NCBI GenBank assembly: GCA_964019415.1
Contig: OZ025873.1
Coordinates: 843,125 to 907,124 of the forward strand
DNA length: 64,000 nt
Source of the DNA: Ianthella basta
Taxonomy: Eukaryota > Porifera > Demospongiae > Verongiida > Ianthellidae
Direction of reading: 5' to 3'
The notes beneath the pieces are model-generated. The model was not told the DNA's origin, did no database searches, and saw only the letters and a program-made list of their open reading frames with translations. The position numbers and the translations under genes were made by a program. Every line of letters begins with the position of its first letter. Positions within the stretch are counted from its first letter, which is position 1. Shown here in pieces: positions 1 to 64,000 of the stretch.

Positions 1-1060
1 ATATGGCTCATTCCTTTTGTACATACAGTGTGCTTATGGCATATACTTCAAACATACGTATGTATATGCTACAATGGAACTGGTCTGGCATGACTGCACA
101 CATTGTGCCCAACATTTGATGGGCATTAAATTTGATAAATTATCCAAATCTACCAAACTGCCAAATTTGATAGCCCACCAAACCTTTCAGAAAACAGTGG
201 TATCTTTTGCTAATTAATGTACAGCTTCTTGTGATAGCCACCCAGTGTCAAATGGAGATGAGTGTTATTGGTATGAGTATGTGATGAGTCCATTCTCCAG
301 TCATGAGTTCCACGATGGTATAGGAAATGTGTACTTGCAATGTTTGTGCTATAGTGTCTCCCATTCCATCAGTACGTGTAGACTATGTATACAAGCGAAT
401 AGATTGTGAGTTTCGAGTTCTGTATGCAGCTGACGAAGGCCTACGTGGCCAAAACATCCTGCAATCAGTTGTGTACTGATTGATTTTTGCTACATCTTTG
501 TTCACAATCTATTCGTTTGTATTGAACAATGTAGCAATGACCCCCTATATACGACATCTTTAGACTACTTGGGTTAGCTGTTTGAAAAGAATGTTTGTAC
601 ACACTGCCCATGCACTGTGAGTTACTTGGAATAGTGCACTGGTTTAAAAGACTGCCCAACACCTTACTCTCGTGTCATGTCATACGTACAGTACTGTAGT
701 TTCACAATTTCTTGTCCTGATTGCATAATATACATCGCAGAATGCACGATGCATGACGACTCACAATTATGGAGACACCTGCGCTTATTGACCAAAGTAG
801 ACACATGGCAGTTGTATTTATACGTTTGATGCAGGCTGTGAAGCCTGCGATCATTGAGGAAAGCCTAGGCGACGAAGTTTTCCACCCTCTGGTCATCGTT
901 TTTCTCGTTACTGGGTAATATTCATCGACGTTGTTCGTAATTGACGTTCTTGATATGCGCCCGGTAGCGCGTTGATTGCGAGGTGTGGAATTTACACATT
1001 CTGCTAGACCCTACTTTTCTTCTGCCCCCGCGCACGATGACAAAGTAAGGTCTAGCGGCT
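1..1060. other. Left flank without a recognisable gene
   Basis: No open frame here looks like a protein and no exon with paired splice sites and consistent phase was found. The 5' exons of the first death-fold gene (X0) should lie here or left of the window by analogy with X1-X3, but the conserved first-exon signature (acceptor followed by a GACCATGAG-type start) is absent. The stretch is single copy inside the window, unlike the sequence that follows. Confidence 0.5.
389..522. repeat. Short inverted repeat, arms about 22 bp
   Basis: The arm at 389-410 is the near-perfect reverse complement of 501-522 (about 20 of 22 positions), with about 90 bases between. No target-site duplication was seen. 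It could be a stem-loop or a remnant of a small palindromic element. Confidence 0.5.
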
Positions 1061-1069
1061 TGACTACTT

Positions 1070-1216
1070 GTTCATGTGCAGTGTGACTAAACAGAAGTAC
1101 TAAACAGGAGTAGGTAGAATCAGTACTTGTAGCTGTAAACTGTGAACTGCTCACTGGCAGTGTGACAACACATGGAGTAGATGGAATAATTAACCCTCAG
1201 CATAGGGTAACAGTAG

Positions 1217-1249
<33 letters not shown>

Positions 1250-2700
1250 GCTTTCGCGTGCTTCCACACAGTAACGAATCAGTCAAGAAGACCTACAGAT
1301 CGCCTCAGTGCGGCAAAAGCTTGAATCAAAATGAGCATTTTTTGCAGAACAGCCTCTTCACAAAAGTGCAAAATTCGCTTCAAAGCTACTAGCGCACCTG
1401 CCAGCCATTTTGTTTGTTCTGGCTAGCACACAAGCATACTCTAATCACGTGACGATGCTGGACCAAGCAGTGCCCACTTTGCCATTGTGTTTGCACGTAG
1501 CTATATAGCACACACACGTATGGTCATCTCTGGTGGTTGCTCTGGACCAAGTGGTGTTTTTTGCCTGAAGGACGGTATGTCCTCAGGGCAGTACTCCATT
1601 GAGTGAGGTATTTCGTGCCTTGCAGAACCTGTTTCATTCTTCTCCCAAATTCCACATGGTCCTATACTTTCAAAACTTTGATTTTCATACTCACATTCTG
1701 GAAGTCATCAAGGATCTCCAGTGATGCAAGTATTACAGTTTTGGATGCAATTGCACTATCAGCCTTCAACGATGCTACATCCAACTTGAGGTGTTGACTG
1801 TTCTAAATATTTGCCATACTGTCGTAATTGATAGATTGCTGCACACTGACTGGTTACCACCTCTAGAAATAGCATAGTGTACCATGAATTGCTCATATTG
1901 CAGAGTCAGCACTGTTGCCTTAATGCATGTCTGAAAATAGTAGCTATAGTCAATACTACGGTGTACTAACAATTGCTATCATTCTCCCATGCAGTACTTT
2001 TGACTTAATACCAGCTCTTAATATAGAACCAAACATTCTAATTAACATTTTGCTTCGGAATATACATAGCTTTTTACGCCGAGGGTTTAGCACTTTAGTG
2101 CCTTCATTAGCTTCAGTACTGTAAGCTGTAAACTGTTGAGTTGAACCAAAGTGCCTAATGGTCCCTTGTCAACTGAAGTGACTACTAGTGTTGCTATAGT
2201 AACTGTTTACTCCAACATTATTCTATTGTAATAGATACTAGTTGACTTGGTGTCCTTTATGTGTTGCATGGTGGTGGTGACATGTGAGCATGTACACAAG
2301 ATGAAAGTACCCCCTGACTTAAACTGAGTCAGTTCTATCTTTAAAGGTGGAGTGATTGAGTGTGTCAGTGCTTGACATGGAGCCATGTCTCCTGTTTGTG
2401 TACCATTCGGTCCTCAAACCTCCCCTCCACTGTCCAGCTTTTGATGGCTGTGCACAAGTGGTAGAGCAGTCTCAACTGGAATGAATGTGTTCTTGTTGGG
2501 TGTCCTTTAGACATCCACTCTTTACAGTGTCCTATATACTCATCAACTAACTATCTACATGATGTTTCTTATGTTTGTGTGTGCTACATTGGACCACAGT
2601 GAGTCCTAGTGCCGCCATGTGGCATGGTGCACGTTAATAATAATTGAATTGAATTGAATATATGTCAGGGCCTCTGCAGCATGCACCCCGTTGGTGCAGA
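1070..2700. repeat. About 1.6-kb intronic block, copy 1 of 3
   Basis: This stretch recurs nearly base for base at about 24003-25690 (inside X2) and 39843-41490 (inside X3). A shorter piece is in X1 (about 14440-14790). It starts near a GTACTAAACAGGAGTAGG motif, carries a GT microsatellite (about 1217-1246) and ends in a short AATTG-type array. In X2 and X3 it lies between the tiny 5' exons and the CARD-like exon array, so here it probably marks an X0 intron whose upstream exons are outside the window. Confidence 0.75.
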
Positions 2701-2940
2701 CACCAGAACACCCACTCGCAGTTGTGAGATAGACCCAGGACGTCTTTCTTTAGTGACCTATGTGTAAATCTATGTAGTATCCTTTACACATGCTAAAGTA
2801 AGTGTGTGTGTTTGTGTGTGGTGAGTATGTTTAGTCTTGAGTGTAGGTAAATGAATACACAGTTCTGATGGAGTTGTGTGAATGTGTGTGAGACTGAGTG
2901 ACAGAGTTGGTACACAGTCACTGCTGATAGCCTCACCCGC

Positions 2941-4400
2941 TAGACCCTCTCATCTCTATCCACTCCAAGTTGAAGTTCCTAGTAGTGTGTCACCTCTGTT
3001 TCCTCCCTGTCTGTGTGTGATGTAGTGTGTGTCCCTCCTCACCTCCTGTTTGTTCACCCTTGGTTTGCTATCCCCTCACATCTATGAGCACCCCTCACTC
3101 CTGAGGTGTGTGTGTGTGCTTGTGTGTGGTAATTGTATTCTCTATCTTGTGTATGCTAATGTGTGATTGTCCTCCCTGTCCCTTCTCTCCTCTCTCCCCC
3201 AATTCTTGTTGAGCTATATAGGACAAGCTGACCTAATCACTAGTGAAGAGTGCAAAAAACTGAGTGACCCCAGTGATGTGGTTAGAGTTCAGTGTGTCAA
3301 GTCTCCTGCAGTGATGGCCAAAACTGCTGATGTTCTGAGAAGACATGGATTTGAGTCCAAGTCGAAACTCCTTGCAGGTAAACAGTCCAGCCCCTCATCC
3401 ATTTGCCTGTGTTGTGTTGTACAGTGGAGCCTCCTTATGACAGACACCTTGTGACATCCACTACTGTCCACTGATAGGTGGTGTCCTTGATTCAGATGTC
3501 ATTTCCATCCCCACCCAGAAGCTGTTTGTTCTTGTATGTCCACTAGTCATCCACTGTTTGCAGTGTCCCATGTCAGAGGCTCTACTGTGACGTGTGCTGT
3601 GTACTAGAGTGTACCTCCTTACTGTAGTGCATACTGACTGGAGCATACGTAGGATTATTTTCCAAGCGTGTTTCTTTTAGTGACCTACGTGTGAATCTAT
3701 GTAGTATCCTTTACGCATGCTAAAGTGAGTGTTTGTGTGTGGTGAGTATGTTTAGTCTTGAGTGTAGGTAAATGAATGCACAGTTCTGATGAAGTTGTGT
3801 GAATGTGTGTGAGACTGAGTGACAGAGTTGGTACACAGTCACTGATGATAGCCTGACCCGCTAGACCCTCTCATCTCTATCCACTCCAAGTTGAAGTTCC
3901 TAGTAGTGTGTCACCTCTGTTTCCTCCCTGTGTGTGTGTGATGTAGTGTGTGTCCCTCCTCACCTCCTGTTGTTCACCCTTGGTTTGCTATCCCCTCACA
4001 TCTATGAGCACCCCTCACTCCTGAGGTGTGTGTGTGTGCTTGTGTGTGGTAATTGTATTCCCTATCTTGTGTATGCTAATGTGTGATTGTTCTCCCTGTC
4101 CCTCCTCTCTCCCCCAGTTCTTGTTGAGCTACTACAAGCTGACCTGATCACTAGTGAAGAGTGTAAGGGACTGAGTGACCCCAGTGATGTGGTTGTCGTT
4201 CAGCTGTTCAAGTCCCCAAGAGTGGTGGCTGAAACTGCTGATGTTCTGAGAAAGCATGGACTTGGGGAAGAGTCAAGGCGGCTTGCAAGTATGGCATATT
4301 ACAGAACTATTGCGGATCATTTGCTGGTGTGTAGTCCCTTGTGATATCCACACTGTTGAATGGAGCTGAATACTATTGATGTGGGAGTGTGATACAGTAC
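2941..4400 (+). repeat. Exon-bearing tandem repeat, X0 array (2 units)
   Basis: Two units of about 925 bp begin near the conserved CTAGACCCTCTCATCTCT stretch. Each runs through a pyrimidine-rich acceptor, one CARD-like half-domain exon and a conserved following intron. The same unit recurs in X1, X2 and X3. Introns are as similar between units as exons, which points to recent duplication or gene conversion. Confidence 0.8.
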
Positions 4401-7305
4401 TGTAAGTTCATTCTCCAGCTATCAGCTCTAGCTACTATATAGGGTATTGAAAGTGTGTAACAATGTGGATGTGGTATGAGTTTTGTAGTGTCTTCCATTC
4501 CCTTAGTACAGTTTAGGATGTGCTGGTAAATAATCACACCAAAGTAATGTTCCTATACAGGAGGCTCATTGATGTTCCAAAGTTGTCCAAACCCTTGGCG
4601 GAGGCATTGTCGCAAATGGGTAGTTTCTCCCCACATTGTCTTTGAATAGTCAGAGCCTCAACACAAATGCCACTCTGGCTATGTTTGACTGGGTGCACTA
4701 CTTTATGTGGTGAAAGCCTTCCACTGGCTAGTGATTTACTCTGTCTTTACCATCCTGCATGTGTCAGTGAGTACAGTAATATGCTTGAAGCCCTCAATGC
4801 ATTTGAGTGATGTTATAGAGTGGCTTGATAGCAGTTGTGCCTACTGTACGTATGTATGAATCTCTGTGCTCCCTGTGCGTATATGACCATTTATATCATC
4901 TGCCATTTTGTTGTGCCATCACTGGTTGAAAAGAAATTCCTTCAGACATTTCTTCCAAAAATGTAACCCCTTTTCAAAACCCTGCCTATGGGCCTGGGCT
5001 AGGAGCTGTAGCTCCCACTCATTGATCCAGAGAGCAGTGGCTATAGGCCAGACTGGCTTTGCCACCAAGCAGCCCCCCCCCCTCCCCCCCTCCAAACCGT
5101 GGACGCTCAGTACTTATTTGTAGTGTAGTATTGATCCGTTAGGCATACTAAAAGGGGTGCTATGGTAAACTGACATGCACTCTGACATACGTACGTAAGC
5201 ATTAGCAAGTGTTGCATACAGTACTGTACGTACTTAAACCATACACGTACGTATAGTGTAAACCAAGTGCACATGTTTATATTGCTACTTCTATCCATCT
5301 CCAGGATCTCTGTGCAGTCTTGCTAAGGGAAAGGTGAAACACCTGGTAGATGAGGAATGGTCACATCTCTCCTCAGCCTATTACAAACTGCAGGAGTCAG
5401 TTGGTGCAATTGTGAAACTCCTTCCAGTGCAAGAACGTCACCTCTTCTGCAGTGTATACGAAGCTGTGTGCCGTTCAGCAAGAAGAGCTTACAGAAAGCC
5501 AAAGGGTTTCGAGTTCTTGGATGTTAGAGATCTTCGTCGACAGATTGAAGCTCTTCGTGACCCAGAGCTGCTGCGACAGCTATCTTCCTATGAAGAAGGT
5601 AGCCTAAAGCCCTTCATTGCCACCTTCCTGGAAAGGTGCAAGGAGAATGGAGTCCAACCTTCCACTTCCCAGCCAGACGTCCCCCTCTCCCCCTCGACCC
5701 CTGTAGACCAGCTCCTTGGGTTCATCCTCTCCAGGAAGGACTACTACATCACAGACCTCCACATCAACAGAGAGCACTTCAGCCCATGGGATGTAGACAC
5801 ACCCCCTCCTGCTCCTGTCCCACCCATCCTGGAAGATCTTTCCTATCGCCTAAAGAAGCTGCTCTCTTCCTACTCCACTCTCTTCACCAAGGTGGTGGAG
5901 AATGTAGAGACCCTCCCCCAGCGCCAATACCGCAACCTGAGGAGCTACTTTCTGTATCAGTCATACACTGAGGTGCATCTGCCATCCTCCCAAGATGAGG
6001 TGTGTGACCACCTCCACCGCACCCCACTGTTTGCCCCCCTCTGCACTGATTTGCTGCAAAATGTGGTTATGTTCCTCTTCACTGATGATGCCGACAACCT
6101 CTCCAGCCAGTTGAGGGACTATGAGAAGAAGCTGTCCACATTTGTGAGGCAGTTCCTACTAGCCTGCCATAGGGAGGGTGTGGTCCCATCCACAGGGGGT
6201 GTGTCCCTTGATGAAGATGGGTGTGACCAGAGTGACCTCGCCCACCTCCTCGCCTGTGTGCTTGCACTGAAGGCATACTACGTGGAGTCCCTGTGTGTGG
6301 ATGAGAGCCTGTTCGCCTCTCTACAGAGGGAGGTGGACCTGGAGGGAGAAGAGAGGGAGGAGGTGAGGTGGGGTCAGTCAGTGGTGTTTCCCTAGTGTCA
6401 GTGTGTCAGTGGTAGATGTTGATGAGTGGAGGGCAGTTGTAGTGATGGTGTTTGACATTCCCACTTTGAACTCCAATCTCAGAATGTGTCCATGGATGTT
6501 TCTCCACTTTCACCAACCCCTCCTACTTCAGAAAGTGAGAGTCCAGGTGAGATGACCATGGCAACCACCACTCTGAGCTAGGATTGTGCTCAGTTCATGT
6601 GTTATGCTCTCATCACTCACAGTCAGTGCACTCACTGTAGACTGAATGAGTATAGTCTGATAGCTTCGTCTCCCTCCCCTCTCAGGTCCCTCTGTCTCTC
6701 TTCAGTCCAAAGGAAAGGGAAAGCACAGAGTGAGCACCTCTCCCAGTGTAGTCCCTGCCAAGCGTTCAGCTCAAGGAGAAGACAGTGAAGAGGAGGAGGA
6801 GGTCACTGCAGGGAGTGCTGCCAAGAGAAGAAGGGAAGGGAGTCACATGACCAGTCACATGACCGGTGAGGCATTCAGCACTAATCCACTGATTGAAAGT
6901 TGGACAAGAAGATCCTACAGTGTGATGCAGAAATGTTTCTCACTCTAATTCTTAGTCACCTTGCGTACTTCTCATTCTTCACACATTCTATGTGTATCTT
7001 GTTCTCTTCTTCCTATGGCACTGACAGTTGCAGAGATCATGAAGACATGGCAGGATGACTTCCTCAAGTACATGAAAGCAGAGGCCCTTTGTGGGAAGCT
7101 GGCACTCAAGGGTGTCATCCCAGAAGAGGTTAAGACTGACATCACCAGAGCGAGGAGCACAAGTGAAGCGAACCTGATCCTCTACAGCCACCTCCAGGAG
7201 CAAGGCACTGAGGCAAACCTTAGGCAGCTGTGTGAGGTAGCCAGCATGGAGAAGGGCTACGGGAAGATGAATGAGTTGGCAGGGAGGATTCTAGAGGAGT
7301 TGTGA
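3222..7305 (+). CDS. X0: death-fold (CARD-like) repeat protein, 3' part of gene
   Basis: Proposed exons are 3222-3377 (doubtful), 4118-4328, 4561-4619, 5305-6362, 6483-6546, 6686-6865 and 7028-7305; phases agree at every join from 4118 on. The product has CARD-like half domains (core LITSEEC, then DVLRKHGL), a short helix (RLIDVPKLSKPLAEAL) and a 350-residue region made of two diverged repeats that share YE..L..F...FL..C...GV.PST. A Ser/Pro/Lys linker follows with a basic AAKRRREG patch. The C-terminal CARD-like domain runs from VAEIMKTWQDDF to RILEEL. I know no named protein with this architecture; death-fold adaptors suggest a role in innate immune or apoptotic signalling, which is inference. 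The first exon has lost its normal acceptor (AA replaces AG). The 5' end is missing from the window. Confidence 0.65.
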
Positions 7306-7904
7306 GAATCCAATCCTGAATGGACTTTCTTGGCTAACTCTAGTATTGTAGAACTTGCATCACTGACTTTCCAGCTGGTGCACATGTGTGTGTACGTAGT
7401 TGTCAGTTGTTATTAACCCTCTCGATACATTTATTGCTTTTTGCAATGTTTACATGATTTCTTGTCCTAACTGCACATCTGTCAATCACAGATCTGATTG
7501 CAAGATGTGTGAATTGCATGTGTACAGCTGGACAAGAGCAAGAACTCACTGCATATATCCCTAGCTTAAATGTAGTGTGCTAGCTTGTAGCTGTAGCAAT
7601 GGTACAGTGTCTGTCAGTCTGCGATTTGGGCACGTGATTCCCAAGTACGTCACACTATGGGCTATTTATAATGCATTCAATAGTGTAGTTAACAGTATAA
7701 ATTTGCAACACGCACGAGCACGTGGGAGAGAGCCCGCCAATATTCCCTCTCCCTCTCTCGTCTGCCTCCTCCTCGTCGCCTGTCCATGGGTCTGTAGCTC
7801 CGGCAGTCCTCCACTCGCCCCCTTTAGCTCTCATCCCCTCTGAGAAGAAGGACAACTTGTAATCCTGCCACCGAATACAAGTGCATCTACTCGGGCAGGC
7901 AGAA
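7306..7904 (+). promoter_or_regulatory. Importin-beta promoter region, duplicated copy A
   Basis: No gene lies between the X0 stop and the importin start codon. The stretch holds a CACGTG E-box at 7631-7636, a CRE-like TACGTCAC at 7646-7653, a second CACGTG at 7719-7724 and a CCAAT box at 7737-7741. All four recur at the same spacing in copies B and C, and C fronts the intact gene. Promoter function is inferred from motif set, position and conservation. Confidence 0.55.
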
Positions 7905-10493
7905 ATGGCGGAACTGACGCAGGTTCTGGAGTGGACAGTCTCTCCAGGTGAGGGAGAGACACAGTCGAAGTGTTGTAGGAAGCTGCAGTGGTTGGGGAAG
8001 GCAGTGTACATGTGTGTCCACCACCACATCAACACCTCGTGCTGTGAAGTGTGCAAATGTGTGTCTTCTGGTGTTGAGAGTGTGTGTAGCTTTGAGTGCT
8101 TGAAGTGGTTGTCAGCCCGAGCTAGTCTCTGTGGCCCTGTCTAGGGAGCAGATACACACTGGAGGAGGGGGAGGTAACAAGAGCGGACCAGCCACACCCA
8201 AACACATGATTGCATGTATGAGTGGATGGTCTGTTGTGTTTACCTGATCTGTGTCGCAGTGGGCTACTACAGCACTGTGTGTGTGGGGAGGGGGGGGAGG
8301 GTGTGTTGTGTATGCACTGTACTGCACACTGCTTCTACATGTTGTGAGAAAGGAGTAGTGAAGCACTCTTTGAATTCCATGAATTTATCCTGTGCTGGCT
8401 GTGAACACAGTTGGACTGCTCAGGCAGATCACCAAACAGTGCAGTCGGACACAATGGCTTCATGCAATGCAATTATGACATTTATGACAATACATTTGTG
8501 ACCTCCCATTTTGTGGGTGAGCACTGATCGAATCTCCCCTCCCCTTCCCTCCCCCTCCCCCTCCCCCTCCTCCTCCCCCATTGTCCTACATAGCTGTGTG
8601 TATGGTTTTTGTGCATGTCTGAGTGTGAGTGCTAGTCTGTGTGGCACTAATGGGACAACAGTTCATGCCACAGTGTCATCCAGAGAGAGAGGGCGTGTCT
8701 TCACCGGTGTGATGATGAACACACATGACAATACCTTACATCCATGCAGTGTGGCTAATGGGAGGATAGCATTTATGACAACTGATTAGGAGTAGTTTCA
8801 CTTTGTGTGGCTACTTGTGTGCCCTCACCTGCTGTGAGCGTGAGCTGACATCACCAGTAGAGTAATTGTGGTAGGGTGTCCCAGTCTGTGATGTAGCTGG
8901 TGTGTTATCACTCAGATAGTTGACTATTGAGTTATACTTGGTCTGCTTGTTGTGATGGGTGTACAGAACAGATAGTGTTAGTGTGTTGAGGAGAGGCGGA
9001 TGGGTTGAAAGCACTAGAGGGACTGTACAATCCACCAACCCCAGTGTGGTGTGATCACTTTTGTTAACCTTCTCTCCCTCTCTCTCTCCTCTGTTGTGCA
9101 GACAATGCTCAACGCCAGGAGGCCCAGACATTCCTGAAGCAAGCAGAGACCCAGAGCCTGGTGTGTGTGTGCATGTGTGCAGTAGTTGAGTACTGTGGCT
9201 TACATCAGTGACAACCAAACTGACTGGTAGCACTGTATTCTGCACTGAGTGAGCTAGCCACCACCTCAGTCACATCTCACTGTTCACTACCTGTGGGTCA
9301 CCAAACATCAGAGTGGAGTAGTCCAGACCCAGCCTGTGTGTGTATGGCTCAGCCAGATGTGGTCCAATGGTGCTGGTGGTACTAGCTTGTGTGTCTAGGT
9401 GGGCTGTGGGTACACTGGTGCATACCATGGACCTTGTGTGTGGCACATTCCTGTGGGTGACCCCAGTGTGTGGGGCGCTAGGCTTCACACATAGGCACAC
9501 TGATGTTGGCTGTATACACACATGATACAAGTTGGACATGTGCTGTGTTGGGTGCAGCACATGTGGGTACAAGTGGATAGGGTGGTGGTGTGTGACACTA
9601 TTGGGGGTGCATGGAGTGCTATTTGTCCAGGTTGTACCCAGAGTGAGGATGTGGTCCTGCCTGCAGTGGTGGTCAGTGCTCTCTGAGTTGTGTGCTGCCT
9701 AATGCTGCATGCTCACACATGTGCCCCACAAGGTGGACTGTCCAACAGTGGCACACTAGCACCCTGACATGCTCTCTCCCACTCTCACCCTTCCAGCCCC
9801 AGTTCCTGTTTGCCCTGGCCCAAGTCCTTGGCAACAACGCGGCTTCCCCCGTTGCACGGTCGGCTGCTGGACTGTACCTAAAGATCTGCCTCCACTCAAA
9901 GGACGACACCACCAACCTCCAGCTGCAACAGAGGTGGCTGCAGATTGACCCACAGGCACGACTGGAGATCAAGAAAGTGGTATGTGCGTGAGGAGGGCAC
10001 TGTGTGGAGGTAGCTCAAGGAGACCTGACCCGTGTGTGGGAGGGCATGATTAGTGAGATCAGTCTCTGATCTGGTCTTCTCTGTAGCTGTCACTGTCCAT
10101 GTGCTGTGCCCCTCCCCCTCCCCCTCCCCCTCCCCGTAGGTAGTGAACACTCTTGGTACAGAGCCAACCTCCCCATCTACAGCAGCCCAGGTAAGTGGGT
10201 TGGTGTACAGGCAAGGACACCTTCCCTCCCTCACAACACAGCACACACACACCAGACTGGTGACATGTAGTGATGGCTAGTGACTGTGTGCTACTGCCTG
10301 TCACCCCTCCCCCCCTGTCCCTTCTCCCTCGTCCCTTGCACAGTGTGTGGCTGCTATAGCTTGTACAGAGCTCCCAGTGGGCCAGTGGCCTGAGGTCATT
10401 GACGGCCTGGTCGGCCATGTCACTGGTGAGCAGGCTGTGGAGAAGCTCAAGGAGGCTTCCCTGGATGCCATCGGGTACATCTGTGAGGACATT
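7905..10493 (+). pseudogene. Truncated importin-beta copy A (exons 1-5 only)
   Basis: Exons are 7905-7947, 9102-9160, 9797-9979, 10140-10190 and 10344-10493, the same as exons 1-5 of the complete gene at 47668 and spliced in the same phases. They encode the N-terminal HEAT repeats (start [14 protein letters not shown], end [11 protein letters not shown]), where importin-beta family members contact RanGTP. One amino-acid change is visible (Asn to Ile at about residue 64). After exon 5 the gene stops: reading into the intron adds three residues and a stop, and a minisatellite and an unrelated death-domain exon follow. No frameshift or lost splice site is seen, so the break is recent. A transcript could give a protein of about 165 residues, but the fragment is most simply a duplication by-product. 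Confidence 0.85.
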
Positions 10494-10570
10494 GTGAGTG
10501 ACTGACACACCTCTGCTAGGTCTGCCTCTGTATTCACAGCTGGCAGTGGTTGTCTGTAGAGTCCCAACTG

Positions 10571-11160
10571 TGCAGTGATAGGGGTGGGATGGTCACTGCA
10601 GTGGTAGGGGTGGGACGGTCACTGCAGTGGTAGGGGTGGGACGGTCACTGCAGTGGTAGGGGTGGGACGGTCACTGTAGTGGTAGGGGTGGGACGGTGAC
10701 TGCAGTGGTAGGGGTGGGACGGTCACTGCAGTGGTAGGGGTGGGACGGTCACTGCAGTGGTAGGGGTGGGACGGTCACTGCAGTGGTAGGGGTGGGACGG
10801 TTACTACAGTGGTAGGGTCACTGCAGTGGTAGGGGTGGGACGGTCACTACAGTGGTAGGGTCACTGCAGTGGTAGGGGTGGGACGGTCACTGCAGTGGTA
10901 GGGGTGGGACGGTCACTGCAGTGGTAGGGGTGGGACGGTCACTACAGTGGTAGGGGTGGGACGGTCACTACAGTGGTAGGGGTGGGACGGTCACTGCAGT
11001 GGTAGGGGTGGGACGGTCACTACAGTGGTAGGGGTGGGACGGTCACTGCAGTGGTAGGGGTGGGACGGTCACTGCAGTGGTAGGAGTGGGACGGTCACTG
11101 CAGTGGTAGGGGTGGGACGGTCACTGCAGTGGTAGGAGTGGGACGGTCACTGCAGTGGTG
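10571..11160 (+). repeat. 26-bp minisatellite, copy A
   Basis: About 22 tandem copies of a 26-bp G-rich unit (GGTAGGGGTGGGACGGTCAC plus TGCAGT). Each unit contains the palindrome CACTGCAGTG. The array begins about 80 bases after importin exon 5 and is also present in copies B and C with different lengths. Confidence 0.95.
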
Positions 11161-11344
11161 GATGTTAAGTAGGAGGTAGTGTTTGAGTGTGTGGTACTGT
11201 GATTGGTGTATGCACTAACTTATGTAAGGTGCGTGAATGTGGGTTGTGTCTGTGTCAGTGAGTACTGTCCAGTGCAGTGAAGATGTGTACAATATGTACT
11301 TCACCTAGTGTGATACAACACAGTGTATGGCATACTGCAAGCTA

Positions 11345-11505
<161 letters not shown>

Positions 11506-11606
11506 CGTGTGCATGTGTGAGCCCATGCTCTGCACTCCTACACATCCAACTGTTGGTGTGTGTGCACTAGTTCATGACCACTCCACATCTATTGTCATAC
11601 CCACAG

Positions 11607-11923
11607 GTATCCACATTGTCCTTGATGACAAGCCCTTTCTGTCTGGCCTTCTCACTGTCACACTTGACACAGTTGCCATCCAGTGGGAAGAAGTGGCCGC
11701 TCACCTTGGTATTGAGCAGTGCCTGGTGGATATGATCAAGAAGGATAACCCTCTTTGTTGTCGGGATGCATGTCAAAGCATCCTCAGTGATTGGCTGGCT
11801 CGTAAGGCCAACACTGGCAGTGAGAAGAGGTGTTGGAGCTCTGTGGTGGTAGCACTTGAGAGGAGCGGTTACTGGGAGCTGGCGTGGCAGCTGAGGGCTA
11901 GCTCAAAGGAAGCTGCCCACTAG
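11607..11923 (+). CDS. Orphan terminal death-domain exon, copy 1
   Basis: The exon follows a good acceptor (CATACCCACAG), starts in phase 1 like all death-fold exons here and stops with TAG at 11923, giving about 105 codons. The peptide reads as a death domain: IQWEEVAAHLGI, a cysteine-containing helix, ILSDWLARKAN, CWSSVVVALERSGYWELAWQLR. This matches the W..LA..LG, L..W and W..L..AL spacing of Death domains. No partner exons lie upstream: a GT tract, a minisatellite and importin exons come first, and importin exon 5 ends in phase 0, which cannot join it in frame. It is probably the detached 3' end of an older death-fold gene, cut at the duplication boundary. Confidence 0.6.
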
Positions 11924-13115
11924 AGCTTGACAGCAGTTAACACAACTGGTCCAACTTGTAGCCTACTGAACATGTTCTATATCATAACGTGTAGTGTGAG
12001 CTGATCTTATACACTTAATGCATTGGAAGTGTTTTCTTCACGCGACACACTGCAGTACTTCTCTGTACCTCTCTCTGTGTGTGCATGTCTCCTCTCAAGT
12101 GCTCCCCTTGAAGTGGTGGGTGTATGTATAGTGCACACAATAGTGTGCTTCTATGGTGTATGGTTAGTCCATGTGCACGTGGGTATGTGTTGAGGTGGTC
12201 TGTTTGTCTCTGCTCCATGCCCTCCAAGTCACTCCAGTCTACAGGACAATACACCACCACCTCAGGTGACTGCTGTCTGAAGTGGACACTCTTCCACACA
12301 GTGCCAGCTACTGTGCACTTCATCCCCCAGGCCTCCTGTATGGACAAAGGGACAAGACATGCACAAAGTGTGAATTGCGTGTGAATATCACGTGACACAT
12401 GTGGGTGGTCACTCTTAGGATGAGGTAATGAAGTGGAATGGGTGCTGTAGGTGTTTCCCCTTTGAAAGTACCCGATCAAGTGCGCGGCTTTGGATTGTGT
12501 TCAAGCATAAGGGAGGTATGTAGCACTCCCCTTCTCCCCGTCTCGCCCTTTCCCCAATCGCCCATCTCTCTCGTTCCAAAAGGTTAGCTGACATCTGCTG
12601 TTGTTAACAGTGTCCAGAGTTGTCTCCCTCACAGAGTAGTCCTACTCTGAAGTGTGTGTGTAGTAAAAGGTACCAGAGTCACAGTAGAGTGGCTGAGCCA
12701 GCATGCCTGCTTAGGTTAGAGGTAGTCAGCAAATGGAAAGTTGTTGAAACACTCCATAAGTAATGGAATCCCTTGACAGCATGCTAAGGTGTAACCATGG
12801 CAACAAGACATTAGTAGGAGGAGTTTAAAGCAGTCATTTCTCAGTTGTCCGATTATTGTCTCGTAATGATCAGAGCAGTCCCACAGGTGGAGTTGAGCTG
12901 TGCTGACAGTCCATGAAAGTAGAGTGAATGCACTGAGTGTTGTAATGAGAGGAATGTGTTATTGCAGTTGTGTTCTGCAGTGGTCAGTGCTAGCATGACA
13001 CAGAGTGAATGAATGTCTATCTTTGGTACATTATACATTAGAATTGTAATGAGTTCTGATGTAGTGAGTGAGTGTTAATTAGTACTAGCAATGAATTGTG
13101 TTCAATTCTCTACAG
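11924..13115. other. Intergenic block before X1 (possible antisense exon, 5' UTR sequence)
   Basis: This block recurs before X2 (about 21780-23232) and before X3 (about 37690-39077, partly deleted). It holds an open minus-strand frame (about 12335-12125) after a good minus-strand acceptor, a conserved GGTTAGCTGACATCTGCTG segment near 12583 that may be a noncoding first exon, and an X-box. No plus-strand coding exon was found before 13116. Confidence 0.5.
12791..12804. promoter_or_regulatory. RFX-type X-box upstream of X1
   Basis: GTAACCATGGCAAC fits the RFX consensus GTNRCC-NN-RGYAAC exactly and is palindrome-like. It lies about 340 bases before the X1 start codon and is conserved before X2 and X3. 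Confidence 0.45.
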
Positions 13116-13134
13116 TGTGTTACAGTGAGGGACC

Positions 13135-13419
13135 ATGAGTTGGGTGGACAGGGAATTGCTGAGAGGTGAGTGCCGATGTCCCTACACAGTGCCATGTGTA
13201 TAGTGCCCAGTATACTGCCCACCCTGTACTCATCACACACATGCTCAGTATATATGTGTAGTGAGATGACACACATTATTTAGTGTTTGATGTGATATTG
13301 TGAGTTTTGTCTGACATGTCCATTGTGTGGTGTCCTTGAATGGAAACACATGCAAGGGAGGGTGAATGGCGCTAGGTTTGTTAGAGTCAACATGGAGAAG
13401 TGAGAAGAGGAGGCACACA

Positions 13420-13481
<62 letters not shown>

Positions 13482-15364
13482 TTCACATACCATGCATATG
13501 TACGTAGGTCTGTATACACGCACATGCTCTTCACTGTGTCAATGGTGCAGGAGTGTAGAGTAGGAAGCTAATAGTTGTTAGACCTTTCTACTGAAGGCAG
13601 CCTCTTCTCCAGCCTACTTTCTAATGATGTAGAAGCACCTTCCTACTAGGTAGTTGTTAGTAGTGCACATGATGAGTGTGATGTGTGTACTTTCCTCTCT
13701 CTATGCAGACTGGTTGGAATTTGATCTATGGCTAGAACATGGTGAAGAAGGTATGTGTAAGCAACCGTGTATATACTTAACATACATACATACATACATG
13801 AATTGGTCTATTACAGCACCGGAGTTAGAAAGTAAGAAGCTAAAATGTGTGCAAGTCCATGAAAGAGTTCAGATGGATACTGGCCTAACAGTAGCTAGCT
13901 AAAATGATTGGTTTTCCACTTGGCCTGTTGGTAGTTACTCTTTCTTTGTGCTTTCTAACCACTCTCGACTGGCACTGATGAAGCTGTGCGATACTCAGGG
14001 GCATCACCCCCACCTGAGACAGAATCTTTTTCACTGTGGCACACGATTGAAGGTGTCTACACAGTGTCTCCACTGCCCACATGTAGCCATTGCAGCTGAT
14101 AGCACCGTGGAAACATCACGCGGTTCGCCAATGGCTGTGGAGAAGTTAGGAGAGCCTTTTATGGGGAGGATGGTTGGATGTTTGGCGTGGCAGCCCATAG
14201 AAGATGATTATGTACGTAGTCCCCAGAGATGCTCGATGGTCTGCGTCGTTCGGAAGTAGTACTCGCTGCTGACGAGGAACCTCAGCATTGTTACTGTGGG
14301 TTCTGTTCTAGTTGGAAAGGTCGTCGAGCAGTGAAAAAGTGTGCCACTTCCATGCTGATGTCTGCTTGGGTGAGCGGCCTCTGACACCACGTGGTCTCTA
14401 AGCTGCCATCTTGATGACGTCACAACCCAGTATATAAAAGTACTAAACAGGAGTAGGTAGAATCAGTAGTTGTAGCTGTAAACTGTGAACTGCTCACTGG
14501 CAGTGTGACAACACATGGAGTAGATGGAATAATTAGCTTCAGTACTGTAAGCTGTAAACTGTTGACTTGAACCAAAGTGCCTAATGGTCCCTTGTCTACT
14601 CAAGTGACTGCTAGTGTTGCTATAGTAACTGTTTACTCCAACACTATTCTATTGTAATAGATACTAGTTGACAAGTGTCCTTTAATGTGTTGCATGGTGG
14701 TGGTGACATGTGAGCATGTACACAAGATGAAAGTACTCCCTGACCTAAGCTGAGTCAGTTCTGTCCTTAAAGGTGTAATAGAAAATGGCTGCCGTCAGCC
14801 AGAAGTAAGTAAGTACACATTTTAGGGTTGTGTGCAGTCGGTCTTTAAAGGTGTAATTGACTATCTGCCATCAGCCAGAAGTAAGTATGTACAGTAAGTA
14901 CACATTTTAGGTTGGGTACACAATTTCGAGCAATTTGTCATTAAAAATATTCCAGGTCTGGGCCAAGGAGGGGTAGGGCAGGCCCCCAGGGACACCCCTG
15001 GATCCACCCCTGCTTGTGTTTAGCAATCACACCTGCCACCAGGGTGTATTGCAACAAAGTGATGGAATGATACAAGCAAGAAGGAGGCCTCTGGGTGCTC
15101 AGACCACAAAGTGTACAATTTCTTCTATTTATATGTCCAGACGGTAGTGGTATACAACAGGTTATGGTAGCCTATCCTTGCTAGACCAACCTTCCTCCTT
15201 CCAAGCCCAAAATGCTCTATTGTGTGTGGCACCTTCTTCCCTGTCTGTGTGTGATACAGTGTGTGTGCTTCCTCCTCTGACCCTAATCCTGTTTGTTCAC
15301 CCTTGGTTTGCTATCCCCTCACATCTATGAGCACCCCTCACTCCTGAGGTGTGTGTGTGTGTGC

Positions 15365-15423
<59 letters not shown>

Positions 15424-18400
15424 TTTGTGCTTGTGTGTGTTATTTGGGTGATTGCTTTTCCTATCACTTCACCAGCTATTACTGAGCTGCGACAAGCTGA
15501 CCTAATCACTAGTGAAGAGTGTGAGGTACTGAGTTACTCCAGTGATGTGGTTAGAGTTCAGCGTGTCAAGTCTCCTGAAGTGATAGTCAAAACTGCTAAT
15601 GTTCTGAGAAGACATGGATTTGAGGCCTTGTCCAAACTCCTTGCAGGTAGACAGTCCAGCCCCTCATCCATTTGCCTGTGTTATGTTGTACAGTGGAGCC
15701 TCCTTATGACAGACACCTTGTGACATCCACTACTGTCCACTGATAGGTGGTGTCCTTGATTCAGATGTCATTTCCATCCCCACCCAGAAGCTGTTTGTTC
15801 TTGGATGTCCACTAGTCATCCACTGTTTGTAGTGTCCCATGTCAGAGGCTCTACTGTGACGTGTGCTGTGTACTAGAGTGTACCTCCTTACTGTAGTGCA
15901 TACTGACTGGAGCATACGTAGGATTATTTTCCAAACGTGTTTCTTTTAGTGACCTATGTGCAAATGTATGTAGTATCCTTTACACATGCTAAAGTGAGTG
16001 TGTGTGTTTGTGTGTGGTGAGTATGTTTAGTCTTGAGTTGAGGTAAATGAATACACAGTTCTGATGAAGTTGTGTGAATGTGTGTGAGACTGAGTGACAG
16101 AGTTGGTACACAGTCACTGTTGATAGCCTGACCCGCTAGACCCTCTCATCTGTATCCACTCCAAGTTGAAGTTCCTAGTAGTGTGTCACCTCTGTTTCCT
16201 CCCTGTCTGTGTGTGATGTAGTGTGTGTCCCTCCTCACCTCCTGTTTGTTCACCCTTGGTTTGCTATCCCCTCACATCTATGAGCACCCCTCACTCCTGA
16301 GGTGTGTGTGTGTGATTGTGTGTGGTAATTGTATTCCCTATCTTGTGTATGCTAATGTGTGATTGTCCTCACTGTCCCTTCTCTCCTCTCTCCCCCAGTT
16401 CTTGCTGAGCTTCGACAAGCTGACCTGATCACTAGTGAAGAGTGTGAGACACTTGATGTCCACAGTTGGCGGTGGGGTGAACTGAGTGATGTGGTTAGAG
16501 TTCAGCGTGCCAAGTCTCCTGAAGTGATGGCCAAAACTGCTGATGTTCTGAGAAGACATGGATTTGAGTCCTCGTCCAATCTCCTTGCAGGTAGACAGTC
16601 CAGCCCCTCATCCATTTGCCTGTGTTATGTTGTACAGTGGAGCCTCCTTATGACAGACACCTTGTGACATCCACTACTGTCCACTGATAGGTGGTGTCCT
16701 TGATTCAGATGTCATTTACATCTCCACCCAGAATCTGTTTGTTCTTGTATGTCCACTAGTCATCCACTGTTTGCAGTGTCCCATGTCAGAGGCTCTACTG
16801 TGACGTGTGCTGTGTACTAGAGTGTACCTCCTTACTGTAGTGCATACTGACTGGAGCATACGTAGGATTATATTGCAAACGTGTTTCTTTTAGTGACCTA
16901 TGTGTAAATGTATGTAGTATCCTTTACACATGCTAATGTGAGTGTGTGTGTTTGTGTGTGGTGAGTATGTTTAGTCTTGAGTGGAGGTAAATGAATACAC
17001 AGTTCTGATGAAGTTGTGTGAATGTGTGTGAGACTGAGTGACAGAGTTGGTACACAGTCGCTGCTGATAGCCTGACCAGCTAGACCCTCTCATCTCTATC
17101 CACTCCAAGTTGAAGGTCCTAGTAGCATGTCACCTCTGTTTCCTCCCTGTCTGTGTGTGATGTAGTGTGTGTCCCTCCTCACCTCCTGTATGTTCACCCT
17201 TGGTTTGCTATCCCCTCACATCTATGAGCACCCCTCACTCCTGAGGTGTGTGTGTGTGCTTGTGTGCGGTAATTGTATTCCCTATCTTGTGTATGCTAAT
17301 GTGTGATTGTCCTGACTGTCCCTCCACTCCTCAGTCAATGCAGTTCTTGCTGAGTTACAACAAGCTGGCCTGATCACTAGTGAAGAGTGCAGGAGGCTGA
17401 AGGACACTGAAATGAGACTGTTTTACACCAGGAATCTCAACATCAGTGATGTGGTTGAAGTTCAGCGTGTCAAGTCTCCTGAAGTGATGGCCAAAACTGC
17501 TGATGTTCTGAGAAGACATGGATTTGAGTCCTCGTCCGAACTCCTTGCAGGTAGACAGTCCAGCCCCTCATCCATTTGCCTGTGTTATGTTGTACAGTGG
17601 AGCCTCCTTATGACAGACACCTTGTGACATCCACTACTGTCCACTGATAGGTGGTGTCCTTGATTGAGATGTCATTTCCATCCTCACCCAGAAGCTGTTT
17701 GTTCTTGAATGTCCACTAGTCATCCACTGTTTTGCAGTGTCCCATGTCAGAGGCTCTACTGTGACATGTGCTGTGTACTAGAGTGTACCTCCTTACTGTA
17801 GTGCATACTGACTGGAGCATACGTAGGATTATTATCCAAACGTGTTTCTTTTAGTGACCTATGTGTAAATCTATGTAGTATCCTTTACACATGCTAAAGT
17901 GAGTGTGTGTGTTTGTGTGTGGGGAGTATGTTTAGTCTTGAGTGTAGGTAGATGAATACACAGTTCTGATGAAGTTGCGTGAATGTGTGTGAGACTGAGT
18001 GACAGAGTTGTTACACAATCACTGATGATAGCCTGACCTGCTAGACCCTCTCATCTCTATCCATTCCAAGTTGAAGTTCCTAGTAGTGTGTCACCTCTGT
18101 TTCCTCCCTGTCTGTGTGTGATGTAGTGTGTGTCCCTCCTCACCTCCTGTTTGTTCACTCTTGGTTTGCTATCCCCTCACATCTATGAGCACCCCTCACT
18201 CCTGAGGTGTGTGTATGTGCTTGTGTGTGTGCTTCTGTGTGGTAATTGTATTCCCTATCTTGTGTATGCTAATGTGTGATTGTCCTCCCTGTCCCCTTCT
18301 CTCCTCTCTCCCCCAGTTTGTGCTGATCTACGACAAGCTGACCTGATCACTAGTGAAGAGTGTGAGGAACTGAGTGACCCCAATGATGTGGTTGTCGTTC

Positions 18401-21400
18401 AGCTGTTCAAGTCCCCAAGAGTGGTGGCCGAAACTGCTGATGTTCTGAGAAAGCATGGACTTGGGGAAGAGTCAAGGCGGCTTGCAAGTACGGCATATTA
18501 CAGAACTATTGCTGATCATTTGCTGGTGTGTAGTCTCTTGTGATACCCACACTGTTGAATGGAGCTGAATATTATTGATGTGGGAGTGTGATACAGTACT
18601 GTAAGTTCATTCTCCAGCTATCAGCTCTAGCTACTATATAGGGTATTGGAAATGTGTAACAATGTGGATGTGGTATGAGTTTTATAGTGACTTCCATTCC
18701 CTTAGTACAGTTTAGGATGTGCTGGTAAATAATCACACCAAAGTAATGTTCCTATACAGGAGGCTCATTGATGTTCCAAAGTTGTCTAAACCCTTGGCGG
18801 AGGCATTGTCGCAAATGGGTAGTTTCTCCCCACATTGTCTTTGAATAGTCAGAGCCTCAACACAAATGCCACTCTGGCTATGTTTGACTGGGTGCACTAC
18901 TTTATGTGGTGAAAGCCTTCCACTGGCTAGTGATTTACTCTGTCTTTACCATCCTGCATGTGTCAGTGAGTACAGTAATATGCTTGAAGCCCTCAATGCA
19001 TTTGAGTGATGTTATAGAGTAGCTCCCACTCATTGATCCAGAGAGCAGTGGCTATAGGCCAGACTGGCTTTGCCACCAAGCAGCCCCCCCCTCCAAACCG
19101 TGGACGCTCAGTACTTATTTGTAGTGTAGTATTGATCCGTTAGGCATACTAAAAGGGGTGCTATGGTAAACTGACATGCACTCTGACATACATACATACG
19201 TAAGCATTAGCAAGTGTTGCATACAGTACTGTACGTACTTAAACCATACACGTATGTATAGTGTAAACCAAGTGCACATGTTTATATTGCTGCTTCTATC
19301 CATCTCCAGGATCTCTGTGCAGTCTTGCTAAGGGAAAGGTGAAACACCTGGTAGATGAGGAATGGTCACATCTCTCCTCAGCCTATTACAAACTGCAGGA
19401 GTCAGTTGGTGCAATTGTGAAACTCCTTCCAGTTCAAGAACGTCACCTCTTCTGCAGTGTATACGAAGCTGTGTGCCGTTCAGCAAGAAGAGCTTACAGA
19501 AAGCCAAAGGGTTTCGAGTTCTTGGATGTTAGAGATCTTCGTCGACAGATTGAAGCTCTTCATGACCCAGAGCTGCTGCGTCAGCTATCTTCCTATGAAG
19601 AGGGCAGCCTAAAGCCCTTCATTGTCACCTTCCTCAAAAGGTGCAAGGAGAATGGAGTCCAACCTTCCACTTCCCAGCCAGATGTCCCCCTCTCCCCCTC
19701 GACCCCTGCAGATCAGCTCCTTGGGTTCATCCTCTCCAGGAAGGACTACTACATCACAAACCTCCACATCAACAGAGAGCACTTCAGCCAATGGGATGCA
19801 GACACACCCCCTCCTGCTCCTGCCCCACCCACCCTGGAAGATCTTTCCTATCGCCTAAAGAAGCTGCTCTCTTCCCACTCCACTCTCTTCACCAAGGTGG
19901 TGGAGAATGTGGAGACCCTCCCCCAGTGCCAATACCGCAAACTGAGGGGCTACTTTCTGTATCAGTCATACACTGAGGTGCATCTGCCATCCTCCCAAGA
20001 TGAGGTGTGTGACCACCTCCACCGCACCCCACTGTTTGCCCCCCTCTGCACTGATCTCCTGCGAAATGTGGTTATGTTCCTTTTCACTGATGATGCCGAC
20101 AACCTCTCCCACCAGTTGGTGGACTATGAGAAGAAGCTGTCCACATTTGTGAGGCAGTTCCTACTAGCCTGCCGTAGGGAGGGTGTGGTCCCATCCACAG
20201 GGGGCGTGTCCCTTGATGGAGATGGGTGTGACCAGAGTGACCCCTCCTATCTCCTCACCTGTGTGCTTGCACTGAAGGCATACTACGTGGTGTCCCTGTG
20301 TGTGGATGAGAGCCTGTTCACCTCTCTACAGAGGGAGGTGGACCTGGAGGGAGAAGGGAGGGAGGAGGTGAGGTGGGGTCAGTCAGTGGTGTTTCCCTAG
20401 TGTCAGTGTGTCAGTGGTAGATGTTGATGAGTGGAGGGCAGTTGTAGTGGTGGTGTTTGACATTCCCACTTTGAACTCCAATCTCAGAATGTGTCCATGG
20501 ATGCTTCTCCACTTTCACCAACCCCTCCTACTTCAGAAAGTGAGAGTCCAGGTGAGATGACCATGGCAACCACCACTCTGAGCTAGGATTGTGCTCAGTT
20601 CATGTGTTATGCTCCCCTCCCTCCAAGGTTCCTCTGTCCCTTCTCAGTCCAAAGGAAAGGGAAAGCACAGAGTGGGCACCTCTCCCAGTGCAATCCCTGC
20701 CAAGCGTTCAACTCAAGGAGATGACAAGGAGGAGGAGGAGGAGGTCAATGCAGGTAGTGCTGCCAAGAGGAGGAGGGTGAAGAGTCACATGACCAGTCAC
20801 ATGACTGGTGAGGATTTCAGCACTAATCTACTGATTGAATGTTGAACAAGAAGTACCCGTGATGGGCCCATCTTGTTGCGTGACTGTGTAGTTAGAAGTG
20901 TAGTTTGCAATCGAAGGATTGTACGTACTCCTGTGTGTGTGTTGTACAACAGTACAGTGTACGTTAATAATCCATTTTTCACTTCAGGTTCATCTCAGAG
21001 TGGGACAGTGACTGGCAGTGGAGGGAGTGATGCCATCTTGTCTCAGATGGTGTATGGTGAGTTAGTTATCCTTAGTTCACTTGTGAGGAATGTGAGTGTG
21101 AAGAGCCCTTCTTTCTCTGTAGATCGTACAGACCATCTCATGGTCTTCAGGAAATGTGTGAGCAGAACAGCTGCAGGCAAGGGGAGGGCTGTCCTTGAGG
21201 GACTGTTGCTTGATGCAGCCACAATAGAAACATGTTTCAAGGATTGTTCCCACAGTGTGGAGGAAGTTGTACAGAGTGGGCTGACCAAATGGAGTGGTGG
21301 CCAAGGGCTCCAACCTCCCACCTGGAAGGTACTTGTTAACGCTATGGAGTATGCACAGATTTCACAGCAGCACATTAATGATCTCAAGACAGCCCTCGGC

Positions 21401-21409
21401 CTTCACTGA
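13135..21409 (+). CDS. X1: CARD-like repeat protein ending in a death domain
   Basis: Exons are 13135-13165, 13709-13750, an optional 15-nt microexon 13817-13831, 15476-15646, 16399-16590, 17335-17550 (or from 17344), 18317-18527, 18760-18818, 19310-20367, 20488-20551, 20628-20807, 20988-21056 and 21123-21409. All joins agree in phase, giving about 864 residues (859 without the microexon). The start follows an in-frame stop in its own exon (acceptor 13114-13115). Four CARD-like half domains differ mainly in the loop after LITSEEC; two carry insertions there. The large two-fold repeat region and the AAKRRRVK linker follow. Unlike X0, X2 and X3, the end is a death domain (LTKWSGG, then PTWKVLVNAMEYAQIS, then LKTALG) behind an extra Gly/Ser exon. 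A signalling adaptor role is inferred from the domains only. Confidence 0.65.
13425..13477. repeat. (GT)n microsatellite in X1 intron
   Basis: Pure GT run between the first and second coding exons of X1. The same site in X2 (23560-23636) and X3 (39419-39568, mixed GT and GCGT) has tracts of other lengths. Confidence 0.95.
14415..14439 (+). promoter_or_regulatory. CRE (TGACGTCA) plus TATA box inside X1
   Basis: A perfect CRE palindrome at 14415-14422 lies 8 bases before TATATAAAA at 14431-14439. The pair is repeated in X2 at 27244-27268. Such a pair could drive an internal transcript towards the CARD-like exon array. Activity is not shown by sequence. Confidence 0.4.
14930..15013. mobile_element. 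hAT-like element end fragment
   Basis: The stretch ends GGATCCACCCCTG, the reverse complement of a CAGGGGTGGATCC terminus, a common tip of hAT-type nonautonomous elements. The matching left terminus was not found, so it is a fragment. The X2 counterpart is at about 27715-27790. Confidence 0.35.
15270..18560 (+). repeat. Exon-bearing tandem repeat, X1 array (4 units)
   Basis: Four units have exon starts at 15476, 16399, 17335 and 18317, with spacings of 923, 936 and 982 bases. The first unit has a rebuilt upstream part with a GT tract and an unusual acceptor context. Flanking introns are nearly identical between units. Confidence 0.85.
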
Positions 21410-23232
21410 AGGTATGTTGAGGATTCCAGTATGTTGTGAGTGTAGTCTACTGTGACATGGTTTGAGGCCACAGATCTGTTCCTTACTCCATCTACACATG
21501 TGGAGAGTTCTGCCTCACTGCATGCCACTCAATCTCTGTCCATTCTGTTCCCTCATTCTACAGTAACAGCTCACTCCTCTCACAAACTGTCACTGCTAAA
21601 GAGAGTAACTAGTTATGAATGTAATAACTGCAGACTCTCAGTTTATACTGTAGTGGTGTGTGTATACATACACTAATTCTTGTACTCATCACTTCATTTC
21701 ATACATACTTTTGTTGGTATTTTAGCCATCATTTTATTTGATGTATCCAGTTCTATTGATTTGTGTCAATCAGTATGTATTGTTACAATCAGAGCATGTC
21801 TCCTCTCAACTGCTCCCCTTGAAGTGGTGGGTGTATGTATAGTGCACACAATAGTGTGCTTCTATGGTGTATGGTTAGTCCATGTGCACATGGGTATGTG
21901 TTGAGGTGGTCTGTTTGTCTCTGCTCCATGCCCTCCAAGTCACTCCAGTCTACAGGACAATACACCACCACCTCAGGTGACTCCTGTCTGAAGTGGACAC
22001 TCTTCCACACAGGGCCAGCTACTGTGCACTTCATCCCCCAGGCCTCCTGTATGGACAAAGGGACAAGACATGCACAGTGTGTGAATTGCATGTGAATATC
22101 ACGTGACACATGTGGGTGGTCCCCACTAGGGATGAGGTAATGAAGTGGCTATAGCTAGGTACTATAGGTGTTTCCCCTTTAGTTTGAAAGTACCTGATCA
22201 CAGCGCGACTGTGTTGGAGCATATATAAGGGAGGAAGCTTTCTCCTCTCCTCGCCTCTCCATTTCCCTAATCACCCTTTTCTCGTGTTTACCCTCTGAAA
22301 GTACCCACCGTTTTGAACGGGATGGAATGGTCCCTTCCTTCCCGTCACTGGTTGTCCAACACCAGTTCTATCGGATCTCGCCTTCTCCCTCACTCTACTT
22401 CTCAGAGGTTAGCTGACATCTGCTGTTGTTAACAGTGTCCAGAGTTGTCTCCCTCACAGAATAGTCCTACTCTGAAGTGTGTGTGTAGTAAAAGGTACCA
22501 GTGTCACAGTAGAGTGGCTGAATGTGGTCAACAAAGTGCTCCACAAAGAGTCAGTTCACAACCTCACTTCCAGTGCAGTTATCCTCTTATAGTGTATCAG
22601 AGTCCTTAGAGTGTGTCAGTCAAGTCTTAGCTGAGCCCCTCACTCACCAAACACTCACAAACTGTGTCAGTTAGTCCCAAGTGAAATGTATTTGGTTAGA
22701 GGCATGTATGCCATAAACCATCAGGTGTTGCCTCTACACACACAGCAAACTCTGAGCACATATTATACAAGCCAAAGTGTTGCATTTCCATGATGTCTGT
22801 TGAAGTGCACAGAGCCAGCATGCCTGCTTAGGTTAGAGGTAGTCAGCAAATGGAAAGTTGTTGAAACACTCCATAAATAATGGAATCCCTTGCTAGCATG
22901 CTAAGGTGTAACCATGGCAACAAGACATCAGTGGGAGGAGTTTAAAGCAGTCATTTCTCAGTTGTCCGATTATTGTCTCTGAATGATCAGAGCAGTCCCA
23001 CAGGTGGAGTTGAGCTGTGCTGACAGTCCATTAAAGTAGAGTGAATGCACTGAGTGTTGTAATGAGAGGAATGTGTTATTGCAGTTGTGTTCTGCAGTGG
23101 TCAGTGCTAGCATGACACAGAGTGAATGAATGTCTATCTTTGGTACATTATACATTAGAATTGTAATGAGTTCTGATGTAGTGAGTGAGTGTTAACTAGT
23201 ACTAGCAATGAATTGTGTTCAATTCTCTACAG
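21410..23232. other. Intergenic block between X1 and X2
   Basis: From about 21780 the block matches the stretch before X1, including the antisense open frame (minus strand, acceptor next to 22046) and the GGTTAGCTGACATCTGC segment. A part at about 22240-22390 has no counterpart elsewhere in the window. No plus-strand coding exon was identified. Confidence 0.5.
22908..22921. promoter_or_regulatory. RFX-type X-box upstream of X2
   Basis: GTAACCATGGCAAC, identical to the copy before X1, about 330 bases before the X2 start codon. Confidence 0.45.
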
Positions 23233-23251
23233 TGTGGCACAGGGAAGGACC

Positions 23252-23556
23252 ATGAGTGGGAAGAGCCTTGAGGAGAGAATTGAGGAAATGGAGAGACGTG
23301 AGTGCCGATGTCCCCACACAGTGCCATGTGTACAGTGCCCAGTATACTGCCCACCCTGTACTCATCACACACATGCTCAGTATATATGTGTAGTGAGATG
23401 ACACACATTATTTAGTGTTTGATGTGATATTGTGAGTTTTGTCTGACATGTCCATTGTGTGGTGTCCTTGAATGGAAACACATGCAAGGGAGGGTGAATG
23501 GTGCTAGGTTTGTTAGAGTGAACATGGAGAAGTGAGAAGAGGAGGCCACACATACA

Positions 23557-23637
<81 letters not shown>

Positions 23638-26600
23638 ATTAACATACCATGTGTATGTACGTAGGTCTGTATACACACACATGCCCTTTACTGTGTCAAT
23701 GTTGCAGGAGTGTGGAGTAGGAAGCTAATAGTTGTTAGACCTTTCTACTGAAGGCAGCCTCTTCTCCAGCCTACTTTCTAATGATGTAGAAGCACCTTCC
23801 TACTAGGTAGTTGTTAGTAGTGCACATGATGAGTGTGATGTGTGCACTTTCCTCTCTCTATGCAGTGATAGAAGAACTAGAATGGGAAGAAATAGAAAGA
23901 CGATGGAAGAAAGGTGCGTGCAGAGCAAAAACGCAACTAATATGCAGTTTTCAGTGGTGTGGTGTGGAGTGACATGATGTTGGCAAGTGATGACCTCTTG
24001 TTCATGTGCAGTGTGACTAAACAGAAGTACTAAACAGGAGTAGGTAGAATCAGTAGTTGTAGCTGTAAACTGTGAACTGCTCACTGGCAGTGTGACAACA
24101 CATGGAGTAGATGGAATGATTAGCCCTCGGCATAGGGTAACAGTAGTTGTGTGTGTGTGTGTTTGGCTTTCGCATGCTTCCATACAGTAATGAATCAGTC
24201 AAGAAGACCTACAGATCGCCTCAGTGCTGTGAAAGCTTGAATCAAAATGAGCAAAAGTACAAAATTCGCTTCGAAGCTACTAGTGCACCTGTCAGCCATT
24301 TTGTTTGTTCTGGTTAGCGCACGAGCATATTCTAATCACGTGACGATGCTGGACCAAGCAGTGCCCACTTTGCCATTGTGTTTGCACGTAGCTATATAGC
24401 GCACATGTGTATGGTCATCTCTGGTGGTTGCTCTGGACCAAGTGGTGTTTTTTGCCTGAAGGAAGGTGTGTCCTCAGGGCAGTACTCCATCGAGTGAGGT
24501 ATTTCGTGCCTTGCAGAACCTGTTTCATTCTTCTCCCAAATTCCACATGGTCCTATACTTTCAAAACTTTGATTTTCATACTCACATTCTGGAAGTCATC
24601 AAGGATCTCCAGTGATGAAAGTGTTACAGTTTTGGATGCAATTGCACTATCAGCCTTCAACGATGCTTCATCCAACTTGAGGTGTTGACTGTTCTAAATA
24701 TTTGCCATACTGTCGTAATTGATAGACTGCTGCACACTGACTGGTTACCACCTCTAGAAATGGCATAGTGTACCATGAATTGCTTATATTGCAGAGTCAG
24801 CACTGTTGCCTTAATGCATGTCTGAAAATAGTAGCTATAGTTAATACTACGGTGTACTAACAATTGCTATCATTCTCCCATGCAGTACTTTTGACTTAAT
24901 GCCAGCTCTTAATATAGAACCAAACATTCTAATTAACATTTTGCTTCAGAATATGCGTAGCTTATTACGCCGAGGGTTTAGCACTTTAGTGCCTTCATTA
25001 GCTTCAGTACTGTAAGCTGTAAACTGTTGAGTTGAACCAAAGTGCCTAATGGTCCCTTGTCAACTGAAGTGACTACTAGTGTTGCTATAGTAACTGTTTA
25101 CTCCAACACTATTCTATTGTAATAGATACTAGTTGACTTGGTGTCCTTTAATGTGTTGCATGGTGGGGGTGACATGTGAGCATGTACACAAGATGAAAGT
25201 ACCCCCTGATCTAAGCTGAGTCAGTTCTGTCCTTAAAGGTGTAATAGAAAATGGCTGCCGTCAGCCAGAAGTCGGTAAGTACATATCATGCCATCCTTAT
25301 GCCCCTCTCCTTAATGGTGGAGTGATTGAGTGTGTCAGTGCTTGACATGGAGCCATGTCTCCTGTTTGTGTACCATTCGGCCCTCAAACCTCCTCTCCAC
25401 TGTGCAGCTTGTGACGGCTGCGCACAAGTGGTAGAGCAGTCTCAACTGGAATGAATGTGTTCTTGTTGGGTGTCCTTTAGACATCACCTCTTTACAGTGT
25501 CCTATATACTCATCAACTAGCCATCATGATGTTTCTTATGTTTGTGTGTGCTACATTGGACCACAGTGAGTCCTAGTGCCACCATGTGGCATGGTGCACG
25601 TTAATAATAATAATTGAATTGAATTGAATTGAATATATGTCAGGGCCTCTGCAGCATGCACCCAATTGGTGCAGACACCAGAACACCCACTCACAGTTGT
25701 GTGGTTGTCCCAGGATCAGGCAGGAGACAGTTTCAGTTGTGGTCTGTCCCAGTTTATGTGTAGCCCTAGCTGTCTCCTACTGCGGCTGTGACCAGTAGTG
25801 GGGTGATTGTGTTACGAGGGTAACACAACAGCTTCGGTTGAAGTACCCATTCCTGTGCTCCTCGTGTTTTTAGTAAACACACCTACCAGGTAGTGTAGGT
25901 TGCAACAAAGTGACAATGTGACACAAGCAAGGAGCCCTGAAACAGTAGTGGTATACTGCAAGTGGTGGTAGCCTATCCTACGTAGCTAGACCAGCTTTCC
26001 TCCTGTATTTTACAAGACCAAAGTGCTCTTACAGTATATGTTCTGTGAATGTGTGTGAGACTGAGTGACAGAGTAGGTACATAGTCACTGATGATAGCCT
26101 GACCCGCTAGACCCTCTCATCTCTATCCACTCCAAGTTGAAGTTCCTAGTAGTGTGTCCCCTCTGTTTCCTCACTGTGTGTGTGTGATGTAGTGTGTGTC
26201 CCTCCTCACCTCCTGTTTGTTCACCCTTGGTTTGCTATCCCCTCACATCTATGAGCACCCCTCACTCCTGAGGTGTGTGTGTGTGTGCTTGTGTGTGTGT
26301 GTGTGTGTGTGTACGTTCACATACCATGTGTATGTACGTATGTCTGTATACACACACATGCTCTTCACTGTGTCAATGGTGCAGGAGTGTAGAGTAGGAA
26401 GCTAATAGTTGTTAGACCTTTCTACTGAAGGCAGCCTCTTCTCCAGCCTACTTTCTAATGATGTAGAAGCACCTTCCTACTAGGTAGTTGTTAGTAGTGC
26501 ACATGATGAGTGTGATGTGTGGACTTTCCTCTCTCTATGCAGAGTGGGAAAATGTTCTATGGCTATGGCATGGTGAAGAAGGTATGTGTAAGCAACCGTG

Positions 26601-29600
26601 TATATACTTAACATACATACATACATACATGAATCGGTCTATTACAGCACCGGAGTTAGAAAGTAAGAAGCTAAAATGTGTGCAAGTCCATGAAAGAGTT
26701 CAGATGGATACTGGCCTAACAGTAGCTAGCTAAAATGATTCATTTTCCACTTGGCCTGTTGGTAGTTACTCTTTCTTTCTGCTTTCTAACCACTCTCGAC
26801 TGGCACTGATGGAGCTGTGCGATACTCAGGGGCGTCACCCACCTGAGCCAGGATCTCTTTCACTGTGGCACACGATTGAAGGTGTCTACAGAGTGTCTCC
26901 ACTGCCCACATGTAGCCGTTGCAGCTGATAGCATCGTGGAAACATCACGCAGTTCGCCAATGGCTGTGGAGAAGTTAGGAGAGCCTTCTATGGGGAGGAT
27001 GGTTGGATGTTTGGCGTGGTGGCCCATAGAAGACGATTATGTACGTAGTCCCCAGAGATGCTCGATGGTCTGCGTCGTTCGGAAGTGGTACTCGCTGCTG
27101 ACGAGGAACCTCAGCATTGTTACTGTGGGTTCTGTTCTAGTTGGAAAGGTCGTCGAGCAGTGAAAAAGTGTGCCACTTCCATGCTGATGTCTGCTTGGGT
27201 GAGCGGCCTCTGACACCACATGGTCTCTAAGCTGCCATCTTGATGACGTCACAACCCACTATATAAAAGTACTAAACAGGAGTAGTTAGAATCAGTAGTT
27301 GTAGCTGTAAACTGTGAACTGCTCACTGGCAGTGTGACAACACATGGAGTAGATGGAATAATTAGCTTCAGTACTGTAAGCTGTAAACTGTTGACTTGAA
27401 CCAAAGTGCCTAATGGTCCCTTGTCAACTCAAGTGACTACTAGTGTTGCTATAGTAACTGTTTACTCCAACACTATTCTATTGTAATAGATACTAGTTGA
27501 CTTGGTGTCCTTTAATGTGTTGCATGGTGGTGGTGACATGTGAGCATGTACACAAGATGAAAGTACCCCCTGACCTAAGCTGAGTCAGTTCTGTCCTTAA
27601 AGGTGTAATAGAAAATGGCTGCCGTCGGTCAGAAGTAAGTAAGTACACATTTTAGTGTCCTGTGCAGTCACACCAGACTATATTAAACTGTTGGATATAC
27701 ACTTTAGAGCAATTTTTCATTAATAATGTTCCATGGTCCAAGGAGGGGAGGGGCAGGCCCCCAGGGACACCCCTGGATCCACCCCAGCTTGTGTTTAGCA
27801 ATCACACCTACCACCAGGGTGTATCGCAACAAAGTGATGGAATGATACAAGCAAGAAGGAGGCCTCTGGGTGCTCGAAACACGAAGTGTACATTTACTTC
27901 TACTCATATGTCCAGACGGTAGTGGTATACAACAAGTTGTGGTAGCCTATCCTTGCTAGACCAACCTTCCTCCGTGCAAGACCATGTTTTATTGTGTGTG
28001 GCACATTCCTCCCTGTCTGTGTGTGTGCTTCCTCCTCTGACCCTAATCCTGTTTGTTCACTCTTGGTTTGCTATCCCCTCACATCTATGAGCACCCCTCA
28101 CTCCTGAGGTGTGTGTGTGTGTGTGTGGTAATTGTATTCCCTATCTTGTGTATGCTAATGTGTGATTGTCCTCCCTGTCCCTTCTCTCCTCAGTCAGGAC
28201 AGTTCTTGCTGAGCTACAACAAGCTGACCTGATCACTACTGAAGAGCGCTATGGACTTAGTTACCCCAGTGATGTGGTTAGAGTTCAGCGTGTCAAGTCT
28301 CCTGAAGTGATGGCCAAAACTGCTGATGTTCTGAGAAGACATGGATTTGAGTCCGAGTCCAAACTCCTTGCAGGTAGACAGTCCAGCCCCTCATCCATTT
28401 GCCTGTGTTATGTTGTACAGTGGAGCCTCCTTATGACAGACACCTTGTGACATCCACTACTGTCCACTGATAGGTGGTGTCCTTGATTGAGATGTCATTT
28501 CCATCCTCACCCAGAAGCTGTTTGTTCTTGAATGTCCACTAGTCATCCACTGTTTTGCAGTGTCCCATGTCAGAGGCTCTACTGTGACATGTGCTGTGTA
28601 CTAGAGTGTACCTCCTTACTGTAGTGCATACTGACTGGAGCATACGTAGGATTATTATCCAAACGTGTTTCTTTTAGTGACCTATGTGTAAATGTATGTA
28701 GTATCCTTTACACATGCTAAAGTGAGTGTGTGTGTTTGTGTGTGGTGAGTATGTTTAGTCTTGAGTGGAGGTAAATGAAGGCACAGTTCTGATGAAGTTG
28801 TGTGAATGTGTGTGAGACTGAGTGACAGAGTTGGTACACAGTCACTGATGCTAGCCTGACCCGCTAGACCCTCTCATCTCTATCCACTCAAAGTTGAAGG
28901 TCCTAGTAGCGTGTCACCTCTGTTTCCTCCCTGTCTGTGTGTGATGTAGTGTGTGTCCCTCCTCACCTCCTGTATGTTCACTCTTGGTTTGCTATCCCCT
29001 CACATCTATGAGCACCCCTCACTCCTGAGGTGTGTGCATGTGTGTGGTAGTTGTATTTCTATCTTGTGTATGATAATGTGTGATTGTCCTCCCTGTCCCC
29101 TCTCTCCTTTCTCCCCCAGTTCTTGTTGAGCTACTACAAGCTGACCTGATCACTAGTGAAGAGTGTGAGGAACTGAGTGACCCCAGTGATGTGGTTGTAG
29201 TCCAGCTGTTCAAGTCCCCAAGAGTGGTGGCTGAAACCGCTGATGTTCTGAGAAAGCATGGACTTGGGGAAGAGTCAAGGCGGCTTGCAAGTACGGCATA
29301 TTACAGAACTATTGCTGATCATTTGCTAATGTGTAGTCTCTTGTGATATCCACACTGTTGAATGGAGCTGAATACTATTGATGTGGGTGTGTGATACAGT
29401 ACTGTAAGTTCATTCTCCAGCTATCAGCTCTAGCTACTATATAGGGTATTGGAAATGTGTAACAATGTGGATGTGGTATGAGTTTTATAGTGTCTTCCAT
29501 TCCCTTAGTACAGTTTAGGCTGTGCTAGTAAATAATCACACCAAAGTAATGTTCCTATACAGTAGGCTCATTGATGTTCCAAAGTTGTCTAAACCCCTGA

Positions 29601-32588
29601 CGGAGGCATTGTTACTAACGGGCAGTTTCTCCCCACACTGTCTTTGAGTAGTCAGAGCCTCGACACAAATGCCACTCTGGCTATGCTTGACTGGATGCAC
29701 TACTGTATGTGGTGAACGCCTTCCACTGGCTAGTGATTTACCCTGTCTTTACCATCCTGCATGTGTCAGTGAATACAGTAATATGCTTGAAGCCCTCAAT
29801 GCATTTGAGTGATATTATAGAGTGGCTTGATAGCGGTTGTGCCTACTGTATGTACGTACGAATCTCAGTACTATAGAGTGTACTCTCTAACTGGCCTTGG
29901 CAGTGCACGACTGAAGTGGTGGTGTAGTCCTAGGGCGGTTGAGCAGGGGGCTGCAGGCCCATGCGGGGGGGGGGGGGGGGGGGGGGTTCATTGGGTTGTA
30001 CAAACCCTCTTCCAGGTTGTGTTGTGCATAGAATTGAGAACCTCATTGTTCTTGTACTGTAGCAGTCCAACGACATATCGAGGGTCAGAAGCATCATTTT
30101 GTATGGAGCTTTGTTGCTCTGTTCCAGCAGTTCCAGTGTGCGTATATGACCATTTATATCATCTGCCATTTTGTTGTGCCATCACTGGTTGAAAAGAAAT
30201 TCCTTCAGACATTTCTTCCAAAAATGTAACCCCTTTTCAAAACCCTGCCTATGGGCCTGGGCTAGGAGCTGTAGCTCCCACTCATTAATTTGATCCAGAG
30301 AGCAGTGGCTATAGACCAGACTGGCTTTGCCACCAAGCAGCCCCCCCCCCCCTCCCCTCCAAACCGTGGACGTTCAGTACTTATTTGTAGTGTAGTATTG
30401 ATCCGTTAGGCACACTAAAAGGGGTGCTATGGTAAACTGACATGCACTCTGACATACATACATACGTAAGCATTAGCAAGTGTTGCATACAGTACTGTAC
30501 GTACTTAAACCATACACGTACGTATAGTGTAAACCAAGTGCACATGTTTATATTGCTACTTCTATCCATCTCCAGGATCTCTGTGCAGTCTTGCTAAGGG
30601 AAAGGTGAAGCACCTGGTAGATGAGGAATGGTCACATCTCTCCTCAGCCTATTACAAACTGCAGGAGTCAGTTGGTGCAATTGTGAAACTCCTTCCAGTG
30701 CAAGAACGTCACCTCTTCTGCAGTGTATACGAAGCTGTGTGCCGTTCAGCAAGAAGAGCTTACAGAAAGGGTTTCGAGTTCTTGGATGTTAGAGATCTTC
30801 GCCGACAGATTGAAGCTCTCCGTGACCCAGAGCTGCTGCGTCAGTTATCTTCCTATGAAGAAGGCAGCCTGAAGCCCTTCATTGTCACCTTCCTGGAAAG
30901 GTGCAAGGAGAATGGAGTCCAACCTTCCACTTCCCAGCCAGATGTCCCCCTCTCCCCCTCGACCCCTGCAGACCAGCTCCTTGGGTTCATCCTCTCCAGG
31001 AAGGACTACTACATCACAGACCTCCGCATCAACAGAGAGCACTTCAGCCCATGGGATGTGGACATGCCCCCTCCTGCTACTGCCCCACCTATCCCGGAAG
31101 ATCTTTCCTATCGCCTAAAGAAGCTGCTCTCTTCCTACTCCACTCTATTCACCAAGGTGGTGGAGAATGTGGAGACCCTCCCCCAGCGCCAATACCGCAA
31201 ACTGAGGAGCTACTTTCTGTATCAGTCATACACTGAGGTGCATCTGCCATCCTCCCAAGATGAGGTGTGTGACCACCTCCACCGCACCCCACTGTTTGCC
31301 CCTTTCTGCACTGATTTGCTGCGAAATGTGGTTATGTTCCTCTTCACCGATGATGCTGACAACCTCTCCCACCAGTTGGTGGACTATGAGAAGAAGCTGT
31401 CCACATTTGTGAGGCAGTTCCTACTAGCCTGCCATAGGGAGGGTGTGGTCCCATCCACAGGGGGCGTGTCCCTTGATGAAGATGGGTGTGACCTGAGTGA
31501 CCCCGCCCACCTCCTCGCCTGTGTGCTTGCGCTGAAGTCATACTACGTGGAGTTCCTGTGTGTGGATGAGAGCCTGTTCACCTCTCTACAGAGGGAGGTG
31601 GACCTGGAGGGAGAAGGGAGTGATGAGGTGAGGTGGGGTCAGTCAGTGGTGTTTCCCTAGTGTCAGTGTGTCAGTGGTAGATGTTGATGAGTGGAGGGCA
31701 GTTGTAGTGGTGGTGTTTGACATTCCCACTTTGAACTCCAATCTCAGAATGTGTCCATGGATGCTTCTCCACTCTCACCAAGCCCTCCTACTTCAGAAAG
31801 TGAGAGTCCAGGTGAGATGACCATGGCAACCACCACTCTGAGCTAGGATTGTGCTCAGTTCATGTGTTATGCTCTCATCACTCACAGTCAGTGCACCCAC
31901 TGCAGTACTGTATATTGAATATGTGCATAGTATCTGATAGCTTCATCCCCTCCCCTCCCTCCCAGGTTCCTCTGTCTCTCCTCAGTCCAAAAGAAAGGGA
32001 AAGCACAGAGTGGGCACCTCTCCCAGTGCAGTCCCTGCCAAGCGCTCACCTCAAGGAGACGACAGAGGCAGGGGAGAGGAGGAGGTCACTGCAGGTAGTG
32101 CTGCCAAGAGAAGAAGGGAAGGGAGTCACATGACCAGTCACATGACTGGTGAGCCATTCAGCACTAATCCACTGATTGAAAGTTGGACAAGAAGATCCTA
32201 CAGTGTGATGCAGAATTGTTTCTTTCTCCAATTCCTAAACACCTTGCGTACTTCTCATTCCTCACACATTCCATGTGCATCTTGTTCTCTTCTTCCTATG
32301 GCACTGACAGTTGCAGAGATCATGAAGACATGGCAGAATGACTTCCTCAAGGACATGAAAGCAGAGGCCCTTTGTGGGAAGCTGGCACTCAAGGGTGTCA
32401 TCCCAGAAGAGGTTAAGACTGACATCACCAGAGCAAGGAGCACAGGTGAAGCGAACCTGATCCTCTACAGCCACCTCCAGGATCAAGGCACTGAGGCAGA
32501 CCTTAGGCAGCTGTGTGAGGTAGCCAGCATGGAGAAGGGCTATGGGAAGATGAATGAGTTGGCAGGGAGGATTCTAGAGGAATTGTGA
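23252..32588 (+). CDS. X2: CARD-like repeat protein ending in a CARD-like domain
   Basis: Exons are 23252-23297, 23866-23913, 26543-26581, an optional microexon 26648-26662, 28194-28373, 29120-29330, 29563-29621, 30576-31627, 31748-31811, 31966-32148 and 32311-32588. Phases agree throughout and the product is about 724 residues. The N terminus is a Glu/Arg-rich helix (MSGKSLEERIEEME, then IEELEWEEIERRW) that could form a coiled coil. Two CARD-like half domains, the large two-fold repeat region (two residues shorter than in X0 and X1: Pro-Lys missing after RAYRK), the AAKRRREG linker and the C-terminal CARD-like domain follow. The intron after 29621 would use a GC donor because the GT of the paralogs has become GC. 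Function is inferred only as death-fold signalling. Confidence 0.65.
23560..23636. repeat. (GT)n microsatellite in X2 intron
   Basis: GT run of about 38 dinucleotides, at the position equivalent to 13425-13477 in X1. Confidence 0.95.
24003..25690. repeat. About 1.6-kb intronic block, copy 2 of 3
   Basis: Near-identical to 1070-2700 and 39843-41490. It lies in the X2 intron between 23913 and 26543. On the minus strand it keeps two short open frames bounded by splice-like signals (about 24430-24690), described in the findings. No plus-strand exon was recognised. Confidence 0.75.
27244..27268 (+). promoter_or_regulatory. CRE plus TATA box inside X2
   Basis: TGACGTCA at 27244-27251 and TATATAAAA at 27260-27268, the same pair and spacing as in X1. 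Confidence 0.4.
27715..27790. mobile_element. hAT-like element end fragment in X2
   Basis: Matches the X1 fragment at 14930-15013, but its tip has changed (CACCCCAGC instead of CACCCCTGC). Confidence 0.3.
28050..29400 (+). repeat. Exon-bearing tandem repeat, X2 array (2 units)
   Basis: Exon starts at 28194 and 29120 are 926 bases apart. A further truncated unit without its exon precedes at about 26060-26290 and runs straight into another repeat. Confidence 0.8.
29622..30575. other. X2 intron with long poly-G run
   Basis: No exon was seen. A poly-G run of about 20 bases lies near 29965-29986. The X1 counterpart (18819-19309) is shorter by an internal deletion; the X0 counterpart is 4620-5304. 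Confidence 0.6.
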
Positions 32589-33194
32589 GAATCCAATCCT
32601 GAATGGACTTGCTTGAATAACTCTAGTATTGTAGAACTTGCATCACTGACTTTCCAGCTGGTGCACATGTGTGTGTACATGGTTGACAGTTGTTATTAAC
32701 CCTCTCAATACATTTATTGCTTTTTGCAATGTTTACATGATTTCTTGTCCTAACTGCACATCCGTCAATCACAGATCTGATTGCATGATGTGTGAATTAG
32801 ATGTGTGTGATTAGTGTGCTATATAAATCCTTACATAAATAGCTTAAATCCTTATGCTTAACTATATAGTGCGCTAGCTTGTAGCTATGGCTGTGGTACA
32901 GTGTCTGCCTGCGATTTGGGCACGTGATTCCCAAGTACGTCACACTATGGGCTATTTATAATGCATTCAATTGTGTAGCTAACAATATAAATTTACAACA
33001 CGCACGAGCACGTGGGAGAGAGCCCGCCAATATTCCCTCTCCCTCTCTCGTCTGCCTCCTCCTCGTCGCCTGTCCATGGGTCTGTAGCTCCGGCAGTCCT
33101 CCACTCGCCCCCTTTAGCTCTCATCTCCTCGAAGAAGAAGAACATCTTGTAATCCTGCCACCGAATACAAGGGCATCTACTCGGGCAGGCAGAA
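32589..33194 (+). promoter_or_regulatory. Importin-beta promoter region, duplicated copy B
   Basis: No gene lies between the X2 stop and the importin start. E-boxes at 32921-32926 and 33009-33014, a TACGTCAC element at 32936-32943 and a CCAAT box at 33027-33031 match copies A and C. Confidence 0.55.
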
Positions 33195-35800
33195 ATGGCG
33201 GAACTGACGCAGGTTTTGGAGTGGACAGTCTCTCCAGGTGAGAGGAGGGACACAGTTGAAGTGTTGTAGGGAGCTGCAGTGGTTGGGGAAGGCAGTGTAC
33301 ATGTGTGTCCACCACCACATCAACACCTCGTGCTGTGAAGTGTGCAAATGTGTGTCTTCTGGTGTTAAGAGTGTGTGTAGCTTTGAGTGCTTGAAGTGGT
33401 TGTCAGCCCGAGCTAGTCTCTGTGGCCCTGTCTAGGGAGCAGATACACACTGGAGGAGGGGAGGTAACAAGAGCGGACCAGCCACACCCAAACACGTGAT
33501 TGCATGTATGAGTGGATGGTCTGTTGTGTTTACCTGATCTGTGTCGCAGTGGGCTACTACAGCACTGTGTGTGTGTGGGGGGGGGGGGGGGGGGGAGTGG
33601 AACGTGTGTTGTGTATGCACTGTACTGCACACTGCTTCTACATGTTGTGAGAAAGGTGTAGTGAAGCACTCTTTGAGTTCCATGAATTTATCCTGTGCTG
33701 GCTGTGAACACAGTTGGACTGCTCAGGCAGATCACCAAACAGTGCAGTTGGACACAATGGCTTCATGCAATGCAATTATGACATTTATGACAATACATTT
33801 GTGACCTCCCATTTTGTGGGTGAGCACTGATCCAATCTCCTCTCCTCCTCCTCCTCCCCCTCCCCTCCCCCTCCCCCTCCCCCATCATCCTAGCTGTGTG
33901 TATGTATGTTTGTGCGTGTCTGAGTGTGAGTGCTAGTCTATGTGACACTAATGGGACAACAGTTCATGCCACAGTGTCATCCAGAGAGAGGGGGCGTGTC
34001 TTCACCGGTGTGATGATGAACACACATGACGATACCTTACATCCATGCAGTGTGGCTAATGGGAGGATAGCATTTATGACAACTGATTAGGAGTAGTTTC
34101 ACTTTGTGTGGTTACTTGTGTGCCCTCACCTGCTGTGAGCGTGAGCTGACATCACCAGTAGAGTAATTGTGGTAGGGTGTCCCAGTCTGTGATGTAGCTG
34201 GTGTGTTATCACTCAGATAGTTGACTATTGAGTTATACTTGGTCTGCTTGTTGTGATGGGTGTACAGAACAGATAGTGTTAGTGAGTTGAGGAGAGGTGG
34301 ATGGGTTGATAGCACCATAGGGACTGTACAATCCACCAACCCCAGTGTGGTGTGATCACTTTTGTTCACCTTCTCTCCCCCTCTCTCTCCTCTGTTGTGC
34401 AGACAATGCTCAACGCCAGGAGGCCCAGACATTCCTGAAGCAAGCAGAGACCCAGAGCCTGGTGTGTGTGTGCATGTGTGCAGTAGTTGAGTGCTGTGGC
34501 TTACATCAGTGACAACCAAACTGACTGGTAGCGCTGTATTCTGCACTGAGTGAGCTAGCCACCACCTCAGTCACATCTCACTGTCCACTACCTGTGGGTC
34601 ACCAAACATCAGAGTGGAGTAGTCCAGACCCAGGCTGTGTGTGTATGGCTCAGCCAGATGTGGTCCAATGGTGCTGGTGGTACTAGCTTGTGTGTCTAGG
34701 TGGGCTGTGGGTACACTGGTGCATACCATGGACCTTGTGTGTGGCACATTCCTGTGGGTGACCCCAGTGTGGGGGGCGCTAGGCTTCACACATAGGCACA
34801 CTGATGTTGGCTGTATACACACATGATACAAGTTGGACATGTGCTGTGTTGGGTGCAGCACATGTGGGTACAAGTGGATAGGGTGGTGGTGTGTGACACT
34901 ATTGGGGGTGCATGGAGTGCTATTTGTCCAGGTTGTACCCAGAGTGAGGATGTGGTCCTGCCTGCAGTGGTGGTCAGTGCTCTCTGAGTTGTGTGCTGCC
35001 TAATGCTGCATGCTCACACATGTGCCCCACAAGGTGGACTGTCCAACAGTGGCACACTAGCACCCTGACATGCTCTCTCCCACTCTCACCCTTCCAGCCC
35101 CAGTTCCTGTTTGCCCTGGCCCAAGTCCTTGGCAACAACGCGGCTTCCCCCGTTGCACGGTCGGCTGCTGGACTGTACCTAAAGAACTGCCTCCACTCAA
35201 AGGACGACACCACCAACCTCCAGCTGCAACAGAGGTGGCTGCAGATTGACCCACAGGCACGACTGGAGATCAAGAAAGTGGTGTGTACGTGAGGAGGGTA
35301 CTGTGTGGAGGTAGCTCAAGGAGACCTGACCCGTGTGTGGGGGGACATGATTAGTGAGATCAGTCTCTGATCTTGGTCTTCTCTGTAGCTGTCACTGTCC
35401 ATATGCTGTCCCCCTTCCCTCCCCCTCCCCCTCCCCCTCCCCGTAGGTAGTGAACACTCTTGGTACAGAGCCAACCTCCCCATCTACAGCAGCCCAGGTA
35501 AGTGGGTTGGTGTACAGACAAGGACACCTTCCCTCCCTCACAACACAGCACACACACACCAGACTGGTGACATGTAGTGATGGCTAGTGACTGTGCGCTA
35601 CTGCCTGTCCCCCCTCACCCCCTGTCCCTTCTCCCTCGTCCCTTGCACAGTGTGTGGCTGCTATAGCTTGTACAGAGCTCCCAGTGGGCCAGTGGCCTGA
35701 GGTCATTGACGGCCTGGTCGGCCATGTCACTGGTGAGCAGGCTGTGGAGAAGCTCAAGGAGGCTTCCCTGGATGCCATCGGGTACATCTGTGAGGACATT
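33195..35800 (+). pseudogene. Truncated importin-beta copy B (exons 1-5 only)
   Basis: Exons are 33195-33237, 34403-34461, 35098-35280, 35447-35497 and 35651-35800. The predicted peptide over these exons is identical to the complete gene: the N-terminal HEAT repeats ending at [11 protein letters not shown]. The donor after exon 3 is GTGTGT instead of GTATGT. There is no exon 6; minisatellite B, a MITE and a broken death-domain exon follow. Intact frames and splice sites mean this copy is very recent, homogenised by gene conversion, or still constrained. Importin-beta function needs the C-terminal cargo-binding repeats, which are absent. Confidence 0.85.
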
Positions 35801-35882
35801 GTGAGTGACTGACACACCTCTGCTAGGTCTGCCTCTGCATTCACAGCTGACAGCGGTTGTGTTTAGAGTCCCAACTGTGCAG

Positions 35883-36512
35883 AGGTAGGGGTGGGACGGT
35901 CACTGCAGTGGTAGGAGTGGGACGGTCACTGCAGTGGTAGGGGTGGGACGGTCACTGCAGTGGTAGGAGTGGGACGGTCACTGCAGTGGTAGGGGTGGGA
36001 CGGTCACTGCAGTGGTAGGGGTGGGACGGTCACTGCAGTGGTAGGGGTGGGACGGTCACTGCAGTGGTAGGGGTGGGACGGTCACTGCAGTGGTAGGGGT
36101 GGGACGGTCACTGCAGTGGTAGGGGTGGGACGGTCACTGTAGTGGTAGGGGTGGGACGGTCACTGCAGTGGTAGGGGTGGGACGGTCACTGCAGTGGTAG
36201 GGGTGGGACGGTCACTGCAGTGGTAGGGGTGGGACGGTCACTGCAGTGGTAGGGGTGGGACGGTCACTGCAGTGGTAGGGGTGGGACGGTCACTGCAGTG
36301 GTAGGGGTGGGACGGTCACTGCAGTGGTAGGGGTGGGACGGTCACTGCAGTGGTAGGGGTGGGACGGTCACTGCAGTGGTAGGGGTGGGACGGTCACTGC
36401 AGTGGTAGGGGTGGGACGGTCACTGCAGTGGTAGGGGTGGGACGGTCACTGCAGTGGTAGGGGTGGGACGGTCACTGCAGTGGTAGGGGTGGGACGGTCA
36501 CTGCAGTGGTGG
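35883..36512 (+). repeat. 26-bp minisatellite, copy B
   Basis: About 24 copies of the same 26-bp unit as at 10571-11160, more homogeneous than in copy A. Confidence 0.95.
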
Positions 36513-36683
36513 AAGTGGATGTTAAGTGTTTTGGCGTGTGGTACAATTAATGGTGTATGCACCAACTTATGTAGGAAGTAGTGCTGTATGTAAGGTGTGC
36601 GTGTATGTGGGTTGTGTCTGTGTCAGTGAGTGCAGTCCAGTGAAGGTGTGTATAAAGTAACGTACTTCACCTCTAGTGTGATA

Positions 36684-37014
36684 CCGTATATTGCAAAATG
36701 TTTGTGACCAATAATTTTTGCGAATTTTGCAAATGAAGCAATTTGCGAAAATTTCTATCGCGAATTTTATATTCATCTAATACCTATGATATAATAATAA
36801 CTTGTGTATGCGCATGATGACATAATAAAATGGCGGATCAGCAAACAGCGTGTAGCTCTTTCGTTTGCTTCATTTTAGAAGCGATTGTTCCTGCTATTTA
36901 CACTAAAAAGGCTTTAATGTCCACCTTGTAGAGTCTCTTTTGCAAACTTTTCTGACACCCATTTTGGCAGTGATTCGCGAAATTTTTAGGTCGTGAAAAT
37001 TTTGCGATATACAG
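36684..37014. mobile_element. MITE (331 bp) with TA target duplication
   Basis: Present only in copy B. Copies A and C read straight through the site. Terminal inverted repeats of about 26 bp start C(C/T)GTATAT(T/C)GCAAAAT and end at GTGACC or ACGACC. The insert is flanked by TA at 36682-36683 and 37015-37016, where the empty site has one TA. It is AT-rich with no coding capacity. TA target and short length fit a Tc1/mariner-type nonautonomous element. Confidence 0.8.
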
Positions 37015-37049
37015 TACAGCACAGTGTATAGCATACGACAAGCTATAGT

Positions 37050-37050
<1 letters not shown>

Positions 37051-37096
<46 letters not shown>

Positions 37097-37160
37097 GTGT
37101 GTGCGTGAGCATGTGTGTGTGTGTATGCTTGTGTTCGTGTGTGTGTGTGTGTGCATGTGT
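37051..37160. repeat. Interrupted (GT)n tract at the second unit junction
   Basis: GT-rich tract at the site equivalent to 11347-11500 but shorter and broken by GCGT and ATGC steps. Confidence 0.9.
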
Positions 37161-37242
37161 GAGCCCATGCTCTGCACTCCTACACATCCAACTGTAAGTG
37201 TACTAGTTCATGACCACTCCACATCTACTGTCATACCTACAG

Positions 37243-37557
37243 GTATCCACATTGTCCTTGATGACAAGCCCTCTCTGTCTGACCTTCTCACTGTCACACT
37301 TGACACAGTTGCCATCCAGTGGGAAGAAGTGGCCGCTCACCTTGGTATTGAGCAGTGCCTGGTGGATATGGTGAAGAAGAACACCTCATTCTTGTCGGGA
37401 TGCATGTCAAAGCATCCTCAGTGATTGGCTGGCTCATAAGATCAACACTGGCAGTGAGAAGAGGTGTTGGAGCTCTGTGTTGGTAGCACTTGAGAGGAGC
37501 GGTTACTGGGAGCTGGTGTGGCAGCTGAGGGCTAGCTCAAAGGAAGCTGCCCACTAG
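37243..37557 (+). pseudogene. Orphan death-domain exon, copy 2 (frameshifted)
   Basis: Same exon as 11607-11923, with acceptor and start intact (GIHIVLDDKP). Around 37376-37400 the sequence is two bases shorter than copy 1, so the frame shifts and stops at 37424. The downstream part still encodes the rest of the death domain in another frame. The relaxed copy supports the view that these exons are leftovers. Confidence 0.8.
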
Positions 37558-39077
37558 AGCTTGACAGCAGTTAACACAACTGGTCCAACTTGTAGCCTAC
37601 TGAACATGTTCTATATCATAACGTGTAGTGTGACCTGATCTTATACACTTAATGCATTGGAATTGTTTTCTTCACATGACACACTGCAGTACTTCTCTGT
37701 ACCTCTCTCTGTGTGTGCATGGCTCCTCTCAACTGCTCCCCTTGAAGTGGTGGTTGTATGTATAGTGCACACAATAGTGTGCTTCTATGGTGTATGGTTA
37801 GTCCATGTGCACATGGGTATGTGTTGAGGTGGTCTGTTTGGCTCTGCTCCATGCCCTCCAAGTCACTCCAGTCTACAGGACAATACACCACCACCTCAGG
37901 TGACTGCTGGCTGAAGTGGGACAAGACATGCACAGCTAATGAGCGAGTGGGCATATTGGGATTGAATATTAATAAGGCATCACGTGATGCATAGTGGTGG
38001 TACAGGGCGAATTTGATTGGACGGTGTGATGATATGTTTGTTCAGGTGTTTCCCCTTCAATAGTCCCCTGCTCTGACTGCTGTCAGAATGGCACTTCCTC
38101 GAGCTCCCCTTTCCCCTCGCTATTCCACTCGAGTTCCGGTTACCTCTTCCTTCAAGCTTCATCTGGAGGAACCTAGTAGTCTGAGAACTTTCCATTATAA
38201 TCCGAAGTTAGTTGATACGTCCCTATGCCCGACCCTCTCTCGTTCCAAAAGGTTAGCTGACATCTGCTGTTGTTAAAAGTGTTCAGAGTTGTCTCCCTCA
38301 CAGGGTGGTCCTACTCTGAAGTGTGTGTGTAGTAAAAGGTACCATTGTCACAGTAGAGTGGCTGAATGTGGTCAACAAAGTGCTCCACAAAGAGTCAGTT
38401 CACAGCCTCACTTCCAGTGCAGTTATCCTCTTATAGTGTATCAGAGTCCTTAGAGTGTGTCAGTCAAGTCCTAGCTGAGCCCCTCACTCACCAAACACTC
38501 ACACAAACTGTGTCAGTTAGTCCCAAGTGAAATGTATTTGGTTAGAGGCATGTATGCCATAAACCATCAGGTGTTGCCTCTACACACACAGCAAACTCTG
38601 AGCACATATTGTACAAGCCAAAGTGTTGCATTTCCATCATGTCTGTTGAAGTGCACAGAGCCAGCATGCCTGCTTAGGTTAGAGGTAGTCAGCAAATGGA
38701 AAGTTGTTGAAACACTCCATTAGTAATGGAATCCCTTGACAGCATGCTAGGTGTAACCATGGCAACAACAAATCAGTGGGTGGAGTTTAAAGTCGTCATT
38801 TCTCAGTTGTCCAATTATTGTCTCGTAATGATTAGAGCAGTCCCACAGGTGGAGTTGATCTGTGCTGACAGGCCATGAAAGTAGAGTGAATGCACTGAGT
38901 GTTGTAATGAGAGGAATGTGTTATTGCAGTTGTGTTCTGCAGTGGTCAGTGCTAGCATGACACAGAGTGAATGAATATCTATCTTTGGTACATTACACAT
39001 TAGAATTGTAATGAGTTCTGATGTAGTGAGTGAGTGGTAACTAGTACTAGCAATGAATTGTGTTCAATTCTCTACAG
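37558..39077. other. Intergenic block before X3
   Basis: Shares the pre-X1 and pre-X2 block, but has a deletion near 37915 that removes the antisense-exon acceptor, and a unique part at about 37930-38240. The conserved GGTTAGCTGACATCTGCTG segment is near 38250. No plus-strand coding exon was identified. Confidence 0.5.
38753..38766. promoter_or_regulatory. RFX-type X-box upstream of X3
   Basis: GTAACCATGGCAAC, identical to the copies before X1 and X2. Confidence 0.45.
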
Positions 39078-39096
39078 TGTGGCACTGGAAAGGGCC

Positions 39097-39415
39097 ATGA
39101 GTTGGGAGGTGGACAGTGAGGAGAGAATGTTGAAGGATGCCCTGGATGTCTTCCTGAGAGGTGAGTGCCGATGTCCCTACACAGTGCCATGTGTATAGTG
39201 CCCAGTATACTGCCCACCCTGTACTCATCACACACATGCTCAGTATATATGTGTAGTGAGATGACACACATTATTTAGTGTTTGATGTGATATTGTGAGT
39301 TTTGTCAGACATGTCCATTGTGTGGTGTCCTTGAATGGAAACACATGCAAGGGAGGGTGAATGGTGCTAGGTTTGTTAGAGTCAACATGGAGAAGTGAGA
39401 AGAGGAGGCCACACA

Positions 39416-39451
<36 letters not shown>

Positions 39452-39985
39452 CGTGCGTGCTTGTGTGCGTGCATGCGTGCGTGCGTGCGTGCGTGTGTGC
39501 ATGCATGCGTGCGTGCGTGTGTGCGTGCATGCGTGCGTGCATGCGTGCATGCGTGCGTGCGTGTGTAGGGTAGGAAGGTAATAGTTGTTAGACCTTTCTA
39601 CTGAAGGCAGCCTCTTCTCCAGCCTACTTTCTAATGATGTAGAAACACCTTCCTACTAGGTAGTTGTTAGTAGTGCACATGATGAGTGTGATGTGTGGAC
39701 TTTCCTCTCTCTATGCAGGGAGTGAAGAAAGAAGGAAGAGAGGTGTGTGAAGAGCAGAAATACAACTAACGTGCAGTTTTCAGTGGTGTGTAGTGGTGTG
39801 GTGTAGAGTGACATGATGTTGACAAGTGATGACCTCTTGTTCATGTGCAGTGTGACTAAACAGAAGTACTAAATAAGAGTAGTTAGAATCAGTAGTTGTA
39901 GCTGTAAACTGTGAACTGCTCACTAGCAGTGTGACAACACATGGAGTAGATGGAATAATTAGCCCTCGGCATAGGGTAACAGTAG

Positions 39986-40066
<81 letters not shown>

Positions 40067-43000
40067 GCTTTCGCATGCTTCCATAAAGTAATAAATCGGA
40101 CAAGAAGACCTACAGATCGCCTCAGTGCTGCGAAAGCTTGAATCAAAATGAGCAAAAGTATAAAATTCGCTTTGAAGCTACTAGTGCTCCTGTCAGCCAT
40201 TTTGTTTGTTCTGGCTAGCCCACGAGCATATTCTAATCACGTGACGATGCTGGACCAAGCGGTGCCCACTTTGCCATTGTGTTTGCACGTAGCTATATAG
40301 CACACATGTGTATGGTCATCTCTGGTGGTTGCTCTGGACCAAGAGGTGTTTTTTGCCTGAAGGAAGGTATGTCCTCAGGGCAGTACTCCATTGAGTGAGG
40401 TATTTCGTGCCTTGCAGAACCTGTTTCATTCTTCTCCAAAATTCCACATGGTCCTATACTTTCAAAACTTTGATTTTCATACTCACATTCTGGAAGTCAT
40501 CAAGGATCTCCAGTGATGAAAGTAATACAGTTTTGGATGCATTTGCACTTTCAGCCTTTAACGATGCTACATCCAACTTGAGGTGTTGACTGTTCTAAAT
40601 ATTTGCCATACTGTCGTAATTGATAGATTGCTGCACACTGACTGGTTACCACCTCTAGAAATAGCATAGTGTACCATGAATTGCTCATATTGCAGAGTCA
40701 GCACTGTTGCCTTAATGCATGTCTGAAAATAGTAGCTATAGTTAATACTACGGTGTACTAACAATTGCTATCATTCTCCCATGCAGTACTTTTGACTTAA
40801 TACCAGCTCTTAATATAGAACCAAACATTCTAATTAACATTTTGCTTCGGAATATACGTAGCTTATTACGCCGAGGGTTTAGCACTTTATTGCCTTCATT
40901 AGCTTCAGTACTGTAAGCTGTAAACTGTTGAGTTGAACCAAAGTGCCTAATGGTCCCTTGTCAACTCAAGTGACTACTAGTGTTGCTATAGTAACTGTTT
41001 GCTCCAACACTATTCTATTGTAATAGATACTAGTTGACTTGGTGTCCTTTAATGTGTTGCATGGTGGGGGTGACATGTGAGAATGTACACAAGATGAAAG
41101 TACCCCCTGACCTGACCTAAGCTGAGTCAGTTCTATCTTTAAAGGTGGAGTGATTGAGTGTGTCAGTGCTTGACATGGAGCCATGTCTCCTGTTTGTGTA
41201 CCATTCGGCCCTCAAACCTCCCCTCCACTGTGCAGCTTGTGACGGCTGTGCACAAGTGGTAGAGCAGTCTCAACTGGAATGAATGTGTTCTTGTTGGGTG
41301 TCCTTTAGACATCCACTCTTTACAGTGTCCTATATACTCATCAACTAGCCATCATGATGTTTCTTATGTTTGTGTGTGCTACATTGGACCACAGTGAGTC
41401 CTAGTGCCGCCATGTGGCATGGTGCACATTAATAATAATTGAATTGAATTGAATTGAATATATGTCAGGGCCTCTGCAGCATGCACCCAATTGGTGCAGA
41501 CACCAGGACACCCACTCGCAGTTGTGTGGTTATCCCAGGATTAGGAGGAGACAGTTTCAGTTGTGGTCTGTCCCAGTTTATGTGTAGCCCTGTCTCCTAC
41601 TGCGGCTGTGACCAGTAGTGGGGTGATTGTGTTACGAGGGTAACACAACAGCTTCGGTTGCAGTACCCATTCCTGTGCTCCTCGTGTTTTTAGTAAACAC
41701 ACCTACCAGGTAGTGTACGTTGCAACAAAGTGACAATGTGACACAAGCAAGGAGTCCTGAAACAGTAGTGGTATACTGCAAGTGGTGGTAGCCTATCCTA
41801 CGTAGCTAGACCAGCTTTCCTCCTGTAGTTTTACAAGACCAAAGTGCTCTTACAGTATATGTTCTGTGAATGTGTGTGAGACTGAGTGACAGAGTTGGTA
41901 CACAGTCACTGATGATATCCTGACCCGCTAGACCCTCTCATCTCTATCCACTCCAAGTTGAAGTTCCTAGTAGTGTGTCACCTCTGTTTCCTCCCTGTGT
42001 GTGTGTGATGTAGTGTGTGTCCTCCTCACTTCCTGTTTGTTCACCCTTGGTTTGCTATCCCCTCACATCTATGAGCACTCCTCACTCCTGAGGTGTGTGT
42101 ATGTGTGTGTATGTGCGTGTGTATGTGTGTGTACAGTACATTCACATACCATGCGTATGTACGTAGGTCTGTATACACGCACATGCTCTTCACTGTGTCA
42201 ATGGTGCAGGAGTGTAGAGTAGGAAGCTAATAGTTGTTAGACCTTTCTACTGAAGGCAGCCTCTTCTCCAGCCTACTTCCTAATGATGTAGAAGCACCTT
42301 CCTACTAGGTAGTTGTTAGTAGTGCACATGATGAGTGTGATGTGTGCACTTTCCTCTCTCTATGCAGGGATGAGAAAAGCTCGACTGTATGGAGGTGTGT
42401 GTTTAGCACAAATGTGTCCGACATATTACATGTGTATACGTATATACAGTGTTGTGGAGTGTGCATAGTGGTGTGCATGGTGTAGTGTAGTGGTGTGGAG
42501 TGGAGTGGCATGTGTTGACAAGGGATGACCTCTTGTTCATGTGAAATGTGACCCTCTGATCTCTATCCACTCCAAGTTGAAGGACCTAGTAGTGTGTCAC
42601 CTCTGTTTCCTCCCTGTTTGTGTGTGTGATGTAGTGTGTGTCCCTCCTCACCTCCTGCTTGTTCACCCTTGGTTTGCTATCCCCTCACATCTATGAGCAC
42701 TCCTCACTCCTGAGGTGTGTGTGTGTGCTGGTGTGTGATAATTGTATCCCCTATATTTTGTATGCTATTATGTGTGAATGTCCACCCTGTCCCTTCTCTC
42801 TTCTCGCTCCCAGTTCTATCTGACCTACGACAAGCTGACCTGATCACTAGTGACGAGTGTAAGGAGCTGCGGAGCATCAATTGTGTGGTCAGAGTACAGT
42901 GTGTCAAGTCTCCTGAAGTGATGGCCGAAACTGCTGATGTTCTGAGAAGACATGGTTTTGAGTTCTCGTCCAAACTCCTTGCAGGTAGACAGTCCAGCCC

Positions 43001-46000
43001 CTCATCCATTTGCCTGTGTTATGTTGTACAGTGGAACCTCCTTATGACAGACACCTTGTGACATCCACTACTGTCCACTGATAGGTGGTGTCCTTGATTC
43101 AGATGTCATTTCCATCCTCACCCAGAAGCTGTTTGTTCTTGAATGTCCACTAGTCATCCACTGTTTGCAGTGTCCCATGTCAGAGGCTCTACTGTGACGT
43201 GTGCTGTGTACTAGAGTGTACCTCCTTACTGTAGTGCATACTGACTGGAGCATACGTAGGATTATTTTCCAAACGTGTTTCTTTTAGTGACCTATGTGTA
43301 AATCTATGTAGTATCCTTTACACATGCTAAAGTGAGTGTGTGTGTGTTTGTGTGTGGTGAGTATGTTTAGTCTTGAGTGGAGGTAAATGAATACACAGCT
43401 CTGATGAAGTTGCGTGAATGTGTGTGAGACTGAGTGACAGAGTTGGTACACAGTCACTGATGATTGCCTGACCTGCTAGACCCTCTCATCTCTATCCACT
43501 CCAAGTTGAAGGTCCTAGTAGTGTGTCACCTCTGTTTCCTCCCTGTCTGTATGTGATGTAGTGTGTGTCCCTCCTCACCTCCTGTTTGTTCACCCTTGGT
43601 TTGCTACCCCCTCACATCTATGAGCACCCCTCACTCCTGAGGTGTGTGTGTGTGTGCTTGTGTGTGGTAATTGTATTCCCTATCTTGTGTATGCTAATGT
43701 GTGATTGTCCTCCCTGTCCCTACTCTCCTCTCTCCCCCAGTTCTTGCTAAGCTACGACAAGCTGACCTAATCACTAGTGAAGAGTGTGAGGGACTGAGTG
43801 ACCCCAGTGATGTGGTTGAAGTTCAGCATGTCAAGTCTCCTGAAGTGATGGCCAAAACTGCTGATGTTCTCAGAAGACATGGATTTGAGTCCGAGTCCAA
43901 TCTCCTTGCAGGTAGACAGTCCAGCCCCTCATCCATTTGCCTGTGTCATGTTGTACAGTGGAGCCTCCTTATGACAGACACCTTGTGACATCCACTACTG
44001 TCCACTGATAGGTGGTGTCCTTGATTGAGATGTCATTTCCATCCCCACCCAGAAGCTGTTTGTTCTTGAATGTTCACTAGTCATCCACTGTTTGCAGTGT
44101 CCCATGTCAGAGGCTCTACTGTGACGTGTGCTGTGTACTAGAGTGTACCTCCTTACTGTAGTGCATACTGACTGGAGCATACATAGGATTATTTTCCAAA
44201 CATGTTTCTTTTAGTGACCTGTGTGTAAATCTATGTAGTATCCTTTACACATGGTAAAGTGAGTGTGCGTGTTTGTGTGTGATAATTGTATTAAATTCCC
44301 TTGTGTATGCTAATGTGTGATTGTCCTCCCTGTCCCTTCTCTCCTCTCTCCTCTCTCCCCCAGTTCTTGCTGAGCTACAACAAGCTGACCTGATCACTAG
44401 TGAAGAGTGCGAGGGACTGACCTGTCCCAGTGATGTGGTTGAAGTCCAGCATGCCAAGTCTCTTGAAGTGATGCTCAAAACTGCTGATCTTCTAAGAAGA
44501 CATGGATTTGAAGAAGTACCCAAACTCCTTGCAGGTAGACAGTCCAGACCCTCAGCTGTTTGTCTGTGTACATGTTCTGTTGTACGGTGGAGCGTGCATA
44601 TAACCTAGCTTTACCCTCATACTCCAAGGAATATGTAACAATGCTATGTTCTTCATATATACTAGATCAGTGCATTAGCAGTTGTTAGTTGTGTGTGTGA
44701 GTGTGTGTCTGTAGTTGTTGGTCTAGCTGTGGTGATAGCCTGTCCACTGTTAAAGTAGGGCAGTAACCAGATACAAGTGCATGCATCCTAGTACTTAGTA
44801 CTAGTGTGTGTGGTTAGTTTTACTATGCAGTTCATGTATGTATGTCTACAGATTGTCTGCACCACCGAGCTGATAAGGCTGAAGTTGAGTACCTGGTTGG
44901 TGAGGAATGGTCAGGGCTCCTCTCGGACTACTGCAAACTGAAGAGATCAGTTGGTGCAGTAGTGGAATGTCTTCCAAAGCGATTACGTCGCCTTTTCTGC
45001 CATGAGTGCAAGGAAGTGTTTCATTCAGCAAGAAGACTGAGTAGAAGACCCAGAGTTTCCAATATCTTGGATATCAGGAATCTTCGTCAACAGATTCAAG
45101 CTCTCCGTGACCCAGAGCTGCTGCGTCAGTTATCCTCCTATGAAGAAGACAGCCTGAAGCCCTTCGTTGTCACCTTCCTCAAAAGGTGCAAGGAGAATGG
45201 AGTCCAGCCTGACTCCTCCCAGCCAGATGTCCCCCTCTCCCCCTCAACCCCTGCAGACCAGCTCCTCGGGTTCATCCTCTCCAGGAAGGACTACTACATC
45301 ACAGACCTCCACATCGACAGAGAGCACTTCAGCCCATGGGATGTAGACACACCCCCTCCTGCTCATGCCCCACCCACCCTGGATGGACCTTTCCGTCACA
45401 TGGATGGTCTAGTTTTCCGCCGTGACCAGGATACCCTTCTCACATCCTATGCTGCTCTCTTCACCAAGGTGGTGGAGAATGTGAGGACCCTCCCCCAGGA
45501 CCAATACCTCAATCTGAGGAGCTTCTTCCAGTGTCTACCCCACACTGAAGTGCATCTGCCATCCTCCCAAGATGAGGTGTGTGACCACCTTCACCGCACC
45601 CCACTGTTTGCCCCCCTCTGCACTGCTCTCCTGCGGAAGGTGGTTAAGTTTCTCTTCACCGATGATGCCGACAGCCTCTCCAACCAGTTGAGGGACTATG
45701 AGAAGAAGCTGTCCACATTTGTGAGGCAGTTCCTACTAGCCTGCCGTAGGGAGGGTGTGGTCCCATCCACAGGGGGCGTGTCCCTTGATGAAGATGGGTG
45801 TGACCAGAGTGACCCCTCCCACCTCCTTGCTTATGTGCTTGCACTGAAGACATACTACGTGGTGTCCCTGTGTGTGGATGAGAGCCTGTTCACCTCTCTA
45901 CAGAGGGAGGAAGACCTGGAGGGAGAAGGGAGGGAGGAGGTGAGGTGGGGTCAGTCAGTGGTGTTTCCCTTGTGTCAGCGTGTCAGTGGTAGATGTTGAT

Positions 46001-46948
46001 GAGTGGAGGGCAGTTGTAGTGGTGGTGTTTGACATTCCCACTTTGAACTCCACTCTCAGAATGTGTCCATGGATGTTTCTCCACTTTCAACAACCCCTCC
46101 TACTTCAGAAAGTGAGAGTCCAGGTGAGATGACCATGGCAACCACCACTCTGAGCTAGGATTGTGTTCAGTTCATGTGTTATGCTCTCATCACTCACAGT
46201 CAGTGCACTCACTGCAGTACCACATATTGAATATATCTGTCTGATAACTTCCCTTCTCTTCCTTCTGCTCCCTCCTTCCCCTCCCCCCTCCTCCCCCCCA
46301 GGTACCTCCATCCCTCCTCAGTCCAAAGGAAAGGGAAAGCACAGAGTGGGCACCTCTCCCAGTGCAGTCTCTGCCAAGCGTTCAGCTCAAGGAGAAAAAA
46401 AGGAGGAAGAGGAGAAGGATGAGATCACTGTAGGTAGTGCTGCCAAGAGAAGAAGGGAGGGGAGTCACATGACCAGTCACATGACCGGTGAGGCATTCGG
46501 CACTAATCTGCTGTTTGAATATTGTACAAGAAGATCGTACAGTGTGATGCAGAAATGTTTCTCACTCCAGTTCCTAAACACCTTCTTCTCATTCCTAGTC
46601 ACCTTACGTACTTCTCATTCCTCACACATTCTATGTGTATCTTGTTCTCTTCTTCCTATGGCACTGACAGTTGCAGAGATCATAAAGACATGTCAGGATG
46701 ACTTCCTCAAGGACATGAAAGCAGAGGCCCTTTGTGTGAAGCTGGCACTCAAGGGTGTCATCCCAGAAGAGGTTGAGACTGACATCACCAGAGCAAGGAG
46801 CACAAGTGAAGCGAACCAGATCCTCTATCGCCACCTCCAGAAGCAAGGCACTGAGGCAAACCTTAGGCAGCTGTGTGAGGTAGCCAGCATGGAGAAGGGC
46901 TATGGGAAGATGAATGAGTTGGCAGGGAGGATTCTAGAGGAGTTGTGA
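39097..46948 (+). CDS. X3: CARD-like repeat protein ending in a CARD-like domain
   Basis: Exons are 39097-39160, 39719-39742, 42368-42394, 42814-42984, 43741-43911, 44364-44534, 44852-45939, 46060-46123, 46302-46487 and 46671-46948. Phases agree at each join and give about 747 residues. The N terminus (MSWEVDSEERMLKDALDVF) and the next two exons differ from X1 and X2. Three CARD-like half domains follow; the third joins directly to the large exon, without the RLIDVPKLSK exon of the paralogs. In the large exon the first 80 codons and a central patch are clearly diverged while the rest is almost identical to X0-X2, a mosaic typical of gene conversion. The linker carries AAKRRREG, and the C-terminal CARD-like domain ends in RILEEL. 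It lies directly upstream of the complete importin gene. Confidence 0.65.
39419..39568. repeat. Mixed GT and GCGT microsatellite in X3 intron
   Basis: Starts as pure GT and continues as GCGT/GCAT tetranucleotides. The homologous site in X1 and X2 is pure GT. Confidence 0.9.
39843..41490. repeat. About 1.6-kb intronic block, copy 3 of 3
   Basis: Near-identical to 1070-2700 and 24003-25690, in the X3 intron between 39742 and 42368. It contains a GT tract at about 39987-40064, much longer than in the other copies. No plus-strand exon was found. Confidence 0.75.
42550..44610 (+). repeat. Exon-bearing tandem repeat, X3 array (3 units)
   Basis: Exon starts at 42814, 43741 and 44364 give spacings of 927 and 623 bases; the third unit has lost about 300 bases of its intron. 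A truncated unit without an exon lies at about 41870-42110. Confidence 0.85.
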
Positions 46949-47667
46949 GAATCCAATCCAGAAAGGACTTTTTTGGCTAACTCTAGTATTGTAGAACTTG
47001 CATCACTGACTTTCCAGCTGATGCACATGTGTGTGTACGTAGTTGGCAGTTGTTATTAACCCTCTCGATACATTTATTGCTTTTTGCATTGTTTACATGA
47101 TTTCTTGTCCTAACTACACATCCGTCAATCACAGATCTCATTGCATGATGTGTGAATTAGATTCATGTGCAATGATCATGCAATTAATCTGGCTGCCCAT
47201 TCAGTTTGTATCATTTAATATTGCTTTGATGTACGCGTGTCAGAGATATGAAATACTGTGCTCTGTACATGTGCAGCTGGACAAGAGTCAGAAGTCACTG
47301 GATACACTATATATCCCTATGGCTTAAATGTATAGTGTGCTAGCTTGTAGCTGTAGCAATGGTACAGTGTCTGACAATCTGCCTGCCATTTGAGCACGTG
47401 ATTCCCAAGTACGTCACACAATGGACTAATTGTAATGCATTCAATTGTGTAGTTAACAGTATAAATTTACAACACGCACGAGCACGTGGGAGAGAGCCCG
47501 CCAATATTCCTCTCCCTCTCTCGTCTGCCTCCTCCTCGTCGCCTGTCCATGGGTCTGTAGCTCCGGCAGTCCTCCATTCGCCCCCTTTAGCTCTCATCCC
47601 CTCTGAGAAGAAGGACATCTTGTAATCCTGCCACCGAATACAAGTGCATCTACTCGGGCAGGCAGAA
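46949..47667 (+). promoter_or_regulatory. Importin-beta promoter (functional copy C)
   Basis: Between the X3 stop and the importin start codon there is no gene. E-boxes at 47395-47400 and 47483-47488, a TACGTCAC element at 47410-47417 and a CCAAT box at 47501-47505 lie within 280 bases of the start. No clear TATA box precedes the start at a useful distance, which suits a housekeeping gene. Confidence 0.55.
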
Positions 47668-50600
47668 ATGGCGGAACTGACGCAGGTTCTGGAGTGGACA
47701 GTCTCTCCAGGTGAGGGGAGAGACTCAGTCGAAGTGTTGTAGGAAGCTGCAGTGGTTGGGGAAGGCAGTGTACATGTGTGTCCACCACCACATCAACACC
47801 TCGTGCTGTGAAGTGTGCAAATGTGTGTCTTCTGGTGTTAAGAGTGTGTGTAGCTTTGAGTGCTTGAAGTGGTTGTCAGCCCGAGCTAGTCTCTGTGGCC
47901 CTGTCTAGGGAGCAGATACACACTGGAGGAGGGGAGGTAACAAGAGCGGACCAGCCACACCCAAACACGTGATTGCATGTATGAGTGGATGGTCTGTTGT
48001 GTTTACCTGATCTGTGTCGCAGTGGGCTACTACAGCTCTGTGTGTGTGGGGGGGGGGGGGGGGGGAGTGGAGCGTGTGTTGTGTATGCACTGTACTGCAC
48101 ACGCTTCTACATGTTGTGAGAAAGGAGTAGTGAAGCACTCTTTGAGTTCCATGAATTTATCCTGTGCTGGCTGTGAACACAGTTGGACTGCTCAGGCAGA
48201 TCACCAAACAGTGCAGTTGGACACAATGGCTTCATGCAATGCAATTATGACATTTATGACAATACATTTGTGACCTCCCATTTTGTGGGTGAGCACTGAT
48301 CCAATCTCCCCTCCTCCTCCCCCTCCCCCTCCCCCTCCCCCTCCGTTGACCTAGCTATGTGCATGTATGTTTGTGTCTGAGTGTGAGTGCTAGTCTATGA
48401 CACTAGTAGTGACACTAATAGGACAACAGTTCATGCCACAGTGTCATCCAGAGAGAGGGGGCGAGTCTTCACCGGTGTGATGATGAACACATGACGATAC
48501 CTTACATCCATGCAGTGTGGCTAATGGGAGGATAGCATTTATGACAACTGATTAGGAGTAGTTTCACTTTGTGTGGTTACTTGTGTGCCCTCACCTGCTG
48601 TGAGCGTGAGCTGACATCACCAGTAGAGTAATTGTGGTAGGGTGTCCCAGTCTGTGATGTAGCTGGTGTGTTATCACTCAGATAGTCCACTATTGAGTTA
48701 TACTTGGTCTGCTTGTTGTGATGGGTGTACAGAACAGATAGTGTTGGTGTGTTGAGGAGAGGTGGATGGGTTGAAAGCACTATAGGGACTGTACAATCCA
48801 CCAACCCCAGTGTGGTGTGATCACTTTTGTTCACCTTCTCTCTCTCTCCCCCTCTCTCCTCTGTTGTGCAGACAATGCTCAACGCCAGGAGGCCCAGACA
48901 TTCCTGAAGCAAGCAGAGACCCAGAGCCTGGTGTGTGTGTGCATGTGTGCAGTAGTTGAGTGCTGTGGCTTACATCAGTGACAACCAAACTGACTGGTAG
49001 CGCTGTATTCTGCACTGAGTGAGCTAGCCACCACCTCAGTCACATCTCACTGTTCACTACCTGTGGGCCACCAAACATCAGAGTGGAGTAGTCCAGACCC
49101 AGGCTGTGTGTGTATGGCTCAGCCAGATGTGGTCCAATGGTGCTGGTGGTACTAGCTTGTGTGTCTAGGTGGGCTGTGGGTACACTGGTGCATACCATGG
49201 ACCTTGTGTGTGGCACATTCCTGTGGGTGACCCCAGTGTGGGGGCGCTAGGCTTCACACATAGGCACACTGATGTTGGCTGTATACACACATGATACAAG
49301 TTGGACATGTGCTGTGTTTGGTGCAGCACATGTGGGTACAAGTGGATAGGGTGGTGGTGTGTGACACTATTGGGGGCTAGGCTTCACACATAGGGACACT
49401 AGCACCCTGACATGTTCTCTCCCACTCTCACCCTTCCAGCCCCAGTTCCTGTTTGCCCTGGCCCAAGTCCTTGGCAACAACGCGGCTTCCCCTGTTGCAC
49501 GGTCGGCTGCTGGACTGTACCTAAAGAACTGCCTCCACTCAAAGGATGACACCACCAACCTCCAGCTGCAACAGAGGTGGCTGCAGATTGACCCACAGGC
49601 ACGACTGGAGATCAAGAAAGTGGTATGTGCGTGAGGAGGGCACTGTGTGGAGGTAGCTCAAGGAGACCTGACCCGTGTGTGGGAGGGCATGATTAGTGAG
49701 ATCAGTCTCTTATCTTGGTCTTCTCTGTAGCTGTCACTGTCCATGTGCTGTGCCCCTCCCCCTCCCCCTTTCCCTCCCCCTCCCCCTCCCCCTCCCCCTC
49801 CCCCTCCCCGTAGGTAGTGAACACTCTTGGTACAGAGCCAACCTCCCCATCTACAGCAGCCCAGGTAAGTGGGTTGGTGTACAGGCAAGGACACCTTCCC
49901 TCCCTCACAACACAGCACACACACACCAGACTGGTGACATGTAGTGATGGCTAGTGACTGTGCGCTACTGCCTGTCACCCCTCCCCCCTGTCACTTCTCC
50001 CTCGTCCCTTGCACAGTGTGTGGCTGCTATAGCTTGTACAGAGCTCCCAGTGGGCCAGTGGCCTGAGGTCATTGACGGCCTGGTCGGCCATGTCACTGGT
50101 GAGCAGGCCGTGGAGAAGCTCAAGGAGGCTTCCCTGGATGCCATCGGGTACATCTGTGAGGACATTGTGAGTGACTGACACACCTCTGCTAGGTCTGCCT
50201 CTGCATTCACAGCTGGCAGTGGTTGTGTTTAGAATCCCAACTGTGCAGTGGTAGGGATGGGACGGTCACTGCAGTGGTAGGGGTGGGACGGTCACTGCAG
50301 TGGTAGGGGTGGGACGGTCACTGCAGTGGTAGGGATGGGACGGTCACTGCAGTGGTAGGGGTGGGACGGTCACTGCAGTGGTAGGGGTGGGACGGTCACT
50401 GCAGTGGTAGGGGTGGGACGGTCACTGCAGTGGTAGGGGTGGGACGGTCACTGCAGTGGTAGGGGTGGGACGGTCACTGCAGTGGTAGGGGTGGGACGGT
50501 CACTGTAGTGGTAGGGGTGGGACGGTCACTGCAGTGGTAGGGGTGGGACGGTCACTGCAGTGGTAGTGTGCATGTATGTGGGTTGTGCCTGTGTTAGTGA

Positions 50601-52413
50601 GTGCGGTCCAGTGAAGGTGTGTGTGTATATGGTAACGTACTTCACCTCTAGTGTGATACAATACCAACACAGTATACGTACGTATAGCATGCTGCAAGCT
50701 GCAGTGGTGGTCTTTAGAACACTGTCCTTGGGACACTGAAGTGACATGTTTCTTGTGTCTGCTGTACACATTGCCATGTACTTGGTCCTGCCATGTCTGT
50801 GTATCCTCCACTGCCTGTAACAACAGCACAGTGCTGGAGTGTTGTGTACCATGTTGTGTCCTCCACTGCCTGTAACAACAGCACAGTGGTGGAGTGTTGT
50901 GTACCATGTTGTGTCCCCCACTGCCTGTAACAACAGCACAGTGCTGGAGTGTTGTGTACCATGTTGTATCCTCCACTGCCTGTAACAACAGCACAGTGCT
51001 GGAGTGTTGTGTACCATGTTGTATCCTCCACTGCCTGTAACAACAGCACAGTGCTGGAGTGTTGTGTACCATGTTGTGTCCCCCACTGCCTGTAACAACA
51101 GCACAGTGCTGGAGTGTTGTGTACCATGTTGTGTCCTCCACTGCCTGTAACAACAGCACAGTGCTGGAGTGTTGTGTACCATGTTGTGTCCCCCACTGCC
51201 TGTAACAACAGCACAGTGCTGGAGTGTTGTGTACCATGTTGTATCCTCCACTGCCTGTAACAACAGCACAGTGGTGGAGTGTTGTGTACCATGTTGTATC
51301 CTCCACTGCCTGTAACAACAGCACAGTGCTGGAGTGTTGTGTACCATGTTGTGTCCCCCACTGCCTGTAACAACAGCACAGTGCTGGAGTGTTGTGTACC
51401 ATGTTGTATCCTCCACTGCCTGTAACAACAGCACAGTGCTGGAGTGTTGTGTACCATGTTGTGTCCCCCACTGCCTGTAACAACAGCACAGTGCTGGAGT
51501 GTTGTGTACCATGTTGTGTCCTCCACTGCCTGTAACAACAGCACAGTGCTGGAGTGTTGTGTACCATGTTGTGTCCCCCACTGCCTGTAACAACAGCACA
51601 GTGCTGGAGTGTTGTGTACCATGTTGTATCCTCCACTGCCTGTAACAACAGCACAGTGGTGGAGTGTTGTGTACCATGTTGTATCCTCCACTGCCTGTAA
51701 CAACAGCACAGTGCTGGAGTGTTGTGTACCATGTTGTGTCCCCCACTGCCTGTAACAACAGCACAGTGCTGGAGTGTTGTGTACCATGTTGTATCCTCCA
51801 CTGCCTGTAACAACAGCACAGTGCTGGAGTGTTGTGTACCATGTTGTGTCCCCCACTGCCTGTAACAACAGCACAGTGCTGGAGTGTTGTGTACCATGTT
51901 GTATCCTCCACTGCCTGTAACAACAGCACAGTGCTGGAGTGTTGTGTACCATGTTGTGTCCTCCACTGCCTGTAACAACAGCACAGTGCTGGAGTGTTGT
52001 GTACCATGTTGTGTCCTCCACTGCCTGTAACAACAGCACAGTGCTGGAGTGTTGTGTACCATGTTGTATCCTCCACTGCCTGTAACAACAGCACAGTGCT
52101 GGAGTGTTGTGTACCATGTTGTATCCCCCACTGCCTGTAACAACAGCACAGTGCTGGAGTGTTGTGTACCATGTTGTGTCCTCCACTGCCTGTAACAACA
52201 GCACAGTGCTGGAGTGTTGTGTACCATGTTGTGTCCTCCACTGCCTGTAACAACAGCACAGTGCTGGAGTGTTGTGTACCATGTTGTGTTATGTTGTACC
52301 ATGTCTGGCTGTCTCTGTTCAGGAGCCTCGATTGCTGACAGCTAGGTCTAATGTCCTGCTCACAGCCATCATGCACGGCATGAGGAAGGAGGAACCAAGG
52401 TAGGTGGGCATGC

Positions 52414-52499
<86 letters not shown>

Positions 52500-53827
52500 C
52501 ATGTGTGTGCAGTGTGTTTGGGTATTGGTGTGGTGACATGTCATGAACTAGTCCCTCCTCTCCTCTCTCTACAGTCTGCGTGTCCGTCTGTCTGCGACAA
52601 AGGCTCTCTGCAATGCACTTGAGTTCACAAGTGCAAACTTTGACAAAGAGGTGTGTGTGTGCGTCATGATGTGGTTCAGAGGATGTTAGCAAATACAAAT
52701 GGCTGTCCTTGCCTTCTCCGCTCCACTCAAACATGCTTGTCTCCTGCACTCTCTCTACCATCTCCTTCCCCCTGCCTCCCTCTTGTACAGAATGAACGGC
52801 ACTACATCATGCAGGTGGTGTGTGAGGCTACACAGTGTGCAGGGGAACCAAAGGTCAGGAGAGACTTAACCCCAGAGTAGGGGGACAGATTTTGGCCCAG
52901 AGACCTCATTTGCCATTTGTACCATACATGCGTACCTGTGTAAGTATTGGTTTTATACAGTACATGTGTGTGTGTTCTGTATTATTGCAGATCCGAGTGG
53001 CAGCCCTCCAGAACCTGGTCCGTATAGTGAGTCTGTACTACCAGTACATGGAGAGCTACATGGGACCAGCCCTCTTCGCTGTGAGTCCAGTAGGCACAGT
53101 CAGTACTGGGGCGTCGACAAGGCAATCAAATGTGCTATCGCCCAATCAGAAATCTAAACCGTTAATGTTTAATGTTTAATGTAGCCTCTTTAACGTGCAT
53201 GTGTAGACACACATACGTATCTCCTCTGTTGTGTTGTTGATCAGTCATTTTGTGTTGTCATGGTAACTGACAGATAACTCTTGGTGCCATGAAGTCTGAG
53301 GACGAGGAGGAGTCCTTGCAGGGGATTGAGTTCTGGTCCACAGTTTGTGATGAAGAGATTGATCTGTCTATGGAGGCACTGGAGGTGGGTGGGGCAGGGG
53401 AGGGGTTGATGAGTGGGACAAAGGGTGGGGTTTGTGGCGGGTGGGGCTGGGGGTTGGGCTTGTGATGGGTGGGAGGACGGGAAGGGACTTGTGGCGGCAG
53501 GATGAGAAGGTGTGGGTGTATTGACCAGTGGTAGTTTATATGTGCTGTGTGTTGTGTGCTGTGTGCTGTGTGCTGTGTGCTGTGTGCGCAGGCAGAAGAG
53601 CAGAACCGTATGCCGGAGCAAGTCAGTCGGTACTACACAAAGGGAGCTCTACCCTATTTAGTGCCCATCATTCTAGCAACCCTGGCTAAGCAGGTGAGGA
53701 GGGCATGCCTCACACTACACTATCAGCTACACGTGTTGTACTGGGCACTACTTGTTGTCACACACACAGCTACAACCAACACAGCACCACTTGTACCCAC
53801 TGTCACACACAGCGGCACATATTTCTA

Positions 53828-53868
<41 letters not shown>

Positions 53869-56800
53869 TATGTGTGCCTGTGTGTGTGTGTAGGATGAAT
53901 ACGATGATGAAGACCAGTGGACCCCCAGCAAGGCGGCCGGAGTGTGCCTCATGTTGATATCATCCTGTGTGTGCAACGACATTGTCATACACGTCCAGGA
54001 GTTCATCAAGGACAACATCACCAACACAGACTGGAAGAAGAGAGATGCTGCAGCATTCACACTAGGTGGGGGAGGGGGTGTGATATGATGGGGCCTTGGG
54101 GGGATAGGTGAGACTGTGCCAGTATTGCACTGGTGCTAGTGGTGGCTACTCCATTTCAATGTCCTGTGTGTTTTGCACTTGTGTGTGTATTAGGAGCTGT
54201 TGTGGAGGGTCCCGACACACCCCATGTGGAGCCACTAGTGAAGACAGTGAGTGTGGGACACTGTGTATGTGCTGTGTAAAGGTGTGGTTGTTCTCCTTGT
54301 GCTGTAAGCCTTCTTGTAGGTAATCTGACATCCGTCTCCCTTAGTTTCTCCATCTGTGTGTGAACTGCTTCTCACACGCTATCCTCTTGGGTCTTTCTGT
54401 ATCTCCTGATTCTCCTATCCTTTTGCTCCCCCTCCCCCCCTCATCTCCCTGCCCCCTCTCCTCACTCTCCTCTCACCCCTCTCTCTCCTCCCTCAGTTCC
54501 TTGAGGTGCTCATCCAGCTGATGAAGGACCAGGTGGTGCAGGTGCGGGACACTGCTGCCTGGTCACTGGGGAGGATATGCCAAATCATGCAAGACACAGT
54601 CGTCAACGCCAACGTGCTGCAGCCCCTCCTGGGGGCCTTGGTGGACGGGCTGGCCATGGAGCCTAGAGTGGCCACCAATGCTTGTTGGGTTAGTTGGGGG
54701 ATGGGAGGGCATGTGTGCATGAAAGGAGGGGAGGTGTGTGATTGGATGTACACCAGAGAGGGGGGGGGTTGCAATAGAAGCCTGTGATCCTCACCCCATC
54801 CCTCCCTCCCTCTGACCCTAGGCTCTCTCCTCGCTGGCTGAGGCTGCCTATGAATCAGCTGAAATCCCTCCAAACTCTGAAGACGAGGAGCCGCCGACCT
54901 ACGCCCTCAGCTCCAGCTTTGCGGCCATCTTGGAGAAGCTCATCGTAACAGCAGACAGGTGGGCTGGGTGTACTCCACTGGGGCATGTGGAGACATGTAG
55001 CCAAGTGGTACTTGCAAGAAACATGACACTATGTATGTTTGTGTGTAATGAATCATGAATGGTGCTGGTGAGCTGTGTCAGTGGTGAGCTGTTTGCTGTT
55101 CCCTCTGTTCATGTGCAGGCAAGATGGCAACAGAAGCAATCTGAGGAACGCAGCGTATGAGGCACTTGGAGAACTGATCAAGAACAGCCCCAGAGTAAGT
55201 CCACGTCTGTCCTATCCCACAAACAAGCACCACACGGCTGCACTGTTTGGGGCGATGCCAGCGGTTGCCAAGGGCTCCAGCAGTGCCCTTCCCTGTCATG
55301 GCCAACCAGCTATGATGCCTGTTCCTCACCCTGAAATGGATCTCTATCTATTGTGTGTTGTAGGACTGTTATGAGGTTGTGAGGCGGACAGCAATGGTCA
55401 CGCTGGAAAGGCTGGACAAAGTGCTGCAATTGGATGTGAGTGTGCAGTGTGGTGGAAGAGAGTGGAGCAGTGCTCTTTGTGTAGGCCGCGGTGCAGAACA
55501 CACACTGTCACCTGACTGTCATTTCTTGTATTGTTTCACATTTGGTGTGCAGAACCAAGCAGGTGGAGCTGTGGACAGAGCACAGCTGAATGACCTTGCC
55601 TCTCTCTTGTGTGCAACCACCCAGGTACAGTTTAAGTAGGGGCCCTTTGGGTTCAATAGCAAAATAGCCCGTTGTTGTGTAGTAGGAATTACTTGTGGTG
55701 CTGTAAGAGCCCCTTGTGGTGTTGTAAGAGTCCCTTGTGGTGCTGTAAGAGCCCCTTGTGCTGTAAGAGTCCCTTGTGGTGCTGTAAGAGCCCCTTGTGG
55801 TGCTGTAAGAGCCCCTTGTGCAGTAAGAGCCCCCATTGTCACAAGCAGTAGTCTGCTAGTGGCCCCTACCAAAGCGTGCAGTCGAGTGAGTTCTCTGTCG
55901 TTGCAGAGCCTGTTGCGTAAGGTGACGAAGGACGACTCACTTGTGATTGCTGAGATGGTGATGAAGATGATGTTAACAATGCTCAACTCTAGTGTAGGGA
56001 AAACGGGCGGAGTTCAGGATGATGCAATCTCCACTGTGGGTGTGGTCATTCAAGGTGGGTGTGAACAGTGGGTGTGGTCATTCAAAGTGGGTGGGCCCTA
56101 TGGAATGGGCATGGTCATTCAAGTGACTGAGTCTCCTGTCACTGGTGTGCATACAAAGCACTTATCAATGGTGCGGCTTGTCCCCCTCCCCCACATACGT
56201 AGTGATCGGCTCTAGCTTCATGAAGTACCTTGAAATCTTCAAGCCATTTCTACTCCAAGGACTGAAGAAGATAGACGAATATCAAGTAAGGAATAGTTTG
56301 CTATAAGACCGGGTCACTAGTGTGTGCAGTAGTAGCCTGCTGTCAAGAAAGTGTCTACTCACTCTGTTGTCTGTCCCCTCCTTTCTCCCATTTCCTCTCT
56401 CCATCCATTCCCTCTTCCCCCCCCCCCCCCCTCCCTCCTTCCTCTCCCTCAGGTGTGCATCACTACAGTGGGTGTGGTGGGGGACCTGTGTCGTGCTCTT
56501 GAGAAGGACTTTGTGCCTCTCATGAACGACGTAATGCAGATCATGTTGGAGAACCTATCAGTAAGCTACACACACACACACGCACATCCTCACATGCAAG
56601 CAAGCCCTCCCCTCTGTCCTCTCAGAATCCCCACTGTCATCGCCGAGTTAAGCCCCACATTCTATCAACCGTGGGAGACGTTGCACTGGCCACAGGAGAG
56701 GCCTTCAAACCTCAGTTGGAGCTGGTGCTGAAGATCCTGCAGGAGGCTGCCAATGCGCAGGTGGACAGGGTGAGTTGGAGGGGAGTGAGGGGAGAGGGGT

Positions 56801-58257
56801 AGGGAGGTGAGCGGAGGAGGAAGGGGAGAGGAAGTTAGGTGATAATGAGCCTAGAGTGTCCAATGTACGTAGTTTGCGGCTGTACTGAGTGATGCCTAAA
56901 TCTGCTTAAACGGCCACTTCACTTACATTGTCCATTAGCCAACTGGCCAAGTGCTGTAGTGTTAGATTTAGGCCATTGACCGGTTCTCCTGGCTCCTAAG
57001 ACATGCACCACTTTGTGGTCTACCTCCTAACAGAATGGAATACTATCTCTGTATCTGGCATGAAGAGAATTTCCAACAGTTCACGCATCCTAATAGACTG
57101 TGCACCTGTAGCTGGTATGTTTTTGTAGAAGAACAGATGGGACATTCGACTGTGCTTAGTGATATACTAATGTAGTCAGCTTCTTGCCTGAGTGGTTGGG
57201 TAAACAGTATTCAATTGAAACCACTAGTCGCTTGGCTAGTAAATTCACCAACCAACAATTGAGCATGTGCGGCTACTGTTGCCGAATAGATAATGGACAG
57301 CCTTTCCTCTGTAAAGTCTAGTTTCAGTTCTAGTGAAAGAGAAAGTAAACATTTGTATGGCCTTAAGCACTTTCACTTTTAAAGGAATGGTTAACTGAAT
57401 CTGGTCATGTCTGGGGACCAGTTCATGTTGTGGGCTTGAACCTTTCCTAGTACAACCTCATTAGGGTGAACCCATCTGTCATGGCCCCTCCTCCCCCTCC
57501 AGAGTGACTACGACATGCTCATGTACCTAACTACACTGCGGGATGGCTGTCTTGAGGCGTACACTGGCATCATTCAGGGACTAAAAGGAGACCGTGACGT
57601 TCTGCTGCCAGGTACATGTGTTGTCCCTCTCATCACCACTATTGTGTGAAGGGTAATAATATTACTTGCAATGATCTCACCTCACATGCTATTCCCTACC
57701 CTTCCCTGCCCTCCTCTCCTTTCCATTGGAATGCTGCCCTTCCATCTTCCATTACCTTACACCCTCCCTCCCTCCTCCCCTCCTCTCCCCTCCCCCCTCC
57801 CCTCCCCTCCCCTCCCCTCCCTCCTCCCTTTCCCTCCCTCCTCCCCTTCCGCTCCCACAGCCGATGCCCAGCTGCTTGCCCCCCAAGTGCAGTTCATTGC
57901 ACAGTTCATAGCTAAGATAGCTGCCGACGAGGAGCACTCAGAAGACAACATTGCCTCTAGTGCAGGACTCATTGGGTGAGGGAGCACAGCATGCACACAC
58001 GCACGCACTCACAGTTACCTCCTCATGCTGCTGCTTCTTCCTGCTGCAGTGATGTGTGTGCTGCCTATGGTGCCCCAGCAAAGACCGTCCTCAACCTTCC
58101 ACCTATTGTGGAGATGCTGGAGAAGGGAAAAGTGTCTGGTGTGGATCGCACTAGCTCCCTATGCTCCTGGGCCCTCTCTAAGCTAGATCCATGTAAGTTG
58201 GGGAGAGGATGAAGGGCCAAGTCTCATGTGCACAGCCACTACACAAAAGTAGAGTAG

Positions 58258-58304
<47 letters not shown>

Positions 58305-58495
58305 CATGCATGTATAATAGCATACCTTACTAATCTATAGACCATATGATGCATGTGTAACTGTTTTCCCTCCTAGTCTCCTCACACTGTCTTCCCCTTC
58401 TCTTTCCTCCCATTGTCCCATTCTTCTTCCTCCCTTCTCTTTACCCCCCTGTTCTCCTTCCCTACTGCTCCTTACCTTTTGCAGACATTCGTTGA
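47668..58495 (+). CDS. KPNB1: Importin subunit beta-1 (karyopherin beta 1), complete
   Basis: Nuclear import receptor that carries importin-alpha/cargo through nuclear pores and releases it on binding RanGTP. Exons: 47668-47710, 48872-48930, 49440-49622, 49814-49864, 50017-50166, 52323-52399, 52575-52650, 52791-52853, 52991-53080, 53274-53384, 53592-53693, 53894-54065, 54194-54246, 54497-54688, 54822-54958, 55119-55194, 55364-55435, 55553-55624, 55907-56054, 56203-56285, 56453-56560, 56626-56769, 57503-57611, 57861-57975, 58050-58192, 58485-58495. They total 2640 nt, 879 codons plus stop, against 876 residues in the human protein, and phases match at every join. Typical stretches are [44 protein letters not shown], the acidic DEYDDEDQW loop, [22 protein letters not shown] and [13 protein letters not shown]. 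The protein ends LDPYIR, replacing the vertebrate lysine-rich tail. Exons 1-5 and the promoter are duplicated upstream. Confidence 0.95.
49755..49808. repeat. (CCCCCT)n polypyrimidine tract before importin exon 4
   Basis: C-rich hexamer repeat directly upstream of the exon 4 acceptor. It is shorter in copy A (about 10110-10135) and copy B (about 35407-35443). Related tracts lie in intron 1 (8538-8578, 33837-33885, 48305-48344). Confidence 0.85.
50240..50567 (+). repeat. 26-bp minisatellite, copy C
   Basis: About 12 copies of the same unit as in copies A and B, inside intron 5 of the complete importin gene. It is half the length of the arrays in the truncated copies. Confidence 0.95.
50806..52288. 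repeat. 55-bp minisatellite in importin intron 5
   Basis: About 27 tandem copies of a 55-bp unit (ACTGCCTGTAACAACAGCAC and following). Variation is limited to a few sites (CTCC/CCCC, GTGT/GTAT, GCTG/GGTG) that alternate along the array. The unit has no stop in any minus-strand frame, so long minus-strand open frames appear, but they are a by-product. The array is absent from the truncated copies. Confidence 0.95.
52418..52490. repeat. (GT)n microsatellite in importin intron 6
   Basis: Pure GT run starting about 19 bases after the exon 6 donor. Confidence 0.95.
55695..55830 (+). repeat. Short 21-bp tandem repeat in importin intron 18
   Basis: About six imperfect copies of a 21-bp unit (CCCCTTGTGGTGCTGTAAGA and following), some missing a few bases. 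Confidence 0.8.
58258..58297. repeat. (CA)n microsatellite in the last importin intron
   Basis: CA run between exon 25 and the 11-base terminal coding exon. Confidence 0.9.
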
Positions 58496-59246
58496 CATAA
58501 TGCAATGAGAGAGTGAGAGAGACAGGGAAACAATTAGTGTGTGTATGTGTGCCCGTGCAATCATCAGCTTTGTCTTCAATCGCCTTCACTTCCACTGAGA
58601 GATCCTACGAGAGAACGAGACACAGAGTGCGTGTGTGAGAGCGAGCGAGCGTGAGAGCCAGTAACTCCTCATCCCTCTGATGTGCAACACTTACATATGC
58701 TTTATCCAGAACAAGTATCCATGCTACAGAACTACCTTATACATACTCATTGTAAGTACGTTGTCATGCAAAATTAATGTTAGTGCTCATATTTTCCCTT
58801 GTTATGTTTACCGTGTGAATGTTTATTATTTTTAAATGTACCAGACTGCGATTATGGGCATTGTGAGTGAGACGTGTGCGGCGTATGTGTGGCCTGCCTG
58901 TAATGGTCACTGAGCCCCAAGTATTGTCTTTGAGTCGCATCACATCTGTACATGCGGTGTATGGAGTACGTACATGTACAGAGTATGAGGTAGATTGAGG
59001 TAGATAGCAGTGGGTTAGTTCTCTTGACTACTAGCTTGAAAGAGGTGGGACCCTTGCCCAGTGTTCTGACCTAATGCTGCATGGTCTTCCCCAGGACTGA
59101 AGTCATCTTTGCATTTCGTATGGTTCATTTACTTCTGCAATGAATGGCTTAACCTTTTATATTGTCACATACCACATACAATTATGTAGTCTATACACTG
59201 AGGAGGTAATAATACAAATTATATACAATACACTCTGTTATACTGG
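58496..59246. other. Convergent intergenic region, importin 3' UTR side
   Basis: No coding exon was found. The importin 3' UTR should occupy the left part. An AT-rich stretch near 58820-58840 (TTATTATTTTTAAATG) may lie near the 3' end, but no canonical AATAAA was recognised. The selenoprotein gene converges from the right. Confidence 0.5.
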
Positions 59247-59292
59247 ATCAGCCAACAGTCTTCCACAATAGGATTGAGAGTGCTGGCATCAT
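59247..59292 (-). promoter_or_regulatory. SECIS element (selenocysteine insertion)
   Basis: On the minus strand, ATGA (59292-59289) is followed 13 bases later by an unpaired AA (59275-59274). The returning strand ends TGTTGGC then TGAT (59250-59247). ATGAT against TGAT gives the U.U, G.A, A.G, U.U non-canonical quartet. GCCAGCA pairs with TGTTGGC (7 pairs, one a G.U) and TCT with AGA after one mismatch. It starts 43 bases after the stop codon, the right place for a eukaryotic SECIS in the 3' UTR. Confidence 0.8.
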
Positions 59293-59334
59293 TACACTGG
59301 AGTGGAAACTATATAAATTACAGACAAATTACTC

Positions 59335-60297
59335 TCAGTTACTGGATGACCGATCCAAAGCACAAAGTATCTTCTCAACACTGGGTCGATCCACTGGGTT
59401 GGCACTTGGGTGGGACATCACAACTACACCATTTCCATCAATGATGAAATCTCCACCCAACTGATAGGGATCGTCGTCCTCATACATCGGTACCAGCTTC
59501 ACACTTTGCGCTTTCTTCTCTGCATACATCTTGACAACTGCCAAGCTCCAAACCTCCCGTATTGTCCTTGGGAGACCAAACTTCTTGTACAGTTGTCTCT
59601 CCTTGTCTGAGATGAGCACATACGGGCAGTGTGTGTCGCGGATCCACTGTTCACCTGCCACAACGGCTGAGAAGGTAACTGGAACCACTCGACATGCCCT
59701 GGATGACAATGCAGCACTGGAGTCTTCAAGGTCTCTCATGTGATCACGTCACGGCATTCAGGCAAGATGGCGTAAGAGGACAAGTAGAAGATATTTATGG
59801 TCCTGCCCACTTGCGTCCTTCATTAACTTAGACAGCGGTACTACTTCTTTGCTATCCACCAGTGTGAAAGTCATGTCCATTGGCAGCTTTTCTCCCTCTT
59901 TCACTATCTCTTCATTTACAGACCCTTCAACCTCCTCCTTTCTCTTTTCAACAGTGTTGAGGAAAGACGTCCAATGATCCTCAGCTGACAGCAACTCTTC
60001 AAAACTCTCACGTACTTCAGGACATTTGAATGAATCTCTCACTACTGCATCAAACTCGTTGAAGGTCGTAGTGGACAAGTCTGAAAGAGCTTTCGCGTAT
60101 AGTCCTATGGCACGACCAAGTGTTCTCAAACCATCAACGATGAAAGAATTCACATTAGTGGAAGCATTCATCTTCTCAGCCACTTCCCCAACGAGTGCTT
60201 CGATACATTCTGCTAGCGTAAGTATGACATTGGAGATGTGCTTGGGGTTTGTCTTGATCTTTTTCACGGGCGGCTCACATTCATCATCGTCCGCCAT
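59335..60297 (-). CDS. SelL: Selenoprotein L-like protein with UxxU redox motif
   Basis: A single-exon frame of 320 residues from ATG at 60297 to TGA at 59335, if two in-frame TGA codons (59760-59758 and 59751-59749) are read as selenocysteine. They fall at residues 180 and 183 in LVLLRHLA-U-MP-U-RDHMRDL. This is where AhpC/TSA-type Prx-like2 proteins have RHFGCxxCR after a beta strand. Sequence after the second TGA continues the fold in the same frame: YVLISDKERQLYKKFGLP, then LGGDFIIDGNGVVVMSH. A frame broken by real stops would not keep both halves in register at a CxxC site. SelL is a known family of aquatic animals and bacteria with a UxxU diselenide redox motif. The N-terminal 130 residues are helical, with a basic PPVKKIKTNPK patch. 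A SECIS lies just downstream. Role: thioredoxin-like redox protein, substrate unknown. Confidence 0.85.
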
Positions 60298-60501
60298 CTT
60301 GAACCAGCTGTGTGGTCACATGACCAGTAAGTGGGCGTGCTGGATACGCCCCATTATGTGATCTCAGACTAGTGATCACCGTGTACTCTCCGTATACTAC
60401 TACCGCCAAGAATTATCGCCCCGAAGGCCGGTGCCGGATTCAGTGCAACCTGCTACAGGCGTTACTGCTACCCTCTCCCACATCCCCCCCTACACCTCAT
60501 C
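60298..60501. promoter_or_regulatory. Bidirectional promoter with palindromic E-box
   Basis: Only 204 bases separate the minus-strand selenoprotein start and the plus-strand start at 60502. The palindrome GGTCACATGACC at 60314-60325 contains a CACATG E-box of MiT/USF type. No TATA box was seen. Shared regulation is inferred from head-to-head spacing. Confidence 0.5.
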
Positions 60502-60565
60502 ATGTCGAGGATTCCTGATTTTGTCTTGGAACAGATTCGTGTATTGGAGCATGAACTAGCCGACG
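60502..60565 (+). CDS. First coding exon of a divergent gene, possibly DIP2
   Basis: ATG with 21 codons and a strong donor (G then GTGAGT) in phase 1: MSRIPDFVLEQIRVLEHELAD, then a split Gly codon. The pattern of a proline, a helix with VLEQ..VLE.EL and an acidic-Gly end resembles the start of the DMAP1-binding domain of DIP2 proteins (L-P-x-E-V-x, LAELELELSEGD). In that family the next residues would be DITQKGYEKKR, but such an exon is not found before the end of the window. The assignment rests on a short stretch. Confidence 0.35.
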
Positions 60566-61075
60566 GTGAGTGGCACTACCGCGTTCTTCCATCGAGGAAA
60601 GCGGCGGAAGAGCTCCAACGCGCGGGCAGGGTCTTGGTGTGTGTGGTCTCAGAGACCGAGTGTAGGCGCCGTTCGGCCTAGGCACAGAGAACAGTAGCGG
60701 CCGTGGGTGCGCGTTTGCGTGGAGTGATTTGCGTTTGGTAGCACTGTCAGTCAAAGCATGTGCGTCTGGAGCCTGTGGCGCGGGAGGGCCTAGAGTTACT
60801 TCAGTGAAGGGCTAGGGGCATGGGCTGTACTGTTGTAGAGCACGCTGGGTCCTGTGCTTCCTGTCATGTAGCGGTGGTAGAGTGTTGTGTTGGTGTACTT
60901 GCTTGCACTAGCCACATCAGCGCTCATGCGCACCGCACACAAGCGTCTCGCACGTGCAAGCGTACCCATGCTAATGTATTGCTGGTGTGGTGAGTGTATG
61001 CATGATCAGTGTTGCTTCAACATGGACAGCACCAGATGCCCCCAATGTACTGGGAGCAGATTAAACCATGCATCA

Positions 61076-62076
61076 CAGGGCCGTCGGAGGCAATTTAGAA
61101 GTGGTAAGGCCATTGGGTGAAGGATACAAAATGTCGTGAGCGAAGCAAGCGAAAAATGTTTTAGCTACTTTTCATTATCATACAGATAACGTTTGCTACA
61201 GATCTGTGCCTCAAGAATGGTGATGCCTTTGCTAGCCCAGCATGCACTCTCGATCAGTCAGTAAGTCGTTTTAAGAGGGTTACATAGATTTCACAATGAT
61301 ATCAGTGATATACAGCAAAAAGCAGCTAAATCATGTTTACTAAACGTTCAGCATTGTATGAAGCTAGATACGTGCCCATGCATAGGCTACACCATAGATA
61401 GTAAAATTACTATCTATGGCTACACATACGTATATATAGCTAAATATTAGATACAATAGCTAGTCTTTGATTTAGCTAGCTAGCATTTCAAAGTTGCTAG
61501 CTATTATGCAAAATCCTCACCTGGTATACCAGCTCTCTTGGAAAGTTCGAGAAACGATCTTCTTCACACCGAATTGACGCTTAGGGTACTGAAAACCTGC
61601 GCGAGGCTGATGAGGCTTGTCACCTATTGTCGGCATTTCTTAGGTCCACGTGCTTCGACGATGAGACCATTTTGAATTGTTACATCGCCGTTAAGGGTAT
61701 AGCGATTCGCTGACGTGTGGTGCTACAAGCCATGCTTCGTAGCGCCAGGTGATGTGGGTCGATTGCCTACGTACGCGCTGCTGGCCTCCATCTTTATTAC
61801 GTTTTGAATCGATTACGTAACAAAACATGGCGGAAGAAAGGAGCGTGCTTGCAAATCGTGAAGTATTGGACCCTACTTGATATCTCCTGTTTCATTGCAT
61901 CTGCTAACAACCTAAGATCATTGATTCTTTGTTTCCTCAACGGTTAGTTAAGGTAGGGTAGGGTTTATCTGGTTTAGTAGCTAAAAACACTGCTTTTGAA
62001 AATTAAAAAACCTGCTAGCTGTTCAAAAAGTGGTACGGCCATGGCCGTACCAGCCGTACCGCCTCCGACGGCCCTG
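61076..62076. mobile_element. hAT-like nonautonomous element, 1001 bp
   Basis: Perfect 16-bp terminal inverted repeats CAGGGCCGTCGGAGGC, with weaker pairing further in (GGTAAGGCCAT and GGTACGGCCAT). The element is flanked by CATCA on both sides (61071-61075 and 62077-62081). The CAGGG tip fits hAT-type elements; a 5-bp target duplication is shorter than the usual 8. No transposase frame was seen and the interior is AT-rich. Confidence 0.7.
61392..61419. repeat. Perfect 13-bp hairpin inside the hAT-like element
   Basis: CCATAGATAGTAA, two A residues, then TTACTATCTATGG. A perfect palindrome-like stem of this length suggests a subterminal or nested element structure. Confidence 0.8.
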
Positions 62077-62893
62077 CATCAAGTGAGATAAGACGATGAG
62101 TGATCTAGTACACACGCACAGACCTGTTCGATTGGAGCCAATACAATTGGAGCCACCAATGTCTGCCCTGTAGCTCCTATTTCCCGTAATGGTAGTAGCT
62201 TGGCGCCGTCTGGTGCTGTGCGGTCAAGGCGAGCAGACCGAGTGTGCTTCACATGACAGCTGATGAAGTATCACTTATACGTTGAGACATGGCACCCTCT
62301 TCAGTGATTGCTGTGTGATTGTCCACGCACTAACTAGCGTATCAATGACCGTGTGCAGCTGTCATATGCACCTGTAGTTCTGTAATGAATAGCACCTGTT
62401 GCGTGGATGTAGTTTGTGGGTTGAGCTAGCTGATGCGTGTCTGTGTATGTTGTTACATGTACATGGGGCGGAGTGGAGGGGATGTTATGTAGATAGCAGG
62501 GGCGGGGAGGGCTGTAGTGTGTGACTTGGCATGTTGCATGGATGTAGGCAATGTATTGGGGCTGGAGTGCATTCAGTGTTGTGTGTAGTCGATGGTATGT
62601 GTGGTCCATTCGACAGCTACAGGCCATGTTTGAACTGTGTAGTTCTGTGAATGGTGACCAATGTGACTTCATTGTACTAGTGTACGATTGTCCTCTCTCT
62701 CTCTCTCCCTTTGTGTGTGTGTGTGTGTGTGTGTGTGTTTACAGTGAGTGTGTACTTTGTGGGCTGTCCTATTCAGTAGTAGTGACACATTACAGCCGTG
62801 AATGGCACACTTCTTGCATGTACGTGTGATCTGAGGTGTGTGTGTAGTCTGTACCTTGCGTGTGTGAGTACCTTACCTGATGGGATGGACAGG

Positions 62894-62933
<40 letters not shown>

Positions 62934-63352
62934 ATGTCATGGGTTGTTCCTGCCACCATTTTCAGCACACGGCAGGTGTAGCTCTTGATGTAGATATGTT
63001 GAAATGGATTGCATTGTATGTGTTTAACGTTCAGTTGTCTGTGACATGTGTTGAGGGGAATGGAGAGAGAAATGGGCATTGATGTGGAGAGTGGGGGGAG
63101 TTTGTGAGGCTGGAGAGTGTATGCTCCCTCTCTGTTGGTACCTTCCATCCTTGTGAGGGAGAAAGGGTGAGGGTGAAGATGACAGTGCAAGGTGTGCAGT
63201 GGTGAGACGTAGAGTGGTATGAGAATGTAATTAATGGTATGAGGTTGAGTGATGTCATGAGGGTGGGTGTTAGTGAAAGTAGTGTTACTAGGTGGTGTGC
63301 TGCCTTCTGTGCCCACCCCCTGCATTCCCCTTGTCTATTATCCCATGAAGCC

Positions 63353-63354
<2 letters not shown>

Positions 63355-63397
<43 letters not shown>
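63355..63397. repeat. (CA)n microsatellite
   Basis: About 21 CA dinucleotides. Confidence 0.95.
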
Positions 63398-63399
<2 letters not shown>

Positions 63400-63541
63400 T
63401 CAAGGACACCTGGTGTGGACTTAACCATATATAGACATGTGTACAAATTGTGTGTTGGGTGGAATGGGCTGGAAGGCATGTGCGTAACATTCAACCAGTG
63501 TCCACCTGGGCTCTCTCTCTCATTGGTCATTTGTACAGCTA

Positions 63542-63543
<2 letters not shown>

Positions 63544-63635
<92 letters not shown>
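63544..63635. repeat. (GT)n microsatellite
   Basis: About 46 GT dinucleotides, shortly before the candidate exons at the right edge. Confidence 0.95.
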
Positions 63636-63638
<3 letters not shown>

Positions 63639-63725
63639 GCTGGTTGATTAGCTCACACAAGCAGTGTCCTTGCAACAACCCAAAGACCTTAATGGTCACT
63701 TCATGTCATCTGACACCTCCACCAG

Positions 63726-64000
63726 GCACTGATAGCTTTACAGCATGTTAGTGCACTGTCCAAGGACACAAGGTCAGACACAACACATTGTACTGGAGTC
63801 AGTGGGGGTCCTATGTATGGAGGGTGGGGTGTTTGGGCAGGAGACAGCTTGTGTGGTACTGTGGAGGAGAGTGCCTGTGTTTCCTGCACACCTGGTGCTA
63901 CTTCCACACTAACTGAGGATGCCTTTCTGCCAACTGGTGGCTGTCAACAGTGATGCACTGGCCTTCCTTGGTATGAGAGGCTTCAACTCCAGCTTGTTTG
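63726..64000 (+). CDS. Two candidate exons of an unknown plus-strand gene
   Basis: 63726-63772 follows the acceptor CCTCCACCAG and reads ALIALQHVSALSKDT, ending AG before GTCAGA. 63951-64000 follows GTCAACAG and completes the codon to Ser, then reads DALAFLGMRGFNSSLF to the window edge. The join is in phase and the peptide looks structured, but both exons are short and the protein family was not recognised. They may belong to the gene starting at 60502. The 178 bases between are intron-like. Confidence 0.3.

Follow-up and report, generated by a model that had tools for sequence, protein, structure and literature searches.

Two unrelated reading frames, or one selenoprotein?

Does the minus strand of this sponge contig carry two unrelated short genes laid end to end, or a single gene in which two closely spaced UGA codons are both read as selenocysteine (Sec, U)? 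The question arises in a stretch of 64,000 nucleotides from Ianthella basta, which we call the window. Running from 60297 down to 59335 (59335..60297, minus strand), one uninterrupted frame encodes 320 residues and ends in a terminal TGA, provided that the internal TGA codons are read as U. The original prediction, which placed two TGAs three codons apart within one frame, was borne out: TGA occurs inside the frame at codons 180 and 183 only (U180, 59758..59760, codon 59760-59758; U183, 59749..59751, codon 59751-59749), embedded in the motif RHLAUMPURDH, and we saw no other stop and no frameshift. A third in-frame TGA, at codon 321 (59335..59337), closes the frame and is followed by GAG TAA. 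Under the standard code the same DNA is split into an ORF of 179 aa (59758-60297) and one of 134 aa (59335-59739), the very halves into which automated annotation had been expected to break the gene. The start ATG at 60297 lies in the sequence AAGATGG, which is a good Kozak context. Because the two halves are in register and the protein family match described below is continuous across the motif, the open frame suggests a gene without an intron.

Family and predicted fold of the encoded protein

The translated protein matched NCBIfam NF040769 (SelL_rel_redox, SelL-related redox protein) with 137.5 bits, above the curated cut-off of 120. Pfam AhpC-TSA_2 (PF13911, 43.7 bits) and AhpC-TSA (PF00578, 41 bits) were likewise above cut-off, and Redoxin, at 21.3 bits, fell below it. 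Comparison with the SelL and AhpC/TSA_2 families had been proposed together with the original prediction, and the SelL-related and AhpC-TSA_2 profiles both matched over cut-off. The NF040769 match spans residues 166-312 without a break and delimits a Prx-like/AhpC-TSA thioredoxin-fold domain (59362..59802, minus strand), in agreement with the claim that Prx-like sequence continues in register on both sides of the TGA pair.

Among solved structures, the best relative by sequence was human prostamide/PGF synthase (PGFS; 9us9, 9usa), which we take to be PRXL2B. The match was weak (E 0.0012), and a profile of the six paralogous proteins described below placed the same entry first (E 0.0026). In the alignment by sequence, U180 and U183 fall on positions C44 and C47, the redox CxxC of the human enzyme, which is where the TGA pair had been predicted to lie. 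An AlphaFold2 model built from the six proteins, of low confidence overall (mean pLDDT 60.4, with residues 210-280 below 50), is helical over residues 18-123 near the N-terminus and thioredoxin-like further on, where one helix starts at residue 181. With this model, Foldseek matched three chains of human PGFS and four of BCP-type peroxiredoxins in the PDB at E <= 0.001, seven in all. The top match, 9usa (E 4.6e-5), is the C44S/C47S mutant of human PGFS, the substitutions of which fall on the very positions aligned to U180 and U183.

The N-terminal helical region (59929..60246, minus strand; model residues 18-123) was again helical when modelled alone, with a mean pLDDT of 75.0. No relative of it was recognised: Foldseek gave nothing at E <= 0.001 (best 0.24), and comparison with PDB sequences gave nothing better than E 0.67. 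Evr1_Alr was considered as the identity of this domain and rejected, its match being insignificant (E 0.15).

That the gene is instead a Sec-containing member of another Prx-like family, either PRXL2/SelU or the sponge AphC.like proteins, is very unlikely, even though the fold is a common one, the best solved-structure match is human PGFS and the clustered paralogues described below score under the NF040769 cut-off. Amphimedon, moreover, has three AphC.like selenoprotein genes, two of them in tandem, according to the available part of PMC3473315. Against such an assignment, the window protein itself is over the cut-off of the SelL-related family and has the two close Sec residues named for SelL, and the same source describes AphC.like by 'the Sec residue' and 2 to 5 coding exons, whereas here there are two Sec codons in one frame. 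On sequence grounds it is highly probable that the window gene is a two-Sec member of the SelL family, the published SelL proteins having been compared by description only.

A SECIS-like hairpin follows the stop codon

A selenoprotein of this kind was predicted to carry a UxxU redox motif, and beyond its family match the gene has a SECIS-like hairpin after the stop codon, singled out by its fold, position and conservation (59247..59292, minus strand). The element consists of ATGA, a 10-position helix, AA, an apical mini-stem and TGAT, and reads, from 59292 to 59247, ATGA-T-GCCAGCACTC-TC-AA-TCC-TATTGT-GGA-A-GACTGTTGGC-TGAT. It starts 42 nt past the stop codon and lies 456 nt from U183. A 105-nt stretch around the hairpin folds at -27.7 kcal/mol (z -3.01), as good as none of 200 shuffles, and an 81-nt stretch gave z -2.30, with 4 of 200 shuffles as good. 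Rfam SECIS_1 could be aligned to the hairpin from end to end with 17.2 bits (E 6.9) against a gathering threshold of 35, and an Rfam scan of the whole window at gathering level gave 0 matches.

We also searched for the element with two pattern rules. The first operates near noise: it marked 8 distinct places in the window, one being the reported SECIS, where shuffling led us to expect 2.0, and 4 places in a 30-kb stretch of the contig with the paralogues (1.67 expected), two being the hairpins of paralogues D and E. The second, strict rule requires 9 of the 10 helix pairs. On the minus strand of the window it found the reported SECIS as the sole place, and on the plus strand it found six copies of a dispersed repeat, with 0.25 hits per shuffled window. 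Since both rules also match other places, the pattern alone proves little, and the case for the SECIS is carried by position and conservation.

The repeat copies lie at plus-strand positions 2753, 3680, 15949, 16893, 28677 and 43287 and have inverted arms that mimic a SECIS core, reading GTGA, helix, AA, TGA; they are a likely source of false SECIS calls. We also looked just downstream of the UGAs for a stem-loop that might aid recoding, but the folds of two stretches there were no more stable than those of shuffled sequences (z +0.95 and +0.54).

The position of the hairpin also bears on the third TGA. The minimum UGA-SECIS spacing reported for Dio1 is 51-111 nt in the available part of PMC3316567; because the 42 nt found here are fewer, the terminal UGA is probably too near the SECIS for recoding and would act as a true stop. 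Sec insertion at this codon, which would extend the protein by two more residues before the TAA, is unlikely, given the 42 nt to the SECIS core and the fact that the five intact paralogues, unlike the window gene, end in TAA or TAG.

A cluster of paralogues retains both UGA codons

Searching the 209-Mb genome with NF040769 and with the window protein returned the window gene and six further places, all in a 21-kb cluster at 1.78-1.80 Mb on another contig, C5; these counts are lower bounds. The cluster comprises five intact UxxU genes, each in a single frame, and one decayed fragment. Genes A, B and C lie on the plus strand with motifs GUFVUR, GUPPUR and GURPUH, and genes D and E on the minus strand, both with GUQPUC. 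The fragment (C5:1788369-1788638, minus strand) retains 88 matched residues without the half that bears UxxU, has TGA at a Trp position and, judged by eye, a damaged 5' arm of its SECIS. The cluster proteins are 26-30% identical to the window protein; identity is 81-83% among A, B and C, 88% between D and E, and 45-50% between these two sets. In the genome search the five intact cluster genes scored 78-81 bits against NF040769, below its cut-off of 120, and the profile matches all six proteins at E <= 0.01.

Alignment columns 200 and 203, which correspond to U180 and U183, read TGA in every one of the six intact genes, and the aligned coding parts of these genes (324-327 codons) hold no further TGA. 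That five intact paralogues from the same genome share both TGA columns and have no other TGA argues that the pair is more than chance. Relatives with neither Cys nor Sec at these two sites would have spoken against the original prediction; each of the five has TGA at both. Apart from the two Sec sites, two cysteines, C202 and C224, are invariant in all six genes.

These comparisons make it extremely unlikely that the window gene derives from a CxxC Prx-like protein as a pseudogene, its two Cys codons having turned into TGA stops. A change from TGC or TGT to TGA does take one step, and the cluster contains a truly decayed copy; yet both TGAs are kept in all six intact genes across a saturated synonymous distance, the window gene shows no further stop or frameshift, and its SECIS-like hairpin is kept. 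Four recent paralogue pairs have dN/dS of 0.27-0.40, indicating purifying selection on them; between-set pairs with finite dS (n=4) gave 0.12-0.18 at dS 2.9-3.9, too saturated to weigh, and synonymous differences between the window gene and the others are saturated, so that selection is not measurable for the window gene itself.

Each of the five cluster genes has ATGA, a 10-position helix, AA and [TC]GA 54-101 nt past the start of its stop codon. Judged by eye, each of the six genes has one SECIS-like hairpin where it would be expected, and the strict rule finds four of them (the window gene, D, E and B), missing A (7 pairs) and C (8 pairs); in the 30-kb stretch of C5 it found nothing beyond D, E and B. 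Of 60 helix positions, 53 pair when each arm is matched with its own partner (window gene 9, D 10, E 9, A 7, B 10 and C 8, each of 10); this count comes from hand-picked arms, a choice biased towards pairing. When arms were swapped between genes, the mean was 6.45 of 10 pairs over the 22 cross-group combinations and 7.03 of 10 over all 30. Several helix positions differ on both sides between genes. RNAalifold found 5 of 13 pairs changed on both sides, with a covariation term of only -0.11, on an automatic alignment that misplaces some helix arms.

The genome has some Sec machinery genes and a separate mitochondrial code

The genome contains a tRNA-Sec (75.4 bits against a gathering threshold of 47) with anticodon TCA; two weaker RNA matches were identified as tRNA-Ser by ARAGORN. 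SepSecS was found in one stretch with 120.9 bits. One exon of a glutathione peroxidase (GPx) translates as VVNVASQUGL, its Sec site being TGA, and another GPx has Cys there. A genome search with the TIGR00476 profile for selD/SPS gave no match, perhaps because that gene is split over exons and was missed by the profile.

In the mitochondrial contig (C96, 21.2 kb), cox1 has nine in-frame TGA codons that are read as Trp, and AGA stands where we would expect Arg. One further frame on this contig we take for atp9, a gene whose presence in the mitochondrial DNA of an animal is indicative of sponges and would fit a demosponge, and the 20 kb scanned by ARAGORN gave 20 tRNA genes. ARAGORN applied the label tRNA-Sec, with anticodon TCA, at L028:8780-8852 and L029:3855-3925 on the same contig. 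As TGA reads as Trp in the cox1 of that contig, these two are more likely tRNA-Trp or chance matches than tRNA-Sec.

A reading frame alone cannot show which residue is inserted. Judged on the genes described here, readthrough of the UGAs with an ordinary amino acid, or an altered nuclear code, is nevertheless extremely unlikely: the UGAs sit on redox Cys sites and are followed by a SECIS-like element, and the genome encodes tRNA-Sec, SepSecS and a GPx whose Sec site is TGA. TGA for Trp was seen in mitochondrial cox1, a separate code.

A putative diselenide protein and its possible amplification

If the window gene is a two-Sec SelL, both UGAs would be decoded as Sec from one SECIS. Both Sec residues would stand where helix one of a thioredoxin/Prx-like fold begins, the place of the CxxC in a solved relative, and the pair would most likely alternate between a reduced state with two selenols and an intramolecular diselenide. 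A diselenide has been attributed to SelL in the available parts of PMC2397514 and PMC12822975. From such cycling it would follow that the window protein is a thiol/selenol oxidoreductase. More speculatively, the invariant C202 and C224 may take part in resolving or reducing the diselenide.

We propose more tentatively, giving it somewhat less than even weight, that SelL has been amplified in this sponge to at least six intact two-Sec genes (twelve Sec codons) that would form a specialised diselenide redox system. This proposal, held at that strength as a whole, includes the five clustered genes, their two oppositely oriented subclades, a changed SECIS helix belonging to each gene and a helical N-terminus, with a partner or substrate that perhaps differs between the subclades.

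Few proteins combine two genetically encoded Sec residues in a single redox motif. Here one genome supplies six intact natural variants, all with a SECIS-like element of their own, on which to study how two neighbouring UGAs are decoded through one SECIS and why an organism would prefer a diselenide to a disulfide. Standard annotation could lose the whole gene cluster and, if the amplification is true, would break it at every UGA pair.

Other features of the window

Positions 1061-50566 contain many repeated segments of ~1-6 kb with 87-97% identity (from matches > 800 bp, of which the best 40 were listed), within which lie four ORFs, related to one another and 351-385 aa long. A Pfam scan of two of these ORFs gave no match at E <= 0.01. 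The region looks like a recently expanded gene array. The ORF at 11327-11923 has a Death domain (24.3 bits, cut-off 22.6). A minisatellite at 50800-52289 consists of 27 copies of a 55-bp unit with 97% matches, and the repetitive minus-strand ORFs of 522-672 aa that it yields are probably spurious.

Comparison with known systems

UxxU motifs are known from several settings: the available parts of PMC2398784 and PMC9312934 report UxxU Prx-like proteins in prokaryotes, and that of PMC7539508 describes amphioxus and an alga as having a SelW with UxxU. Our scans of prokaryotic contigs (7 pattern matches with the protein, 92 with the alignment) and of viral contigs (30 with the alignment) gave no confirmed relative; these scans used two to six short peptide patterns and do not show absence.

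Human PGFS resembles the window protein in its fold and in the position of its redox pair, with C44/C47 corresponding to U180/U183. It differs in having Cys for Sec and in sharing 15-19% identity, and its chain of 198 residues leaves no room for the N-terminal helical region. The Amphimedon AphC.like proteins are closer in setting, being sponge selenoproteins with a thioredoxin-like domain and with two of the three genes in tandem, but they have one Sec residue and 2-5 coding exons, by which the description in the available part of PMC3473315 sets them apart.

The nearest known system is SelL (SELENOL) itself: like it, the window gene, from an aquatic animal, combines UxxU with a thioredoxin-fold Prx-like domain, and it has one putative SECIS. 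In the available part of PMC3473315, Amphimedon, Trichoplax, Nematostella, Capitella and Branchiostoma have a single SelL each, and Lottia has none. Against this one or none per invertebrate (n=6), Ianthella has at least six intact genes, and the five in the cluster are divergent. No SelL gene cluster was seen in the literature that we searched, which is weak evidence as most subscription journals lay outside its scope. The SelL family, including a member in the sponge Amphimedon, is already published (PMC3473315, available part); the window gene would be a new SelL of that published family, and the amplification is the sole part that may be new.
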